Assembly (NCBI RefSeq): GCF_031458175.1
Contig: NZ_JAVDXX010000001.1
Coordinates: 620,001-684,000 of the forward strand
DNA length: 64,000 nt
Source: Pseudoglutamicibacter albus
GTDB lineage: Bacteria > Actinomycetota > Actinomycetes > Actinomycetales > Micrococcaceae
Reading direction: 5' to 3'
Made by a program: the position numbers and the translations under genes. The notes beneath the pieces are model-generated. The model worked only from the letters and a program-made list of their open reading frames with translations. It searched no databases and was not told where the DNA came from. The first letter of the stretch is position 1. Every line of letters starts with the position of its first letter. This document shows, piece after piece, positions 1 through 64,000 of the stretch.

Positions 1-780
1 GTTTCGCACGCGGTCGAAGCGCTGGTCGCGGCGCAGGAGGCCGGTGTTCGCGTTGCCTACTGCACCAATAACGCATCCCGCACCCCGGAAGAGGTCGCCG
101 AACACATCAGCTCGCTGGGCATCCCGACCATGCCCGAGCAGGTCTTCGGTTCCTCGCGAGCCGCTGCGGAACATGCACGGCAGACCGCAGCGGATGCACA
201 GCTTCAAGAGCCGACCGCTTACATCGTCGGGACCGAAGCTCTACGCCGCGAAGCCGAAAACGCGGGCTTCAAACTTGTTGATTCAGCCACCGAGCAACCC
301 GACTTTGTGTTGCAGGGCTTCAACCCCGACGTCACGTGGCGGCACCTCGCGGAAGCCGGCTACGCGATCACCGCAGGCGCGCGATGGATCGCAACAAATA
401 CGGACACGACGATCCCTCGGGCGGAAGGTATCGCTCCGGGCAACGGGACGCTCGTCGCCGCGGTGGCGGCCGCGACCGGGCAGGAACCTCTCGTGACCGG
501 TAAGCCCGCCCCGACGCTGATGCAGATGGCGGCGCGAGCCGTGGGAGCACAAAATCCGCTCGTGATCGGCGACAGGCTTGACACCGATGTTGCAGGCGGG
601 AACGCTGCCGGCTTCGCTACCGCGCTAGTCCTGACCGGGGTCGATACGCTCGCATCCGCCCGCAAGGCGGAGCCTGGGCTGAAACCGCGTTACGTACTCA
701 ATGATTTACGCGACTTGCGGGCACCAGCCAACTCCTGTGTACTCGAAGACAGCGGAACTCAAGAGAGCCTGAATGACTAG
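1..780 (+). CDS. HAD-family hydrolase (NagD-type), 5' truncated by window edge
   Basis: The reading frame is open from base 1, so the start and the first catalytic DxD motif lie outside the window. The visible part carries the class II HAD motif TNNASRTPEE (DNA about 67-96), a GKPAPTLM segment typical of NagD/p-nitrophenyl phosphatase-like enzymes, and the metal-binding GDRLDTD motif (about 568-588). These proteins dephosphorylate small phosphometabolites in the cytoplasm; the substrate cannot be told from sequence. The stop overlaps the start of the next small gene, so it is translationally coupled to the tlyA group. In related actinobacteria a HAD hydrolase also sits directly before tlyA. 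Confidence 0.88.
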   Translation, partial: VSHAVEALVAAQEAGVRVAYCTNNASRTPEEVAEHISSLGIPTMPEQVFGSSRAAAEHARQTAADAQLQEPTAYIVGTEALRREAENAGFKLVDSATEQPDFVLQGFNPDVTWRHLAEAGYAITAGARWIATNTDTTIPRAEGIAPGNGTLVAAVAAATGQEPLVTGKPAPTLMQMAARAVGAQNPLVIGDRLDTDVAGGNAAGFATALVLTGVDTLASARKAEPGLKPRYVLNDLRDLRAPANSCVLEDSGTQESLND

Positions 781-979
781 CGAGAACTCACCAGAACACG
801 ACGCGGCAACGGAACAGCCGGCACAAGAGTTGCCTGGGCAGGAACAGCCGGTGCAGGACCTACCGGAAGTGTTGCAGCCGCTAGCTGACCTCGATTCGCT
901 CCCAGTCAGCGATCATCCCGAACGGTTCAGCCGCGTTCTTGACGACCTCACTAATGTCCTGGAGAGCGATCTTCCGTGA
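773..979 (+). CDS. small acidic protein between HAD hydrolase and tlyA
   Basis: A 68-residue acidic, Gln/Glu/Pro-rich protein with no motif I recognise. Its ATG overlaps the stop of the hydrolase gene (ATGACTAG) and is preceded by an AAGAGAG ribosome-binding site. Its TGA overlaps the GTG of tlyA. This tight overlap on both sides is the main reason to believe it. The C-terminal third is more ordered and helix-like, with RFSRVLDDL; the N-terminal half looks disordered. Small proteins of this kind occur at the same place in related actinobacteria; the function is unknown. Confidence 0.7.
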   Translation: MTSENSPEHDAATEQPAQELPGQEQPVQDLPEVLQPLADLDSLPVSDHPERFSRVLDDLTNVLESDLP

Positions 980-1809
980 GCGGGACTCAACGCCTTGACG
1001 CCGCACTCGCAGACCTCGGCTATGCGCCTTCGCGCACCCGGGCGGCCGTCTTGATCCGGGAGGGCCGCGTGTTCGTCGACGGCAAGCCGGCAACCAAGCC
1101 CGCGGCCAAGGTACAGGTGGGTGCGAGCATCGTGATCCAAGAGCATGCCGAGGACCGTTGGGTGGGGCGGGCCGCCGGTAAGTTGCACGCGGCGTTGGAA
1201 CGCTTGAGCACGCACGGGATCAGGTTGCCGATCAACGGGGCAACCTGCATGGACGCCGGCGCTTCGACCGGCGGGTTCACCCAGGTTTTGCTGGATCATG
1301 GGGCCGAACGTGTCTATGCGGTCGATGTGGGCCACAGACAGCTGCACCCAAGCCTCGCTTCAGACGCCCGCGTTGTGAACCGTGAAGGCGTCAATGTTCG
1401 TCACCTTGAACCGGGCTTCATCCCTGGTGGGGTTGATGTGGTGGTGGGGGATCTTTCGTTCATCTCGCTCACGCTCGTGCTGGAGCCGCTAGCTGCTCAG
1501 CTGAAAGAGGGCGGCCGGATGATGATGCTGGTCAAGCCTCAGTTCGAGGTGGGCCGTTCCGGGCTGAATAAGGCCGGGGTTGTGGTTCATCCAGCCTTGC
1601 GGCGCCACGCCGTGACGAAGGTTGTGGACTTCGCTGAACAGGCCGGGCTGGGTTTGGAACCCGTGGCTGTGCTGCGCTCTGAAGTGCCGGGGCAAGACGG
1701 AAACGTTGAGTTCTTCGTGATGTGGATAAAAGAAAACACTACGGAGACGGATTCATCCACAAGAGAGCGCAACCTCACTGCTTTGCTGGACGCCGTTGAC
1801 TATTCTTGA
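976..1809 (+). CDS. tlyA: TlyA family rRNA (cytidine-2'-O)-methyltransferase
   Basis: 277 residues with an S4 RNA-binding domain at the N-terminus (about residues 5-65) followed by an FtsJ-like Rossmann methyltransferase fold. The SAM-binding loop DAGASTGGFT (about residues 93-102) and the KPQFE motif (about 190) are both present. TlyA proteins 2'-O-methylate 16S and 23S rRNA at the subunit interface and set sensitivity to capreomycin in mycobacteria. Start GTG at 976 overlaps the preceding stop. It heads the tlyA-nadK-recN order typical of actinobacteria. The 277-residue length is close to the usual 265-275. Confidence 0.95.
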   Translation: MSGTQRLDAALADLGYAPSRTRAAVLIREGRVFVDGKPATKPAAKVQVGASIVIQEHAEDRWVGRAAGKLHAALERLSTHGIRLPINGATCMDAGASTGGFTQVLLDHGAERVYAVDVGHRQLHPSLASDARVVNREGVNVRHLEPGFIPGGVDVVVGDLSFISLTLVLEPLAAQLKEGGRMMMLVKPQFEVGRSGLNKAGVVVHPALRRHAVTKVVDFAEQAGLGLEPVAVLRSEVPGQDGNVEFFVMWIKENTTETDSSTRERNLTALLDAVDYS

Positions 1810-1834
1810 AGATCGGTAACAACAAGGAGCGTCA

Positions 1835-2923
1835 GTGCGTCGGATCTTGGTCATGACCCACACGGGTCGAGAAGAAGCTGTAGCGATCGCAATGCGAGCC
1901 GCGAGAGCTTTATCGGCCCACGGGCTTTCGCCTGTCATGATGCGCGATGAAGTCGATGTGATCGGCCAGATTCACGTTGACGGCGCGATGATGGATGTGG
2001 ACACCAAGGTCGAGGTCCTCGGCGAAGGCGTGGGGCTGGATGAGCTCGAGCTCGTGATGGTGTTAGGTGGGGACGGCACGATGCTGCGTTCCGCCGAGCT
2101 CGCGCGCGGCAGCAACGTTCCGCTGTTGGGCGTGAACCTGGGGCACGTCGGCTTCCTGGCCGAGAGTGAAAAATCAGATATCGATGCGGTGGTTGAGGCG
2201 ATCGTCAACCGCGCTTACACCGTGGATGAACGCATGGCGATCGATGTGCAGGTGTGGCACGAAGGCCGTCGCGGTGCGCACACGTGGGCGCTGAATGAGG
2301 CCGCCGTTGAGAAATCGAACCGTGAACGCATGCTTGAGGTAGCACTCGATGTAGATGGTTCCCCGATCTCCACATTCGGTTGCGACGGTGTAGTGTTTGC
2401 GACTCCTACGGGCTCGACCGCGTATGCGTTCTCTGCCGGCGGGCCGGTCGTGTGGCCAGAGGTGGAAGCGTTAGTAGTCGCCCCGATCTCCGCGCACGCA
2501 CTGTTCGCTAAGCCGCTGGTGATCGCGCCCTCCTCCACAACCGCTGCTGAAGTGCTGACCCGCACGGACGCCACGGGTGTCTTATGGTGCGATGGGCGCC
2601 GCATGGTTGAACTGGCCCCGGGCTCCCGTGTTGAGGTGACCCGCTCCAAGACCCCGGTGCGGCTCGTGCGACTCACGAACACCCCGTTCGCTGAGCGGCT
2701 TGTGGCTAAATTCAAGCTCCCCACCATCGGGTGGCGCGGGCCTGTTGAAGACCCGGGTGTGCACCCTAAGACCTCCGAACTGCCCGCGGTGCGCCGCATC
2801 AGCGTGGTGGAACCTCCACATAATTCCGAACGCCTGCCACCGCATCGGGCAACCGAGCTTTATCACGGAGAACCTTCGGCCACCCTGTTTGAAGAGCATC
2901 CGCGGCGAGGTGAGCCACGATGA
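1835..2923 (+). CDS. nadK: NAD kinase
   Basis: 362 residues. It phosphorylates NAD to NADP using ATP or polyphosphate in the cytosol. The GGDGT catalytic motif is at about residue 78 and the NE motif with the substrate-binding TPTGSTAYAFSAGGP segment is near residues 190-206. The family is usually about 300 residues; here a Pro/His-rich tail of roughly 60 residues follows the catalytic domain and looks disordered. The GTG start at 1835 is preceded by AAGGAGCG. The stop overlaps the ATG of recN (ATGA), indicating coupled translation. Confidence 0.95.
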   Translation: MRRILVMTHTGREEAVAIAMRAARALSAHGLSPVMMRDEVDVIGQIHVDGAMMDVDTKVEVLGEGVGLDELELVMVLGGDGTMLRSAELARGSNVPLLGVNLGHVGFLAESEKSDIDAVVEAIVNRAYTVDERMAIDVQVWHEGRRGAHTWALNEAAVEKSNRERMLEVALDVDGSPISTFGCDGVVFATPTGSTAYAFSAGGPVVWPEVEALVVAPISAHALFAKPLVIAPSSTTAAEVLTRTDATGVLWCDGRRMVELAPGSRVEVTRSKTPVRLVRLTNTPFAERLVAKFKLPTIGWRGPVEDPGVHPKTSELPAVRRISVVEPPHNSERLPPHRATELYHGEPSATLFEEHPRRGEPR

Positions 2924-4653
2924 TCGAGTCAGTCAACATCCGCGGTTTAGGCGTTATCGAAGAGGCCTCGCTACCATTCGGCCCGGGCCTGACGGTGGTC
3001 ACAGGTGAAACCGGCGCGGGTAAAACCATGGTGGTGACCGCGCTCGGCCTGATCTCTGGGGCGCGAGCCGATTCCGGTGTGGTTCGGCGCGGCGAAGACT
3101 CAGCAGTGGTTGAAGCCACCGTGGTTGGGTCCCAGCAGGATGCCGCGTTCCAGATCGCCGCCGAGGCCGGCGCTGAAACTGATACCGAAGACGGCGCGGA
3201 CGAGGCTGTTCTCTATCTTTCCCGCACGATCGCGGCGAAAGGCCGCAGCCGTGCCCATGCAGGCGGGCGGGCCGTCCCTGTAGCGGTGCTCGGCCGCATC
3301 GGTGAATCCCTTCTGACGGTTCACGGGCAGACAGATCAACTGCGGCTTCGCGGTGCTGCCGAACAGCGAGCCGCACTCGATGCCTTCGCAGGGGCCGAGC
3401 TCGAGGCTGCCCTGGCGCAGTACAAGGCTGTCTACCAGGACCTGAAGGCCGCCCGTGAAGAGCTCGCTGACGTTGAGCAGAACCGCTACGAACGTCAGAT
3501 GGAAGAACAAACCCTGCAAGCCGCGCTCGAAGAGATCGATGCGGTAGACCCGCAAAAAGGCGAAGCGCAAGAACTCGATGCGCGCGCCGACAGACTCAGT
3601 CATATCGAGGAGCTACGCGAGGCCGCGGTGAGCGCGCACTCCGCGCTGGTATCGGAAGAGATCGGCGAAGCCGTGGACGTGGTCTCCCTCTTGGATGCCG
3701 CCCAGCGTGCCTTGGAAGCAGTCGATAGCCAGGACCCGGCTTTGGCTGAGCAGACTCAGCGTCTGCGCGAGGTCGGGTATGTGATCTCCGATATCGCAAC
3801 CGAGCTTGCAAGCTATCAGCAAGGCCTTGACGCGGACGGGCCAGCGGAGCTTGCCGCAGTCGAGGAGCGGCGGGCAGTGCTGAACTCCTTGACACGTAAA
3901 TATGCTCCCGATGTGGACGCGGTCATCGACTGGGCCGCCCAGGCTCGCGTCCGTCACCTCGAGCTATCAGATGATCCGGCGCGCGTTGAAGAGCTCGCAG
4001 AAAAGGTCGAAGCACTTACCTCCCAACTCGCCGAGCACGCCGAGCGCGTTCATACCCTACGCGCAGATGCTGCCCAACGGTTGTCCGAACGCGTGGATGA
4101 GGAACTTGCGGCCCTCGCGATGCCGAACGCCCACCTTGCGATCGAGGTCACCGAAGCCGAACCAGGCCCGCACGGCGCTGATGAGATCGCTTTCCTCCTA
4201 GCGCCGCACTCCGGCGCTGACCCGCGCCCACTCGGTAAGGGAGCATCCGGCGGTGAACTCTCACGCGTCATGCTCGCCCTCGAAGTTGTGCTCGCGGCCA
4301 CTGACCCGGTCCCGACGTTCATCTTCGACGAAGTCGACGCCGGAGTCGGCGGGGAAGCGGCCGTGGAAATCGGCCGCCGCCTGGCCCGGCTGGCCCGCCA
4401 CGTCCAGGTGATCGTGGTGACCCACCTGCCGCAGGTTGCAGCGTTCGGTGACCAGCACCTCACCATCAACAAGACCAGCCACAGCGAAGGCGCTGACGGG
4501 TTCACCGCATCGGACATCAAGGCACTCGATGAGGATGAACGCGTCAAAGAACTCGCCCGGATGCTCGCGGGCCAATCGGAATCCGAAGCGGCCCGAGCCC
4601 ACGCGCAAGAACTACTCACAGACGCATCCCGCGAACGCAACGAAGCCACCTGA
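2920..4653 (+). CDS. recN: DNA repair protein RecN
   Basis: 577-residue SMC-like ATPase for double-strand break repair. The Walker A GETGAGKTM lies at residues 28-36, a long Glu/Ala-rich coiled coil fills about 150-390, the ABC signature GGELSRVMLALE is near 440, and Walker B FIFDEVDAGVGG near 467. The length matches the family (about 550-590). It is coupled to nadK by a 4-bp overlap. In Mycobacterium this gene is followed by steA, steB and pyrG before the Nudix gene; those are absent here and the Nudix gene follows after 40 bases. Confidence 0.95.
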   Translation: MIESVNIRGLGVIEEASLPFGPGLTVVTGETGAGKTMVVTALGLISGARADSGVVRRGEDSAVVEATVVGSQQDAAFQIAAEAGAETDTEDGADEAVLYLSRTIAAKGRSRAHAGGRAVPVAVLGRIGESLLTVHGQTDQLRLRGAAEQRAALDAFAGAELEAALAQYKAVYQDLKAAREELADVEQNRYERQMEEQTLQAALEEIDAVDPQKGEAQELDARADRLSHIEELREAAVSAHSALVSEEIGEAVDVVSLLDAAQRALEAVDSQDPALAEQTQRLREVGYVISDIATELASYQQGLDADGPAELAAVEERRAVLNSLTRKYAPDVDAVIDWAAQARVRHLELSDDPARVEELAEKVEALTSQLAEHAERVHTLRADAAQRLSERVDEELAALAMPNAHLAIEVTEAEPGPHGADEIAFLLAPHSGADPRPLGKGASGGELSRVMLALEVVLAATDPVPTFIFDEVDAGVGGEAAVEIGRRLARLARHVQVIVVTHLPQVAAFGDQHLTINKTSHSEGADGFTASDIKALDEDERVKELARMLAGQSESEAARAHAQELLTDASRERNEAT

Positions 4654-4693
4654 AACTCAACGTCAGCGACTCAAGAACGGTCACGAGGAGCCC

Positions 4694-5365
4694 ATGTCCA
4701 CGCATCAGTCAGAACACCAGCCCAACACCGGGGCACACGAACTCGGTGACATCCAGGTTCCTGCTGCCGTGACTGACGCGCAAACCGTGTTCAGCGGGGC
4801 GATCTTCGACATCACGCGTGAAACGTTCACAATGCCCGGGGGCGATAAGCCCATCACGCGCGAGTTCATGACCCACCCCGGCGCCGTGGGGATCCTCGCA
4901 CTCGATCGAGACAACCGGGTCCTGCTGCAAAAACAGCGCCGCCAACCCGTGCGGGCTGAACTGTGGGAAGTCCCGGCAGGTCTACTGGATCTGGAAGGCG
5001 AGGCAGCATTGGATGCCGCGCGGCGCGAACTCGCAGAAGAAGCTGACCTGCGCGCAAACACCTGGCATGTTCTGGCGGACCACTACATGTCTCCGGGGTG
5101 CTCCTCGGAAGCGATGCGTATCTACCTCGCACAAGATCTGCACGAGATCCCTGAAGGTCAACGCCACGAACGCACCGAAGAAGAAGCGTTCCTGGAACCC
5201 CAGTGGGTCCCACTCGAAGAAGCTATCACCGCGGTATTAGAAGGCAGGATCGGCAACCCGACCACGGTCGTCGGAATCCTCGCGCTCGCCGCCCACAACG
5301 TGCACGGGAACCGGACCCTACGGCCAGCCGGTGCGCCATGGACGGCACGCCCGCAACATGCCTGA
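4694..5365 (+). CDS. Nudix hydrolase, ADP-ribose pyrophosphatase type
   Basis: 223 residues from the ATG at 4694, chosen because ACGAGGAG lies just upstream; the frame stays open further 5' inside recN but that part is not protein-like. The Nudix box is visible as PAGLLDLEGE followed by AARRELAEEADL, with the REL-EE core that binds Mg2+. The upstream SGAIFDI segment and PGAVGILAL strand match ADP-ribose pyrophosphatases, which cleave ADP-ribose to AMP and ribose 5-phosphate. The gene sits between recN and xerD, its conserved actinobacterial position, and overlaps xerD by 8 bases. The exact substrate is inferred. Confidence 0.88.
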   Translation: MSTHQSEHQPNTGAHELGDIQVPAAVTDAQTVFSGAIFDITRETFTMPGGDKPITREFMTHPGAVGILALDRDNRVLLQKQRRQPVRAELWEVPAGLLDLEGEAALDAARRELAEEADLRANTWHVLADHYMSPGCSSEAMRIYLAQDLHEIPEGQRHERTEEEAFLEPQWVPLEEAITAVLEGRIGNPTTVVGILALAAHNVHGNRTLRPAGAPWTARPQHA

Positions 5366-6341
5366 AGCAGCACTGAGCGCGCTTGAGAGCAGCGCGGACG
5401 TCTATCTGCAACACCTGGTTGTTGAACGCGGTCTTTCCGCCAACACCGTGGCCGCATACCGCCGCGACCTGCGGCGCTACACCGACTACCTCGCTACTCA
5501 AGGCATCACGCACCCCGGCGATGTCACCCCGCAGAACATCAGTGCGTTCCAACAGTCGCTGAGGGACGGCGCGGATGGGAAGAAGCCGCTCGCGGCGCGT
5601 TCAGCTGCGCGCACGGTTGTTGCGGTGCGCGGGATGCACTCATTCTGGACGCTTGAAGGGATCACCGCCGACAACGCGGCAGCAGACATCCACCCCAACG
5701 CGGTGCCGCAACAGCTACCTAAAGCCTTGAGCGTTCCCGAGGTCGCTCGCCTCATCGAAGCCCCTGACACCTCGACACCGGCGGGACTACGGGACCGTGC
5801 CCTCATCGAGTTCCTGTACGCGACCGGGGCTCGCGCATCAGAAGCGGTGAGCCTCGATGTGGATGACCTGAGCCTAGCGCTAGACACAACCGAGGCTGGA
5901 ACGGACCGCGACGCGGAAGGTCAGAAGCTACCCTCGGTGGTCCGGGTCCGGGGTAAAGGCGATAAGGAACGATACGTCCCGCTGGGCAGCTACGCAGTCG
6001 AAGCGCTCAACGCATACCTCGTACGGGGACGGCCCGCCCTGGCTGTCAAAGGGAAAGGTAGCCCGGCGCTGTTCCTCAACCAGCGAGGCGGCAGGCTCTC
6101 ACGCCAGTCGGTCTTCAATAGCGTTACGGCCGCCGGGCATAAAGCGAACCTCACCCAAGAGATCAGCCCGCACACGCTACGGCACTCGTTCGCAACGCAC
6201 CTCATCAGCGGCGGGGCGGACGTCCGTGTGGTTCAAGAGCTGTTGGGGCACGCATCGGTGACCACAACTCAGGTCTACACGATGGTTACCGCTGACACGC
6301 TGCGTGAAGTCTTCGCGACATCGCACCCGCGTGCCCGCTGA
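5358..6341 (+). CDS. xerD: Tyrosine recombinase XerD
   Basis: 327 residues from the ATG at 5358, inside the end of the Nudix gene; a GTG at 5331 is in frame but adds only an Arg/His-rich stub. The N-terminal SAM-like core-binding domain covers about residues 1-110. The catalytic Arg is in ATGARASEAV (about 160), Lys in GKGDKERYVPL, HTLRHSFATHL near 273, a second His in LLGHASVTTTQ and the nucleophile Tyr in VYTMV. XerD with XerC resolves chromosome dimers at dif. It lies two genes from parA/scpAB, the usual segregation neighbourhood, but here mgtE is inserted between. Confidence 0.93.
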   Translation: MPEAALSALESSADVYLQHLVVERGLSANTVAAYRRDLRRYTDYLATQGITHPGDVTPQNISAFQQSLRDGADGKKPLAARSAARTVVAVRGMHSFWTLEGITADNAAADIHPNAVPQQLPKALSVPEVARLIEAPDTSTPAGLRDRALIEFLYATGARASEAVSLDVDDLSLALDTTEAGTDRDAEGQKLPSVVRVRGKGDKERYVPLGSYAVEALNAYLVRGRPALAVKGKGSPALFLNQRGGRLSRQSVFNSVTAAGHKANLTQEISPHTLRHSFATHLISGGADVRVVQELLGHASVTTTQVYTMVTADTLREVFATSHPRAR

Positions 6342-6351
6342 GCCGAACGGC

Positions 6352-7695
6352 TTAAATACCAAGAATCGCAGACGCGATGCCGAAGTAAATGAGCAGGCCG
6401 GTCGCGTCGCAGAACGTGGAGATAAACGGGTTGGAAAATACTGCCGGGTCCGCGCCGACCTTCTTGGCAATGATCGGCATCATGCCGCCCACCACGGCCG
6501 CCTGAACACACACCGCAAGCAGAGTCAGGCCTATCACGGCGCCGAACGTGAACCCGTAGATGAACCCAGTGATCACAAATGCGAGCGAACCCAGGATCAA
6601 ACCGAGCACGAAACCGACCCGTAGCTCACGCCAAATCACTTTAGGCAAGTCACGAATACGCACTTCGCCCACGGCGAGCGCGCGCGTGACGGTGGTTGCG
6701 GCTTGGTTGCCGGTGTTACCGCCGGTACCGGTCAGTAGTGGGATGAAGAGCGCGAGGATCACGACTGTGGAGAGTTTGTCTTCGAAGAGGTCGAGGACTT
6801 TGACGGTCAGCGCGGCTGAGAGCGCGAGCATCACGAGCCATACGACGCGGGAGCGGACGATCCGCATGATCGAGGAGGAGAGGTAGGACTTCTCGAGCGG
6901 TTCGGAACCGCCGGAGCGTGCGGCGTCTTCGGCGTCCTCTTCGCTGATGATGTCGACTGCGTCGTCGTAGGTGAGGACACCGAGTAGTCGGTGTTCGGCG
7001 TCCACGATCGGCATGGCGAGTAGTTTGCCTCCGAGGAAGCGGCGGGCGGTTTCTTCACGGGGGTCGGTTGCGTGCGCCGATTCGGCTTCGCGCATGATCT
7101 CGCGGACGCTCAGCTCATCGTTGGAGGACAGCAGGCGGCGTAGCCCGGTCACGCCGAGGAGGATGCGGGAATCGTCCAGGACCGGGAGCATGTAAATAGT
7201 TTCGGGTTCGTCGATGTGCGCTTTGACGTGGTCGATGGCCTGCTTGACGCTCCAGTTGGGGCGTAGCCACAGCACTTCCGGGGACATGTAGCGCCCGATC
7301 GCGTCTTCCGGATAGCCAAGCACCGTGGTGGTCATGGCGCGCTGCTCTGAGTCCAGCCCGGACATGAGACGGTCAGCGACCTTGGCGGGCAGCTCGTCGA
7401 AGAGGGACGCGCGGTCATCGGGGTCGAGCTCGTTGAAGATCTCTGAAATTTCGCCGTGCCGCAGCTCAGCGATCAGTTCCGCCTGAGTTGCGGGGGTGAG
7501 GCTTTCAAACACCGCGAGTGCCGTGTCTTTATCCAGAACCCGGTACACGATCGCCGCCTGTTCGGTCGGCAGCGTTTTCATGAGGTAGGCCATGTCGTGG
7601 ATGGGGACCTTGCGGGCAAGATGGCCCAGCTTGATGAGGTCTGCCTCTTTTCGAGGGTGTTCCCTCAGCGAATCAATCAGGTGATCCATCGTCAT
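6352..7695 (-). CDS. mgtE: Magnesium transporter MgtE
   Basis: 447 residues. The N-terminal helical superfamily domain (about 5-125, with ELDPDDRASLFDELP) and two CBS domains (about 130-255, with MSPEVLWLRPNWSVKQAI and DDAVDIISEEDAED) form the Mg2+-sensing cytosolic part. About five membrane helices follow (about 280-447), including the conserved LLTGTGGNTGNQAAT pore motif. It is an Mg2+-gated Mg2+ channel of the inner membrane. The start at 7695 has GAGGAG five bases upstream; an in-frame ATG six bases later is possible. The gene converges on xerD with a 10-bp gap and diverges from parA. I see no M-box riboswitch fold in the leader. Confidence 0.94.
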   Translation of the reverse strand: MTMDHLIDSLREHPRKEADLIKLGHLARKVPIHDMAYLMKTLPTEQAAIVYRVLDKDTALAVFESLTPATQAELIAELRHGEISEIFNELDPDDRASLFDELPAKVADRLMSGLDSEQRAMTTTVLGYPEDAIGRYMSPEVLWLRPNWSVKQAIDHVKAHIDEPETIYMLPVLDDSRILLGVTGLRRLLSSNDELSVREIMREAESAHATDPREETARRFLGGKLLAMPIVDAEHRLLGVLTYDDAVDIISEEDAEDAARSGGSEPLEKSYLSSSIMRIVRSRVVWLVMLALSAALTVKVLDLFEDKLSTVVILALFIPLLTGTGGNTGNQAATTVTRALAVGEVRIRDLPKVIWRELRVGFVLGLILGSLAFVITGFIYGFTFGAVIGLTLLAVCVQAAVVGGMMPIIAKKVGADPAVFSNPFISTFCDATGLLIYFGIASAILGI

Positions 7696-8089
7696 AGTGA
7701 CTCCTCAACCCGGGGCGGGGAACGTTGTAATATGCTGTGGCCGCTCTTACATTACCCGGCAGGCGCTTCAATCAGCTGCGAAATGAACGATGCGGGCCGC
7801 GACTCGCGCTTGCCCGGCAGGTCGCGTGCGCTTGTCTGGTGGCTCGCGTTCGGCTGAAGGCAGGTCACTTGCCAAAGTTTCGAGTTTCACTTGAGGGTCA
7901 AGGCTCGCCGATACAGAGGCGAAAATCCGGATAAACAGCTCATTCACCACTAGCCTTAAAGCACAGCACACAATTGATGCAGTGCACGGTGAAACTCAAA
8001 ACAGAGTAGAACTCAGCACGGAGTACAACTCGGTACAGAGCGGAACTCGGTACAGAGTGGAACTCAGCACAGAAGGGCGGTCTGCACAC
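7696..8089. promoter_or_regulatory. 394-bp divergent mgtE/parA intergenic region
   Basis: No convincing gene lies here. An open frame runs from the GTG at 7982 into parA, but that GTG has no ribosome-binding site and the frame passes through repeats whose 17-bp period is not a multiple of three, so I read it as non-coding. The left part holds the mgtE leader; the right part holds a tandem repeat array (8001-8075) and an AGAAGGGCGG ribosome-binding site before the chosen parA start. Confidence 0.6.
8001..8075 (+). repeat. 4 x 17-bp tandem repeat of imperfect palindromes upstream of parA
   Basis: Four head-to-tail 17-bp units start at 8001, 8018, 8035 and 8052, of consensus ACAGAGTGGAACTCGGT, and a fifth unit decays from 8069. 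Across each unit junction runs an imperfect palindrome ACTCrGyACrGAGT: 8011-8024, 8028-8041, 8045-8058 and a degenerate copy at 8062-8075. Evenly spaced palindromes directly before a gene suggest a cooperative operator. The alternative is a neutral product of the tandem duplication seen elsewhere in this window. Confidence 0.75.
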
Positions 8090-8980
8090 GTGAGCGATCC
8101 AAACTCCTTTGGCCGAGTACCTGCGCCTGGTGGTATGCAGGAGCTCAACGCTCTAGGACGCCCCTTGACCCAACTGCCTGAACCGCCGGTTCTCACCGAA
8201 CATGGACCAGCCCGCATCATTGCGATGGTCAACCAGAAAGGTGGGGTCGGGAAGACGACCTCATCGATCAACCTCGCCGCGTCCCTGGCCGAACTTGGCC
8301 GCCGCGTACTCATCGTCGACTTCGACCCACAAGGTGCAGCCTCCGCAGGCTTCGGCGTCAACCCGCACGAACTCGACCTGACCGTCTACAACGTGCTCAT
8401 GGAACGCCACGTCGACATCCGCGACGCGATCCTGCACACCGACGTAGACAACATCGACCTGCTGCCAGCCAACATCGACCTCTCCGCGGCAGAAGTGCAG
8501 CTTGTCAACGAAGTCGCCCGCGAACAAGTCCTCGCCTCACAGCTACGCAACGTCTCCGATGACTACGACGTCATCATCATCGACTGCCAGCCATCCCTCG
8601 GCCTGCTAACGGTCAACGCGCTCGCCGCATCCCACGGCGTCATCATCCCGCTCACCGCCGAGTTCTTCGCGCTACGCGCCGTAGCGCTACTGATCGACAC
8701 CATCGAGAAAGTGCAAGACCGCATCAACCCAGACCTACAGATCGACGGCGTGCTCGCGACCATGTACGACCAACGAACCCTGCACTCGCGTGAAGTCCTC
8801 GGCCGGCTCGACGAAGCATTCGGGGACAAACTGTTCGAAACCGTGATCCGCCGCACCGTGAAATTCCCGGACGCCACGGTCGCGATGGAACCGATCACCG
8901 AGTTCGCGCCATCCCACGCCGGAGCGCAAGGCTACCGCCGGCTGGCTAAAGAACTCATCGCACGCGGCGGAGCTCCGTGA
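8090..8980 (+). CDS. ParA/Soj-family chromosome partitioning ATPase
   Basis: 296 residues from the GTG at 8090, which has AGAAGGGCGG upstream; the in-frame GTG at 7982 would add residues coded by the repeat array. The deviant Walker A KGGVGKTT with its signature lysine is near residue 48, followed by VDFDPQGAAS and IIDCQPSLGLLTVNAL. It matches the ParA encoded next to scpA/scpB in actinobacteria (Mtb Rv1708 type), not the ParA of the origin-proximal parAB operon. No parB is near. The stop overlaps the scpA start, so it is probably co-transcribed with scpAB. Confidence 0.9.
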   Translation: MSDPNSFGRVPAPGGMQELNALGRPLTQLPEPPVLTEHGPARIIAMVNQKGGVGKTTSSINLAASLAELGRRVLIVDFDPQGAASAGFGVNPHELDLTVYNVLMERHVDIRDAILHTDVDNIDLLPANIDLSAAEVQLVNEVAREQVLASQLRNVSDDYDVIIIDCQPSLGLLTVNALAASHGVIIPLTAEFFALRAVALLIDTIEKVQDRINPDLQIDGVLATMYDQRTLHSREVLGRLDEAFGDKLFETVIRRTVKFPDATVAMEPITEFAPSHAGAQGYRRLAKELIARGGAP

Positions 8981-9963
8981 CGCTCAACCCCGCCACGGGG
9001 ACACAACAGTCAGCGCCGGCAATACACACGCCCGCCGCTGAGGCTCAAGCATCAGGCACCGGGCACGAGAGCACCGCCCCTAAAGCCCCCGGTCCGGCCG
9101 CGAGCGCGAACTTCCAAGTAACGCTTGAGAACTTCAACGGCCCCTTCGAAGTTCTGGTCGAAATGCTCAGCCGACGCGACCTCGACATCACCGAAGTCGC
9201 GCTCGCCGAAGTCACGGATGAGTTTGTGGCTTATCTGCGAACACTGGCTGACGAGGTCGGAGCGACTGTCCTGGACGAGACAACAGAGTTCCTGGTTGTC
9301 GCCTCAACGCTGTTAGATATGAAGGCCGCGCGCCTGCTCCCACAAGGTGAGGTTGAAGACGCCGAGGATATTGAACGCCTCGAAGCACGCGACCTTCTAT
9401 TCGCCCGGCTGCTGCAGTACAAGGCGTATAAAGAGGCCGCGAACGTCCTGGAGCACCTACTGGAGGCCGGAAGCCGTTTTGTTCCACGGCAAGTCAGGGC
9501 CGAAGATCCCGATGTTCGCGAGCACCTCCCGGAACTCGAATGGACACACACCCCGCAACAGTTCGCACAGATCGCCGCGAAAGCACTGACCCGTAAACAC
9601 ACCACCGAACCGGAGGCGGTCGGTACCGACCACATCCACAACGCACCTGTCTCAGTCGCGGAACAGGCCCAACACATCGCCGCCAGGCTAAAGGCAGCGA
9701 AAGCACTCACCTTCAGCGAGCTCACCGCCGATGCCGAAGCCTCGCTGGTTGTGGTCGCCCGGTTCCTGGCCCTATTGGAGATGTATAGGGACCGCGCAGT
9801 GGAGCTTGACCAAGAGTCCCCGTTGACCGAGATCATGGTCGAATGGATCGCTACCGGAGCCGGAGAGTTCCGCGTCGCTGAATACGATGGCGACGAGGAA
9901 AACGCTAACGACGTCAGCGTCAACGACGCCAGCGACGGCAACGACGCAGGAGGAACACCATGA
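8977..9963 (+). CDS. scpA: Segregation and condensation protein A
   Basis: 328 residues. ScpA is the kleisin that bridges SMC heads. The N-terminal motif ENFNGPFEVLVEMLSRRDLDI (residues about 48-67) and the following VALAEVTDEFVAYL are diagnostic; a winged-helix C-terminal segment with PLTEIMVEWI is also present. It has a Pro/Ala-rich 45-residue N-terminal extension and an acidic, Asn/Asp-rich C-terminal tail not needed for the fold. GTG start overlaps the parA stop and the stop overlaps scpB, so parA-scpA-scpB form one coupled unit. Confidence 0.93.
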   Translation: MTLNPATGTQQSAPAIHTPAAEAQASGTGHESTAPKAPGPAASANFQVTLENFNGPFEVLVEMLSRRDLDITEVALAEVTDEFVAYLRTLADEVGATVLDETTEFLVVASTLLDMKAARLLPQGEVEDAEDIERLEARDLLFARLLQYKAYKEAANVLEHLLEAGSRFVPRQVRAEDPDVREHLPELEWTHTPQQFAQIAAKALTRKHTTEPEAVGTDHIHNAPVSVAEQAQHIAARLKAAKALTFSELTADAEASLVVVARFLALLEMYRDRAVELDQESPLTEIMVEWIATGAGEFRVAEYDGDEENANDVSVNDASDGNDAGGTP

Positions 9964-10562
9964 GCCAAGAGACGGATACCACCGGTGACGCGGAAGTTCG
10001 TGAAGGGCTTGAAGCTGTTCTGATGGTCGCTGACCGGCCGCTCACCGAGGACGAACTTTCCCAGCTGCTTGAGGTCGATGCGGCACTCGTCAGCCGCGTA
10101 CTGCACGGGTTGGCCGCCGAATACGATGGCGAACCGGACCCAGCAACCGCCGGCTTCGGTGCCCGCCGTGGCTTCCAGCTCCGACGAGTGGGTGGCGGCT
10201 GGCGTATTGGGGCGCGGCAGGAGCATCGTGAGCTTGTTTCTCGTTTTGTTCTTGAGGGGCAAACAGCCAAGCTGTCTGCGGCAGCGATGGAAACGCTGGC
10301 GATCATCGCCTACCGGCAGCCGGTGTCCCGCGCCCGCATCGCGAGCATCCGCGGGGTGAACGCCGATGGCGTGGTGCGTACGTTGATGACGCGCGGTTTG
10401 ATCGAGCAAGTCGATACCGATGAGGTCACGGGTGCGGGTCTCTTTGGGACCACGCCGGTACTTCTGGAAAGATTAGGCGTAGACAGTCTTGATGAACTTC
10501 CTGATCTGTCGCCACTTTTGCCAGGTGTTGAAAACTTGGATGATGTACTGCCCTCGTTGTGA
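9960..10562 (+). CDS. scpB: Segregation and condensation protein B
   Basis: 200 residues made of two winged-helix domains. Recognisable are EGLEAVLMVADRPLTEDEL at the N-terminus and ETLAIIAYRQPVSRARI with SIRGVNADGVVRTLMTRGLIE in the second half. ScpB binds the ScpA kleisin as a dimer in the SMC condensin complex. ATG overlaps the scpA stop. The C-terminus extends slightly beyond the fold with an acidic tail ending LDDVLPSL. Confidence 0.93.
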   Translation: MSQETDTTGDAEVREGLEAVLMVADRPLTEDELSQLLEVDAALVSRVLHGLAAEYDGEPDPATAGFGARRGFQLRRVGGGWRIGARQEHRELVSRFVLEGQTAKLSAAAMETLAIIAYRQPVSRARIASIRGVNADGVVRTLMTRGLIEQVDTDEVTGAGLFGTTPVLLERLGVDSLDELPDLSPLLPGVENLDDVLPSL

Positions 10563-10616
10563 TAATGACGGCGAAGGCGGATTAGTCATTCGCTAATCAT
10601 AAGGACGTTGAGACGT

Positions 10617-11681
10617 ATGACTCGCCAGACTGGATCGAATCCGCGTGGGGGTTCGTACCGCCGCGGGCACGGTAAGCCGAAACAGCAGCCGAAGGGGCAT
10701 CAGGCGGGGCAGGTTCGTCGTGGCCGCGCTCCCAAACAGGACGAGGTTGAGCAGCACCTGGGCGGCCAAAAGCCACAGCGTCCGAGCCAAAAGACACAGC
10801 GCGGTAGTCAGAAAGGCGGCGCGAACGGGCGTGACCAGAAGCCGCGTGGTCCGCGGGCTTTCGCTCAAGAGCGGTTCAATGATCTAGGTCCGGTGCGTCG
10901 GCGCCGTCGCGGCCCGTCGACCCCGGTGAATGCGGGGCCGCGGAAGGAACACAGCGAAGGCGAGCGTCTGCAGAAGGTCATGGCGAACGCGGGTGTCGCA
11001 TCGCGCCGTGCAAGTGAGGAGATCATCCTCGCGGGCCGTGTTGAGGTCAACCATCAGATTGTGACTGAGCTGGGTACGCGTGTGGATCCTGAGGTGGACG
11101 TGATCCACGTGGATGGGATCCGTCTTCAACTGGACACGGAGAAGACCTACCTGGTGTTCAATAAGCCGGCAGGTGTCGTGACCTCGATGAACGACCCGGA
11201 GGGCAGGAAAGACATTTCAGATTTCTTGCGTGAAGGTCAGGCTGAGCGCTTGTATCATGTGGGCCGTCTGGATTATGAGACGGAAGGGCTGCTGTTGTTG
11301 ACCAACGATGGCGAGCTGGCCCACCGTTTGACGCATCCGTCTTTCGAGGTGGCTAAGACGTATCTGGTTCAGATCCGTGGCCCGTTGCCTGAGGGCGTGG
11401 GCGCGCAGATGCGTGAGGGGATCGAGCTTGAGGACGGTTTGGCGAAGGTTGATTCGTTCCGTCTGGTTGATGGCGCGGGTAAGGACCTGGTGGCCGAGGT
11501 GGTTTTGCACGAGGGTCGCAACCGGATTGTGCGTCGCCTTTTTGATGCGGTGGGTTTCCCGGTACGTCGCTTGGTGCGTACCCAGATTGGCCCAATCACG
11601 TTGGGGCAGCAGCGGCAAGGTTCGGTGCGTCGCCTGAATAAGACTGAGGTGGGGCATTTATTGGCGGAAGTGGGTTTATAG
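10617..11681 (+). CDS. rluB: 23S rRNA pseudouridine synthase RluB-like
   Basis: 354 residues from the ATG at 10617, which has AAGGACG nine bases upstream. The first 110 residues are Arg/Gln/Gly-rich and look disordered, common in actinobacterial homologues. Then come an S4 domain (GERLQKVMANAGVASRRASEE) and the RsuA/RluB catalytic domain with GRLDYETEGLLLLTNDGEL, where the Asp is the catalytic residue. It isomerises a uridine in helix 89-90 of 23S rRNA; the precise site is inferred from the family. It lies between scpB and tyrA as in related genomes. Confidence 0.92.
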   Translation: MTRQTGSNPRGGSYRRGHGKPKQQPKGHQAGQVRRGRAPKQDEVEQHLGGQKPQRPSQKTQRGSQKGGANGRDQKPRGPRAFAQERFNDLGPVRRRRRGPSTPVNAGPRKEHSEGERLQKVMANAGVASRRASEEIILAGRVEVNHQIVTELGTRVDPEVDVIHVDGIRLQLDTEKTYLVFNKPAGVVTSMNDPEGRKDISDFLREGQAERLYHVGRLDYETEGLLLLTNDGELAHRLTHPSFEVAKTYLVQIRGPLPEGVGAQMREGIELEDGLAKVDSFRLVDGAGKDLVAEVVLHEGRNRIVRRLFDAVGFPVRRLVRTQIGPITLGQQRQGSVRRLNKTEVGHLLAEVGL

Positions 11682-11684
11682 GCT

Positions 11685-12788
11685 GTGGCTGAGGGGTACC
11701 TTCAGGGGCCCGTTCTGGTGATTGGGACGGGGCTTTTGGGAACGTCGGCGGCTTTGGGTCTGCGTTCTGCAGGCCTTGAGGTTGGTTTGCGGGATGCGTC
11801 TCCGACCGCGCAGCGTATTGCCGTGGATATGGGGGCCGGGTTTGTGGCGCCGCGGGGCACAGACTTCGCGCCGGCTTTGGTGGTTGTTGCCACGCCGCCG
11901 GATGTGACTCCGGGTATTGTGGCTGAGGCTTTGGCGGAGTTCCCTGAAGCTGTTGTGATCGACCTTGCCTCGGTTAAGGGCTCGGTCATTGACGTGTTGA
12001 AGGCTAACGACGATGTGGCTGAGGCTGATCTGGCTCGTTACGTTGGCTGCCACCCGATGGCTGGGCGTGAGAAGTCTGGGCCTGCCGCTGCCCGGGGTGC
12101 GTTGTTTACGGCCTCGCCGTGGGTTGTTGTCCCGCATGAGGGATCCACCTCGCATGCGGTGAAGACGGCGAAATCGGTGGGTTTGGATTTGGGTGCCTCG
12201 ATCACGGTGATGGATGCGAAGACCCATGATGCCGCGGTCGCGTTGGTTTCGCATTTCCCGCAGATCGCGTCTTCACTTTTGGCTTCGAGGCTTTTGAACG
12301 CTTCGGCGTCCTCGTTGGCGTTGGCGGGTAATGGTTTGCGGGATACAACCCGGATTGCGGCGAGTGACCCGAAGTTGTGGATTCAGATTCTGGCGCATAA
12401 CGCTACCGAGTTGATTCCGATTTTGGAGGGTTTGCAGTCGGATTTGGATCGGTTGTTGGCCACGTTGCGTGACCCTTTCGCGTCTGGTGCTGCGTTGGAT
12501 CTTGCGGAGTTGATGACGGAAGGTAATCAGGGGCAGGCGCGTATTCCTGGTAAGCACGGCGCGCCGCCGCAGTCTTTCGCTACGGTTTCTGTGATTGTGA
12601 ATGATGAGCCTGGCCAGGTGGCCCAGTTGTTGACTGATATGGGTGAGGCCGGCATCAATATGGAGGACCTGCGGATGGAGCATTCGGCGGGTTATGAGGT
12701 TGGTTTGGTTGAGATCCAGGTTTTGCCTGGGCGTCGCGATGAGCTCGTGTCTGTTTTGACGGGCTTGGATTGGAAGGTTGTGCAGTGA
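11685..12788 (+). CDS. tyrA: Prephenate dehydrogenase with C-terminal ACT domain
   Basis: 367 residues. The NAD(P)-binding [13 protein letters not shown] is at about residues 14-26, the active-site region [11 protein letters not shown] near 120, and the helical dimerisation domain spans about 180-290. A C-terminal ACT domain (about 297-367, [23 protein letters not shown]) suggests feedback control, probably by tyrosine. It converts prephenate to 4-hydroxyphenylpyruvate. GTG start is three bases after the rluB stop; the stop overlaps the cmk-der start. Confidence 0.92.
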
Positions 12789-14947
12789 GTATGGATGCGC
12801 AGGATGCTTTTGGTTCTCTGATTGTTGCTATTGATGGCCCGGCGGGTTCGGGGAAGTCGTCGGTGTCTAAAGAGGTGGCCCGGACGTTGGGTTTGGGCTA
12901 CCTGGATACTGGCGCGATGTATCGTGCGGTGACGTTCGCGGCGTTGGAGTCCGGTATTGATCTCTCGGATCAGGATGCTGTTGCCCAGGCTGTGATCGAG
13001 GCTGATATCCAGTTGTCTACTGACCCTGATGATCAGCGGGTTGTTGTCAACGGCCGGGATGTGACTAAGGAGATTCGTGAGCCGCGGATCTCTGAGCGGG
13101 TTTCTGATGTTTCCACGAATCTGAAGGTGCGCGAGAACCTTGTGGAGCGGCAGCGTAACGCGATTGAGGACGCGGGCCGGATTGTTGCTGAGGGCCGCGA
13201 TATTACGACGGTGGTGGCGCCTTTCGCTGATGCGCGCGTCTTGCTCACGGCCTCTGAGGAGGTGCGGATGAAGCGCCGTGGCTTGCAGTTGAATAACACG
13301 CAGTCCGCGCAAGCCTTGGCGCAGCAGGTGGGGGAGCGCGATAAGAAGGACTCCTCGGTTGTGAACTTCATGGAGGCTGCTGAGGGCGTGACGCTGGTGG
13401 ACACGTCCGAGTTGAATTTTGAACAGTCTGTTGAGGCGGTTTTGACGGTTGTTGAGCATGAGGTCAGCAAGCAGGCCAGCGCGATTGTCGATGGTGATGA
13501 TGAATCGGATGAGCAGCGTGCTGAGGCGTTGCTGGCTGGCTTGCAGGACTATGAGCTCGATGACGAGGATGCCGCGCTTCTAGCTGGTGAGGGTTGGGAA
13601 GCCGATGAGGCTGGTGAGAACCCTCCGGTGGTCGCGATTGTGGGCCGCCCGAATGTGGGCAAGTCCACGCTGGTGAACCGTATTCTGGGGCGCCGTGAGG
13701 CGGTTGTTGAGGACCTTCCGGGGGTCACTCGTGACCGTGTGACCTATGACGCGGAGTGGAACCTGAAGCGTTTCCGTGTTGTGGATACGGGCGGTTGGGA
13801 AGCTGATGCGAAGGGCATGGACCGCTTGGTCGCTGAGCAGGCTGAGCGTGCCGTGGACGTGGCTGACGTTGTGGTTCTTGTGGTCGATGCGGTGGTGGGC
13901 GCTACCGCGGCCGATGAAGCGATCGTGAAGATGCTACGCCGCAAGGGCCGACCGGTCTTGTTGGTTGCGAATAAGGTTGATGGCCCCTCACTTGAGGCTG
14001 ATGCGATGGCACTGTGGAACCTTGGTTTCGGTGAGCCACATCCGGTCTCGTCTTTGCATGGCCGTGGCACCGCGGACGTTTTGGACGAGCTGATCAAGAT
14101 GCTGCCGGAGGAATCAGCTTTCGGCGAGGCCGAGCCGGAAGGCGGGCCGCGCCGCGTGGCGCTGCTAGGCCGGCCGAACGTGGGTAAGTCTTCGCTTCTG
14201 AATAAGCTGGCAGGCCATGAGCGTGCAGTGGTTTCCGATGAGTCCGGCACTACACGTGACCCGATCGATGAGTTCGTGGAACTGGATGGCCGGATCTGGA
14301 AGTTCGTTGACACGGCGGGCTTGCGCCGCAAGCAACACATGGCATCGGGTGCTGACTATTACGCATCCCTACGCACGGCCTCGGCTCTAGACAAGGCTGA
14401 GGCGGTCGTCGTGCTGTTGGCTGTGGATGAGGAGTTGGCCGAGCAGGACCAGCGGATCCTGCAGCAAGTGATTGACGCGGGCCGTTGCCTGGTTTTGGCG
14501 TTCAATAAGTGGGACACACTTGATGATGAGCGCCGCTACTATCTGGAGCGGGAGATCGAGCAAGACCTCAAGCATGTCTCGTGGGCTCCACGGGTCAACA
14601 TCTCGGCGAAGACCGGCTGGCATAAAGACAAGCTCGCCCCGGCCCTGGATGTTGCCCTGGAGTCTTGGGACCGCCGTATCCCTACAGGCAAGCTCAACTC
14701 TTTCTTAGGTGAGCTGGTCGCTGAGCATCCGCACCCGCTGCGCGGCGGTAAGCAGCCTCGTATTCTGTTCGCGACGCAGGCGAGCGCGCGGCCACCTAAG
14801 TTCGTGCTGTTCACCACAGGCTTCCTGGACCCGGGCTACCGGCGCTTTATCGAACGCCGCCTGCGTGAGACGTTCGACTTCCGCGGGACCCCGATCGATA
14901 TTCAGATGCGGGTGCGTGAGCGCCGCGGAAATAAGCGCAAAAAGTAA
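12785..14947 (+). CDS. cmk-der: Bifunctional cytidylate kinase / GTPase Der fusion
   Basis: 720 residues from the GTG at 12785, which overlaps the tyrA stop and has GGAAGG seven bases upstream. Residues about 10-230 are cytidylate kinase: [18 protein letters not shown]-loop, [12 protein letters not shown] and [13 protein letters not shown] 40-residue acidic linker leads to Der, which has two G domains, each with GRPNVGKS (about 285 and 465), NKxD motifs (NKVD and NKWD), DTAG, and a C-terminal KH-like domain (about 615-720) with a basic tail. Cmk makes CDP from CMP; Der is a double GTPase for 50S ribosome assembly. Such fusions are known in several actinobacteria; no internal stop or frameshift is seen. 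Confidence 0.95.
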
Positions 14948-14997
14948 CACTGGGTGCGCGGTTTCTCACGTTGAGAACGTGGATGCCGCACGAGTGC

Positions 14998-15021
14998 GCG
15001 GGCGCATGATGGTGCGCCCGC
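14998..15021 (+). terminator. GC-rich hairpin downstream of cmk-der
   Basis: A perfect 9-bp stem GCGGGCGCA/TGCGCCCGC closes a 6-base loop TGATGG. There is no U-tract, as is common in actinobacterial terminators. A smaller inverted repeat CACGTT-GAG-AACGTG sits just before it at 14967-14981. Confidence 0.55.
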
Positions 15022-15039
15022 TGGAACTGTGACGCCTAG

Positions 15040-16521
<1,482 letters not shown>

Positions 16522-16589
16522 CCCAGGGGTATCCTACTCAGCAATACAGCGCACGGCGTGCTGAGTCTCTCACTGACTCGAAACGTAGC

Positions 16590-16634
16590 GATGGGGCTGC
16601 GGTTCAGACGTTCAGACTGAACCGCAGCCCCATC
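16590..16634. terminator. strong bidirectional terminator between argG and the permease
   Basis: An 18-bp perfect inverted repeat (16590-16607 with 16617-16634) closes a 9-base loop and is followed on the + strand by GTTGTTTT. It lies between two convergent genes and can serve both. Confidence 0.9.
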
Positions 16635-16663
16635 GTTGTTTTGGATCGTAGTTCTAAAGGTTT

Positions 16664-18190
16664 TTACTCTTCGTTTGGTTCTGGGCTTACTTCCTGGCGT
16701 GGATCGTATTCGCCGGGTTTGAGGCCGGAGACGTCGATCTGATCGAGTGGGATGAGGCGGCCTTGTTTGGTGATGAGGGCGTGGATACCCCAGATCGCGA
16801 GGAAGATCGGCAGGCCGATGTATGAGGAGAGCACGGCTATGAGGTTCCCGTTTTGGATGGCTTCGAAGTTTTGGCCGATGGTGACCACGAAGATCACACT
16901 CAAGCCGACTATGGGCCCGAACGGGTAGAGCGGGGCCTTATACGGAAGCTCGGAGAGGCTGTGGCCTTGTTTGACGAAGGCTCTACGGAAGCGCAGGTGG
17001 CTCCAGGAGATGCCCGCCCAGACCGTGAAACCGCACAGCGCGGAGATGTTGAGTAGCCACGTGTAAGCCTGGCCTTCGCCCATGAGATGGGTAGTGAACG
17101 CGAACCCGCCGATCGCGGCAGTGGTGAGTAGCGCTGGGACAGGGACGCGCCGCTTGGACAGCCACGTGAAGATCTTGGGTGCACGGCCGGATTCGGCGAG
17201 TGCGTAGAGCATGCGGGTTGAGGAGTACAGGCCCGAGTTACCTGCGGAGAGGATCGCGGTGAGGATCACGGCGTTCATCACGCCTGCGGCGAGTGCGATG
17301 CCGGCGCGGTCGAACACGAGAGTGAACGGGGAAGCGGTGATGTCTTCGTCGTTGGCGGCCGCGAGCAGGCTCGGGTCCGTGTAGGGCAGCAGGAAGCCGA
17401 TCACGGCGATCGCTGCGATGTAGAAGATCATGATGCGCCAGAACACGCCGCGGATGGCTTTCGGCATGTCGCGGCGCGGGTTCTTCGATTCTCCTGCGGC
17501 GACGCCTACGAGTTCGGTGCCTTGGAAAGAGAAACCAGCAACCATGAACACGGCGATGGTGGACCATGGGCCGCCCACGAACGGGGCTTCGCCTGTGGTC
17601 CAGTTGTGGAAGCCGGGGGACGGGCCGCCGATGATGCCGATGATCATGAGCACGCCGAGCACGAGGAAGACTAGGACCGTCACGACTTTGATGAGGGCGA
17701 ACCAGAACTCGGATTCGCCGAAAGCGCGGGCTGAAAGTGCGTTGATAGTAGTTAGGAGAATGAGGAAGACGGCCGCCCAAACCCATCCGGGTACGTCGGG
17801 GAACCAGAAACGCATCACAAGCCCTGCTGCTACGAGTTCCGCGGCGAGGGTGATGGCCCAGTTGAACCAGTAGTTCCAGCCGGTAGCGAACCCGAATGAG
17901 GGGGATACATAGCGGGAGGCGTAGACCTCGAAGGAGCCTGCCACGGGTAGGTGGGTGGACATCTCACCCAGTGACTGCATAACCATGAGCACTACGAAGC
18001 CGATGAGTGCATAGGCCAGTAGCGCGCCGCCGGGGCCTGCTTGGGAGATGGTTGCACCAGATGCGAGGAATAGTCCGGTGCCGATCGCGCCTCCGATCGC
18101 GATCATGCGCATGTGGCGTGCGTGCAGGCTTCGGTTGAGCCTGTCTGCCGCATCGTTATGTGTGTGAGACGTGTGTTTGGTTGTGCCCAT
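16664..18190 (-). CDS. LysP-like amino acid permease (APC superfamily)
   Basis: 508 residues from ATG 18190, with GAAGGG upstream. Twelve predicted membrane helices. The N-terminal AIGGAIGTGLFLASGATISQAGP and FGFATGWNYWFNWA segments, plus SFQGTELVGVAAGES and AGNSGLYSSTRMLY, track E. coli LysP closely along the whole length, so lysine is the likeliest substrate, imported by proton symport. The N-terminus is His/Thr-rich and cytosolic. It is monocistronic, converging on argG across a strong terminator. Substrate assignment is inference; related AAP permeases take other amino acids. Confidence 0.87.
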   Translation of the reverse strand: MGTTKHTSHTHNDAADRLNRSLHARHMRMIAIGGAIGTGLFLASGATISQAGPGGALLAYALIGFVVLMVMQSLGEMSTHLPVAGSFEVYASRYVSPSFGFATGWNYWFNWAITLAAELVAAGLVMRFWFPDVPGWVWAAVFLILLTTINALSARAFGESEFWFALIKVVTVLVFLVLGVLMIIGIIGGPSPGFHNWTTGEAPFVGGPWSTIAVFMVAGFSFQGTELVGVAAGESKNPRRDMPKAIRGVFWRIMIFYIAAIAVIGFLLPYTDPSLLAAANDEDITASPFTLVFDRAGIALAAGVMNAVILTAILSAGNSGLYSSTRMLYALAESGRAPKIFTWLSKRRVPVPALLTTAAIGGFAFTTHLMGEGQAYTWLLNISALCGFTVWAGISWSHLRFRRAFVKQGHSLSELPYKAPLYPFGPIVGLSVIFVVTIGQNFEAIQNGNLIAVLSSYIGLPIFLAIWGIHALITKQGRLIPLDQIDVSGLKPGEYDPRQEVSPEPNEE

Positions 18191-18329
18191 GGGGTGCCCT
18201 TCGCTTGTGTAGAGAACGCGTGAGGAGCTCACATCATGAGCGAAGACCTTACTCCTTTCTGGCCGCTTATGGGGGATAAAGTCACGAAGTGACGCGTGCA
18301 GGAACAGGCGGCAATAGCTTCTGCTGTGT

Positions 18330-18767
18330 TTACTGGTCTACGTAGGTGCAGAGGGCGCGGCCGGGTTTGACGTTGTCTTGGTGTTCAGCCACGACTTCAC
18401 CGTTGATGAGGATGGTGCATTTCGCTGCCAGGTGCGCGGCTTGTGGCACGTCGAAGCTCACGCGCACGTCGGAGAGGTCGTTGCTTTCACGTTTCACAAC
18501 GATCGGTTCGGTGGTTGCGGTGTCGAGTGTGCCGTGTTCACCGCCGATTGCTGGGCCGAGCTTCCAATCCATTGAGGTGAGGTCGGCCGGGTTGGTTGTG
18601 GTGGTTTGGGGTTGGGTTCCGGTTTCCACGGCGATGACGCGGAACTCGACTTCCACGGTTTCGGCGCCACAACCGGTGAGGCCCGCCCCGATCAACGCTG
18701 TAGCAAGGCCGGCTCCGAGCATCTTGGGCAAGCGACGTGCAGGTGTTGAGGCGTGGCGGGTGAACAT
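18330..18767 (-). CDS. small secreted lipoprotein of unknown function
   Basis: 145 residues. The N-terminus has Arg/Lys residues, a hydrophobic stretch and the lipobox LTGC (Cys at about 32), marking a lipid-anchored protein. The mature part is a small beta-rich domain with VEVEFRVIAVETG and VRVSFDVPQAAHLAAKCTILINGE, and two further Cys residues that could pair (about 118 and 141). The topology resembles small MmpS-like or immunoglobulin-like envelope proteins, but I cannot assign a family. AAAGG precedes the ATG at 18767. It lies on the same strand as the permease, 139 bases upstream of it. Confidence 0.75.
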   Translation of the reverse strand: MFTRHASTPARRLPKMLGAGLATALIGAGLTGCGAETVEVEFRVIAVETGTQPQTTTTNPADLTSMDWKLGPAIGGEHGTLDTATTEPIVVKRESNDLSDVRVSFDVPQAAHLAAKCTILINGEVVAEHQDNVKPGRALCTYVDQ

Positions 18768-18984
18768 ACGGGCCTTTCAGTGTTTTGCGATCCACAATCG
18801 AAGCGTCAGTGATCTGTGATTGATCCGCGATTGTTCTGAGTTGTTGATCGTCATCATTGTCTCATCTGCTGATGAGCCGCGCGGGACTGCCATCGATTGG
18901 TCGCGTCATCGCGGCATAGTGTACGGTTGATCCGAGTCCGTCCCACCTTGTTTGGGTAGAGCCTATACAGTGCTGGATGGGTTG

Positions 18985-19061
18985 CGGGCTATGGCGCAGC
19001 TTGGTAGCGCGCTTGTCTGGGGGACAAGAGGTCGTCGGTTCAAATCCGGCTAGCCCGACCA
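18985..19061 (+). tRNA. tRNA-Pro (anticodon GGG)
   Basis: The acceptor stem CGGGCTA/TAGCCCG pairs perfectly. The D arm is GGCGCAGCTTGGTAGCGC, the anticodon stem CTTGT/ACAAG holds the loop CTGGGGG with anticodon GGG, and the T arm has GGTTCAAATCC. The CCA end is encoded (19059-19061). 77 bases in all. Confidence 0.97.
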
Positions 19062-19071
19062 CGTTATATCG

Positions 19072-19110
19072 CTGGCGGGGTCACAACAGTTGTTGTTGTG
19101 ACCCCGCCAG
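19072..19110 (+). terminator. terminator after tRNA-Pro
   Basis: A 16-bp perfect stem (19072-19087 with 19095-19110) with a 7-base loop starts 10 bases after the tRNA end, followed by a T-rich stretch. Confidence 0.88.
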
Positions 19111-19153
19111 TGTTCTATCTAGGTTTTATCTAACTGTGCGGCCTAGAACTGGT

Positions 19154-20539
19154 GGGTTAAGGGTCAAAATGTGTGTCTGGTTTGGGTGTGTTGCGGGGGT
19201 TAGATGTGGCCTTTTTGGATGCCGATTGAGTGTGTGTAGGTGGTGTCGATAGCGTTGTCGTAGAGGGCTGGTCGTCCTGTTTGGTGGTCGGCTTGGTTCT
19301 TGTTGTGGGTCAGGGCTGGTACTTTGGCGAGTTGGTTTTGGCCCCAGTTGGACTGCCTGGCGATTTCTGTTGGATCGTCAGGCAGTTCTGTTTTCTGGTA
19401 GAGCCACCATTCCAGCATTTTTCGTTGGTGTTCTCCGGTTCTGCCGCGGTGGGTGCGGGTGAGCAGTTTCAGTTCGGCGTTGATCGCGCCTTCAAGGCTG
19501 TTGGTGGTGGATTTGATGCGGTGCCGGTGCTGTAGTTCGGTCGGTGGGTTGAGGTAGGTGAACAGGAGGTTGTTACGCCATAGGTGTAGCAGGCTGTTGT
19601 AGGCCTTACGGGTGTTCGGGTGTGTCCAGGCCCAGTGGCGTTGTTGGGTGATTGGGTCTGTGGTGAAGGTTTTCTGGTTGAGCCATCTCCGGTAGAAGGT
19701 GCCGTATTCATGGAGTTGCCTCGCCCAGGTGGCTGCTTCATCCAGGGTGGTGATCCGGGTCAGGTTCCGTGCTAGTTGATAGATCGCTTTGCCCGCATCG
19801 GTACGCGGGTGTGAGGTGGTGTAGCGTCGTACAACTCGTTGTGCATGCACCAGGCAGCGTTGGATCACGGTGGCAGGCCAGCATTTCTTGATAGCGCTGG
19901 CGGCTCCTTGTCCTCCATCGATGACAGCGATCACTGGTGCGGGGATACGTTGAAGTAGTCGTTGGTAGTCCAGGCTGGTTTCACGCTTGCACCAGTGCCA
20001 GGCCAGGACATGATCGAAGGTGGCTGCCACGATAAGACACCCGGCACCGGTGTAGGTTCCATCGATAAAGATCTGGTCATAGATCGTCCCGGCGTGTTTG
20101 ATCATCGGGTCGGGTACTTCAACCAGCCAGCACCAGCTAAACCGTCGCTTCAACGTCGAAGGGCTCACCCCGGCCTGTTGTGCGGTGTCTTTCAAGCTAC
20201 GGGTCGAGGTGCAGTGAGCGATGAACTGCTTGAACACTGCTGCTTTGGTGATGTCAGTCCGGGTTTTGGTGCTTGAGGCTCCACAGAGTTTGCACCGCCA
20301 CCTTGTCCTACCTTGTGTGGTGGTGCCATTGCGTTTCATATCGCCACCGCAGTGGCATCGTGGTCTGTTCTTCGGCATCCAGCCACCACACCACTAGCCG
20401 GTAGCACATCAAGGGCACCACACCGAGGAATGAACGCTCACACCACCGATATATGCCCAGCAGCCATATATATCCGCTGAAACCCGCGCCAACACAGCCG
20501 AAAACACCAACCCCAGACACACATTCTGACCCTTAACCC
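19154..20539 (-). mobile_element. complete insertion sequence, IS1249-type (IS256 family)
   Basis: 1386 bp bounded by 27-bp terminal inverted repeats (19154-19180 and 20513-20539) that differ at one position and begin GGGTTAAGGGTCA. An exact 8-bp duplication GAACTGGT flanks it on both sides (19146-19153 and 20540-20547), the size expected for IS256-family insertion. The intact ends, intact transposase and unaltered target duplication indicate a recent and possibly active element. Confidence 0.95.
19200..20378 (-). CDS. IS1249-type transposase
   Basis: 392 residues. The N-terminus has two Cys pairs (PRCHCGGDMKRNG and WRCKLCGAS) forming a zinc ribbon, followed by a helix-turn-helix (SLKDTAQQAGVSPSTLKRRF). 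The DDE catalytic core follows with FIDGTY, AVIDGGQGAASAI and, after a helical insertion, the final Glu in TTNSLEGAINAELK. The transposase binds the terminal repeats and moves the IS by a DDE reaction. It fills nearly the whole element. The family name is from memory of IS1249-like sequences in corynebacteria. Confidence 0.92.
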   Translation of the reverse strand: MPKNRPRCHCGGDMKRNGTTTQGRTRWRCKLCGASSTKTRTDITKAAVFKQFIAHCTSTRSLKDTAQQAGVSPSTLKRRFSWCWLVEVPDPMIKHAGTIYDQIFIDGTYTGAGCLIVAATFDHVLAWHWCKRETSLDYQRLLQRIPAPVIAVIDGGQGAASAIKKCWPATVIQRCLVHAQRVVRRYTTSHPRTDAGKAIYQLARNLTRITTLDEAATWARQLHEYGTFYRRWLNQKTFTTDPITQQRHWAWTHPNTRKAYNSLLHLWRNNLLFTYLNPPTELQHRHRIKSTTNSLEGAINAELKLLTRTHRGRTGEHQRKMLEWWLYQKTELPDDPTEIARQSNWGQNQLAKVPALTHNKNQADHQTGRPALYDNAIDTTYTHSIGIQKGHI

Positions 20540-20627
20540 GAACTGGTAGTCGGTGGCGTCGCTCGCGGGCCTCGGATTTAGCGTCTTTGATGGCCGCAAG
20601 AACAAGGGTGGCCAGGCGAATCATCAT
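20540..20627 (-). pseudogene. short ORF coupled to the RHH gene, split by the IS insertion
   Basis: The ATG at 20627 overlaps the RHH gene stop (ATGA). It encodes MMIRLATLVLAAIKDAKSEA then RERRHRLPV before running into the IS. With the IS and one target copy removed in silico, the frame would continue only LGRTVR and stop, giving about 35 residues. With the IS present it reads on into IS sequence to about 20409. The peptide has an amphipathic helix and a basic tail. I do not recognise it; it may be a small toxin, the stub of one, or a neutral ORF. Confidence 0.45.
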
Positions 20628-20884
20628 GCGCTGAGACTACGGGTCAATGCTTCTCTCGCGTACTCGCTTGTTGACATTCCGCGTCGTTTTGCCTCGGTCT
20701 CAACAAGCTTCCAAAGCTGTGCTGGGACGCGCACGCTGTGAACTTCCATCGGGTCAGTGCGAATCCAAGCGGGAGTTTCTTTAGTCAGGGTCGAGTCAGG
20801 GAATCCGGCTTCGGCTTCGTCCGCCCAGCGCTGCACGTCTGCGTCGGTAAATGCGACGCCGTTGACATCGGTGTATTTCGTCAT
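20624..20884 (-). CDS. ribbon-helix-helix protein, antitoxin-like
   Basis: 86 residues from ATG 20884; a TTG at 20902 adds six residues and is also possible, and neither has a clear ribosome-binding site. The last 45 residues (HSVRVPAQLWKLVETEAKRRGMS then TSEYAREALTRSLS) fit a ribbon-helix-helix DNA-binding fold as in CopG/BrnA-type antitoxins. The N-terminal half (FTDADVQRWADEAEAGFPDS) could bind a partner. Its stop overlaps the start of a short downstream ORF, the usual antitoxin-toxin layout, but that ORF is short and broken by the IS. Confidence 0.7.
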   Translation of the reverse strand: MTKYTDVNGVAFTDADVQRWADEAEAGFPDSTLTKETPAWIRTDPMEVHSVRVPAQLWKLVETEAKRRGMSTSEYAREALTRSLSA

Positions 20885-21271
20885 CAGTCGTTCTGGCGTC
20901 AACCACCTCGTATCGACCTACGTGACGGGGTGGTGAAGTTGAAGCTATGAAATATATGCCCTGTGAAGTAATTCTGTGAGATCTATGCAGATCCCCAGAT
21001 ATTCGGCGCGAAATCGGCGAAAAGTACTCGAAACAAATCAACAATCAAGGCGTAACAGGTACTTGATGGTAGTCACATATAGATTCGGCGCATGCATGAT
21101 CATCAAACTTCCTGTATTCTGTAAGGTTGTAAGCGGTAACAAGACTAGCCACCACTCGCGTGAGCCGCTTGTTGCGCTTAGTCCATGAAGTTCATGCAGT
21201 CTTTCTTAGCAGTTGAGCAAACCGCTAAAGCTCGGTCTAAGGAAGGCGTTCACCTCAGGAAGGAAAATTGC
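20885..21271. promoter_or_regulatory. AT-richer region upstream of the surface protein gene
   Basis: 387 bp with visibly lower GC than the flanks and no convincing gene; an open frame joins the surface protein frame from 21185 but lacks a signal-peptide-like start. A possible -10 TATTCT lies at 21115-21120 without a good -35. The inverted segments around AAGCGG (about 21130) and CCGCTT (about 21162) could fold in a leader. AGGAAGGA before 21272 is a strong ribosome-binding site. Confidence 0.4.
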
Positions 21272-23413
21272 ATGAAAACAAAGAAAAGTAGGCTAGGTGG
21301 CCTGCTTTTGGCGATGCTCCTGGGTGCGGCATCCCTGGTTGGAATCACCCCAGCCCAGGCAGCACCTGATTTCACTTACCCAGGCGCCATGTCCGACGTC
21401 AACGTGACGTTCAAGGATAAAGATGGCGGCCAGGCACGTGTCGATGACGAAGTAAAGGTCACGGCAAAGTGGAACGTTCCAAACGGAGCACAGGCTGGCG
21501 AAACCTTCGGCATGACCCTGCCGAAGGAATTCTCTAACTACGGTAACGGTGAGTTTTCGGTTCCAGATAAGGAAACAGGCGAAACCGTTGCTAACTGTAA
21601 GGTTACGAACGAGCCAGCGCCAACTGTCACCTGCACCCTGACTGACTTCGTCAACGGCAAGGAAGACGTAGGCGGCGAACTGTGGTTCCTCGCAACCCTC
21701 GACGAGCAGAGCGACAACAACACCGCTGATTTCATCATCGACGGCAAGACCGTCCCTGTTCCAATCCCAGGTGACGGCGGCATCGGCCCTGTAGGCCCAG
21801 GCCACGCAGCTGATGACCCATACAAGTACAGCGCACGCACCAAGCATGGTGCCGACGTGATCGCTTGGGGTATCCAGTTCCCTAACACCGTCGCCGAAGA
21901 CGGTACTGTGACCGTTACTGACGCGATCGTTGATAACACCGAGTTCGAGCGTCACAAGGCCAACAACTTCGATATTGAGGTCGAATACCGCAACGTTGCC
22001 GAGGACGGCACCTTCGTTGAAGGTGAAGACTGGGCACCTGTTGACCCAGCTGACTTCGAGACCAACATTGCTGAAGGCAGCACCAACTTCACTGTCACGG
22101 TGAAGAACGTTCCAACCAATAAGCGCGTTCAGTACCGCATCCTTTACTGGACCAAGATGGACGGCAAGGCCTTCGAAGGCGACGTTTTCAAGAACACCGC
22201 AAAGGTCAACGGCAAGGACGCTGAGGCGACTTTCACCTACACCGCAATCGGTGGCGGTACTGGTTCCGGTAAGGAATACACCCGCTTCTCCATCGCCAAG
22301 GCAGTTGAAGGTAACGGTGCAGACCAGGTTCCAGCAGGCACCAAGTACACCGTGAAGTACACCGCTGCAGGTGAAGAGGACACCCTCGAACTCGAAGCCG
22401 GTGAAGAGAACCGCGTGAACTCCAAGCGCTACAAGATCGGCACCGAGTTCAAGATCACCGAAGTCAACCTTCCAGAGGTTGACGGTATCGAGTGGGGCGA
22501 CTACGAGATCACCGGTGACGGCGTAACCAAGAACGAAGACGGTTCGTTCAGCGTTACCCCAGCAACCAATGAGCCAGCCAAGCTGACCTTGGTCAACAAG
22601 GCTGAGAAGAAGGTCCAGAACGGCAACCTGTCCGTTACCAAGGCGGTAACCGGCGACGGTGCTGACCTCGTTCCTGCAGACACCGAGTACAACGTCAAGT
22701 ACTCCTACGAACTCGATGGCGAAGAGAAAACCGGCACCCTCACCGTCAAGAACGGCGAGACCGTGTCCCTGCCTGAGGACGTTCCTGCAGGCACCAAGGT
22801 CCGCCTGACCGAAGAGAAGCCAGCTGACTTCGAAACCGAAGACGGCAAGAAGGTCATCTACGGTGAGCCGAAGTTCTTCATCGGCGATGAACTGTGCGAC
22901 GACATCCTCGTAACGGTTGAGGGCGATAAGACCAAGGAGATCAAGCTCGAAAACCCAACCACGGTTGAAGAGCCAGAGCCAGAGCCAGAGCCATCTGAGG
23001 AGCCAGAGCCATCTGATGAGCCAACCCCAGAACCTTCTGAGGAGCCAGAGCCATCTGATGAGCCAACCCCAGAGCCATCTGAGGAGCCAGAGCCATCTGA
23101 TGAGCCAACCCCAGAACCTTCTGAGGAGCCAGAGCCATCTGATGAGCCAACCCCAGAGCCATCTGATGAGCCAACCCCAGAACCTTCTGAGGAGCCAACC
23201 CCAGAACCTTCTGAGGAGCCAACCCCAGAGCCATCTGAGTCTGAGACTCCAGCTCCAGAGCCAACCGAAACCGATACTCCGGAAGAGCCAGGCAAGAAGC
23301 CAGGTCTCGCATCAACCGGTGTCGAGAATGTCGCTGTAGGCCTCGGCGTAGCACTTCTGCTCGCTGCTGGTGGCGCAACGCTTCTCGTAGTACGTAAGCG
23401 GAAGAACGGCTAA
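21272..23413 (+). CDS. sortase-anchored (LAxTG) surface protein with proline-rich stalk
   Basis: 713 residues from ATG 21272, the first Met with AGGAAGGA and a signal peptide behind it (cleavage near AQA-APD, about residue 33). The N-terminal 320 residues form beta-rich domains like Ig-like adhesin modules (VNVTFKDKDGGQARVDDEVKV). Two repeated beta domains follow (FSIAKAVEGNGADQVPAGT and LSVTKAVTGDGADLVPADT), resembling DUF5979. A Pro/Glu/Ser/Thr stalk (about 570-660) precedes the sorting signal LASTG, a hydrophobic helix and RKRKNG tail, a class E sortase-type signal. It is wall-bound and probably adhesive; ligand unknown. Codons (CCA, GAA, AAC rich) differ from neighbours. No sortase gene is in the window. 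Confidence 0.88.
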   Translation: MKTKKSRLGGLLLAMLLGAASLVGITPAQAAPDFTYPGAMSDVNVTFKDKDGGQARVDDEVKVTAKWNVPNGAQAGETFGMTLPKEFSNYGNGEFSVPDKETGETVANCKVTNEPAPTVTCTLTDFVNGKEDVGGELWFLATLDEQSDNNTADFIIDGKTVPVPIPGDGGIGPVGPGHAADDPYKYSARTKHGADVIAWGIQFPNTVAEDGTVTVTDAIVDNTEFERHKANNFDIEVEYRNVAEDGTFVEGEDWAPVDPADFETNIAEGSTNFTVTVKNVPTNKRVQYRILYWTKMDGKAFEGDVFKNTAKVNGKDAEATFTYTAIGGGTGSGKEYTRFSIAKAVEGNGADQVPAGTKYTVKYTAAGEEDTLELEAGEENRVNSKRYKIGTEFKITEVNLPEVDGIEWGDYEITGDGVTKNEDGSFSVTPATNEPAKLTLVNKAEKKVQNGNLSVTKAVTGDGADLVPADTEYNVKYSYELDGEEKTGTLTVKNGETVSLPEDVPAGTKVRLTEEKPADFETEDGKKVIYGEPKFFIGDELCDDILVTVEGDKTKEIKLENPTTVEEPEPEPEPSEEPEPSDEPTPEPSEEPEPSDEPTPEPSEEPEPSDEPTPEPSEEPEPSDEPTPEPSDEPTPEPSEEPTPEPSEEPTPEPSESETPAPEPTETDTPEEPGKKPGLASTGVENVAVGLGVALLLAAGGATLLVVRKRKNG
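22965..23240 (+). repeat. in-frame repeat region coding the PEPS/DEPT stalk
   Basis: Degenerate tandem copies of gagccagagccatctgat-type and gagccaaccccagaacct-type units encode EPEPSDEPTPEPSEEP repeats. The copies are nearly identical in DNA, unlike a merely composition-driven stalk, so the number of units is likely to vary between strains. Confidence 0.85.
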
Positions 23414-23452
23414 TGATGCTGTAACTGCTTGAGCATAATGTTCAAGCACAGC

Positions 23453-23493
23453 GAAGTGCCCTCGCAGGTCAAACCGACCGGCGGGGGCACTTC
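23453..23493 (+). terminator. terminator after the surface protein gene
   Basis: Stem GAAGTGCCC/GGGCACTTC with an inner partly paired AGGTC/GACC segment, followed by CTCTT. Confidence 0.8.
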
Positions 23494-23585
23494 CTCTTAA
23501 CGTGTCCCACTTCACTGGGGTGAAAGGATAGGCTCGGAGTAGGAAGTACAGAATGTGCTCAACCTGATCCAGGGAAGGTGATGAC

Positions 23586-24359
23586 ATGGAGATTGGTCGC
23601 TTTATCGAAGGGCAACCATGCTGGCTCGAACTCCGGACCTCTGTTCGGCGTGAAGCCCTCGACTTCTACACGGGCCTACTCGAATGGCAATACGAAGACC
23701 GTGAGGGACTCATCACCGCGTTGATCCGCGGCCGCGCCGTCGCCTCAATCGTCGACAAAGTGGATGACTCCCGCCCGGACGAATGGATCACCTACATCGC
23801 TGTAGCCTCCGTCGATGACGCCATCGAACGCGTCAAAGAAGCCGGCGGTGTGGTCCTCGAAGAAGCCCAGAACCGTCCAGGACTCGGTCGGGTTGCCCTG
23901 GTGGCTGACAGCCCAGGGGAGCTTGCGGCAGTCATGGGACTCATGGAGATCGGCGAACACCAAGGCTACGAGGTCTACTACAAGGCAGGCGCCCCGTACT
24001 GGCACGAACTTTACTCACGGAACTTCCCAGGCACCGTCAAATTCTTCCAAGAAGTCTATAGCTGGAAAGTCCAAAACGTATCTGACGTCGTCGGCCACGA
24101 ATACGTGACCCTGCAGGGTGAAGAATCAGGCCCAGTGGCCGGCATCATGAACGCCTCGAAGGTCCTCAAAGACAACATCCCGGCAACCTGGCGCATCTAC
24201 TGGGGTGTCGCCAACGCTGCAGCGCAAGTCGATGTAGTCGCCCACCTTGGTGGACGCGCCGCAAGCTTCCCAACCGAAACAAACATCGGCGCAGTCGCAT
24301 CCGTGATCGACCCAGGCGGTGCACGCTTCCTGATCGGTTCCGGATATCCCGTGCTCTAG
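23586..24359 (+). CDS. VOC-family protein with two glyoxalase-like domains
   Basis: 257 residues containing two vicinal-oxygen-chelate modules (about 8-120 and 135-255). The first starts PCWLELRTSVRREALDFYTGLLEW and the second PYWHELYSRNFPGTVKFFQEVYSW, the usual helix after the first strand. Such tandem proteins are common in actinobacteria and may bind or modify small hydrophobic compounds; many are annotated as glyoxalase or hydroxylase-like without proof. Start is set by GGGAAGGTG upstream. It is monocistronic. Confidence 0.85.
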   Translation: MEIGRFIEGQPCWLELRTSVRREALDFYTGLLEWQYEDREGLITALIRGRAVASIVDKVDDSRPDEWITYIAVASVDDAIERVKEAGGVVLEEAQNRPGLGRVALVADSPGELAAVMGLMEIGEHQGYEVYYKAGAPYWHELYSRNFPGTVKFFQEVYSWKVQNVSDVVGHEYVTLQGEESGPVAGIMNASKVLKDNIPATWRIYWGVANAAAQVDVVAHLGGRAASFPTETNIGAVASVIDPGGARFLIGSGYPVL

Positions 24360-24381
24360 ACAGGCTGGAGACAAACGGTTG

Positions 24382-24414
24382 TTGGTGCGCATCCTCGTTG
24401 AGGAGGCGCACCAA
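24382..24414. terminator. bidirectional terminator between the VOC gene and ogt
   Basis: TTGGTGCGC (24382-24390) pairs with GCGCACCAA (24406-24414), with an inner CCTC/GAGG pair and a GTT loop, followed by CTGTTTTAAC. Confidence 0.85.
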
Positions 24415-24490
24415 CTGTTTTAACAAGACAGTCAGCAGGGCCTGCGCAGTGACGCCGTGTTTGCTGTAGCTGGTGGGTGTCTGCGCAGAT

Positions 24491-25033
24491 TTAGCGGCCT
24501 GTGAGGCCCACGCTTTCCATCTGCAACAGATGCGCCTTAGCCTGCTCGCCACCCAGGTATGCGCCGAGACGACCATCTGACCGGACGATGCGATGACAAG
24601 GCAACAGTATCGGCAACGGATTGCTGGCACACGCGGTACCCGCGGCGCGCACCGCAGAGGCGTTACCGGCCATCTTAGCTAGTTGCGCATACGTGAGCCT
24701 AGACCCGTAAGGAATCTGGGAGAGCGCCCGCTGGGCTCTAACCCGGAACCCATCGCCGTGCGGTCCATCCAGCGGGACATCGAACCTCTCCCGTTTGAGC
24801 ATGAAATACTCATCGAGCTGCTCCACAGCCTCATCCGCCCACGCTTGAGCCTGTTCACGGTGCGCAGGTTCGACTTCTACAAGTAGGTGTTCCATCCCAT
24901 CTTCTGCACACGAGTGAACGCGGTGCTTGAACTCGACGCGAGCGATCCCCGAAGGCGTCGCTGAGACCACGAGCGTCCCGATGGCAGAGGACAGTTCAGC
25001 TACCGCAGCCACACCAAGCAACGGTTGAGACAT
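24491..25033 (-). CDS. ogt: Methylated-DNA--protein-cysteine methyltransferase
   Basis: 180 residues. The active-site motif LPCHRIV (Cys about 146) and the preceding helix-turn-helix region GSRLTYAQLAKMAGN with ASAVRAAGTACASNPLPI are complete. The enzyme removes alkyl groups from O6-alkylguanine onto its Cys and is consumed. The N-terminal RNase-H-like domain is present. GGGAG lies eight bases before the ATG. It is transcribed away from ddh. Whether it should be called ogt or a generic MGMT is a naming matter. Confidence 0.92.
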   Translation of the reverse strand: MSQPLLGVAAVAELSSAIGTLVVSATPSGIARVEFKHRVHSCAEDGMEHLLVEVEPAHREQAQAWADEAVEQLDEYFMLKRERFDVPLDGPHGDGFRVRAQRALSQIPYGSRLTYAQLAKMAGNASAVRAAGTACASNPLPILLPCHRIVRSDGRLGAYLGGEQAKAHLLQMESVGLTGR

Positions 25034-25168
25034 GTTTATACTCCCAGCTTTGTGATGCAGATGACGCCGTGCGTCGTCACATCAAGGACCAAATAAGTGT
25101 GTGGTTTTAGAATAGTTCGTCAGGTGAACCGCCATATGGCTTCACACAACATACGGAGGGCACTCAAA

Positions 25169-26146
25169 ATGGCTACAGAAACGCAACGAACTATCCGCGC
25201 CGGCATCGTCGGCTACGGCAATCTCGGCCGCAGTGTTGAAAAGCTTGTCCAGCAGCAGCCCGACATGGAATTGGTCGGCATTTTCTCCCGCCGTGATTCC
25301 CTCGAAACCGAAACTTCAGTGTTCCCGGTAGCGCAAGCCTCCGAATACGCGGACCAGATCGATGTCTTGTTCTTGTGCCTCGGCTCGGCAACTGACATCC
25401 CGGAGCAAGCGCCCGGATTCGCCGAGAACTTCACCACGGTTGATACCTACGACAACCACACGTTGATCCCACAGCACCGCAAAGCCATGGATGAAGCCGC
25501 CAAGAAGGGCGGCAACGTCGCATTGATCAGCACGGGATGGGATCCGGGAATGTTCTCCCTCAACCGTACGATGGGGGAGGCATTCTTCCCGAAAGCCCAG
25601 CAGAACAGCTTCTGGGGAACCGGTTTATCGCAGGGGCACTCGGATGCGGTCCGCCGTGTAGAGGGCGTGAAGTATGGCGTCCAGTACACCGTTCCAGCAA
25701 CGGACGCGATCGAAGCCGCCCGTGCAGGCAAAGGCGAGAACATCAACAAGTATGAGGCGCATGAGCGCCGCTGCTACATCGTCGCGGAGGAATCCGAGCA
25801 TGAGCGGATCCGCGAGACCATCGTGACCATGCCGGATTACTTCGAGCCATACAAGACCGAAGTGAACTTCATCTCTGAAGAAGAGTTCCTACGTGACCAC
25901 CAAGGAATGCCGCACGGCGGCCGCGTGATCACAACCGGTGACCTCGAAGGTAGCCGAGCCACCATCGAATATTCACTGGACCTGGAAGCCAATCCGGATT
26001 TCACCGCAGCAGTACAGGTCGCTTACGGCCGCGCGGCGGCACGCTTGGCTGCTGAAGGTCGCACAGGAGCGGTCACGGTTCTTGAAGTTCCGCCATATCT
26101 GCTTTCGCCGACCTCCCTCGATGAGCTCGTAGAGCGAGACATCTAA
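25169..26146 (+). CDS. ddh: meso-diaminopimelate D-dehydrogenase
   Basis: 325 residues from ATG 25169, which has CGGAGGG eight bases upstream; the frame is open back to 25097 but without support. The Rossmann motif GIVGYGNLGRSVEKL, FSRRDSLE, LCLGSATDIPEQAP, TVDTYDNH and STGWDPGMFS match Corynebacterium glutamicum Ddh nearly throughout. It reversibly aminates tetrahydrodipicolinate to meso-DAP with NADPH and ammonia, a one-step shortcut in lysine and DAP synthesis. The family usually has 320-326 residues. Its TAA overlaps the ATG of the FHA gene. Confidence 0.95.
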   Translation: MATETQRTIRAGIVGYGNLGRSVEKLVQQQPDMELVGIFSRRDSLETETSVFPVAQASEYADQIDVLFLCLGSATDIPEQAPGFAENFTTVDTYDNHTLIPQHRKAMDEAAKKGGNVALISTGWDPGMFSLNRTMGEAFFPKAQQNSFWGTGLSQGHSDAVRRVEGVKYGVQYTVPATDAIEAARAGKGENINKYEAHERRCYIVAEESEHERIRETIVTMPDYFEPYKTEVNFISEEEFLRDHQGMPHGGRVITTGDLEGSRATIEYSLDLEANPDFTAAVQVAYGRAAARLAAEGRTGAVTVLEVPPYLLSPTSLDELVERDI

Positions 26147-26580
26147 TGCCGCATCAACCTGAATCCGGCGGGGTGGACGTCACCACGCCGGAGATCCTGA
26201 ACCGTGTTGCCCGCTCCCTGCCCGTGTGGGATCCACTACCGCCGGATAGCGCGTATGTTGAGTTGACCCACCCGGACGGTGCCCGCGTCCGTATCACAGC
26301 TGACGCGCTCATCGGCCGGCAACCCGGGGAGCACGCCGGGGAAGAAGGCGTGATCGGTGTGCCAGTTCAAGACCCGCACAAAAGTGTCTCCCGCGTGCAT
26401 GCGAAGCTGTGGGTGACACCGTCCGCCCCGCCTTCAGTGAGCGATGCCGGGTCAGGAAACGGTACCCTTGTTCAACGCGGTGAGGACTATATTTCTGTTG
26501 AAGAGAACCCCGAACCGCTTGAAGATGGCGACATCATCTGGTTAGGTGACGTTGGATTGCGGACAACACTCCAGCATTAA
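26146..26580 (+). CDS. short FHA-domain protein
   Basis: 144 residues, nearly all one forkhead-associated domain (about 38-142): the phosphothreonine-binding core is visible as ALIGRQPG, SVSRVHAKLWV and GSGNGTLV. FHA domains bind phosphothreonine, so Ser/Thr kinases such as the one at 42668 could control it. The N-terminal 35 residues (TTPEILNRVARSLPVWDPLPP) are unassigned. TAATG overlap with ddh indicates coupling, which is odd for a lysine-pathway enzyme. Confidence 0.85.
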   Translation: MPHQPESGGVDVTTPEILNRVARSLPVWDPLPPDSAYVELTHPDGARVRITADALIGRQPGEHAGEEGVIGVPVQDPHKSVSRVHAKLWVTPSAPPSVSDAGSGNGTLVQRGEDYISVEENPEPLEDGDIIWLGDVGLRTTLQH

Positions 26581-26585
26581 ACCTG

Positions 26586-26630
26586 CACGGTAGGAGCGGC
26601 ACGGTAGAGAAACTCTACGGTAGAAAAACT
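26586..26630 (+). repeat. three degenerate CGGTAG-containing units after the FHA stop
   Basis: ACGGTAG recurs at 26587, 26601 and 26617 (periods 14 and 16), filling the 50-bp gap between the FHA stop and the next ATG. No other function is visible; the ribosome-binding site for the next gene is weak. Confidence 0.6.
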
Positions 26631-27482
26631 ATGGACCAGTACGAAACTGCCCACGGCGCCCGGCTCTGTGCCCACTACTTGCAGCGCGCCGTATCCGCGT
26701 GGCTCGCAGAGCCAGCTCCACACCAATGGATGGGGTTGCTTTCGGAGTTCTACGGGGCCTATGTGGCCGTGCCGGTCAACGAGTTCGGGCAACCGGTGAC
26801 CTATGTTCATGAGGGTCAGCTCGCGGTTCCGGCGCACACCAGGCGCGAGGCGGTACCTGCGTGGTGTGCCAGAATCGGGTTGCAAGAAATCCCGGGTGTG
26901 AACATCATGCTCGGGGATGAACTACTGGAATACCTTGCTGCGCGGCATCCTGATCATTGCGTTGTATTAGACCCGCAAGAAGCGGGTATCGCTATCTACC
27001 CTGTTGATGAATACGTGGCAGGATATTCGCGTTTCGGCCGTCTCAAAGCGGCGCTACGTCGGGGCGAGGAAGGCTATCAACACCCGGCGGGGGAAGTGAT
27101 CCAGGAGCTTCTCAAGCCTGGCGCCGAGATCGTGTATATGCTCAGTCCCGGCAGCGGGCTTCGGCCGGGGGAGCAGCCGTATCCGCAGTTGGTTAACAAA
27201 CCAGCTGATGGCGTCGGTGTGGGCAACGGTGCCGCGGCGGGTGATGCTGCCGTGGCAGGCTATGCCGGCGCGCCGCCCGGCGGTGTTGTGGCTTGCCCCT
27301 TGTTCACATCGGCGCTTGAAGTGTTCCGTTTTCAGCCGCAAGCTGGAGCCGCTCAAACCAGTGTTGAATGGTTCCGCCGATACCTGCCAGCAGGCCTAGC
27401 GATCTGTATTGATCCGGCCGCTGACGGTAAGGTTATAGAACTTAGCGCCCAAGAATTGAACACAGCTGGTTTCTGGTTGTGA
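26631..27482 (+). CDS. SseB-like protein
   Basis: 283 residues. Segments such as YVAVPVNEFGQPVTYVHEGQ, VPAWCARIGLQEIPGVNIM, PDHCVVLDPQEAGIAIYPVDE and the C-terminal tract with VEWFRRYLPAGLAICIDPA resemble the SseB N-terminal and C-terminal domains, an enhanced-serine-sensitivity family of uncertain function. A Gly/Ala-rich linker (about 193-222) separates the two. The family name is a moderate-strength call. It lies between two FHA genes on the same strand. Confidence 0.6.
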   Translation: MDQYETAHGARLCAHYLQRAVSAWLAEPAPHQWMGLLSEFYGAYVAVPVNEFGQPVTYVHEGQLAVPAHTRREAVPAWCARIGLQEIPGVNIMLGDELLEYLAARHPDHCVVLDPQEAGIAIYPVDEYVAGYSRFGRLKAALRRGEEGYQHPAGEVIQELLKPGAEIVYMLSPGSGLRPGEQPYPQLVNKPADGVGVGNGAAAGDAAVAGYAGAPPGGVVACPLFTSALEVFRFQPQAGAAQTSVEWFRRYLPAGLAICIDPAADGKVIELSAQELNTAGFWL

Positions 27483-27566
27483 CGCTGTGAAAGATAGTTG
27501 GGTCAAAGCAAACGCTCAGCATGCGATAAGGTTGTGACAGTTGTTAACACGAGTGAAGGAGTGGTC

Positions 27567-28019
27567 ATGACTCAGGGCCAAGCGGATGGCCGCGGATATG
27601 GCGTGGAACCCTCCACCCAGACAACCTCAGTCGCCCTGCCACCAGTCAGCGACGAGGTCATTGCAAAATACCGTTTGTCTGAAGAAGAACGCCGTGCAGT
27701 AACGGCTCTTCCACAGGATTCAGCGCTACTGCTCTCCAACGAGGGTGAAGTCAAAGGCGCACGCTTCCTGCTGGATAAGGACGTGACCACGGTAGGACGC
27801 CGTCCGGATTCAGACATTTTCCTCGACGATGTCACCGTGTCCCGCAAGCACGCCGAATTCCGCCGGGAAGGCCGTGTGTTCCGTGTGGTTGACTCCTCGA
27901 GCCTCAACGGCACCTACGTCAACGGAGACCGCGTTGATGAAGTAGAGCTGCGTTCCGGTAGCGAGGTGCGCATCGGCAAGTACGTCTTGAAGTTCTACCA
28001 GCCACTTCCAGAGCAGTGA
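27567..28019 (+). CDS. garA: FHA-domain metabolic regulator GarA/OdhI
   Basis: 150 residues from ATG 27567, with GAAGGAGTG upstream. The N-terminal tail carries TTSVALPP, aligned with the TT phosphosite region of GarA/OdhI, although the usual ETTSVF Phe is changed. The FHA domain (about 65-145) has TTVGRRPDSDIFLDD, VSRKHAEFRRE and SLNGTYVNG. Unphosphorylated GarA/OdhI inhibits 2-oxoglutarate dehydrogenase and adjusts glutamate dehydrogenase; phosphorylation by a PASTA kinase relieves this. The garA-ftsR-BFN-MerR order matches other actinobacteria and supports the call. Confidence 0.92.
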   Translation: MTQGQADGRGYGVEPSTQTTSVALPPVSDEVIAKYRLSEEERRAVTALPQDSALLLSNEGEVKGARFLLDKDVTTVGRRPDSDIFLDDVTVSRKHAEFRREGRVFRVVDSSSLNGTYVNGDRVDEVELRSGSEVRIGKYVLKFYQPLPEQ

Positions 28020-28816
28020 CAAGACACAGAAGCCTTGACGTAGTTTTGGGTCGAAGCTCGGCTGCCGCGGCAGCGGCGCCGGCTACCGGCCCGAGCCGAG
28101 AACCTGCGCGCGCACCGCGTAAAGGCGTCAAGAACATCGGCGATGTCCTAGCCATCCTGCAAGAAGATTTCCCGGCAGTGACGGCCTCGAAGATTCGCTT
28201 CCTCGAAGAAAAAGGCCTCATCACCCCGGCTCGCACAGCAGCCGGGTACCGCAAGTACACCTCCTCGGATGTTGAACGTCTGCGGTTTATCCTCGCGCTA
28301 CAGAGGGATCAGTACCTTCCGTTGAAGGTCATCAAAGAACACCTCGATGCGGTCGATGCGGGGGAGAACCCGCAAGCTCTGCCTGGCGGAACCACGATCG
28401 CTCCGCGCGTCCTTGATGAGGTGGAAGCCGAACAGATCGCAGGCCACGTGCGCCCGCTCACGCGCGCCGAGTTGGCTGGCCGTGCAGGAGCATCGGTCGC
28501 TTTCGTCGATGAGCTGGTTGAGCTCGGCATGATCGCCGCCGGTGAGGATGAACTCTTCGGCCCGAACGCCTTACAAAGCGTCATTGCCGCGTTGCGTCTA
28601 GCCGAGTACGGTGTTCAGCCGCGCCACCTGCGTCTGGTCCGTACCGCCGCGGAACGAGAAGCCGCACTCATCGAATCAGTCGTGACTTCATCGCACCCGC
28701 GCCGCGACTCGACCTCCTCCGCACGCGCCGCTGACCAAGCCGAGACGATGGCCGAGGCGCTATCAGTGCTTCACCGCGCGATGCTGCACAGCCGCATCGA
28801 CCATTTCGACCGCTAG
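28016..28816 (+). CDS. ftsR: MerR-family regulator FtsR
   Basis: 266 residues. The MerR winged helix covers about 38-115: NIGDVLAILQEDFPAVTASKIRFLEEKGLI, GYRKYTSSDVERLRFILALQRD. The C-terminal part is a helical ligand or oligomer domain. In C. glutamicum the equivalent gene after odhI activates ftsZ. GTG start overlaps the garA stop. The N-terminus is Ala/Arg-rich and low complexity. Function here is by synteny and sequence type. Confidence 0.85.
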   Translation: MTRHRSLDVVLGRSSAAAAAAPATGPSREPARAPRKGVKNIGDVLAILQEDFPAVTASKIRFLEEKGLITPARTAAGYRKYTSSDVERLRFILALQRDQYLPLKVIKEHLDAVDAGENPQALPGGTTIAPRVLDEVEAEQIAGHVRPLTRAELAGRAGASVAFVDELVELGMIAAGEDELFGPNALQSVIAALRLAEYGVQPRHLRLVRTAAEREAALIESVVTSSHPRRDSTSSARAADQAETMAEALSVLHRAMLHSRIDHFDR

Positions 28817-28842
28817 AGAACGCACAACCAGAGAGTGTTTCT

Positions 28843-29337
28843 GTGACGTTAGAAGGTTATCGAGCCGTTTCTGTAGAGAACGCGTTGATCGAGTTGCCTT
28901 CGCAGCAACCCGTTGTGGTGATGCATGAAATCACTGGGGACCGGGTGTTTCCGTTGTGGATCGGCTCAGCTGAATTCGCGGTGATCTCCAACTTATTGGA
29001 TGGAAGCCCCGCCAAACGCCCCCTCACGCACGACCTCCTGCTGGACATAGTCGATGCCCTGGATGCCAACATCTTGCGTGTGCGGATAGTGGACGTGGAC
29101 GACATGACCTTCCACGCCCGGATCGACCTCGACAACGGCCGTGAAGTGGACTCCCGCGCATCCGACGCCGTGATACTAGGGTTGCAGCTGGACGTGCCGA
29201 TCCTGATCACGAGCGAGCTTCTGGACCATGTAGGCGTAGTGCGCCCTGTGGACGAAGACCCCGGCGCAACTGAGGCTCAAGTTGAGGAATTCAAAGAATT
29301 CTTGGAAGGCCTCGACCCTTCGGATTTCAAGGATTGA
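28843..29337 (+). CDS. Bifunctional nuclease family protein (DUF151)
   Basis: 164 residues with the BFN domain: VVVMHEITGDRVFPLWIGSAEF, LTHDLLLDIVDALDANILRV, ARIDLDNGREVDSRASDAVILGL. Some members cut DNA and RNA, but the activity of actinobacterial ones is not settled. An acidic tail of about 25 residues follows. GTG start at 28843 is 26 bases after ftsR, and the position between the two MerR genes is conserved. Confidence 0.88.
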   Translation: MTLEGYRAVSVENALIELPSQQPVVVMHEITGDRVFPLWIGSAEFAVISNLLDGSPAKRPLTHDLLLDIVDALDANILRVRIVDVDDMTFHARIDLDNGREVDSRASDAVILGLQLDVPILITSELLDHVGVVRPVDEDPGATEAQVEEFKEFLEGLDPSDFKD

Positions 29338-29369
29338 CCCGTCAGCTTTTAGAGATTGAACGCGACACG

Positions 29370-29394
29370 CCTTCAAGTTAAACATGAAGGTCTT
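29370..29394 (+). terminator. possible weak terminator after the BFN gene
   Basis: CCTTCA/TGAAGG stem with a 9-base loop followed by TCTTT. Short stem, so read-through to the next gene is likely. Confidence 0.35.
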
Positions 29395-29538
29395 TGACCA
29401 CGGGGCATATTCGGCCTAGTTTCTTAACTAGAAGAGTCTCCTCTTTACGACCTTGTTGTCTCACATCACTCGCATCCGAGAACTGCAAGGTTTAGAGCCG
29501 ACCCAGTTCTCGAAGATTTGAACGCAAGGAGAGCGTAC

Positions 29539-30129
29539 GTGACTCGCGACGTAGACCACCCGGATGTAGGCCATGTGGCGCCCGGAAGCCAGGGAATGCT
29601 GTTCGATGACGACCTCCCTGTGTTAGATGAAGCTGCGGGGTACCGCGGACCTACCGCATGCAAAGCTGCTGGAATCACGTACCGCCAGCTGGACTATTGG
29701 GCTCGCACCGGGCTTGTTGAACCAACCGTGCAGACCGCCGCAGGATCCGGCTCGCAACGGCTCTACAGCTTCCGCGACGTGCTCGTTCTCAAGGTTGTGA
29801 AGCGTCTGCTGGATACCGGCGTGTCCCTCCAACAGATCCGCACTGCAGTCGCGACCCTGCGTGAACGCGGGGTAGACGACCTCGCGCAGATCACCCTTAT
29901 GTCCGATGGCGCATCGGTTTATGAATGCACCTCAGCTGACGAGGTGATCGACTTGGTCCAGGGCGGACAAGGCGTATTCGGTATCGCTGTGGGGCGAGTG
30001 TGGCGCGAAGTTGAATCCTCGATCTCCGAGCTACCGGTTGATTATGCGCGCAACGAAGACAACCCAGCACCCGTTGCACACCCAGAGGACGAACTCGCAC
30101 GCCGCCGGGCACGCAAGTCCGCCTCCTGA
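29539..30129 (+). CDS. MerR-family transcriptional regulator
   Basis: 196 residues from GTG 29539, with AAGGAGA six bases upstream. The DNA-binding region is TACKAAGITYRQLDYWARTGLVEP, followed by YSFRDVLVLKVVKRLLDTGVSLQQIRTAV. The C-terminal half (about 110-170) has an effector-like segment with GVFGIAVGRVWREVE. It is the second MerR protein of the conserved garA-ftsR cluster. Its target is unknown, though regulation of its own cluster is plausible. Confidence 0.87.
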   Translation: MTRDVDHPDVGHVAPGSQGMLFDDDLPVLDEAAGYRGPTACKAAGITYRQLDYWARTGLVEPTVQTAAGSGSQRLYSFRDVLVLKVVKRLLDTGVSLQQIRTAVATLRERGVDDLAQITLMSDGASVYECTSADEVIDLVQGGQGVFGIAVGRVWREVESSISELPVDYARNEDNPAPVAHPEDELARRRARKSAS

Positions 30130-30200
30130 ACAGATACCCCAGCGGACTAGCCACGTAGCCTAACTGGCCTACCCTGCCACAGGGTAAAGCAGAACAGAAC

Positions 30201-30254
30201 TTAAACGGCTGTGGGGCTGAGACGAATTGTCGTCTCAGCCCCACAGCCGTTTAA
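30201..30254. terminator. bidirectional terminator with perfect 25-bp stem
   Basis: 30201-30225 and 30230-30254 are exact inverted copies around a 4-base loop ATTG, starting TTAAACGGCTGTGGGG. It sits between the convergent MerR and ParA-like genes. Confidence 0.92.
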
Positions 30255-30401
30255 TGCAAGTTTCTAAGTCAAGAGATCCTATGTGCGGGAGAGAACTCTC
30301 CAGCGGAGAGGGTGTTGGCGGAAGCTATGTGGCGGGAACTGTGCGGCAGGAGTGATAGGGGCGGCCGCAATGACAGGGTGGCAGCCGCGCGGCCGAGTAT
30401 C

Positions 30402-31268
30402 TTAGCGGCGGCTGCGGCGTCCACTACCGCGGCGGCTAGCGTTCCTTTTCTTCTTCTCTTCCTTCAGCTGCGGCAAATCCGGTGCGATAGTGCGCAACGC
30501 TTCCTCGAAGGCCCCGGCCGTGTCACGTGCAGCACTTCCCGGCCAATGATGAACCGCATAAGCGGCCCCCTGAATCTGCTGCCAGTTCGGGGTCTCCGGG
30601 ATCGGAGGCTGAACCAAGCCTTCGCCGAACATTACGGACAGCTCGTTCAAACGGAACGCATGCTCCGAGGAGTCACGGCGGTAACGGTTCGCGATCACAC
30701 CGTAGGTGTCGATCGTGGTGTGGAACTCGTCACGGAACAGCTTCAGTGCACGTAGTGCGCGCTCGGTGCCCGCAACAGAGAACAGCGCCGGTTCGGCCAC
30801 CAAGAGCACACCATCGGAGGTGTACCACGCCATCCGGGTCAACCCGGACAGTGAAGGTGGGCAGTCAATCAACACGAGGTCATAATGCTTTTCCGCGCCC
30901 TCGAGTACACGCTGAAGACGCTTCAGATCGCGCGTGCGGATGTCTGGGCGGTCATAGTAGCCGGTCATCGCAGACCCTGGCAGAACATCCAAAACCGCGT
31001 TCGGGTTGCCGTTGGCTTGCTCGCGCGCGGTCCACGCGGAAGGTGCGGGATCCGAATCGATCGAAGCCTTCCTCGGGGACTTCAACAGCTCACCGATCGG
31101 TTCCGTCGCGTTGGGCGAAACACCCAAACCAGTCGATGCGTCCGCGTGAGGATCAAGATCAACAACCAGGGTACGAACTCCAGCGGCGAGAGCGGCAGAA
31201 GCCAAACCCAAGGTGACGGAGGTCTTACCGACGCCTCCCTTCAGCGAAGACACGCTGATGATCTGCAC
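30402..31268 (-). CDS. orphan ParA/MinD-like ATPase
   Basis: 288 residues if started at GTG 31268, the start that gives the usual VQIISVSSLKGGVGKTS beginning; ATG 31280 is four codons earlier. The deviant Walker A KGGVGKTS is at about residues 10-17, with VVDLDPHADAST and LIDCPPSLSGL after it. The C-terminus is a Lys/Arg-rich tail (KKKRNASRRGSGRRSRR) that could bind DNA or membrane. No ParB or cargo gene is adjacent. Similar orphan ParA proteins occur near garA in related genomes; the cargo is unknown. Confidence 0.85.
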   Translation of the reverse strand: MQIISVSSLKGGVGKTSVTLGLASAALAAGVRTLVVDLDPHADASTGLGVSPNATEPIGELLKSPRKASIDSDPAPSAWTAREQANGNPNAVLDVLPGSAMTGYYDRPDIRTRDLKRLQRVLEGAEKHYDLVLIDCPPSLSGLTRMAWYTSDGVLLVAEPALFSVAGTERALRALKLFRDEFHTTIDTYGVIANRYRRDSSEHAFRLNELSVMFGEGLVQPPIPETPNWQQIQGAAYAVHHWPGSAARDTAGAFEEALRTIAPDLPQLKEEKKKRNASRRGSGRRSRR

Positions 31269-31761
31269 AAGCAAACACATCCTTGATGAGACGGAACCAT
31301 GAAGCACGCAGTTATGTTGCGCTCACTAGGCTACCGCCACGATGTATTCGAGCCGGGCAACCGCAGGGAAACCCTGCAGATCCACGCCAGCCTGTATGCG
31401 CAACACACTGTTCACATCATATCTAATAGGGTTCTAAGCCTCGGGTTGATTCCCGCTGTGTTCCGGAAGGTTTTTTCGATCCGTTGTGTTCGGTGGCGAA
31501 GCTCGTTGCATCGCCGGTGTCCGCACCCCGTGGCAGGGCCCGGGATAAGGCACGGGGTAGGGCCCCGGGATAGGGCACGGAACCGAGGCTGGCCCCGTAA
31601 CATCGAGCGCTTATGTGAACCCGAGCCAGGATATTTCAGGAATCTATATAAGATGTTGCCATCTGGATATATGTCCACGGACGCTACCTCTCCAGCAGAG
31701 ATACGTTTTCTTCGAGCAAGACGGCTGCACCAGTGTGGCCTAGATACAAGGAGGCTTGGCT
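31269..31761. promoter_or_regulatory. 493-bp region upstream of pyc
   Basis: No gene is supported. GC-rich duplicated segments lie at about 31533-31585 (GGGCCCGGGATAAGGCACGG and a near copy). A possible -10 TAAGAT is at 31649-31654 inside TATATAAGAT. AAGGAGG at 31748-31754 is a near-perfect ribosome-binding site for pyc. Confidence 0.45.
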
Positions 31762-34700
31762 GTGAAGCAGAAAAGCAAAGTGTTGGTCGCTAATCGTGGT
31801 GAGATCGCGATCCGCGCGTTCCGAGCCGCCGTTGAACTAGGGATGGACACCGTAGCCGTATATCCGTGGGAAGACCGCAAATCCATTCACCGGCAGAAAG
31901 CCGATGAGGCCTACCGCATCGGCGAAGAAGGCCGCCCGTTGCGTGCCTACCTCGATGTTGAAGAGATCATCCGAGTAGCGAAGTCCTCCGGAGCGGACTT
32001 TATTTACCCAGGTTACGGGTTCTTGTCCGAGAACCCGGACCTTGCTCGCCGCGCTGCCGAAGAAGGTTTGACCTTCGTAGGGCCGCCAGCCGAAGTTCTT
32101 GAACTTGCCGGCAACAAAGTCGCTGCGATCAACGCCGCCAAGCAAGCCGGCATCCCAACGCTCGCCTCGACCGACCCGTCAGAAGACATCGACCACCTAC
32201 TCAGCCAGGCCGAGACAATCGGCTTCCCGATCTTCGTCAAAGCCGTCGCGGGCGGCGGTGGCCGCGGCATGCGTCGCGTTGAGAAAATCGAAGACCTCCG
32301 TGACGCCCTCGAAGCCGCATCGAACGAAGCCGCAACCGCGTTTGGTGACGGCAACGTCTACCTCGAACAGGCTGTGCTGAAGCCCCGCCACATCGAAGTC
32401 CAAATCCTTGCCGACGGTGAAGGCAACACGATTCACCTCTACGAACGTGACTGCTCGGTTCAGCGCCGCCACCAAAAGGTTGTTGAAGTAGCTCCGGCGC
32501 GAGACCTCGACCCAAAGGTGCGCGAATCGATCCTCAAAGACGCCGTGAAGTTCGCGAAGGCCGTGGGCTACCGCAACGCGGGAACCGTCGAATTCCTGCT
32601 CGACACCGAAGGCGAACGCGCCAACGAATACGTGTTCATCGAGATGAACCCACGCATCCAGGTTGAACACACCATCACCGAAGAAATCACCGACGTCGAC
32701 CTCGTCGCAGCTCAGCTGCGCATCGCGATGGGTCAGACCCTCGCCGACCTCGGCCTGAGCCAAGACACGATCCAGCCGCGGGGAGCCGCGGTGCAGTGCC
32801 GCATCACCACCGAAGACCCAGCCCAAGGCTTCCGCCCCGACGTAGGAACCATCGCCGCATACCGTTCCGCAGGCGGCACCGGTGTACGCCTCGATGGCGG
32901 CACCATCTATGCGGGCGCCGAAATCTCGCCACACTTCGACTCACTGCTCGTGAAACTATCGACCCGCGGGGCGACCTACGACATCGCGATCCGTCGCGCC
33001 CTCCGCGCACTCGACGAATTCCGCATCCGCGGCGTGGCGACCAACATCCCGTTCATCAAAAACGTGCTGAGCCACCCCGAATTCCAGGCCGGGCCTGTCG
33101 CAACCGACTTCCTCGACAGCCACCCAGACCTGACCGACATTCAGCCAAGCCGCGACCGCGGAACCAAAGCACTGGCCTACCTCGCAGACGTCACCGTGAA
33201 CCAGCCCCACGGTCCACGTCCCGACATCATCAACCCCGCACTCAAACTACCCGCCTACCCGGGCCACACCCTCAACGACCCGGAAGCATCCCCATTCGAC
33301 ACCGCCAGCGGTCCAGCACCAGCCGACGGTTGGAAACAAGTGCTCGATGAGCAAGGCCCTGAAGGTTTCGCTCAGGCCCTACGCGCGCGCACAGGCCTAG
33401 CCGTAACAGACACGACCTTCCGCGACGCACACCAATCGCTGTTGGCAACCCGCGTACGCACCCGCGACCTGCTCGCCGCAGCACCCGCGGTAGCCCACAC
33501 CCTCCCACAACTACTCTCGATCGAAGCGTGGGGCGGGGCAACCTACGACGTCGCGTTGCGCTTCCTGGGTGAAGATCCCTGGAAACGCCTCGAACTCCTC
33601 CGCGCCGCAGTACCGAACATTCCAATCCAGATGCTGCTGCGCGGCCGCAACACGGTCGGCTACACCCCATACCCGCAAGAAGTCACTGAAGCGTTCGTCG
33701 AACAAGCCGCGAAAGCCGGCGTGGACATCTTCCGTATCTTCGACGCCCTCAACGACATCGACCAAATCACCCCGGCCATCGCCGCTGTACGCAAAACCGG
33801 GACCGCCGTGGCAGAAGCCGCACTCTGCTACACCGGCAACCTGCTCGACCCTGAAGAGAAGCTCTACACGCTCGAGTACTACCTCGAACTCGCCCAAAAA
33901 ATGGTCGACGCCGGCGCGCACATCCTCGCAATCAAAGACATGGCAGGCCTGCTGCGCCCAGCCGCAGCAACCCGACTCGTGACAGCACTACGGGAACGCT
34001 TCGACCTACCAGTCCACCTCCACACCCACGACACCGCAGGCGGCCAACTAGCAACCCTGCTCGCTGCCGCACAAGCTGGCGTCGACGCCGTGGACGTCGC
34101 ATCCGCGGCGATGGCAGGCACCACATCCCAGCCATCCATGTCCGCGCTCATCGCCGCAACCGACAACACCGACCACGAAACCGGGCTGTCCATGACCGCG
34201 GCATCCGACCTTGAACCATACTGGGAGGCACTACGCCAGGTCTATGCACCATTCGAATCCGGACTCAGCTCACCAACCGGGCGAGTCTACCGCCACGAAA
34301 TCCCCGGCGGACAACTCTCCAACCTCAGGCAACAAGCGATCTCACTGGGGCTGGCTGACCGGTTCGAAAAAATCGAAGAAGCCTACGCGGCAGTTGACAA
34401 GATCCTCGGCCACCTCATCAAGGTCACCCCATCCTCCAAGGTTGTGGGCGACCTCGCGCTCGCGCTCGTAGGCGCCAACGTCGACCCAGCCGATTTCGAG
34501 CAAGACCCAACACTGATCGACCTGCCAGCATCCGTGGTCGGATTCCTCTCCGGAGAACTCGGGACACCAGCAGGAGGCTGGCCAGAACCATTCCGCAGCA
34601 AAGCGCTCGCCGCGGGTGCGAAAGACGTCTCCGTGGTGCCGCTGGATGCTGAGGATGCCGAAGCCCTCAAAGGCGAGGATGAGACCGTTCGGGAGACCCT

Positions 34701-35217
34701 CAACCGTTTGCTCTTCCCCGCGCCAACCAAGGAATTCAAGCAGAAGCAAGAAGAGTTCGGCGACCTCTCCGTGCTCGAAACCCGCGACTGGCTCTATGGC
34801 CCGGAACGCGGCGAAGAATCACTCATCCCGCTTGAAGAAGGTGTGCGCCTGCTGGCAAGCATCGAAGCGATCTCGCCAGCCGATGAACACGGCATGCGGA
34901 CCGTTCACTGCCGACTCAACGGCCAATCACGCAACATTCAAGTTCGTGACCGCTCGGTTGAGGCTCGGGTCGAACAAGCCGAAAAGGCCGACCCCGACAA
35001 CCCGGCGCACGTGGCCGCACCATTCGCAGGTGCAGTCACCGTTCGCGTCAAACCAGGCGATACCGTGGACCGCGGCGGCCGCGTAGCAACCATCGAAGCA
35101 ATGAAGATGGAAGCTGCGATCACCTCACCGACCGGTGGGGTAGTCCGCCGCGTACTGATCGACGGGACCGGGCAAGTCAACGGCGGCGACCTCATCGTCG
35201 AATTCGAACGCGACTAA
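31762..35217 (+). CDS. pyc: Pyruvate carboxylase
   Basis: 1151 residues from GTG 31762, seven bases after AAGGAGG. Order of domains: biotin carboxylase (about 1-455, with VANRGEIAIRAFRA and ATP-grasp loop GGGGRGMR near 165), carboxyltransferase (about 545-830, TDTTFRDAHQSLLATRVRT), tetramerisation domain, and biotinyl domain (about 1080-1151) with the carrier motif EAMKME and its Lys near 1115. It carboxylates pyruvate to oxaloacetate to refill the TCA cycle. The full length matches the family (about 1130-1150). The codons are strongly biased to C-ending forms, as for a highly expressed gene. Confidence 0.97.
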   Translation: MKQKSKVLVANRGEIAIRAFRAAVELGMDTVAVYPWEDRKSIHRQKADEAYRIGEEGRPLRAYLDVEEIIRVAKSSGADFIYPGYGFLSENPDLARRAAEEGLTFVGPPAEVLELAGNKVAAINAAKQAGIPTLASTDPSEDIDHLLSQAETIGFPIFVKAVAGGGGRGMRRVEKIEDLRDALEAASNEAATAFGDGNVYLEQAVLKPRHIEVQILADGEGNTIHLYERDCSVQRRHQKVVEVAPARDLDPKVRESILKDAVKFAKAVGYRNAGTVEFLLDTEGERANEYVFIEMNPRIQVEHTITEEITDVDLVAAQLRIAMGQTLADLGLSQDTIQPRGAAVQCRITTEDPAQGFRPDVGTIAAYRSAGGTGVRLDGGTIYAGAEISPHFDSLLVKLSTRGATYDIAIRRALRALDEFRIRGVATNIPFIKNVLSHPEFQAGPVATDFLDSHPDLTDIQPSRDRGTKALAYLADVTVNQPHGPRPDIINPALKLPAYPGHTLNDPEASPFDTASGPAPADGWKQVLDEQGPEGFAQALRARTGLAVTDTTFRDAHQSLLATRVRTRDLLAAAPAVAHTLPQLLSIEAWGGATYDVALRFLGEDPWKRLELLRAAVPNIPIQMLLRGRNTVGYTPYPQEVTEAFVEQAAKAGVDIFRIFDALNDIDQITPAIAAVRKTGTAVAEAALCYTGNLLDPEEKLYTLEYYLELAQKMVDAGAHILAIKDMAGLLRPAAATRLVTALRERFDLPVHLHTHDTAGGQLATLLAAAQAGVDAVDVASAAMAGTTSQPSMSALIAATDNTDHETGLSMTAASDLEPYWEALRQVYAPFESGLSSPTGRVYRHEIPGGQLSNLRQQAISLGLADRFEKIEEAYAAVDKILGHLIKVTPSSKVVGDLALALVGANVDPADFEQDPTLIDLPASVVGFLSGELGTPAGGWPEPFRSKALAAGAKDVSVVPLDAEDAEALKGEDETVRETLNRLLFPAPTKEFKQKQEEFGDLSVLETRDWLYGPERGEESLIPLEEGVRLLASIEAISPADEHGMRTVHCRLNGQSRNIQVRDRSVEARVEQAEKADPDNPAHVAAPFAGAVTVRVKPGDTVDRGGRVATIEAMKMEAAITSPTGGVVRRVLIDGTGQVNGGDLIVEFERD

Positions 35218-35231
35218 ACACCCAACGCTGG

Positions 35232-35271
35232 GGCGCAGCCTCGGCCCTAGGAAAGGGACCGAGGCTGCGCC
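35232..35271 (+). terminator. terminator after pyc
   Basis: A 13-bp perfect stem (35232-35244 with 35259-35271) with a 14-base loop that can itself pair GGCCC/GGGACC in part. Confidence 0.85.
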
Positions 35272-35324
35272 ACAGTAGCGGCCCGCATGCGAACATGACT
35301 GGCCCTCCATGCGAAGATGAAGGC

Positions 35325-36758
35325 ATGACTCATTACGATTTGGTGATCGTCGGTTCCGGCTCAGGTAACTCGCTTGTGACCCCGTTCTGGGACAACAAGA
35401 AAGTTGCCATCATCGACGGCGGGGTCTTCGGGGGAACCTGCCTCAACAAAGGATGCATCCCCACGAAAATGTTCGTGGTGCCCTCAACACTGGCCGCCGA
35501 AACCGAACACCTCCGTAAGCTCGGCATCGACATGCACGTCGACGCCGTGCACTGGGCGAAAATCCGTGACCGGATCTTCGGCCGCATCGACCCGATCTCA
35601 GAAGCCGGTCGTAAATACCGTGCCGAAGAGCTTGAGAACGTGGACCTCTACGAGGAGAACGCTCGCCTCGTGAACCCGCACAAACTCGTGACCGATTCCG
35701 GCAAAAAGATCAGCGCAGACCACGTGGTGCTCGCCAACGGCTCCCGCCCCTCACTACCATCGGTGCGCGGCATGGACCTCAAAGGTGTACACACCTCGGA
35801 TACGATCATGCGCATCGAACGCCTCCCACGCACCATGGTGATCGTCGGAGGCGGGGTCATTGCCGCGGAGTTCGCCGCGATCTTCCACGGGCTGGGCGTT
35901 GAAGTCACCCAAGTGGTGCGCGGCGAACAACTACTCAAACACTTCGATGACGAAATCGCCGACGCCTTCACACAGGCCGCCCTACGGCGCTGGGACATCC
36001 ACCGCGGCTGGGACATCAAACGCATCGGCGTGGGCGGAGATGCCGAACTCGCCGCAGAATTCACCCGCGGCGATGAAAAACTCACCCTCAACGCAGACAT
36101 CGTGCTCATGGCCACCGGCCGCGTCCCGAACTCTGACACGATTGACGCTCACGCCGCAGGACTCGACACCGATGAATCAGGGTTCATCCAAACCGACGAA
36201 TACATGCGGGTGCTCTCTAACGGTAAACCGCTAGAAGGCGTGTGGGCGCTTGGCGACGTCACCAACCACGCCATGCTCAAACACGTCGCTAACCGCGAAG
36301 CCCGCGTGGTCTCCCACAACATGGAAAACCCGAAACAGCTGCGTGCAGTAGACCACAGCGTCATCGCCTCCGCAGTGTTTTCCAACCCGCAGGTTGCCTC
36401 CGCAGGTCTCACTGAGGCTCAAGCGATCCGTGCCGCGGAAGACCAAGGCCGCGACGCCAACGACGTCATCGCCTACACCCAGCGTTACGGGGACGTCGCC
36501 TACGGGTGGGCACTCGAAGATGAGGAAGGCCTCGTGAAACTCATCGCCGAGAAATCAACGGGCAAGATCCTCGGTGCTTTCATCATGGGGGAGCAGGCAC
36601 CAACACTGATCCAGCCGCTCATCCAAGCGATGACGCTGGGAACCGACGCATACACGATGGCGCGGGCACCCTACTGGATCCACCCGGCACTGACCGAAGT
36701 AGTCGAAAACGCGCTCCTAGGGTTGGAAACCCAGCCGCCAAAGAACCCGCCGCTATAA
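35325..36758 (+). CDS. mtr: Mycothione reductase
   Basis: 477 residues from ATG 35325; the open frame extends 10 codons upstream without a better start. The FAD motif GSGSGNS, redox-active GGTCLNKGCIPTK (two Cys about 39 and 44), NAD(P)H motif GGGVIAAEFAA, and the C-terminal catalytic HPALTEVVENA place it in the pyridine nucleotide-disulfide oxidoreductases. The STLAAET and missing glutathione-binding features match mycothione reductase, which keeps mycothiol reduced, rather than glutathione reductase or lipoamide dehydrogenase. This is a marker for actinobacteria. Confidence 0.92.
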   Translation: MTHYDLVIVGSGSGNSLVTPFWDNKKVAIIDGGVFGGTCLNKGCIPTKMFVVPSTLAAETEHLRKLGIDMHVDAVHWAKIRDRIFGRIDPISEAGRKYRAEELENVDLYEENARLVNPHKLVTDSGKKISADHVVLANGSRPSLPSVRGMDLKGVHTSDTIMRIERLPRTMVIVGGGVIAAEFAAIFHGLGVEVTQVVRGEQLLKHFDDEIADAFTQAALRRWDIHRGWDIKRIGVGGDAELAAEFTRGDEKLTLNADIVLMATGRVPNSDTIDAHAAGLDTDESGFIQTDEYMRVLSNGKPLEGVWALGDVTNHAMLKHVANREARVVSHNMENPKQLRAVDHSVIASAVFSNPQVASAGLTEAQAIRAAEDQGRDANDVIAYTQRYGDVAYGWALEDEEGLVKLIAEKSTGKILGAFIMGEQAPTLIQPLIQAMTLGTDAYTMARAPYWIHPALTEVVENALLGLETQPPKNPPL

Positions 36759-36768
36759 GACGCAGAGG

Positions 36769-36803
36769 CCTTAGTGGGGCCCCTGCCCAGGCCTTCACTA
36801 AGG
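36769..36803. terminator. possible hairpin between mtr and the acyl-CoA synthetase
   Basis: CCTTAGTG (36769-36776) pairs with CACTAAGG (36796-36803) around a GC-rich loop. It overlaps the stop codon of the minus-strand gene. Confidence 0.5.
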
Positions 36804-38597
36804 TTTGTAGAGTTTCTCGACCTCATCCTGGAAGTCCTTCAACACAATCTGCCGGCGGATCTTCAGGCTCGGCGTCAAATGCCCTGTCTCTTCGGTCAGG
36901 TCAGTCGTCAAAACCCGGAACTTACGGATCGACTCAGCACGCGAAACCGTGTCGTTCGCCGAATCGATACCTTCCTGGATGTCCGCGAGAAGATCCTTAT
37001 TTTCTACAAGGTCCTCAATCTTGGTGTCGGAAGGGAGGTTATGGCGTTCGAGCCAGCCTGGCAGCGCTTCCTCATCAACCGTGACTAGCGCGCCAACGTA
37101 CGGGCGGCCCTCACCAACCACAACACACTGAGAAACGATCGGCACACTACGGACGCGGTCCTCCATGAGGCCCGGAGCTACGTTCTTACCGGAGGCCGTC
37201 ACCAGGATCTCTTTCTTACGGCCCGTGATGGTGAGGAAGCCGTCCTCATCGATCGTGCCCAGGTCACCCGTGGCGTACCAACCATCAACGAAAGCGTCCT
37301 CCGTAAGGTCTTCACGGTTGTAGTAGCCCTTGAAAACACACACGCCCTTGACGAGGATCTCGCCGTCCTCGCCGAGTTTGATCTCATTGCCCGGGACCGG
37401 GCGGCCGACAGTGCCGATCTTGATCTTCTCGGGAGTGTTCACCGTGACAGGCGCCGCCGTCTCAGTAGCTCCGAAGCCCTCCAGCACGGTGAGGCCAATA
37501 CCGTTGAAGAAGTGGCCCAAACGTTCACCCAGTGCACTACCGCCAGAGACCGCATGAGTCACCTTGCCGCCCATCGCGGCACGCAGCTTCTTATAGACCA
37601 GCACATCGAAAATCTTGTGCTTCACGCGGGTGCTCAGCGAAACCTTACCCTCAAGGGACTGACGCGAATACTCTTCAGCGACTTTCGCGGCACGCGCGAA
37701 AATTTTGCCCTTGCCGCCATCTTCAGCCTTTTGTTGCGCCCCGTTGAAAACTTTCTCAAACACGCGAGGAACAACGAGCAAGAACGTCGGCTTGAACGAA
37801 TCCAGCGCCGGCAATAGGTTCTTCAAATCCGAGGTATGGCCGGTGCGTGTGCCACCGCCGACCGCCATCAACGCGATGAAGCGGGCGAAAACGTGAGCCA
37901 ACGGCAAAAACAGGATCGTGGACGCGTCCGGGGTGATAACGCCGGGAACCGCTGCGGCCGCGTTGTCTGAAAGGTCCACAAAGTTCGCGTGCGTGAGTTC
38001 GCAACCCTTCGGTTTTCCCGTTGTGCCCGAGGTGTAGATGATCGTGGCGATGTCCGTCTTCTTCCGCGGAGCTTCCTGCTGAGCGCGCTGCTCCTCTGAG
38101 ACGTTCTCGCCGGCAGCGCGCAGCTTATCCAACCCGTCCTCGTCGATCACCAACGTCGCTGAGATCTCAGAAAGCGACTCGGAATCCTTAGCGCGCTTAA
38201 CAGCCTGGGCATGCCTGGAATTCTCAACGACAACGATCTGCGAGCCAGAATCCTTCAAAATCCAGGCGACCTGGCTAGGGGAGGAGGTCTCATAGATAGG
38301 AACCGAAATACCGCCGGCATACGCGATAGCGAAATCGACCAGGCTCCACTCATAACGCGTTGCTGACATCAACGCGACCCGGTCTCCGGGCTTCACGCCG
38401 TAATGCATCAATCCGCGTGCGATGAGCTTGGCATCCGCTGCGAAATCTCTAGCGGAAACATCAACCCAACCGTCGCTACCGTCCGGTTTAGAGAACAATG
38501 CAATATCGCCATTCTTCTCTAAATGACGGTCGACCAGGTGAACCAACGTAGCGTCTTCTGGGTTCACAACCTCGGCCGGAACAGAAACGGTTTCCAC
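36798..38597 (-). CDS. Long-chain fatty acid--CoA ligase (FadD15-type)
   Basis: 599 residues from GTG 38597, chosen for CAGGAG seven bases before it; the open frame runs back to 38660. The AMP-binding signature YTSGTTGKPKGC (about 193-204), GFGATETAAPVTVN, DGWYATGDLG and the C-terminal ITGRKKEILVTASGKNVAP are complete. It activates fatty acids to acyl-CoA. The family type is that of Mtb FadD15, whose gene is also near aroG and pknL. A CRP/GlxR-like site lies about 50 bases upstream. Confidence 0.92.
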   Translation of the reverse strand: METVSVPAEVVNPEDATLVHLVDRHLEKNGDIALFSKPDGSDGWVDVSARDFAADAKLIARGLMHYGVKPGDRVALMSATRYEWSLVDFAIAYAGGISVPIYETSSPSQVAWILKDSGSQIVVVENSRHAQAVKRAKDSESLSEISATLVIDEDGLDKLRAAGENVSEEQRAQQEAPRKKTDIATIIYTSGTTGKPKGCELTHANFVDLSDNAAAAVPGVITPDASTILFLPLAHVFARFIALMAVGGGTRTGHTSDLKNLLPALDSFKPTFLLVVPRVFEKVFNGAQQKAEDGGKGKIFARAAKVAEEYSRQSLEGKVSLSTRVKHKIFDVLVYKKLRAAMGGKVTHAVSGGSALGERLGHFFNGIGLTVLEGFGATETAAPVTVNTPEKIKIGTVGRPVPGNEIKLGEDGEILVKGVCVFKGYYNREDLTEDAFVDGWYATGDLGTIDEDGFLTITGRKKEILVTASGKNVAPGLMEDRVRSVPIVSQCVVVGEGRPYVGALVTVDEEALPGWLERHNLPSDTKIEDLVENKDLLADIQEGIDSANDTVSRAESIRKFRVLTTDLTEETGHLTPSLKIRRQIVLKDFQDEVEKLYKP

Positions 38598-38645
38598 AAG
38601 CAAACTCCTGACTATCGCGTGCGGGACGAGCCACACCACCTCAAA

Positions 38646-38661
38646 TGTGATGTGCATCACT
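38646..38661. promoter_or_regulatory. CRP/GlxR-like operator upstream of the acyl-CoA synthetase gene
   Basis: TGTGATGTGCATCACT matches the palindromic CRP/GlxR consensus TGTGA-N6-TCACA at all but the last base. It is 49 bases upstream of the fatty acid-CoA ligase start, on a stretch without genes. Confidence 0.6.
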
Positions 38662-38724
38662 TTGACTACCTACTACTTTATGCCATTGCCCCTACCCATG
38701 CGTAACCAGGTGTCTCTTAGACCG

Positions 38725-39255
38725 CTAAACACGCGCCCCGTCATCCCATGGATCACGAGGATGCCGCGGCAACGTCCAGCCCAAATACAACAAGGCACCC
38801 AGCTCACCGGCGATGAAAACCCACCACATGAAAGGCGCGATACTCACCTTGAACATGACCAGCAGGAGTATTACAAGCGGCAAGGCCACCACAACGGACC
38901 ACGCCAAAACCCTGTCTGGACGTCCAGAGAAAATCGACGGCGGATCTTCAGGAACATAATCAGTGTCCTCACCCCACCCAGCGGCATCCTCTATCGGAGA
39001 CCAATCCCGCGGACCTGCAAGGTGAGCACCGGAGCCGGCAGAATGAACAGCGGAGCTAGGTTCGGAGGGAGGCTCAGCCGTGGAATCAGCGTCAGCCTTT
39101 GTGATGGGATAGAACGGCTGAGAGGCGAAGAAATCCTCGAGCTCCTCCGCCTTCCGCTGTGCCTGCGCCTCAGCATCTGTTACGCCCGGGTCCATGGCCT
39201 CGAGGCGAGCTACAAGATCAGCCCACTCCGCATCGTCATCACGGCGGTCCTTCAC
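38725..39255 (-). CDS. predicted membrane protein with two C-terminal helices
   Basis: 176 residues. The N-terminal 110 residues are acidic and probably disordered, with a short conserved-looking WADLVARLEAMDPGV. Two hydrophobic helices follow (about 118-140 and 143-163), ending in a short tail HPRDPWDDGARV. The cytosolic N-terminus would hold any interaction site. I do not recognise a family. GTG start is seven bases after the stop of the hydrolase gene, so it is probably its downstream partner. Confidence 0.75.
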   Translation of the reverse strand: MKDRRDDDAEWADLVARLEAMDPGVTDAEAQAQRKAEELEDFFASQPFYPITKADADSTAEPPSEPSSAVHSAGSGAHLAGPRDWSPIEDAAGWGEDTDYVPEDPPSIFSGRPDRVLAWSVVVALPLVILLLVMFKVSIAPFMWWVFIAGELGALLYLGWTLPRHPRDPWDDGARV

Positions 39256-39261
39256 CGCAAC

Positions 39262-40185
39262 TCACACACCCTTCGCGGTATTCGCTACTGCATCATGCTT
39301 GCCGCCAGAATTGTGCTTGCCGCCAGAAGCACGCAAACGCTGAGCGATCTCATCAACCTCATCTCGGGACGTCGAGAAGATCAGCGGGGCATCCTCATCC
39401 AACGTAGCTACGTGATAGCTGTTGTGAAGCTCAACGTAACGCACCTGATCACGCACACGAGACTGAAGGCCACGGTAGAAAACCCTCACCGACGAATCCG
39501 GAATAATATGATCCACGGTGGAACGGAACAACGTGATCGGGGCATCCACCCCAGGCAACATGCGACGGGTGCGGGCCACCAAACGCGTCATCTGATCCAC
39601 CGCGGTCACAGGCACCTGTTCATAAGCGGTCTCAGAAACGCCCTCTTTGTGGACGTCACCCCCGATTGAGCCAACCGTAGGCAAAAACCTCTTCATGACG
39701 CCCGCAAACGAAGCCATAGGTGGATATGTGAACGCAGGGTTCACAAAAAACAAGTGATCCGGGCGGCGCACCGCACCCAGATAGGCCGTCAACGTCCCGC
39801 CCATCGACAAGCCGCCCACCGCAACGGAATCGCACTCAGCGGCCAAAGCATCGTAAGCGTTCTCCACCGCCTGGCACCAATCATCCACGGTCACCGACTC
39901 AAGATCCTGCCAGCGCGTACCGTGGCCGGGAAGGAGGGGCATAGAAACAGTGTGCCCAGCATCATGAAGGGTCTTGCCCCAATCGCCCAAGCATGCCGGA
40001 TTAGACGTGAACCCATGAATCAACAGAACACCCACACCGCTCGTACCGGCAACGAACTGCCCCCGCGCAACGCCGTTGTGCCCCTGCGCAACGCCGCGGC
40101 TCTGGGTGGCATCGTGACCGTGGGCAGCGCCGTGATCGTGCGTGGCATCGTGACCCTGGACAGCGCCGTGATTCTGAGTCCCCAT
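39262..40185 (-). CDS. alpha/beta hydrolase (monoglyceride lipase/esterase-like) with His-rich N-terminus
   Basis: 307 residues from ATG 40185, which has GAAAGGG upstream. VLLIHGFTSNPACLGDW forms the oxyanion loop, GLSMGG holds the nucleophile Ser (about 125), Asp lies in STVDHIIP and His in NSYHVATLD. The fold matches bacterial carboxylesterase/monoacylglycerol lipases. The first 45 residues are repeats of GHDAT/HGAA-type units with about eight His residues, and the last 15 contain SGGKHNSGGKHD. These low-complexity ends are unusual and may bind metal. Confidence 0.87.
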   Translation of the reverse strand: MGTQNHGAVQGHDATHDHGAAHGHDATQSRGVAQGHNGVARGQFVAGTSGVGVLLIHGFTSNPACLGDWGKTLHDAGHTVSMPLLPGHGTRWQDLESVTVDDWCQAVENAYDALAAECDSVAVGGLSMGGTLTAYLGAVRRPDHLFFVNPAFTYPPMASFAGVMKRFLPTVGSIGGDVHKEGVSETAYEQVPVTAVDQMTRLVARTRRMLPGVDAPITLFRSTVDHIIPDSSVRVFYRGLQSRVRDQVRYVELHNSYHVATLDEDAPLIFSTSRDEVDEIAQRLRASGGKHNSGGKHDAVANTAKGV

Positions 40186-40309
40186 CAATGGCCCTTTCTG
40201 GAAAATGCATCGGACATGAGTGGCTAGTGGACACACTACCGGCGTGCCCTAGGCGTTGACTGTATTACGCCTAGAACGCAAGACTTTATGCCCGCACCAC
40301 TCGGCTCCG

Positions 40310-40315
40310 TAGACT
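40310..40315 (+). promoter_or_regulatory. predicted -10 box for leaderless DAHP synthase transcript
   Basis: TAGACT (TAnnnT) ends six bases before the ATG at 40322, so the start point falls at the initiation codon. There is no ribosome-binding site. TTGACT at 40256 is too far away to serve as its -35. Confidence 0.5.
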
Positions 40316-40321
40316 AGAGAA

Positions 40322-41701
40322 ATGCAGACAAACGCCACATTCCCTGACGCTGGATCCCAAACAGGCCCGGCCGCTAACCCGGCCCTGGACCGGTGGCGTT
40401 CGCTACCGATCAAACAGCAACCAGACTGGGCGGGCACCGAAACCCACGCACGTGCCGTTGCTGAACTAGGAAATAAGCCGCCGCTGGTCTTCGCAGGCGA
40501 AGTCGATGCGCTACGCGACCAACTGGCGCGAGCAACCCGCGGCGAAATGTTCGTGTTGCAAGGCGGGGACTGTGCCGAAACATTCGCCGGCGCAACCGCA
40601 GACAAAATCCAAGCCCGCGTCAAAACCATCCTGCAGATGGCCGTGGTCCTCACCTATGGTGCGCAAATGCCGGTACTGAAGATGGGGCGCATGGCAGGCC
40701 AATTCGCTAAACCACGCTCATCTTCGACCGAAACCCGCGACGGGGTGACCCTGCCAACCTTTCGGGGCGAGATCGTCAACGGTTTCGAATTCACTGAAGA
40801 AGCACGCAAACCAGACCCGATGCGCATGGTGACGGCCTACAACACCGCAGCCGCTACCCTCAACCTGATCCGCGCGTTCACACAAGGCGGTTTCGCTGAC
40901 CTACGTTCAGTGCATTCCTGGAACCGTGGCTTCATGACCAACCCCGCCTACCAGGAATACGAAGAACTCGCCGCAGAAATCGACCGTGCCGTGCGTTTCA
41001 TGGATGCATGCGGAGCCGATTTCGAAGCGCTACGCCGCACAGACTTCTACGCGGCACACGAAGCGCTCCTACTGGACTACGAACGCGCGCTGACCCGCAC
41101 CGATTCCCGTACCGGCAACCCATACGCGACCAGCGCCCACTTCCTGTGGATCGGTGAACGCACCCGCGAGATCGACGGCGCACACGTCGATTTCCTCTCA
41201 CACGTTGAAAACCCGCTCGGAGTCAAACTTGGCCCCACCTCCACAGGGGAGGACGCGCTACGTTTGATCGAGAAACTCAACCCCAAGCGCATCCCAGGCC
41301 GCTTGACGTTCATCACCCGCATGGGGGCCACCAACATCCGCGAAAAGCTCCCACCCATCGTGGAAGCGGTCAAGAACGCTGGCGAAGACGTTTTGTGGAT
41401 CACCGACCCGATGCATGGCAACACCGTGACCAGCTCCAACGGCTACAAGACCCGCCGCGTGGAAGACGTTATGGACGAAGTCAAGGGTTTCTTCGAAGTG
41501 CACCAGTCGCTCGGGACCGTGCCAGGCGGTCTCCACATCGAAATGACTGGCGATGACGTAGCTGAATGCCTCGGCGGGGCAGACCCGATCCGGGAAGACC
41601 AGTTCGATGACCTCTACGAAACCGTATGTGATCCACGCTTGAACCATTCGCAATCCCTTGAACTAGCGTTCCAGGTAGCCAATGGCCTAGCGCACCGTTA
41701 A
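40322..41701 (+). CDS. 3-deoxy-7-phosphoheptulonate synthase, class II
   Basis: 459 residues of the plant-like class II family. Diagnostic segments are PLVFAGEVDALR, FVLQGGDCAETFA, MPVLKMGRMAGQFAKPRSS, the metal- and PEP-site HFLWIGERTR, TRMGATNIREKLP and ITDPMHGNT. It condenses phosphoenolpyruvate and erythrose 4-phosphate, the first step of aromatic biosynthesis. It corresponds to AroG of Mtb, which is also next to pknL. With tyrA at 11685 the window holds two enzymes of this pathway in separate places. Confidence 0.96.
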   Translation: MQTNATFPDAGSQTGPAANPALDRWRSLPIKQQPDWAGTETHARAVAELGNKPPLVFAGEVDALRDQLARATRGEMFVLQGGDCAETFAGATADKIQARVKTILQMAVVLTYGAQMPVLKMGRMAGQFAKPRSSSTETRDGVTLPTFRGEIVNGFEFTEEARKPDPMRMVTAYNTAAATLNLIRAFTQGGFADLRSVHSWNRGFMTNPAYQEYEELAAEIDRAVRFMDACGADFEALRRTDFYAAHEALLLDYERALTRTDSRTGNPYATSAHFLWIGERTREIDGAHVDFLSHVENPLGVKLGPTSTGEDALRLIEKLNPKRIPGRLTFITRMGATNIREKLPPIVEAVKNAGEDVLWITDPMHGNTVTSSNGYKTRRVEDVMDEVKGFFEVHQSLGTVPGGLHIEMTGDDVAECLGGADPIREDQFDDLYETVCDPRLNHSQSLELAFQVANGLAHR

Positions 41702-41724
41702 CCCGTAGCCGTAGAACCGAACAA

Positions 41725-41750
41725 CACGAGCCGAACACGAGCCGAACACG
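41725..41750 (+). repeat. 11-bp tandem repeat after the DAHP synthase stop
   Basis: CACGAGCCGAA occurs at 41725 and 41736, with a decayed third copy from 41747, shortly after the stop codon and before the ribosome-binding site of the next gene. Confidence 0.6.
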
Positions 41751-41787
41751 CAAGCTGAGCTCACAAGAGGGGCAGAGGAAGGGAACC

Positions 41788-42582
41788 ATGAGCGAGAAGA
41801 ACACCGAGACCGGTCTCACAACCGGCCCGTACGCCCTGTTTGATCGCGATGAGGACCGTAACGACCTCATCAGCGGGTTCTGGCGGGCTGACTACGCCCC
41901 CAACACGCTACCGGAGAGACTCGTGCTTGCTTTCCTGGGGCCCACCGTGGACGAGTTCGCGCACGAACGCGGCTGGGAATGCCGGGTTGAGCTGGATTCG
42001 ATCACCCGCGACTACCCGTACTGGGTCACCGAACACAACGGGGTAGAAGTCGGCGTAGTGTTAGCTCCGCTGGGGGCATCCGCGGCAACACAGAACCTCG
42101 AATTCGGGGTGGCGCTAGGCGCTAACAAAATCATTGCAGTGGGTAGCTGCGGGGCGCTCGACACTCAAGAAGAGAACGTGTTCTTCATCCCGGAGCGTGC
42201 GCTGCGCGACGAGGGAACGAGCTTCAAATACTTGCCAGCTGAAGACTGGATTGACCTCGATGCTGCCGGCATTGAAGCTGTTGAGGCGGCACTTGCGGCT
42301 CAGAACCGTGCCGGGGAACGGGTCACCGTATGGACCACCGACGGGTTCCTGCGTGAAACTCCGGCGATCATCGAACGCCGCCGAGCAGCCGGATGCGACG
42401 TCGTGGACATGGAATGCTCAGCGCTCGCGGCAGTATCCCGCTTCCGCGGCGCAACCTACGGACAGTTGCTCTACACGGCTGACTCGCTCGCCGACCTCGA
42501 CCAGCACGACCCACGCGGCTGGGGGAAAGCCTCCCGCGGCATCGCACTCGACCTCGCCATCGAGGCCGCAACCCGGCTGTAA
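41788..42582 (+). CDS. nucleoside phosphorylase-like protein (PNP/UDP family)
   Basis: 264 residues from ATG 41788, with GGAAGGG upstream. APLGASAATQNLEFGVALGANKIIAVGSCGAL is the phosphate- and base-binding half of the PNP/UDP family and CDVVDMECSALAAVSRFRG carries the ME ribose-binding motif. It could be a uridine or purine phosphorylase or a nucleosidase; the substrate is unclear. The gene converges with the kinase gene, with only an 85-bp repetitive gap. Confidence 0.85.
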   Translation: MSEKNTETGLTTGPYALFDRDEDRNDLISGFWRADYAPNTLPERLVLAFLGPTVDEFAHERGWECRVELDSITRDYPYWVTEHNGVEVGVVLAPLGASAATQNLEFGVALGANKIIAVGSCGALDTQEENVFFIPERALRDEGTSFKYLPAEDWIDLDAAGIEAVEAALAAQNRAGERVTVWTTDGFLRETPAIIERRRAAGCDVVDMECSALAAVSRFRGATYGQLLYTADSLADLDQHDPRGWGKASRGIALDLAIEAATRL

Positions 42583-42606
42583 GTCAGTAGCCGGCGCCGG
42601 TCTTCA

Positions 42607-42671
42607 ACGGCTGAGGGGCAAGACAGCTGAGGGCAAGACGGCTGAGGAGAGCTACACGGCGTGAGGGCTAG
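42607..42671. repeat. degenerate 15-16-bp tandem repeat between convergent genes
   Basis: Units beginning ACGGCTGAGG, ACAGCTGAGG, ACGGCTGAGG and ACGGCGTGAGG start at 42607, 42623, 42638 and about 42656. The last one includes the stop codon of the minus-strand kinase gene. Confidence 0.65.
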
Positions 42672-44863
42672 ACGACGCCGATCACAACGGTTGAGCCGCG
42701 CTTGAGCATCTCACCGGCCCGCGGACGTTGTTGCACCACGTTATCGAGGACTGTACCGAAGGAACCTTCCTCAACGGACACTTCGAATCCGGCGTCTTCG
42801 AGGATCTGCCGGGCTTCGTCCGTGCTCTTGAACCTCACATTCGGGACCTCTACCAGGTCAGGGCCCTTCGAGACGACCATCTCGATTTCGCTACCACGTT
42901 CCACTTTCTCGCCACCATTAGGGGAGGTGCGGATTACCGCACCTTCCTCGTAGGTGTCAGAGAACTCCGCTTCACCGACCACCACAGTGAAACCTGCGGC
43001 TTCGAGGAGATCTTTCGCATCGGACTCGTTGCGGCCCTGCACACGCGGGATCTCGACAGGGGCAGGGCCGGACGACACCACCACATCGACCTTTGAGGCT
43101 TCCGCGATGCTTGAGCCGAACTCCTCAGATTGTTCAATGATCTTGCCGGCTTTGGCTTCGTTGTGGCGTTCGGTCACCTTACCGAGCTTGAGATTGGCTT
43201 CCTCCAGCTGAGCTTGTGCAGCTTTACGGTCCAGACCGTTGAGGTTCGGGACGCTCACCATCCTCGGTCCGCGCGAAATCACCAGGTTCACTCCCTGGTA
43301 CCGGCGGACCGACTCACCGGCTTTTGGGTCAGTAGCTATGACCTTGCCTTTCGCGACCGTGGCCGAGTAGTCCTCGCTCGTGTTCGCGTGGGTCCCGACT
43401 TCGTCAAGCTGGGATACCGCACTGGCTTCCGTCTGGTTCCTCAGATCAGGCACCACTACTTCAGCGCCCGGTCCGGAACCGAACCACCACGCACCCAGGC
43501 CGGCACCCAAGACCAAAATGAAGACGATGAGCGCGATGAACCAAGCCTTCCGTTTGGTTCCCGGCCGGGACACGGATTCAGATGGTTTGCGTGCCGCGCG
43601 CCCCGTGCGTGGTCCCGTCTTAACCGCGGAAGCACCCGCACCTGCTACGGAACCGGATTCGTTACTTTCGAAGGAACCCGGCCTGATCTCGTGCGATTGG
43701 GTGTCATCAGGCAAACTCAGCTGATGATGCGGGATCCCGCCCTCCGGAACCACAGTCGTATCCGAATCTGGCGGAGGTGGCGTGACAACCGATGTTCCTT
43801 CATCGTGCGGAAGCGGAACGTAGGTTGTCGGCGCATCGTTATCCGCCGCATCGTCGTCACTGCTCTGCGCTTGGTGACTGTTCTGCGCTAGGTGCTTAGC
43901 TCCAGCGGCGTCCCCGGCGTCAGTCAGTTCGTCTTCGCTCGGGCGGGTGCGGGCCAACAGGTTCTGTGTAGCGACCACCAGATCATGCAGGGTGACCGGT
44001 TCATCACCTAAGTCGAGGTCCTCTTCTGAAAGGTGACGCTCCACGTGGCGCAACGCGTTGAGGAAATCCCCGGCGTGGGTCGGGCGTTTATCTGGTTGCT
44101 GCTCGGTGGCCCACGCAACCAGATAATCGAAGTCCTCGTTCAGTTCCGGCACTGTGACCGATGGCGCGGGAACCGTCTCGTTGACGTGGCGCATCGCTAC
44201 ATCCCACGCCGTCTCCCCGGTGTAGGGTTGCCGTCCCGTCAAAAGCTCATACAGCAGAATGCCGCACGCATAAATGTCGGTGCGTTCATCTGCGCCGCGC
44301 CCGGTCACCAACTCGGGGGAGACATAAGCGACAGTGCCGACCAGCCCGCCGGTAGCGGTGTGTTCGCTTGCGGCCCGGGAAAGACCGAAATCTGCGAGTT
44401 TGATGCGGCCATCCGCTGAGATAAGAACGTTCTCAGGCTTGATGTCACGGTGCACCATGTTCGCTTCATGCGCGGCAGCGAGGCCGGAGAGGATCGCTTC
44501 CATGACTTCAAGCGCTGCCCGCGGAGCCATCGCGCCCTGGGTCCGCATGACATCACGCAACGTCACGCCCGGAACATACTCCATGACGAGGTAGGCTTCG
44601 GAACCGTCAACCCCTTGGTCATAGACATTGACAACGTTGGGGTCACTCAACCGCGCTGCCGCGATCGCTTCCGCCTCGAAGCGTTCAACGGATTCCTTGG
44701 TTTCGGCAAGGTGCGGATGCAAAACCTTCAACGCGACCTGGCGGCGCAGCTTCAAATCCGTACCCAAATACACCGTGGACATGCCTCCGCGCGCAACTCG
44801 GCGCTCGATGCGATAACGATCATCGAGCACTTCGCCAACTAATACGTCGCGGCGTCCTGGCAT
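42668..44863 (-). CDS. pknL: PknL-like serine/threonine kinase with PASTA domains
   Basis: 731 residues from ATG 44863, seven bases after GAGG; GTG 44869 is less likely. The kinase domain spans about 15-280 (RVARGGMSTVYLGTD P-loop, VALKVL Lys, MVHRDIKPENVL, ADFGLSR, VAYVSPEL). A Thr-rich disordered juxtamembrane part leads to one membrane helix (about 440-462) and four extracellular PASTA repeats (PDLRN, PNLNG, PRVQG and PNVRF openings) that sense peptidoglycan fragments. Location beside class II DAHP synthase suits PknL better than PknB, which normally lies with rodA/pbpA. Likely substrates include GarA and other FHA partners. Confidence 0.92.
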   Translation of the reverse strand: MPGRRDVLVGEVLDDRYRIERRVARGGMSTVYLGTDLKLRRQVALKVLHPHLAETKESVERFEAEAIAAARLSDPNVVNVYDQGVDGSEAYLVMEYVPGVTLRDVMRTQGAMAPRAALEVMEAILSGLAAAHEANMVHRDIKPENVLISADGRIKLADFGLSRAASEHTATGGLVGTVAYVSPELVTGRGADERTDIYACGILLYELLTGRQPYTGETAWDVAMRHVNETVPAPSVTVPELNEDFDYLVAWATEQQPDKRPTHAGDFLNALRHVERHLSEEDLDLGDEPVTLHDLVVATQNLLARTRPSEDELTDAGDAAGAKHLAQNSHQAQSSDDDAADNDAPTTYVPLPHDEGTSVVTPPPPDSDTTVVPEGGIPHHQLSLPDDTQSHEIRPGSFESNESGSVAGAGASAVKTGPRTGRAARKPSESVSRPGTKRKAWFIALIVFILVLGAGLGAWWFGSGPGAEVVVPDLRNQTEASAVSQLDEVGTHANTSEDYSATVAKGKVIATDPKAGESVRRYQGVNLVISRGPRMVSVPNLNGLDRKAAQAQLEEANLKLGKVTERHNEAKAGKIIEQSEEFGSSIAEASKVDVVVSSGPAPVEIPRVQGRNESDAKDLLEAAGFTVVVGEAEFSDTYEEGAVIRTSPNGGEKVERGSEIEMVVSKGPDLVEVPNVRFKSTDEARQILEDAGFEVSVEEGSFGTVLDNVVQQRPRAGEMLKRGSTVVIGVV

Positions 44864-45018
44864 AGTCACACCTCGATCTTAGGGGAAAGCAGAGCAGAAA
44901 CCATTCAAGCGCACCCTCATGGGGAGTCACACCTCGAACTATACGAGCCGTATTACCCCGGGGTATACGACCAAGGGATGAGCCGCGCAGAGATAGTCGC
45001 AACTCTTGATTGGTTGCG

Positions 45019-45074
45019 GCGCTGGGCTGGAAGCGGTGGGCGGGATGCGCTGGGCTGGATGCGGTGGCGGGTTT
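45019..45074. repeat. 28-bp tandem near-duplication
   Basis: GCGCTGGGCTGG at 45019 and 45047 begins two 28-bp units, each continuing AAGCGGTGG or ATGCGGTGG and CGGG. The units differ by substitutions and a one-base indel. Confidence 0.7.
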
Positions 45075-45113
45075 GAAGTTGGGGTGCTTGAAATTGCGAT
45101 GCGTTAAACATGC

Positions 45114-45141
45114 GGGCGTCCGGTGTTTAGTCCGGACGCCC
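45114..45141 (-). terminator. terminator after whiB1
   Basis: GGGCGTCCGG (45114-45123) pairs perfectly with CCGGACGCCC (45132-45141) with an 8-base loop, 24 bases beyond the whiB1 stop. Confidence 0.85.
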
Positions 45142-45164
45142 ACATGGGTATGAATATTGAGTGT

Positions 45165-45413
45165 TTAGGATGCGCGGCGGGCGCGTGCGGCGCGGCGCTT
45201 CATTGCGCGGCGTTCGTCTTCGCTGAGCCCGCCCCACACACCGGCGTCCTGGCCGGTCTCCATTGCCCACGAGAGGCATTGTTCGATGACCGAGCAGGTG
45301 CGGCACACGCTCTTCGCTTCTTCGATCTGCAGGAGTGCAGGACCTGTGTTGCCGACTGGGAAAAAGAGGTCAGGGTCTTTTTCCAGGCAAGCGGCTTTAT
45401 CGCGCCAACTCAT
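45165..45413 (-). CDS. whiB1: WhiB1-type iron-sulfur regulator
   Basis: 82 residues. The four Cys ligands of the 4Fe-4S cluster lie at 9, 37, 40 and 46 (AACLEKD, CRTCSVIEQC). GVWGG and the basic tail (ERRAMKRRAARARRA) are present. MSWRDKAACLEKDPDLFFPVGN and TGPALLQI follow the Mtb WhiB1 sequence closely. WhiB1 binds the sigma-A region 4 and responds to NO, controlling growth-essential genes. CAAGGAG lies ten bases before the ATG. It is monocistronic. Confidence 0.93.
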   Translation of the reverse strand: MSWRDKAACLEKDPDLFFPVGNTGPALLQIEEAKSVCRTCSVIEQCLSWAMETGQDAGVWGGLSEDERRAMKRRAARARRAS

Positions 45414-45830
45414 GCGGTGAATGCTCCTTGGTTGCTGTGGCGACAGCCCACGATGCTCCGTGGGATCGCCGTGTTGTTGCGTCAGTGTCGCAACATGTTC
45501 GTTGTGCCTGCGGTCTTCATATCGGTAGTGCAGGCTGTTCGTTTTGTTTACATCGATGCTGGAGAAACAAGACGGCCCACATGACGTGGGCCGGTGCGTC
45601 TACAACATCAGGTACTGACATCAATTTTCCCACGGGGTTGGTAGCTAGACAAGGGTGAATGCTACTTGAAAGTCACTAATTGGTATGGCGTTGATCACCG
45701 TTTGTGCACTAAGAGCTGAGATTCTGTTGGCCTTCGTTATCCATCCGTACACGTTCGAAATGTAGATGTGGAAGACGGTTTCCCGTGCCAGGTTCGATGG
45801 GTGCACGTTCTCAGACCTAGAATGTTGGGC
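45414..45830. promoter_or_regulatory. 417-bp divergent region between whiB1 and a membrane protein gene
   Basis: No gene is supported on either strand. An inverted repeat CGGCCCAC/GTGGGCCG with a 5-base loop lies at 45573-45593 and may be a hairpin in the whiB1 leader or an operator. The right end has the TAGAAT box for the membrane protein gene. Confidence 0.5.
45818..45823 (+). promoter_or_regulatory. predicted -10 box for a leaderless transcript
   Basis: TAGAAT ends seven bases before the ATG at 45831, the same spacing as at argG. There is no ribosome-binding site. Confidence 0.5.
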
Positions 45831-46334
45831 ATGATGACTCAGCCTTCCCAGCCCGCCAAACGCTCCAAGCAGGCAGATTCTTCTCAGCAGGCGCACTCTT
45901 CCAACCAGGCGGAGCCTCGTGAGGTTCGCATGGTTGCTCCTGCATCTGTCAAAGTGACTGTGGCGATGCTTGGGTTGGAGGTCTTGGGGGTCGCGGCCGC
46001 TTTGATCATGTCGATCGTCAACCTCAATCAGCCGGGCCCGTTGAATATGCCGGGCCGCATCTTCATGTTGGTTCTGATTGCCGCGGCCGGTGCGGGTTTG
46101 TTAGTGACAGCGGTTCAGCATTACTTAGGTAAAGCGTTCACCCGCGCGATCATCGTGGTGTGGCAGCTGTTCCAGATCATCATTGGTGCCCAAGCGCTCG
46201 CCGGTGGCGGAGCGATGTTCGGCGGCGGTATCTGGTTGGGGCTTGCGATGGTGGTCACGGCCGCGGTTGCGTTGGTCATGGTTTTCTCCCCGGCCACGCG
46301 TTTGTACCTTTCGATCGACGACGTCCCACGCTGA
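45831..46334 (+). CDS. small four-helix membrane protein
   Basis: 167 residues from ATG 45831 (starting MMTQPSQPAKRSKQ), supported by the TAGAAT box; the frame is open back to 45768. A Gln/Ser-rich cytosolic head of about 35 residues is followed by four predicted membrane helices (about 42-62, 73-93, 103-125, 130-150). The last residues, TRLYLSIDDVPR, may be conserved. I recognise no family name. It lies alone between whiB1 and the FtsK-like gene, which converges on it. Confidence 0.78.
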   Translation: MMTQPSQPAKRSKQADSSQQAHSSNQAEPREVRMVAPASVKVTVAMLGLEVLGVAAALIMSIVNLNQPGPLNMPGRIFMLVLIAAAGAGLLVTAVQHYLGKAFTRAIIVVWQLFQIIIGAQALAGGGAMFGGGIWLGLAMVVTAAVALVMVFSPATRLYLSIDDVPR

Positions 46335-46412
46335 AACCTGCGAACACGGTTGGTGGGCGTCCGCTGTGTTCTAGCTGGTTCCTGCTCATCTTTTACGGCA
46401 CAGGTGAGCCCG

Positions 46413-49400
46413 TTACGGCACGTGTGAGGCGATGGCCCTGTAGGTTGCTTGATTGATGTTGACCAGCACGTGGCCGGGCTGCGTTGTGCTGGCCAGGGGT
46501 GGATTCCACCCGAGAGGCTCGTAGTCGCTGCCGTTCAACGGTGGGATAGCGATGGTGTGGGTACCTAGTGCTGTGCTGCGCCACCAGGGCATGAGGTAGG
46601 GCAAACGTGCGGGGGCGCTAGCGCCGAAGATGATGGGTTTGCCGTCCTTGATGCGGCGTTGGCATAGCGAGATGAGGCTGGGGCTGAGCGCTTCAGCGTT
46701 GTCGATGACCCAGATTGTTTTTTCTTCCTGATCTTCTTCGGGCTCGTGAGAGGTTGCTTCAGGGTCGATGCGCTCGACCGTATAGCCGCTGCACCATGCA
46801 TTGATGAGCGTGTTGCGTGCACGGTCATCAGCGCCGATCACTAGCCCGGCTGGTCTGGCTTGCACGAGCACGGGAGTCTGCGAGGGAATTAGGGTGATAT
46901 GCAGCGACGGGGCTGATCTTTCTAGGGTGGGCTGGGTAAGACCGCCGAGCGTGACGGTGTGCGGGGTGCGGTTCTCATCCCAGCGGTGGGGGTTATCCGC
47001 CAGTTGTGGTTCTGTGTCAGCGGTTGGTAGTTGAATTGCCAGCCCGTCGGCCGGCAGCGAGGCAGAACTGAGCACTCCGCGGCCTGGTAAGGAGGGGACG
47101 GGTCGGATGCGGGGCCATATGTGGCGGGCTTCAGCGGGGACTGCGAACGGCAGGTAGATCCGGTGGGTGAGCGTGGTGAAGATCCGTGAGGTCGCGAGAT
47201 CTCGCCCGCCGTTGATGATGATCCCGATTTCGCCTTTGAGCGCGAGCTCCCGTACCGCGTGCTCCCTGTAGTTTGCTGCGCGCTCGGATGGGTCTGACCA
47301 CCAGCTGTGTGGCGAGATGATCCAAAGCGTTGGCGGGACACCCGCGTGAGCATCGGCGGTTGCGTTCGGGAAGCGGCCGTTTTTCAGTTCTCGGAGCACC
47401 TCTGTTGCGAGGCTGGTCTGGTCGGGACCGACATAACAGCCCCACGCATGCTTGGTTGAGCGCAGTAGTCCGAGGCCGTCGAGCACGATGACCGAAGAGG
47501 CAGAAGGGCCGCGCCCACTTGTGTTGCCATCAAGAGCAGCGTTAGTAGCAAGGTCAGTCTTGGCAGCAAGATCAGCGTTGGTAGCAAGATCAGTTGCGTT
47601 GCCTCCAAGAATGTGGGCGAGGCCTCGGATGACGGTGGCGTCTTCATTGCCATCGGCTCCGCACATCCCGATCGAATACGGCATCGGCGGCGCGAACTCC
47701 GTGATTCTCACCTGGGGCGTGTTCATGAGCCCCAGCGGAAGCTCTGCATCCGGCGAGGATCTGGCTGTGAAGAGCTCGTGCGGGCAGACTGTCTCAGGTA
47801 AAGGTGGCGGAATGAGGGCGTCGGACAGTTGCTGCGGTGCCCGGGCAAGGATCCGTTCCAGGCGTTGAGCAAGCGTAGGTATCCCTCCGCCGCACACCTC
47901 GCGAGCTGAAATATCAGTGACCCGCGGGCCAAGGACACCGACACGTAGCGTGGGTGGCGCGTCGCTGGTGGGCTCCACGAGCCCATGAATCAACGGGCTA
48001 CCGGAGGAAGAAATAATGACGCTTCCGGGCTCCGAAGCCGATATCTGCGCGGCGGCGGGAGAATTGATGAGTGACATCGAATCAGCGGCGTCCACAAGCC
48101 TGAGGCACATCACGAGCGAAATGTTCGCCTTGATCTCAGGAGTCACGATTCCCTGCGGCCGCTGGGTGGCCAAGACTAAATGCAGACCTAATGCACGCCC
48201 GAGCGTGGCTAGACGCATGATGTCGGTCAAGATGCTCGGGTGGTCTTGGGCGAGAATCCTGAATTCGTCAATCATCAGGATCAGCCGGGGCGGGGCATGC
48301 TCAAGCTCGGAAATGTCTGCGACTGAGGCCTCGTTCAACAGTTCTTCACGGCGGGTCAGCTCGACCCGCAGAGCCTCCACGATCCGGTAGATCTCACTTC
48401 CGTCAAGGTCAGTGACGCACGTTTCGATGTGCGGCAGCGCTTCAAGATCGCTGAAGGTTGCTCCACCTTTGAAATCGACGAGCGCAAGCCGTAGCTCTTC
48501 GGGGGAGTAACGGTCAGCCAGCCCGAGCACCCACGAACGTAGAAGTTCTGACTTGCCCGAGCCCGTGGTTCCTGCGATGAGGGCATGCGGCCCGTCCTTG
48601 ACGATATCAATAACGAGCGGCGCACCGGCCGAGGTTATCCCCAAATCGGTAGCCACACCGTACCTGGCATCAGCGGTTTCGACGGGTGCGTCGGTACTGT
48701 GAGGCTCATCGGTACTGTGAGGCTCGCCGCTGCTGTGGGGTGACCCACCGATATCAGGCGTGCTGCCCAGCTGTGCAGCATCACCCTGCTGTGAAGCATC
48801 GCTCTGCTGCGAACCACTGTTGTGTTGATAGGTCAGTGCCGCGTGGTCAAGCGCATCAAAGCTGATGGTGTCAGGGCAGAAATCCTGCCGTGTCCCCTCG
48901 CTCAGCACCACAGCTTGTGGCCCAGCCGCACTGGACTCAGCGCACGAAATAACCCAATCACCAGGCAACGCGACACCCTCAGAGGCCAGAGAGCTACGCG
49001 TTTCAAGCTTCACCGTAACCGCCGACTGCACCGCGCCTGAACCCTGCGCTGCCCCTGAAGGCTGCGCTGCGCTAGGAGAGTGCGTTGCGCTAGGAGAATG
49101 CGCGGCGGATGAGGGGAACGCACTGCCTGGCGGGATGAGCAGGCATTCATAAGAGTTCACTGCGCTATCGAAGCGCACGCCATTTATACCCAGTAGACGG
49201 GCAGGTAAACGCGAAGAAGCCGGCAACACCATGCCCCACCCCGCAGGTATTCCACGCTCCAAGAAAGACACAACGACCGCGCTCAACACCTCAAGGCAAC
49301 GCGCAGGCGGCCCGCAGATCGTCACCGTCGCGCCGGGTTGTACATGCACAACCGCCGGCCACTCAACAGGCTTACGTCGCAACCTAGAGGACAGCGCAAC

Positions 49401-50309
49401 ACTGCTTGGCTCACCGTTGACCGTCAGCCGAATACGTCGCTCGCGCACACTCCCGATACGTAGGCTAAGTGTCTGCGCGCTCGCCGAACCCCCTCCGCTC
49501 CACGCTGCCGCACCCCTCGCGCCCTGCTGTTGTGAACCGAGATGAGAAGACCTCTGATGCCACGACGCGACAATTCGTGCGGGAGTAGGCGCGTGACGGC
49601 GCAGAGTCTCGATGTGCTGCCAGGCTCGCTGCCGTAGCGTGCGGCGATAGCGCCGCCGGTCCGCGATGTTCTGCCCGACCATAAATGATCCGGTCAAAAC
49701 CCCCAAAGCACCGAAAACCATCATGAACCACGATCCCAACGCGACCCAAAGAACAATCCCAATCCCCAAAGGCGCGATAGCCATGACCAAACCCAGCCAC
49801 GGGAACCGCGGTGGGGCCTGCATCGAAACATCAAGCCCCTGCGGCAACGGCCCAGAACCACGCTGCCGCCGCACAGCAACCACCAGCCGCAACGTCGTGT
49901 CACCAACCGTCACCGTATCCGCATCAGTAACACCGCGAGCACTGCTACCCGAGGAAACGCGCTCGCCGTTGATGGTGACCTCGCCATCGAGTGCTGTGAC
50001 GGTGATGCCGGTCGGGTCCACTCGTAGCAGTGCGTGTTCGCGGGAGGTAGTGGGGTCGTTGAGTTGGATTCTTCCTGGTCCTCGGCCGATGAGGGATTCG
50101 CCGCGGGGTAGTGGGAACACGGTTCCGCTGTCGGGGCCTGAGTCCACGATGAGGTGGAGTGTGTCTCGGTGCCGGTGTGAGGCATTCTTGCTGCGCCCGG
50201 TGGTGGTGTTTGTGTCTTCTAGGAGCAAATGTTTCAGATATTGCGCGGCGTCTTTCCGAAGACCCGGAAGCTGAAATACGCGTGGGTTTCGTGGATCGAG
50301 CAGCAACAT
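46413..50309 (-). CDS. FHA-TM-FtsK/SpoIIIE ATPase, EssC/EccC-like, orphan
   Basis: 1298 residues from ATG 50309, with AGGAG nine bases upstream. An FHA domain (about 50-145; SLIGRGPG, RIQLNDPTTSREHALL) precedes two membrane helices (about 165-210), a layout like EssC of type VII secretion. The main FtsK/SpoIIIE ATPase has Walker A GTTGSGKSE near 583, DFKGG, Walker B LILMIDEF near 682 and LVLATQRPQGI. The C-terminal 450 residues look like a degenerate second ATPase lacking a P-loop (WVIDNAEALSP remains). Several hydrophilic repeats interrupt it (SPSATHSPSAAQ, GEPHSTDEPHSTD, TDLATNADLAAKTDLATN). No WXG100 or EccB/D/E genes are nearby, and the tad operon is divergent. Confidence 0.85.
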   Translation of the reverse strand: MLLLDPRNPRVFQLPGLRKDAAQYLKHLLLEDTNTTTGRSKNASHRHRDTLHLIVDSGPDSGTVFPLPRGESLIGRGPGRIQLNDPTTSREHALLRVDPTGITVTALDGEVTINGERVSSGSSARGVTDADTVTVGDTTLRLVVAVRRQRGSGPLPQGLDVSMQAPPRFPWLGLVMAIAPLGIGIVLWVALGSWFMMVFGALGVLTGSFMVGQNIADRRRYRRTLRQRAWQHIETLRRHAPTPARIVASWHQRSSHLGSQQQGARGAAAWSGGGSASAQTLSLRIGSVRERRIRLTVNGEPSSVALSSRLRRKPVEWPAVVHVQPGATVTICGPPARCLEVLSAVVVSFLERGIPAGWGMVLPASSRLPARLLGINGVRFDSAVNSYECLLIPPGSAFPSSAAHSPSATHSPSAAQPSGAAQGSGAVQSAVTVKLETRSSLASEGVALPGDWVISCAESSAAGPQAVVLSEGTRQDFCPDTISFDALDHAALTYQHNSGSQQSDASQQGDAAQLGSTPDIGGSPHSSGEPHSTDEPHSTDAPVETADARYGVATDLGITSAGAPLVIDIVKDGPHALIAGTTGSGKSELLRSWVLGLADRYSPEELRLALVDFKGGATFSDLEALPHIETCVTDLDGSEIYRIVEALRVELTRREELLNEASVADISELEHAPPRLILMIDEFRILAQDHPSILTDIMRLATLGRALGLHLVLATQRPQGIVTPEIKANISLVMCLRLVDAADSMSLINSPAAAQISASEPGSVIISSSGSPLIHGLVEPTSDAPPTLRVGVLGPRVTDISAREVCGGGIPTLAQRLERILARAPQQLSDALIPPPLPETVCPHELFTARSSPDAELPLGLMNTPQVRITEFAPPMPYSIGMCGADGNEDATVIRGLAHILGGNATDLATNADLAAKTDLATNAALDGNTSGRGPSASSVIVLDGLGLLRSTKHAWGCYVGPDQTSLATEVLRELKNGRFPNATADAHAGVPPTLWIISPHSWWSDPSERAANYREHAVRELALKGEIGIIINGGRDLATSRIFTTLTHRIYLPFAVPAEARHIWPRIRPVPSLPGRGVLSSASLPADGLAIQLPTADTEPQLADNPHRWDENRTPHTVTLGGLTQPTLERSAPSLHITLIPSQTPVLVQARPAGLVIGADDRARNTLINAWCSGYTVERIDPEATSHEPEEDQEEKTIWVIDNAEALSPSLISLCQRRIKDGKPIIFGASAPARLPYLMPWWRSTALGTHTIAIPPLNGSDYEPLGWNPPLASTTQPGHVLVNINQATYRAIASHVP

Positions 50310-50593
50310 GGTGGGGAACTCCTGGGTGAAATCATTGAATTTCCGTGGTTGAAGACAACGTACTGAAGAACCGGCTGTGGGCTCCCTGTGAGTTGCTCTG
50401 GTGTGGATAAGCTCCGTTATCCACATCTTTTTATTTAGTGCTTGCAACCGGTGCGTGTGTGCTTTTAGGGTCATGATCAAACACTGAGAAAAATTCGCCG
50501 CAAGAATTCGCTATGAAACTCAGCGAGACAGGATTCGCTGAAAAGAATTCCCTGATTCACATCACATGAGACAACACGCGTGAGGGGTGGAAC
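50310..50593. promoter_or_regulatory. divergent promoter region of the EssC-like gene and tad operon
   Basis: 284 bp with no supported gene. It is AT-richer than the flanks (about 50400-50580), includes GGGGTGG before the tad start and AGGAG before the EssC-like start, and can hold promoters in both directions. Confidence 0.5.
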
Positions 50594-51823
50594 ATGAGTG
50601 AGATCGCTTCGATGATCGAACGTGATGTTCGCCAGCAGATGCGCCGGGATGGGGTAGACCCGGTGACTGCTCCAGCACACGTGCGCGCGCTGGTGGCGCA
50701 GGCACTTGAAGACTATGACCTGCGCACGCTCACGGAGTCGCTGACCCCGTTGAAGCGTCGTGATGATGTTGAGCGCCGCATCGTTGATTCGCTCATCGGG
50801 CTTGGCCCGTTGCAAGTGTTTATGGACGATCCTGAGGTTGAAGAGATCTGGCTTAACGGCCCGGATAGGGTGTTCGTTGCCCGTTCCGGGGTTGCGTCGC
50901 TGACCCCGGTCAGGATGACCCAGGACGAGCTACGTTCGCTGGTGGACCGCATGCTGGCTGGAACCAACCGCCGCGTCGATTTGTCCTCCCCGTTCGTTGA
51001 CGCTGCATTGCCGGACGGCTCCCGGCTTCACATCGCGATCCCTGACATCACGCGTTCAGCGTGGATGGTCAACATCCGTAAATTCGTGGCTCAGGCCCAT
51101 CGTTTGAGCGATATGGTGCGGCTCGGCTCGCTCAGCAACAGCGCGGCAGCGTTTCTGGACGCGTGTGTGCAAGCCGGGCTCAACATCGTGGTGTCCGGGG
51201 CAACTGGCGCGGGAAAGACCACGATGCTGAACGCGCTTTCCGCCTCGATCGGGGCGCGGGAACGCGTCATCACTGTGGAGGAAGTCTTTGAACTCAAGGT
51301 CCCGTTGCGTGACGTGGTCGGAATGCAGTGCCGCCCAGCCAACCTCGATGGAGTCGGAGAGATCACGCTACGGCGGCTCGTAAAGGAAGCGTTGCGGATG
51401 CGGCCAGACCGGATCATGGTCGGGGAAGTGCGAGAGGCTGAGAGTTTCGACTTATTGCTTGCCCTCAATGCAGGCCTGCCTGGGATGGCTACGATCCACG
51501 CGAACTCGGCGCGAGAAGCAATCAGCAAAATGTGTTCCCTGCCTTTGCTTGCCGGTGCAAATATCTCCCAAGAGTTCGTGGTTCCGACCGTGGCATCGAC
51601 AATGCACGTGGTGGTGCACTGCTACCGCACCCCAGCCGGCGAGCGCGGGGTCGAGGAGATCGTGATGCTCAAAGGTTCGGACGGGCAGGGAGTTATCGAG
51701 ACTTCCACGATTTTCAAGCGTTCCCGCGGTGAGCTGCTTCCCAACCGTGATGCTGACCCGGCGCACGCTCGTTTCGCGGCCCGCGGGGTCGATCCACGCA
51801 TGTTTTTGGTGGAGCGGCTATGA
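50594..51823 (+). CDS. cpaF: CpaF/TadA pilus assembly ATPase
   Basis: 409 residues. The secretion ATPase core has Walker A GATGAGKTTMLNAL (about 204), the Asp box, Walker B RMRPDRIMVGEVREAE and the His box GMATIHANSA. It powers assembly of Flp/Tad pili in the cytoplasmic membrane. GGGGTGG lies just before the ATG. It heads the operon; the usual tadZ/cpaE and cpaB genes are missing. The stop overlaps tadB. Confidence 0.93.
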   Translation: MSEIASMIERDVRQQMRRDGVDPVTAPAHVRALVAQALEDYDLRTLTESLTPLKRRDDVERRIVDSLIGLGPLQVFMDDPEVEEIWLNGPDRVFVARSGVASLTPVRMTQDELRSLVDRMLAGTNRRVDLSSPFVDAALPDGSRLHIAIPDITRSAWMVNIRKFVAQAHRLSDMVRLGSLSNSAAAFLDACVQAGLNIVVSGATGAGKTTMLNALSASIGARERVITVEEVFELKVPLRDVVGMQCRPANLDGVGEITLRRLVKEALRMRPDRIMVGEVREAESFDLLLALNAGLPGMATIHANSAREAISKMCSLPLLAGANISQEFVVPTVASTMHVVVHCYRTPAGERGVEEIVMLKGSDGQGVIETSTIFKRSRGELLPNRDADPAHARFAARGVDPRMFLVERL

Positions 51824-52674
51824 GCGCGATTCTTGGGTTGACGCTTGGGCTGGGCCTGTTGCTGATTTGGCAGTCCGGTTTTCCAACGCGTGGTGGGAAG
51901 AAGTCCTTAACCTCGGTGAGTAGGTTGCGCCGGACTATGGACCGGGCCGGGTTGCAGCACGTGACCACGGTGACGTTTCTGCTCATTAGTAGTTGCATCG
52001 TGGTGGTAGCCACGGGCATCTATCTGTTGGTGACCTCAACTCTCACGGTGTCGCTGGTGCTCGCGGGGATCACCGCGGTCTTGCCGTCGTGGTGGTTGCG
52101 GCACAAAGCCGATCAACGTAGTAAGGCTTTGCGGGAGACATGGCCTGATGTCGTGGACCATCTGCGTTCGGCGGTGCGTGCCGGGTTACCGTTGAATGAA
52201 GCGCTGGCACAATTGAGTTTCGAGGGGCCGAAAGAGCTTCAGCCAGCGTTTAGGGCCTATGCGGCGGACCTCAAGGTCACCGCCAACATGGAAGAAACGC
52301 TCGACCGGCTCGCGCAGCGACTAGCTGACCCTGTGGCTGACCGCATCATCAGCGCAGTCAAACTCACCCGCGAGGTGGGTGGGGCCGATGTCAGCGTCAT
52401 GCTCACCACGCTATCGGGTTTCTTGCGCACTGATGCGCGCACGCGAGGGGAACTCGAAGCTCGGCAGTCGTGGACAGTCAACGCTGCACGGCTGGCGATC
52501 TGCGCGCCGTGGGTCATCCTGTTGGTTCTCTGCCTCGAACCACGCGTAGCGCAGGCGTACTCGACACCAGTCGGGCTCATGGTTCTGCTTGGCGGAGCGC
52601 TCGTGGCTGTGGTGAGCTACCGCATTATGATGCGGATTGCGCGTCTCCCTGAACCTCAGCGGGTGATCGCTTGA
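51820..52674 (+). CDS. TadB-like inner-membrane platform protein
   Basis: 284 residues with a type II secretion F (GspF-like) domain (about 105-230: LRETWPDVVDHLRSAVRAGLPLNEALAQL). Membrane helices lie near 3-20, 60-100 and 220-270. It forms the platform for pilus assembly together with TadC. ATG overlaps the cpaF stop, and the stop overlaps tadC (TTGA). Confidence 0.9.
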   Translation: MSAILGLTLGLGLLLIWQSGFPTRGGKKSLTSVSRLRRTMDRAGLQHVTTVTFLLISSCIVVVATGIYLLVTSTLTVSLVLAGITAVLPSWWLRHKADQRSKALRETWPDVVDHLRSAVRAGLPLNEALAQLSFEGPKELQPAFRAYAADLKVTANMEETLDRLAQRLADPVADRIISAVKLTREVGGADVSVMLTTLSGFLRTDARTRGELEARQSWTVNAARLAICAPWVILLVLCLEPRVAQAYSTPVGLMVLLGGALVAVVSYRIMMRIARLPEPQRVIA

Positions 52675-53618
52675 ACCTGTTCATTGCTTGCGCCCTGCTC
52701 ACACTCACCGGCTTAGCCGGCATCGGATTCATCATCGATTTCATATTGCGAGGTAGAACCCTTCCGATCAGCGACAGGATCGCGGCCCAGTTCGGCGCCC
52801 GTACGCCCCGGCCGTGGAGCTGGGGCGTGCTCAACCCACTGAGATACCTCTCGTCATCAGCCGCACGGGCGGCCCGATACAACAGCGCAACCCGCAACAG
52901 CACGTACCCGGCGGGCCCACACATCGCGATGCGGGATCGGAAAATCGCGGCCATGCTCACCGCCGCCGGCCTCGACATCAGCGTGGCCGAACACAAACAA
53001 CACAGGCTCATTGCCTCACTCGTCATGGCAGGGGCCGCCGGAACCATCTTCATAGCGCTCAGCACCCGGCAAAGCATCCAGCCCATAGCCGCGATCATCG
53101 CAGTCATCGCAAGCGCAATCGCCGGCGCCTGGATCGTAGACACCCGCGTCAACCAACGCATCAAACAACGCCGACGAGCCGCGATCGAGCAATGGCCAGA
53201 GTTCATTGAACTCGTAGCGCTCGCCGTTGCGGCAGGCGATGGCATGCGTTCAGCGATCGCCCGGGTAGGGAATCAGTTCCCTGGCGTATTGGGGGAGCGG
53301 ATCCGCGACATGCTGATCCAGATGCGCGTGAACGGAAACGTTGGTGAAGCACTCGTTGAATTCGCGGCAGAACTTGAGAGCACCACGGTCCAACGGTGCG
53401 CATCCACCGTGAGTGTTGCGGCGGAGCGCGGAACCCCTCTGGCCGCGGTTTTACGGGATCAAGCCGCAGATGCCCGGGAATCAGCTCGGCGGGACCTTAT
53501 GGAAACAGCGGGCAAACGTGAGCTCGGGATGCTGTTGCCCGTGGTGTTTGGTGTCTTGCCGCTCTCCGTGGTTTTCGCAGTGTTCCCGGGGCTGAGCCTG
53601 CTCACGATGTCTGTATAG
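52671..53618 (+). CDS. TadC-like inner-membrane platform protein
   Basis: 315 residues from TTG 52671, coupled to tadB. A GspF-like domain (about 165-290: IEQWPEFIELVALAVAAGDGMRSAI, LRDQAADARESARRDLMETAGKRE) follows an N-terminal pair of helices, and the protein ends in a hydrophobic segment. With TadB it forms the inner-membrane complex of the Tad pilus. Confidence 0.9.
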   Translation: MNLFIACALLTLTGLAGIGFIIDFILRGRTLPISDRIAAQFGARTPRPWSWGVLNPLRYLSSSAARAARYNSATRNSTYPAGPHIAMRDRKIAAMLTAAGLDISVAEHKQHRLIASLVMAGAAGTIFIALSTRQSIQPIAAIIAVIASAIAGAWIVDTRVNQRIKQRRRAAIEQWPEFIELVALAVAAGDGMRSAIARVGNQFPGVLGERIRDMLIQMRVNGNVGEALVEFAAELESTTVQRCASTVSVAAERGTPLAAVLRDQAADARESARRDLMETAGKRELGMLLPVVFGVLPLSVVFAVFPGLSLLTMSV

Positions 53619-53651
53619 AAACGTTGTATTCAGAAGTGAAAGGAATCAATC

Positions 53652-53888
53652 ATGAACAACAAATTCGCTCGTTCACGGGTGGGTTCAGCCGTCACGGCCG
53701 CGTTGGTGAAGTTCTCGGCACTCATTGCCGGGGCAGCACCCGATGAGGACCGTGAACGCGGTGACGTTCCAGGCTGGGTTCTGGTGACTCTCATGTCGGC
53801 TCTGCTGGTTGCAGCGATCTACGCGGTCGCAGGCCCAGCTTTGATCAAGCTGTTCAACGATGCGATCGGTAAGGTCGGCGGCATGTGA
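53652..53888 (+). CDS. Flp-like pilin candidate
   Basis: 78 residues with a charged head (residues 1-40) and one hydrophobic helix (WVLVTLMSALLVAAIYAVAGPALI) ending in a short tail. The position right after tadC is where flp pilins occur. A possible prepilin cleavage site is RG-DVPGWVLV; the usual Glu at +5 and Tyr at +6 of Flp pilins are not present, so this is a variant or pseudopilin. AAAGGAAT lies before the ATG. Confidence 0.72.
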   Translation: MNNKFARSRVGSAVTAALVKFSALIAGAAPDEDRERGDVPGWVLVTLMSALLVAAIYAVAGPALIKLFNDAIGKVGGM

Positions 53889-54304
53889 TGGTGATGTGTG
53901 AGAGCCAAGAGGCGGGCGCTGGAGGCGGCCAAGAGCATCCGGAGCGGGGTTCCTCTGTAGCAGAGACAGCGATGATCATGGGACTCGTCGCGCTCTTATT
54001 CGTCGGAATGATCCAGCTCGCGGTGTTCCTGCATTGGCGCAACATGGCGGCAGACGCAGCAACCCACGGGGCGCGCTTTGGCGCGTTCCCGGACCAATCA
54101 GCGAGCGCAGGAGCGCAACGAGCTCAAGAACTGCTGGACTCATCACTGCAGCCAGGTATGGGACAAGCCAATGCCGAACTCATCAGCCGAGACTACGGGC
54201 CAGCAGTCAAAGTCACCGTTACCGTTCGCGTACCGATCCTAGGGTTCCTGCCCGCGCCGTTCGAATACTCGACCAACGCGGTTGTAACCAAAGCGACGTT
54301 CTAA
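53885..54304 (+). CDS. TadE-like pseudopilin
   Basis: 139 residues; the GTG at 53885 overlaps the pilin stop, and in-frame ATGs at 53888 and 53894 are alternatives. The N-terminal ERGSSVAETAMIMGLVALLF is the TadE motif (charged residue, then helix) with Glu after the expected processing site. HWRNMAADAATHGARFGAF continues the family pattern. TadE proteins are minor pseudopilins. It overlaps the next gene by one base (TAATG). Confidence 0.82.
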   Translation: MMVMCESQEAGAGGGQEHPERGSSVAETAMIMGLVALLFVGMIQLAVFLHWRNMAADAATHGARFGAFPDQSASAGAQRAQELLDSSLQPGMGQANAELISRDYGPAVKVTVTVRVPILGFLPAPFEYSTNAVVTKATF

Positions 54305-54795
54305 TGCCCGCCACAACGCAGAACACAGCGCTTGAATGCAACGAACCCAACGAGACGGCGGCGGGGCAGGATCGGGGTAGCGCGATCATCGAATTCGTTG
54401 GTCTAGCGATCTTGCTTGCGATCCCGCTGATGTATCTGATGATCGCAGTCGCGATGGTTCAGGCGGGCAACCTCGCCGCGGTCGCGGCATCCGATCAAGC
54501 CGCCCGCATCATGACCAACAACGGTTCCACGCAGGACCAAGATGCTCCTGGGGCGCGTCCGCCTGGAACACGTGCCCAAGCCGAACACGCGATCGCGGAT
54601 GTCATGCACGGCTACGGCATCAACCCGGACAATGCGCGGCTCACCCTTACATGCTCGGGGCAATGCCCCGGACCAGGCTCACTCATCACTGCACGCGTGG
54701 ACGTTGACGTTCCGCTACCTTTCCTGCCCGAAGGCGTCCGGGGGATAGTGAAGGCACAGTCTGAGACCTCGATGCTGATAGGAGGAGCCGAATGA
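54304..54795 (+). CDS. TadE/TadG-like pseudopilin
   Basis: 163 residues from ATG 54304. DRGSAIIEFVGLAILLAIPLMYLM again fits the TadE-like leader and helix with Glu at the key place. The outer part has two Cys residues (LTCSGQCPG) that may form a disulfide. It is coupled to neighbours on both sides. Confidence 0.8.
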   Translation: MPATTQNTALECNEPNETAAGQDRGSAIIEFVGLAILLAIPLMYLMIAVAMVQAGNLAAVAASDQAARIMTNNGSTQDQDAPGARPPGTRAQAEHAIADVMHGYGINPDNARLTLTCSGQCPGPGSLITARVDVDVPLPFLPEGVRGIVKAQSETSMLIGGAE

Positions 54796-55223
54796 CCGCC
54801 TCGAAAACAGAGGAGGAAGGCCGCATCACCGTCATGGTCGCGGGCCTGCTCGGGCTCCTCATCGCGGTGCTCGCGGTAACCTCAGCTTTGAATCACGTCG
54901 CGATCTCTCAACGGAAACTCACCTCGATCGCTGACTCGGTCACAAGCTCCGCAGTCTTGAGCAAATCCCAAGCCAAAGCGATTCAAGAAACCGGCCACCC
55001 GGATGTTTCCGCCGCACGCGCCGACATCGAAGCGCAGCTACGGCGCATCCCACTGCCAGACCAACTGGATAACCTGCGGATCGACAACATCGAATTCAAA
55101 GGAGAATCGCTCACACTCCACGTTAACATGTCCGCAACCACCAGGATCCCGATTCTAGGCGGCATGCTGCCCGGCACCACCCACGTACACACCCACTCCT
55201 TCAGTCGGGTGGAAATGCGTTAA
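54792..55223 (+). CDS. TadG-like pilus-associated protein
   Basis: 143 residues with one N-terminal helix (ITVMVAGLLGLLIAVLAVTSALNHVA) preceded by an acidic head. The rest, ending in RIPILGGMLPGTTHVHTHSFSR, is extracellular. It matches the third TadE/G-like gene of actinobacterial tad clusters. ATG overlaps the preceding stop; it ends the operon. Confidence 0.78.
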   Translation: MTASKTEEEGRITVMVAGLLGLLIAVLAVTSALNHVAISQRKLTSIADSVTSSAVLSKSQAKAIQETGHPDVSAARADIEAQLRRIPLPDQLDNLRIDNIEFKGESLTLHVNMSATTRIPILGGMLPGTTHVHTHSFSRVEMR

Positions 55224-55312
55224 CTCAGCCACCGGGGCGATCCGACGCGGGATGGGCCTGAAACCGATACCGTACCGGCCTGAACTTCAGGTGGGCATAG
55301 TTGCATGCCGGG

Positions 55313-55318
55313 TAGACT
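55313..55318 (+). promoter_or_regulatory. predicted -10 box for prfB
   Basis: TAGACT ends ten bases before the ATG at 55329, predicting a leader of only a few bases. No ribosome-binding site is present. Confidence 0.4.
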
Positions 55319-55328
55319 TGAAAACACT

Positions 55329-56447
55329 ATGTCTTCAACTGATTTTGCCGCCGAGATCCGCGACCTCCGACATACTCTTCACGAGATTGAAGAGGTCTCG
55401 GACATAGAGCAGCTTCAAACCGAGATCGAGAGACTCGAAAAAGAAGCCGCTGCACCCGACTTGTGGGATAACCCCGAAGAAGCCCAGAAAGTGACTTCCG
55501 CTCTATCCCATAAGCAGGCTGAACTCGGCCGCATCACCGGCATGGGGTCCCGCATCGATGACTTCGAAACCCTCATCGAACTCGCGGAAGAAGAAGGCGA
55601 ACCGGAGCTGTTAGAAGACGCAGACTCCGAGCTAGCCAAGATCAAAGAAAAACTCTCCGAACTGGAGATCATGACCCTGCTTAACGGGGACTACGATGCC
55701 CGCGAAGCAGTCATCACAATCCGCGCTGGAGCAGGAGGCGTGGATGCGGCTGACTTCGCCGAGATGCTGTTGCGCATGTACCTACGGTATGCGGAACGCC
55801 GCGGGTGGAAAACCAAAGTCACCGACACCTCCTATGCTGAGGAAGCCGGCTTGAAATCCGCGACCTTCGAAGTCAACGAACCCTACGCGTTCGGAACCTT
55901 GTCAGTCGAAGCCGGAACCCACCGGCTCGTACGCATCTCACCATTCGATAACCAAGGCCGCCGCCAAACCTCGTTCGCGGCAGTCGAGGTGATCCCGCTC
56001 ATCGAAACCACCGACCACATCGAAATCCCGGATAACGAACTTAAAATCGATGTGTTCCGTTCCTCCGGCCCAGGTGGGCAGTCCGTCAACACGACCGACT
56101 CCGCAGTGCGGATGACCCACATCCCAACCGGGATTGTGGTCTCAATGCAGAACGAAAAATCCCAGATTCAGAACCGTGCCGCCGCACTACGGGTTATGCA
56201 ATCCCGGTTGCTTCTGCTGAAACAGGAAGAAGAAGCCGCGGAGAAGAAAGCACTCGCGGGCGACGTCAAGGCTTCCTGGGGCGACCAGATGCGTTCCTAT
56301 GTTTTGCACCCGTACCAGATGGTCAAAGACTTACGCACCAACCACGAGGTCGGCAATACCGGTTCGGTTCTGGACGGCGACATCGATGGGTTCATCGACG
56401 CCGGCATCCGTTGGCGTGCAGGCCAACGCAACCAAGACGACGAATAA
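55329..56447 (+). CDS. prfB: Peptide chain release factor 2
   Basis: 372 residues from ATG 55329. The coiled-coil domain 1 (about 1-110), the SPF codon-recognition motif in [17 protein letters not shown] (about 205) and the GGQ motif [16 protein letters not shown] (about 248) are present, showing RF2 (UGA/UAA). No programmed +1 frameshift is needed: the frame is open from the start. It terminates translation. It is transcribed downstream of the tad operon but with its own promoter-like box. Confidence 0.96.
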
Positions 56448-56496
56448 GCCAGACGACGACTAACCCAGACGAGGACTAGCCCCGACGGAGGCTGTG
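56432..56496 (+). repeat. 16-17-bp tandem repeat starting within the prfB 3' end
   Basis: Four units begin CCAAGACGACG, CCAGACGACG, CCAGACGAGG and CCCGACGGAGG at 56432, 56449, 56465 and 56481. Each of the first three contains a TAA or TAG at the same place; the first is the real prfB stop. Confidence 0.75.
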
Positions 56497-56500
56497 CCCG

Positions 56501-57220
56501 CTACGCGAACTGGGCTTGGCCGACTGTGATCTGCGAGGTTTCCTTGGTGTGCTCGGTGATCCGACCATCGACCAGGGTCACCATTTCATCGAAGCGGTGG
56601 GCGTGCTGTAGGTCGTGGGTCACCAGCAGAGTGGTGACATCGAGTTGCTTGGTCATGCGGATCAACAGGTTGATGATGGTCGCACCTGAACGTGAATCCA
56701 GCGCGGAGGTCGGTTCGTCCACGAGCAGCACCGACGGATTGGATACCAGCGCGCGGGCGATGTTGACGCGTTGACGCTGCCCACCGGAGAGCTGGGATGG
56801 CCGTAGGTTCGCTTGCTCGCTGAGCCCTACTGCTTCGAGTAGCTCACCGGCACGGATACGCGCGGCACGTTTCTGTACTCGCGTTCCCGCGAGCTCAACC
56901 ACCGCGCGCACCTGTTCGTGCGCGGTTAGTGACGGCAGAAGATTGGACTGCTGGAACACGATCCCGATTTTCTCGCGACGCAGACGCGCGGCTTGTGCCG
57001 CGCTTAAGCGGCTGGCCTCAACATCGTCGATCATGACGGACCCCGAATCCGGTTGTGTCAGTGTCGCCGCGACCGTGAGCAGCGAGGACTTACCTGACCC
57101 GGATGGCCCCGTGATTCCGACGAGCGTGCCAGGTTCAGGACTCAGCGTCACGTTATCGAGCGCGGTCACGGTGTCGTTGCCGTCCGGGTAGGTCAGGGTC
57201 AGGTTGGTGAGGGAAAGCAT
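56501..57220 (-). CDS. ABC transporter ATP-binding protein (MacB/LolD type)
   Basis: 239 residues. Walker A GPSGSGKSSLL (about 38-48), Q-loop FQQSNLL, signature LSGGQRQRVNIARAL and Walker B VLLVDEPTSALD are complete. The type is that of LolD/MacB ATPases that pair with a FtsX-like permease, here the upstream gene. It could export a peptide, lipid or drug. The nearby two-component system may control it. Confidence 0.92.
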   Translation of the reverse strand: MLSLTNLTLTYPDGNDTVTALDNVTLSPEPGTLVGITGPSGSGKSSLLTVAATLTQPDSGSVMIDDVEASRLSAAQAARLRREKIGIVFQQSNLLPSLTAHEQVRAVVELAGTRVQKRAARIRAGELLEAVGLSEQANLRPSQLSGGQRQRVNIARALVSNPSVLLVDEPTSALDSRSGATIINLLIRMTKQLDVTTLLVTHDLQHAHRFDEMVTLVDGRITEHTKETSQITVGQAQFA

Positions 57221-57293
57221 GATGAACCTTTCAGAAGGATGGTGGCGGTGCGAGAAGCAGAACGGAATAGATGCGTAAGTGCGGGCTAGCGGT

Positions 57294-58391
57294 TTAGCTG
57301 AGGGCTTGCATCGGATCAGCTTTGGTCACTGAACGGAGGGCGAACGCTGCACCGATGAGCCCCAAGAGCGTCATGAGTAGTCCAGGGACGAGCGTTGTGA
57401 GCCAGTTGCTGACGAACGGTACGTTCGCAGAGACCGCTGGCCCAGCGAGCATGATGATCCCGATTCCCGCGCCAACACCAACGGCTAGAACGAGTAAGGA
57501 TTGGCCGATCGCGTCGCGCAGAAGAGCGCTCAGGGGGGAGCCGAGTGCGCGCATCACGGCGATGTCCCGGGTGCGTTGCAGCGTCCACACTGTGAAGAAC
57601 GCGCCAACAACGAGCGCGGAGATCGCCATGAGCATCCCGATCATGAGCCCGAGCGAGCCGACCTCGGAACGGAAAGAACCAACGGCCAAGAGCTGATCGA
57701 ACCCGGCAGGGGAGACCGTGTTCGCGGCCTTGTTGATGGCTTGGGCGTCGTCATCGGAAACATCTGCATGCACTAACAAAGCGTTCGGTTGGCCGCTGCC
57801 TCCGGTGCGTTCGGAGAGTTCTTGCCACGCGGTCCACGACATCCCTACGACGGGCACGTGAGAATAGTGACCGGTTCCAGTGACCTCAGAGACCGTGAAC
57901 TCGTGGCCTGCGACCGTGATCGTGGAACCAGCCTGAACACCGAGTTCTTCCGCGGCGTCTTCACTCACTGTGACGTCGCTGCCGGTCGGTGCTGCCGCGT
58001 CGTCGGCCTGGTTCGGGCCTGTGCCGGCGCCAAGGTCAGCGCCAGGGCCGTGCGCCATGATCGCAACGCCGGTGGTGTTCTCCTCGTGGCTTGCCGAGAT
58101 TTGTGTGACGCCGATGGCGGTCACGTTGGTCTGGCCAATGTGCTCTTCCCACTCGCGCTGGGCTTCAGGGGAGATGGACGAGGTGGACATACTTGCGCTC
58201 TGAGCGCCGGTGGGGGCCGACATCACGAGGCGGTCTGCCTTCCAAGACCGCACGGTGTCGACGTTGGCGCCGGCGAGCCCGCCGGTCAAGCCGGTCAGGA
58301 ACCCCACGAGCAAAGTCATGAGCATCACCACCACCGTGATGATCGCGAAGCGCCCCTTCGCGTGTAACACATCACGCCAAGCCAGAAACAT
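57294..58391 (-). CDS. FtsX-like ABC transporter permease
   Basis: 365 residues from ATG 58391, with GAAGAGG upstream; the open frame extends to 58460 without a better start. One N-terminal membrane helix, a large periplasm-equivalent domain (about 40-235) and three C-terminal helices (about 245-350) with RTRDIAVMRALGSP give the MacB/FtsX layout. It pairs with the ATPase gene 73 bases downstream. Confidence 0.9.
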   Translation of the reverse strand: MFLAWRDVLHAKGRFAIITVVVMLMTLLVGFLTGLTGGLAGANVDTVRSWKADRLVMSAPTGAQSASMSTSSISPEAQREWEEHIGQTNVTAIGVTQISASHEENTTGVAIMAHGPGADLGAGTGPNQADDAAAPTGSDVTVSEDAAEELGVQAGSTITVAGHEFTVSEVTGTGHYSHVPVVGMSWTAWQELSERTGGSGQPNALLVHADVSDDDAQAINKAANTVSPAGFDQLLAVGSFRSEVGSLGLMIGMLMAISALVVGAFFTVWTLQRTRDIAVMRALGSPLSALLRDAIGQSLLVLAVGVGAGIGIIMLAGPAVSANVPFVSNWLTTLVPGLLMTLLGLIGAAFALRSVTKADPMQALS

Positions 58392-58437
58392 TTCAACCTC
58401 TTCCGTTCGAACTTCCCCCACGCTGCGATGCAACACT

Positions 58438-58500
58438 GCCTGCGGTGCAGTGCGGTGCAATGCGCTTTTGCAGGGCAGTGCGGTTTTGCGGTGCAGCCTG
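58438..58500. repeat. degenerate TGCGGTGCAG repeats before the permease gene
   Basis: TGCGGTGCAGTGCGGTGCAA is followed by related GGCAGTGCGGTTTTGCGGTG segments, in the leader of the permease gene. The unit is about 10 bp. Confidence 0.6.
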
Positions 58501-58640
58501 GTTTTTCGTTATCTCCATTCCATCGACTTCCGCCCATGAATAGATCCCGCGGAGGACTGATCTTGGTTGCCAACATGGTTGAGGCCGAGGATCAACCTTT
58601 CGGTTGATGTATGGACGTCAAGGCGTGCGGTTGAGCGCAG

Positions 58641-58646
58641 TATTCT
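58641..58646 (+). promoter_or_regulatory. predicted -10 box for the leaderless histidine kinase transcript
   Basis: TATTCT ends seven bases before the ATG at 58654. No ribosome-binding site is present. Confidence 0.45.
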
Positions 58647-58653
58647 CATACAT

Positions 58654-59964
58654 ATGGTTGAGCTCACGCCTTCTTCTGCCCGTGCAGTGCCGGAGCCGGA
58701 GCATGTTGTTTCAGCGATGGCCCCGGCCTTCCGCTTGTTGCGGGCTGGCCTGCACATTGTGATGCTCGTGTGCGCTGGTATTGCTTTCGCGGCCGGTGTG
58801 GGGCTGAGTAAGACGCCGGGGCAGACGCATCACGGTTGGCCAGGCATGGCAGGCGTTGTGCTCTTCGTTGCCGGGTGGGCCGGTGGCGCGATTCAGGTTG
58901 AGCGAGGCAAGGTTCACGAAAACACCGCGGCAACCGTGGCCGGTCTGAGCCTCATGGGGGCGGCATGGATGCTGGCGGCGAGCCAGATCCTGGAAGCCTC
59001 GTATTTGGTATTTCCGTTCTTTTTCGCGTTGCTGTTCCTCTTGGGGATGAAGCTCGGCACGGTCGCTGTTGCGGCCGCCACGGCGTGCGCTATTTTCTTT
59101 GTTTCCCTTCACATCGGGTTTTCTTTCGCGGTTGTGATCGGCCCTGTCCTGGGGGCATCGGTCAGCATCATGATTGGTTGGGCGTTGCGCGCGGTCGCGT
59201 ATCAGGCGGCAATGCGTGAATCTCTGCTACAGAGACTCTTGGACACGGAGCGGGAACTGACCGTGAGCCAGCGGGAGGCCGGGGTGCAGGCTGAACGTGC
59301 CCGCTTAGCTGGAGAGATTCACGATGGTGTCTCCCAGTCCTTGTCCTCGATCCAGATGCTGTTGCACGCCGCGGAACGTGGCCTGCCAACCGATGATGAG
59401 CATCGTAAGACGAAGGAATACATCGTCATGGCCCGTTCGGCAGCCGAAGACGCGCAGTCAGAGACGCGAGGGATGCTGCGCAGGATGGCACCGGCGGCGC
59501 TCTCTGATGAAACGCTCACCGGTGCCCTGGAGCGGCTTGCCGATGTGGGGGCAGGCCCGGCCGTGGTCGTGATGAGTGATGACCCACCGTTGACGATGAG
59601 CCAACAGTCTGCGCTGCTGCGGATCGCTCAAGGGGCGGTAGGTAATGCCCGCCAGCATTCCCAGGCCCACCGGGTTTTGGTTTCACTTGAGCACGATGAC
59701 GCCACGGCGACACTCACGATCAGCGATGACGGGGTTGGTTTTAGTCCGTCGAAAGCGCCGGAAGGCACACCGGGCAGAGGCCACTTTGGTTTGGCTTTGA
59801 TGCGTGAGCGGGCCCAACAGCTGGGCGGGGAACTCGTGGTGGATGCCCGGCCCGGTCAGGGCACAAGGATTTCTGTACGGATCCCGCTTGAAGCCGGCGC
59901 GTCACAAGGCGGAGGCCAGAACGGTGCGGGGCAAGCTAGTAACACCGGCGAGGAGGAGCTATGA
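58654..59964 (+). CDS. NarL-type sensor histidine kinase
   Basis: 436 residues from ATG 58654. Five to six membrane helices fill residues about 25-185; no large extracellular domain is seen. The HisKA_3 dimer domain has ARLAGEIHDGVSQSLSSI with the phospho-His at about 225, and the ATPase lid has GRGHFGLALMRERAQQLGG with NARQHSQAHR near 335. It phosphorylates the next gene's product. Intramembrane sensing of envelope stress or drugs is likely by analogy. Divergent from the ABC transporter genes. Confidence 0.9.
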   Translation: MVELTPSSARAVPEPEHVVSAMAPAFRLLRAGLHIVMLVCAGIAFAAGVGLSKTPGQTHHGWPGMAGVVLFVAGWAGGAIQVERGKVHENTAATVAGLSLMGAAWMLAASQILEASYLVFPFFFALLFLLGMKLGTVAVAAATACAIFFVSLHIGFSFAVVIGPVLGASVSIMIGWALRAVAYQAAMRESLLQRLLDTERELTVSQREAGVQAERARLAGEIHDGVSQSLSSIQMLLHAAERGLPTDDEHRKTKEYIVMARSAAEDAQSETRGMLRRMAPAALSDETLTGALERLADVGAGPAVVVMSDDPPLTMSQQSALLRIAQGAVGNARQHSQAHRVLVSLEHDDATATLTISDDGVGFSPSKAPEGTPGRGHFGLALMRERAQQLGGELVVDARPGQGTRISVRIPLEAGASQGGGQNGAGQASNTGEEEL

Positions 59965-60596
59965 GCGAAGCACGTGATCGCATCCGCATTGTTGTGGTGG
60001 ATGATCATCCCGTGGTCCGGGCTGGTTTGCGCGCCCTGCTGGAGATGGAAGATGACCTCACGGTAGTGGGGGAGGCAGGAAGCGAAGACGATGCTGTTGC
60101 CGAGGTTGAGCGGGAGCGCCCTGACCTGGTTTTGATGGACCTGCGGCTCGACCATGAAGGCTCCGGCGCGGTAGCTATTCAGCGTCTGCGTGCAGCGGGG
60201 CTCACGATGCCGGTTTTGGTTTTGACCAACCACGATACGGACGCCGATATTCTCGCGGCAGTCGAGGCCGGAGCCTCAGGCTACCTGCTCAAGGACGCCC
60301 CACCGGAAGAGCTGTTGCCGGCAGTGCGCGCGGCAGCCGCTGGCCAGTCAGCGCTCGCCCCGGCGATAGCGAGCCGTCTCATGGAACGGCTCGTCTCACC
60401 CTTGCCGAGCCTGACGCTGCGCGAGCTGGAAGTGTTGCAGTGCGTCTCAGACGGGCTCACGAACGCCGAGATCGCCCAGAAACTCTTTGTTTCGCAAGCA
60501 ACAGTGAAGACCCACCTGGTTCACGTATTCGAAAAACTTGGGGTGACCTCCCGCACCCAGGCCGTCGCCGAAGCCCGAGAACGCGGACTGTTCTAG
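59961..60596 (+). CDS. NarL/LuxR-family response regulator
   Basis: 211 residues. The receiver domain (about 8-125) has VVDDHPVVRAGL, the phospho-acceptor Asp in VLMDLRL (about 59) and VLTNHD and LLKDAPPEELL. The LuxR helix-turn-helix (about 150-205) is LTLRELEVLQCVSDGLTNAE followed by IAQKLFVSQATVKTHL. ATG overlaps the kinase stop. It likely controls the adjacent divergent ABC exporter. Confidence 0.93.
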   Translation: MSEARDRIRIVVVDDHPVVRAGLRALLEMEDDLTVVGEAGSEDDAVAEVERERPDLVLMDLRLDHEGSGAVAIQRLRAAGLTMPVLVLTNHDTDADILAAVEAGASGYLLKDAPPEELLPAVRAAAAGQSALAPAIASRLMERLVSPLPSLTLRELEVLQCVSDGLTNAEIAQKLFVSQATVKTHLVHVFEKLGVTSRTQAVAEARERGLF

Positions 60597-60657
60597 ACCG
60601 CGCTGCTATGCCGCGCTGCTATGCCGCGCTTCTAGACAACACTGCTGTGCCTGCCGG
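60593..60657 (+). repeat. five 13-bp tandem units starting at the response regulator stop codon
   Basis: Units CTAGACCGCGCTG, CTATGCCGCGCTG, CTATGCCGCGCTT, CTAGACAACACTG and CTGTGCCTGCCGG begin at 60593, 60606, 60619, 60632 and 60645. The first contains the TAG stop. Confidence 0.8.
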
Positions 60658-60675
60658 AATCACCATGAAAAACGG

Positions 60676-60709
60676 CAGGCCCCGGACAACGGGTGTTGTC
60701 CGGGGCCTG
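60676..60709. terminator. bidirectional terminator
   Basis: CAGGCCCCGGACAAC (60676-60690) pairs exactly with GTTGTCCGGGGCCTG (60695-60709) around GGGT, between the response regulator and the Rieske gene. Confidence 0.9.
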
Positions 60710-60732
60710 AAACCGTAGTGGCTTGCTAACTA

Positions 60733-61233
60733 CTAGATGTAAACGAGGATGTCCTCGCCTTTGATCTCGCATGCAAACCGCGGTAGCGGCGCATTCGCTG
60801 GACCGGAAATGACGGTGCCGTCCTCGGCTTTGAACCAGGACTCGTGGCATGGGCAGTGGAAACGGTTCTCTGAACCCGGGCTGACTTCACACCCTGCGTG
60901 AGTGCAGACCGCCGAAAACGCCAGCACCTCCTTCTCGGAGGGGCGGAACAATACGAGCTTGGTCTGCCCTGCCGCCGCGCTCGCCTGAGACCCCACAGCA
61001 AGATCGCTGACCTTCATAACCGCCTCAGGCTTACCCGTGGCTTCAGGGATTTCTGCGGGGCCGCTTGGTCCGCATGCGGCAAGCCCCAGGGCGGCGGCAC
61101 CCATGACCGCGCCACCTAGGACAGCGCGACGCGAGGCACAACAACCCTGATGCGCCGCATCGTGCTCAGCTGGCGAGGCAACCTCTGCCGCCGCTGCGTT
61201 ATTTACCGGAGTTTTGTTTTCCATACTGCCCAT
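60733..61233 (-). CDS. Tat-exported Rieske [2Fe-2S] lipoprotein
   Basis: 166 residues from ATG 61233, two bases after the fadB-like stop; ATG 61224 is an alternative. The N-terminal 40 residues are Ala-rich, then SRRAVLGG and a hydrophobic stretch ending LAAC form a twin-arginine signal with lipobox. The C-terminal Rieske fold has CTHAGC (about 119-124) and CPCHESWF (about 136-143), the 2 Cys/2 His cluster ligands. This size and layout match small actinobacterial Rieske ferredoxin-like proteins rather than the QcrA subunit. Electron partner unknown. Confidence 0.88.
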   Translation of the reverse strand: MGSMENKTPVNNAAAAEVASPAEHDAAHQGCCASRRAVLGGAVMGAAALGLAACGPSGPAEIPEATGKPEAVMKVSDLAVGSQASAAAGQTKLVLFRPSEKEVLAFSAVCTHAGCEVSPGSENRFHCPCHESWFKAEDGTVISGPANAPLPRFACEIKGEDILVYI

Positions 61234-61237
61234 TGTG

Positions 61238-63439
61238 TCACTTCGTGGATGCCGGTAAGCTCCACGCGCCGAACGCTTCACCGTTGGCGCGGGTGCTCGC
61301 ACCAGACTGGTCAAGGAACGGGGTGATGCCGCCGAGGTGCTGCGGCCAGCCGGCACCTAGGATCATGCACAAGTCGATGTCTTGCGGGCCAGCTACAACA
61401 CCTTCATCGAGCATGATGCGGATTTCAGTTGCCAGCGCATCGAGCACCGTTGTGAGCAGTTGATCCTTGGTGATCGATGCGTCCCCGCGTTCAAGCAAGG
61501 CCAGGTGCTCTTCCGGGATGAACTTCCGGCCCTTCTCGTCCTTCGACCAGATCGAGGTGATCTTGTTATCGATGAGCGTCTGTAGGTTCTTCGAAAGCGG
61601 GAAACGCTCAGGGAAGCTCGTGTTCAGCGTCTCAGCTACGTGCTGAGCAACCGGCAAACCGACCATCGCGAGCAGATCAAACGGGGACATCGGAAGGCCC
61701 AACGGATCCAACGCCGAATCCGCTTCGTGCGGGTCCATGCCCTGATCGAATGCGTCCATAACCAGACCGAGCAGCAACAACAGCAGACGGTTGACCACGA
61801 AGGCCGGTGCGTCCTTGACCAGCACTGCAGTCTTGCCGAGGCCCTTCGCGGCGGCGAACGCGGTAGCAAGAACCTGGTCCGAGGTCTCAGGCCCTCGCAC
61901 AATCTCGATCAACGGCATCTGCGCTACAGGGTTGAAGAAATGGAAACCCACCAGACGCTCAGGATGCTCCAGGACCTCGGCCATCTCTTTGACCGAAAGC
62001 GAAGACGTGTTGGTTGCGAGGATCGCATCCGGGCGCACAATCTTCTCAACCTCACGGAAAACCTGCTGCTTGACGCCGATCTCCTCAAACACGGCCTCAA
62101 TCACGAAATCAGCATCCGCGTAAACACCTTTATCGGTGCCAGCCGTGATGAGCTGCTGGATCGCGCGAGCGTCCTCTTCCTTCATCCGGCCACGTTCAAC
62201 GTTCTTAGCGAGGTAACCGGCAACATGATCCAAGCCAGCCTGGGCCCGCTGCTCATCCATGTCCGTCATCACGACAGGCACCTGCAGCTTCTGAGCGAAC
62301 ACGAGTGCAAGCTGCGCGGCCATCAGCCCCGCACCGACCACGCCGACCTTCGAAATCTTCTGAGGCTCAACAGCCGGCACGCCAGCCGGACGCTTAGCGC
62401 GCGCCTGGAATAGCTCCAAGAACGAATAGATGGTGTTTTGGAATGCCGGAGTGAACATCAAACGCGCAAGCGTATCCACCTCAAGCTCAGCAGATTGCTT
62501 CTGCGTCATCGAACGGTTCGCATCCAGCGCATCAAGGAGAGCGGTCGGCGCAGGCCGGGTTTCAGCGTGCGTAGCTTTCTCAACAAGACCGCGCGCATAC
62601 TTCAGTGCTGCATCCCAACGGGCAGAAACCTCAGGATCAGAGGGATCCTCGAGTTCGCGCTGAGCCTCAGGCGCTGTGCCATCCAGAACGGATGCCGCCC
62701 AATCCAGGGAGTCCTGCAGGAAATTCTCCGGCCCAAAACCAACATGAGCCCCGCCCATCTCAACAAGTTCGTTACCGGTAAGGAAACGGTTGCCCTTCAG
62801 CGGGTTCTCGAGCATGACCTTCAAACCGTTCTCGATACCCACGATGCGCGGGAAGCGATAGACGCCACCCCAACCAGGAATCAAACCGAGGCCAGCCTCC
62901 GGAAGCCCCAGCGCGCGTGTGGCTGTGTTGACGGTGCGGTACTTGAAAGCCAGAGCGGTCTCGAAACCGCCGCCCAGGGACTGACCGTTGATGAACGCGA
63001 AACTTGGAGCATCGGCATCAGCGATGACGTCGTAGGCCACGTGGCCGAGTTCTGCTAACCGGCGTCCGTCATCAGGATCCGAAAGGGTGCGGATGGTGCT
63101 GAGATCCGCGCCAGCAGCGAACGTGCGGCCAGTACCTGTGATAGCGATCGCGTCGATCTCACCGGCTTCGGCACGCTTGACTTGAGCTTCGGCCGCGCGG
63201 CCGATCTTCGCTAGGCCGGCAGGCCCCAAGGTTGCAGGATGTCCCTCTTTCTCTGCGACCATCGTCATGAGGGCGATGGTGTGGCCGCCAACCTCATGAT
63301 CCTCAACCTCAACGTGGGTTACGATTTCGTTCGGGGCCGCCGAACGCAAGTCATCGAAACGTGCGAATCGGTCTGCGGTAGCTGAAGCGGAGTCGTTGGA
63401 TGCAGCAGGGTTTTCGGTGGGGTTGACTGAATCGGTCAC
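61238..63439 (-). CDS. FadB/FadJ-like multifunctional beta-oxidation enzyme
   Basis: 733 residues from GTG 63439, with AGGAGG seven bases upstream. The enoyl-CoA hydratase/isomerase half (about 30-340) has FAAGADLSTI and GQSLGGGFETAL with the GLGLIPGWGG motif. The 3-hydroxyacyl-CoA dehydrogenase half (about 355-733) has GVVGAGLMAAQLALVFAQK, ATNTSSLSVKEMA, FHFFNPVAQMPLIEIV and DAPAFVVNRLL. It handles hydration and dehydrogenation of acyl-CoA. No thiolase gene is adjacent; in most operons fadA lies beside it. Its stop is two bases from the Rieske start. Confidence 0.93.
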   Translation of the reverse strand: MTDSVNPTENPAASNDSASATADRFARFDDLRSAAPNEIVTHVEVEDHEVGGHTIALMTMVAEKEGHPATLGPAGLAKIGRAAEAQVKRAEAGEIDAIAITGTGRTFAAGADLSTIRTLSDPDDGRRLAELGHVAYDVIADADAPSFAFINGQSLGGGFETALAFKYRTVNTATRALGLPEAGLGLIPGWGGVYRFPRIVGIENGLKVMLENPLKGNRFLTGNELVEMGGAHVGFGPENFLQDSLDWAASVLDGTAPEAQRELEDPSDPEVSARWDAALKYARGLVEKATHAETRPAPTALLDALDANRSMTQKQSAELEVDTLARLMFTPAFQNTIYSFLELFQARAKRPAGVPAVEPQKISKVGVVGAGLMAAQLALVFAQKLQVPVVMTDMDEQRAQAGLDHVAGYLAKNVERGRMKEEDARAIQQLITAGTDKGVYADADFVIEAVFEEIGVKQQVFREVEKIVRPDAILATNTSSLSVKEMAEVLEHPERLVGFHFFNPVAQMPLIEIVRGPETSDQVLATAFAAAKGLGKTAVLVKDAPAFVVNRLLLLLLGLVMDAFDQGMDPHEADSALDPLGLPMSPFDLLAMVGLPVAQHVAETLNTSFPERFPLSKNLQTLIDNKITSIWSKDEKGRKFIPEEHLALLERGDASITKDQLLTTVLDALATEIRIMLDEGVVAGPQDIDLCMILGAGWPQHLGGITPFLDQSGASTRANGEAFGAWSLPASTK

Positions 63440-63551
63440 GTGAGTTCCTCCTAGGAAGCGGTTCAACCTCTCAACAGGAGGTTACCGCATAGTAGTGAGG
63501 TGGATCACATGCGGGGGAGGCTCGTGCTCAGCAGCGGGCCCGCTATGGAGT

Positions 63552-64000
63552 TTATGACGCGTCCGCAAGCGGTTCAGGTTCCAAGAACGCAACCGTGATC
63601 ACGGCGGCTGTGCGGCGGATCTGCCATTCGCGGGCGTGCAGCTCACGCAATCGTTCGCTCACCGAATCAAGGGTGAGCTCCTCGGGCGGCTGCCACGAGA
63701 TTTCTTTCAAAGTAGCGGGTGCCAGCAGGTTCTCGAGCGGCATCCCTAGCGCATCGGCGTCGCGTTCCAAACGCCAGCGCGCGGTCTGGTAGCGCTCGGC
63801 GGCATCAGGGAAGCGGTCATTCCAGGAGCGTGGGGGAGGCATCGTTGAGCGTCGCGCAGTCCGGGGAGGGAAACGGGTTGCGTTCCGAGCACGAGCAATA
63901 GCTGTGACCCAGCGGCGGGCTTCCTTTGAGGCTAGCCGGCCGCGGAAACCCTCAGTGCGCAACAGTGCCGGAACGGTCGCCGGGAGGTTCCGCGCCGCAG
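63552..64000 (-). CDS. HRDC-domain / RNase D-like protein, C-terminal part (truncated by window edge)
   Basis: The frame remains open to the window edge, so the start and the 3'-5' exonuclease domain lie outside. The visible 149 residues have an HRDC-like region with TVPALLRTEGFRGRLASKEA, then PPPRSWNDRFPDAAERYQTARWR and LGMPLENLLAPATLKEI, matching the C-terminus of actinobacterial RNase D-like proteins (Mtb Rv2681 type). It probably trims RNA 3' ends. The gene lies 112 bases upstream of the fadB-like gene on the same strand. Confidence 0.82.
   Translation of the reverse strand, partial: AARNLPATVPALLRTEGFRGRLASKEARRWVTAIARARNATRFPPRTARRSTMPPPRSWNDRFPDAAERYQTARWRLERDADALGMPLENLLAPATLKEISWQPPEELTLDSVSERLRELHAREWQIRRTAAVITVAFLEPEPLADAS

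Follow-up and report, generated by a model that had tools for sequence, protein, structure and literature searches.

Micrococcus luteus is a naturally transformable bacterium. Its tad-1 pilus genes are essential for transformation (PMC4322843), and tad-1 is adjoined by Mlut_07490, a gene annotated as an FtsK DNA translocase (PMC8467076). When the G327E exchange is re-inserted into Mlut_07490, transformation drops by a factor of 1000 or more while the comEA/EC promoter is not shut (PMC8467076); this phenotype comes from one missense allele in one species. Four R-mutations fall in the motor/tad-1 locus. Motors beside Tad pilus genes are also found in Bacillota, where the motor genes of the type VII systems T7SSg and T7SSh always adjoin Tad genes, and the authors of that study could not say whether the two are linked (PMC11217815). 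What, then, does such a motor do next to a pilus? Here, a locus of this kind is described from Pseudoglutamicibacter albus, within a window of 64,000 nucleotides, which is the whole stretch of DNA analysed. With somewhat better than even confidence, we take its motor to be a split, WXG100-linked type VII motor that is co-regulated with a Tad competence pilus and serves it.

The motor gene (46413-50309, minus strand) begins with an ATG at 50309 preceded by AGGAG. As the first-pass annotation had claimed, the ORF and its Pfam domains give a protein of 1298 residues with an FHA domain, two transmembrane helices and an FtsK-type layout; its placement in what is called clade A below draws on Pfam and NCBIfam profiles, PDB matches, a tree and orthology with Mlut_07490. 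The FHA domain (residues 57-144, 49878-50141 on the minus strand, with a Pfam match at residues 74-136) keeps its phosphothreonine motif, GR and SREH, intact. The first ATPase domain, D1 (residues 552-770, 48000-48656, minus strand; Pfam FtsK_SpoIIIE at 552-680), is complete as had been stated: Walker A, GTTGSGKS, is intact at residue 580 and is followed by DFKGG and by an intact Walker B, LILMIDEF (IDEFR), while the second and third ATPase modules have no P-loop. The first P-loop is kept in all the motors compared, those of the other two modules being degenerate or variable, and Micrococcus, Yaniella and family f6 have motors without the third module; the first ATPase domain alone may drive the motor. 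A PASTA kinase noticed earlier in the same window, at 42668-44869, is confirmed by NF033483 (622 bits), and it might act on the motor through the FHA domain, as the first-pass annotation had proposed. The FHA phosphothreonine motif is degenerate in Micrococcus and is thus not required for the shared function.

The motor gene and the tad operon diverge from a common promoter region whose earlier length of 284 bp proved exact when the gap between the ORFs was measured (50310-50593). On the plus strand follow, according to domain and profile matches, the tadA/cpaF pilus ATPase gene (50594-51823), tadB (51820-52674), tadC (52671-53618), flp, for a pilin of 78 residues that is kept in relatives (53652-53888), and a gene for a TadE-like minor pilin, also seen in the loci of relatives (53885-54304). 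A second TadE-like protein of 163 residues, with a likely start at 54304 (54304-54795), is recognized from the relatives' loci, and a TadG-like protein (54792-55223) from a PF13400 match below the cut-off. On the other side of the motor gene, a four-helix membrane protein, its helices read from the sequence (45768-46334, plus strand), adjoins the motor gene in relatives whether tad is present or absent, and a gene for a WhiB1-like regulator of 82 residues (45165-45413, minus strand) has been kept beside most clade-A motors. An ORF at 45123-45584 on the plus strand was rejected as a conserved gene, being the antisense frame of whiB.

In a sample of 109 genomes from the order, 80 of which have tadA, the motor gene is divergent from tadA within 3 kb in 22 of the 80, lies within 10 kb in any arrangement in 31 and within 40 kb in 40. 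The linkage within 10 kb spans at least seven families and takes a second form in family f6, where the motor gene ends the tad cluster on the same strand. Since our own estimate from genome length predicts well under one such case in 80 by chance, and the linkage is seen across many families in two arrangements, chance neighbourhood is rejected. Among 40 Micrococcaceae loci the motor gene is divergent from tadA in about half and lies beside whiB and the four-helix membrane protein gene in the remainder; tadA is found about 15-35 kb from the motor gene in several genomes of the family. Presence of the motor does not track that of tad-1 within the family (p=0.17, 90 genomes): eight of the 90 genomes have tad without the motor, five have the motor without tad-1, and the motor persists without tad in G013, G032 and G042. 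Traces of such changes can be seen in single loci. In G020 (L111, 9240-11345) the motor gene has apparently been lost from between tadA and the four-helix gene, with tad and the putative operator described below kept, and congeners of G020 retain the motor gene; in the same-genus genome G011 the motor ORF is interrupted by a stretch with a 454-aa ORF, probably an insertion (L043, 6302-11661). In L156 (G339), of family f17, some 200 bp separate the motor gene from a tadA of another, more distantly related kind (158 bits), which is encoded on the opposite strand.

How does WXG100 enter this picture? The first-pass annotation had called the motor an orphan and had seen no WXG100 partner, and neither statement is borne out beyond the window, in which no WXG100 gene is found. 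The genome, one contig of 2.22 Mb, carries a T7SSa-type locus about 55 kb from the motor gene (about C1:724886-731.8 kb), with a fused EccCa-Cb of 1406 residues (C1:724886-729106) that passes both NCBIfam cut-offs, EccD and ESAT-6-family genes, and a WXG100 gene lies at C1:311664-311951 (L005, 9661-9951), where groEL, a DUF4031 gene and genes for a histidine kinase and response regulator make up a conserved locus with it. The ideas that the motor is the only EccC of its genome, and that the genome lacks any WXG100, are therefore rejected. Of the partners for which a genome search had been proposed, WXG100 and EccD are present, and the genes scanned at the EccC/EccD locus included neither EccB nor EccE. 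The same annotation had held that a normal EccC locus elsewhere, combined with absence of the motor-tad pairing from relatives, would speak against a joint system; the first is found at least as an EccC/EccD locus, whereas the pairing is conserved in other Micrococcaceae. Its suggestion of a co-regulated surface system rather gains support from the conserved tad pairing, from paired elements in the common promoter region and from the need for the orthologue in M. luteus transformation (PMC8467076). Repeated modules made up of ESAT6_3, DUF6507-like and about 430-residue proteins are found both close to the EccC locus and farther off (C1:732-742 kb and 816 kb; L006, L007), and they are possible type VII effectors.

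WXG100 is present in all 85 family genomes with a clade-A motor or a canonical EccC and in none of the five with neither (n=90). Among the 61 EccC-negative genomes of the family it is found in 56 of 56 with the motor and 0 of 5 without (p=1.7e-7), and it is to be noted that such Fisher p values, here and above, overstate independence, the genomes being related and the co-losses numbering some six or seven. Four Micrococcus genomes of the 90 have the clade-A motor only and no EccC, and a WXG100 match was obtained in 11 of 11 Micrococcus genomes searched, ten of them above the cut-off. The Micrococcus gene is an orthologue of the groEL-linked one and lies at C1:448656-448946 in the M. luteus genome G120. 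WXG100 is also kept where canonical EccC alone remains, so that it may be a common substrate. In the order sample it is absent throughout family f11, the single tree entry of which is a clade-B motor, and from those f3, f4 and f12 genomes that gave no motor match at E 1e-100; some other genomes without a match at this threshold retain it. ComEC, present in 90 of 90 genomes, is uninformative for linkage. Given the tracking of WXG100, the lack of tracking of tad-1 and the conserved linkage, the motor is tied to WXG100 by presence and absence, and to tad by position.

A sequence element supports a third kind of tie. It consists of TTnTCCACA, a spacer of 38-40 nt and TAnnnT, and is oriented toward the motor gene, tadA and the WXG100 gene. 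The 284-bp gap contains TGTGGATAA-N6-TTATCCACA, with one copy facing each gene: a putative operator TTATCCACA at 50402-50410 on the minus strand, with the -10-like TACGTT at 50357-50362, toward the motor gene, and another at 50417-50425 on the plus strand, with TAGGGT at 50466-50471, toward tadA. A terminator-like match at 50400-50427 was rejected, being this operator pair itself. A third exact TTATCCACA in the window (1721-1729, minus strand) has no -10 hexamer at the proper distance. The full element has two matches in the window and none in shuffles of it. Of 38 linked loci, 34 have an exact TTnTCCACA no more than 250 bp upstream of tadA, versus six sites in the other 753 kb. With motor and tad separated, the 9-mer remains at tadA in 9 or 10 of 14 cases and at the motor gene in about half of 32 loci, oriented toward the gene every time. 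It is found at the WXG100 gene in five of seven non-Micrococcus loci, that of this genome included; the exact element is absent at the Micrococcus WXG100 gene, TTnTCCACA occurs at 0 of 23 clade-B motors, and none is close to the T7SSa EccC gene of the P. albus genome. TAnnnT follows at 38-40 nt in about 27 of 38 tadA, 16 of 35 motor and five of seven WXG100 sites. All 85 matches of the full element in 2.8 Mb of fetched DNA lie at motor, tadA or WXG100 genes or, once, at flp (L065, 15842, plus strand, in one genome), a specificity that holds for this partly overlapping DNA, chosen around these genes, rather than genome-wide. Judged from sequence, this supports the view that Tad pilus, type VII-type motor and WXG100 protein form one regulon, and suggests a single program for secretion and DNA uptake. 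One regulator acting at TTnTCCACA, 38-40 nt upstream of the -10 hexamer, with DnaA and the HTH protein Mlut_14660 as candidates, would switch on the motor gene, the tad operon and the distant WXG100 gene. The 9-mer matches the DnaA-box consensus, and the program may for this reason be tied to the replication state; our literature search found no account joining a DnaA box with pilus and competence.

It might be argued that motor and WXG100 make up an independent, minimal type VII system, whose only tie to the pilus comes from a common transcription factor and inherited synteny, the defect in M. luteus being indirect. That the motor outlives tad in the three genomes named above and tad outlives the motor in eight, and that the phenotype rests on a single missense allele, would fit such independence. 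We regard it as rather unlikely, since the linkage persists in many families and in two gene orders and, together with a dedicated common element, points to shared use, and the motor/tad-1 locus was hit by four R-mutations. A WXG100-linked motor serving the pilus is thus preferred, and this leads to the question of what kind of motor it is.

NCBIfam profiles score the motor at 187 bits for EssC, 173 for EccCa and 58 for FtsK. These scores are below the assignment levels for T7SSb EssC (187 of the 778 bits needed, TIGR03928) and for T7SSa EccC (173 of 509 for EccCa, 112 of 347 for EccCb), and no EsaA, EssA or EssB was found among the motor-neighbour genes scanned. In a PDB search the top match is EccC of Thermomonospora (E 1e-56), with FtsK at 4e-17. 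When the predicted structure of residues 165-1298 (mean pLDDT 79) was used in a fold search, three-ATPase EccC came first (E 1.8e-35 over 922 columns), EssC next and then FtsK (1.5e-15). EccC is thus best by sequence and by fold, and the motor has two transmembrane helices versus four in FtsK/SpoIIIE translocases; FtsK of the same genome is a separate gene (C1:559288). Taken from sequence comparison and a predicted model, the motor is of type VII rather than FtsK type by ancestry.

In a quick tree of 68 motor sequences, clade A comprises 43 rows (support 93), mostly beside tad and/or whiB, and is separated from clade B, whose motors adjoin WXG100 and Ser/Thr kinase genes and whose loci look like T7SSd. 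After Walker B most clade-A motors have DEFR, DELR or a near variant, with few exceptions, and clade-B motors have DEFA. The clade-A gene of the M. luteus genome G120 (808841-811834, minus strand) carries GTTGSGKS and AAAAPAVAPWE, the string quoted for Mlut_07490, by which it is identified as that gene. It groups with the window motor (P0001) in a 21-row clade (support 99), and orthology and divergence from tadA were both found. Its Walker B is LVVAIDELR. The published G327E can be placed approximately, the trpE16 coordinates not corresponding base for base to G120: a near-invariant glycine is residue 320 in G120, G327 follows at a distance of seven, and the two residues precede the first ATPase.

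These data bear on the reading taken from PMC8467076, in which an FtsK-type DNA translocase, working with the Tad pilus and ComEC, draws incoming DNA across or along the envelope and exports no protein. The first ATPase does have a RecA-like FtsK fold, and in M. luteus transformation depends on the orthologue while the activity of the comEA/EC promoter does not. Sequence and fold, with three ATPase modules and an FHA domain, are nevertheless far nearer EccC/EssC than FtsK, WXG100 presence tracks the motor, and that paper quotes a Walker B string other than the true one, so that we hold this reading to be unlikely. A dedicated Tad assembly or localisation factor, an FHA scaffold with an ATPase that handles pilins instead of WXG100, is quite improbable: although the motor gene is divergent from or inside tad clusters and actinobacterial clusters such as that of M. 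luteus lack certain components usual elsewhere, a prepilin peptidase gene among them (PMC4322843), tad operons persist with their putative operator where the motor is gone, and the motor tracks WXG100 rather than tad.

Thus, from the regulon evidence and the M. luteus phenotype, a WXG100-handling motor needed by the competence pilus is the most likely function. The motor would be part of a split type VII-like system within a distinct actinobacterial clade of FHA-EssC proteins. It most likely exports or loads the WXG100 protein at the membrane or cell wall, where we infer export from co-occurrence and the common element, and the Tad pilus would require this activity to take up DNA in natural transformation, a role assigned by analogy with the M. 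luteus orthologue, for which the need is known (PMC8467076). It can be proposed tentatively, as a possible though rather doubtful generalization, that Micrococcaceae and sister families achieve competence via such a split type VII system, with WXG100 and the FHA-EssC motor encoded apart under one operator with Tad, perhaps tied to replication.

Compared with M. luteus (PMC8467076, PMC4322843), the window has an orthologous motor, a divergent tad operon, two transmembrane helices and GTTGSGKS, while the M. luteus motor has neither a third ATPase module nor the phosphothreonine motif in its FHA domain, and its WXG100 partner and common element are not described there. T7SSd (TsdC with TsdA, TsdD, TsdH and TsdI; PMC11217815) is likewise actinobacterial, with an FHA-EssC-type motor whose phosphothreonine motif is conserved as in the window motor. 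In contrast to T7SSd, the window locus has its WXG100 encoded in trans, and clade A, with DEFR/DELR and not DEFA, is distinct from the WXG100- and kinase-linked clade B. TsdI is a large Ig-domain protein; among the motor neighbours no very large gene was seen. Clusters resembling T7SSd, with an FHA motor and WXG100 and/or a Ser/Thr kinase, occur at L116, L119, L121, L123, L138, L140 and L153, that at L123 additionally with PP2C, FHA, RDD and transglutaminase genes; they are widespread in the order and not confined to the genera that the abstract of PMC11217815 names. The T7SSa EccC of the P. albus genome shares the three-ATPase EccC fold with the motor, but has no FHA domain and lies beside EccD and ESAT-6-family genes. 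Our literature search found nothing on FHA with T7SS and EccC, nor on WXG100 with groEL. T7SSg and T7SSh are like the window in the adjoining Tad genes, whereas their motors are without FHA, their clusters contain WXG100 and ubiquitin-like genes, and they belong to a different phylum. Whether the type VII motors that adjoin Tad genes in Bacillota have a link with these genes or are mere neighbours was left open by Garrett et al. (PMC11217815); the locus described here is an independent case in Actinomycetota, in which linkage is conserved, a promoter element is common to both sides and a mutation in an orthologue impairs transformation. What is new here, on sequence grounds, is the tie between WXG100 and motor presence, the common element, and the placement of the motor as a type VII-type protein in a separate clade.
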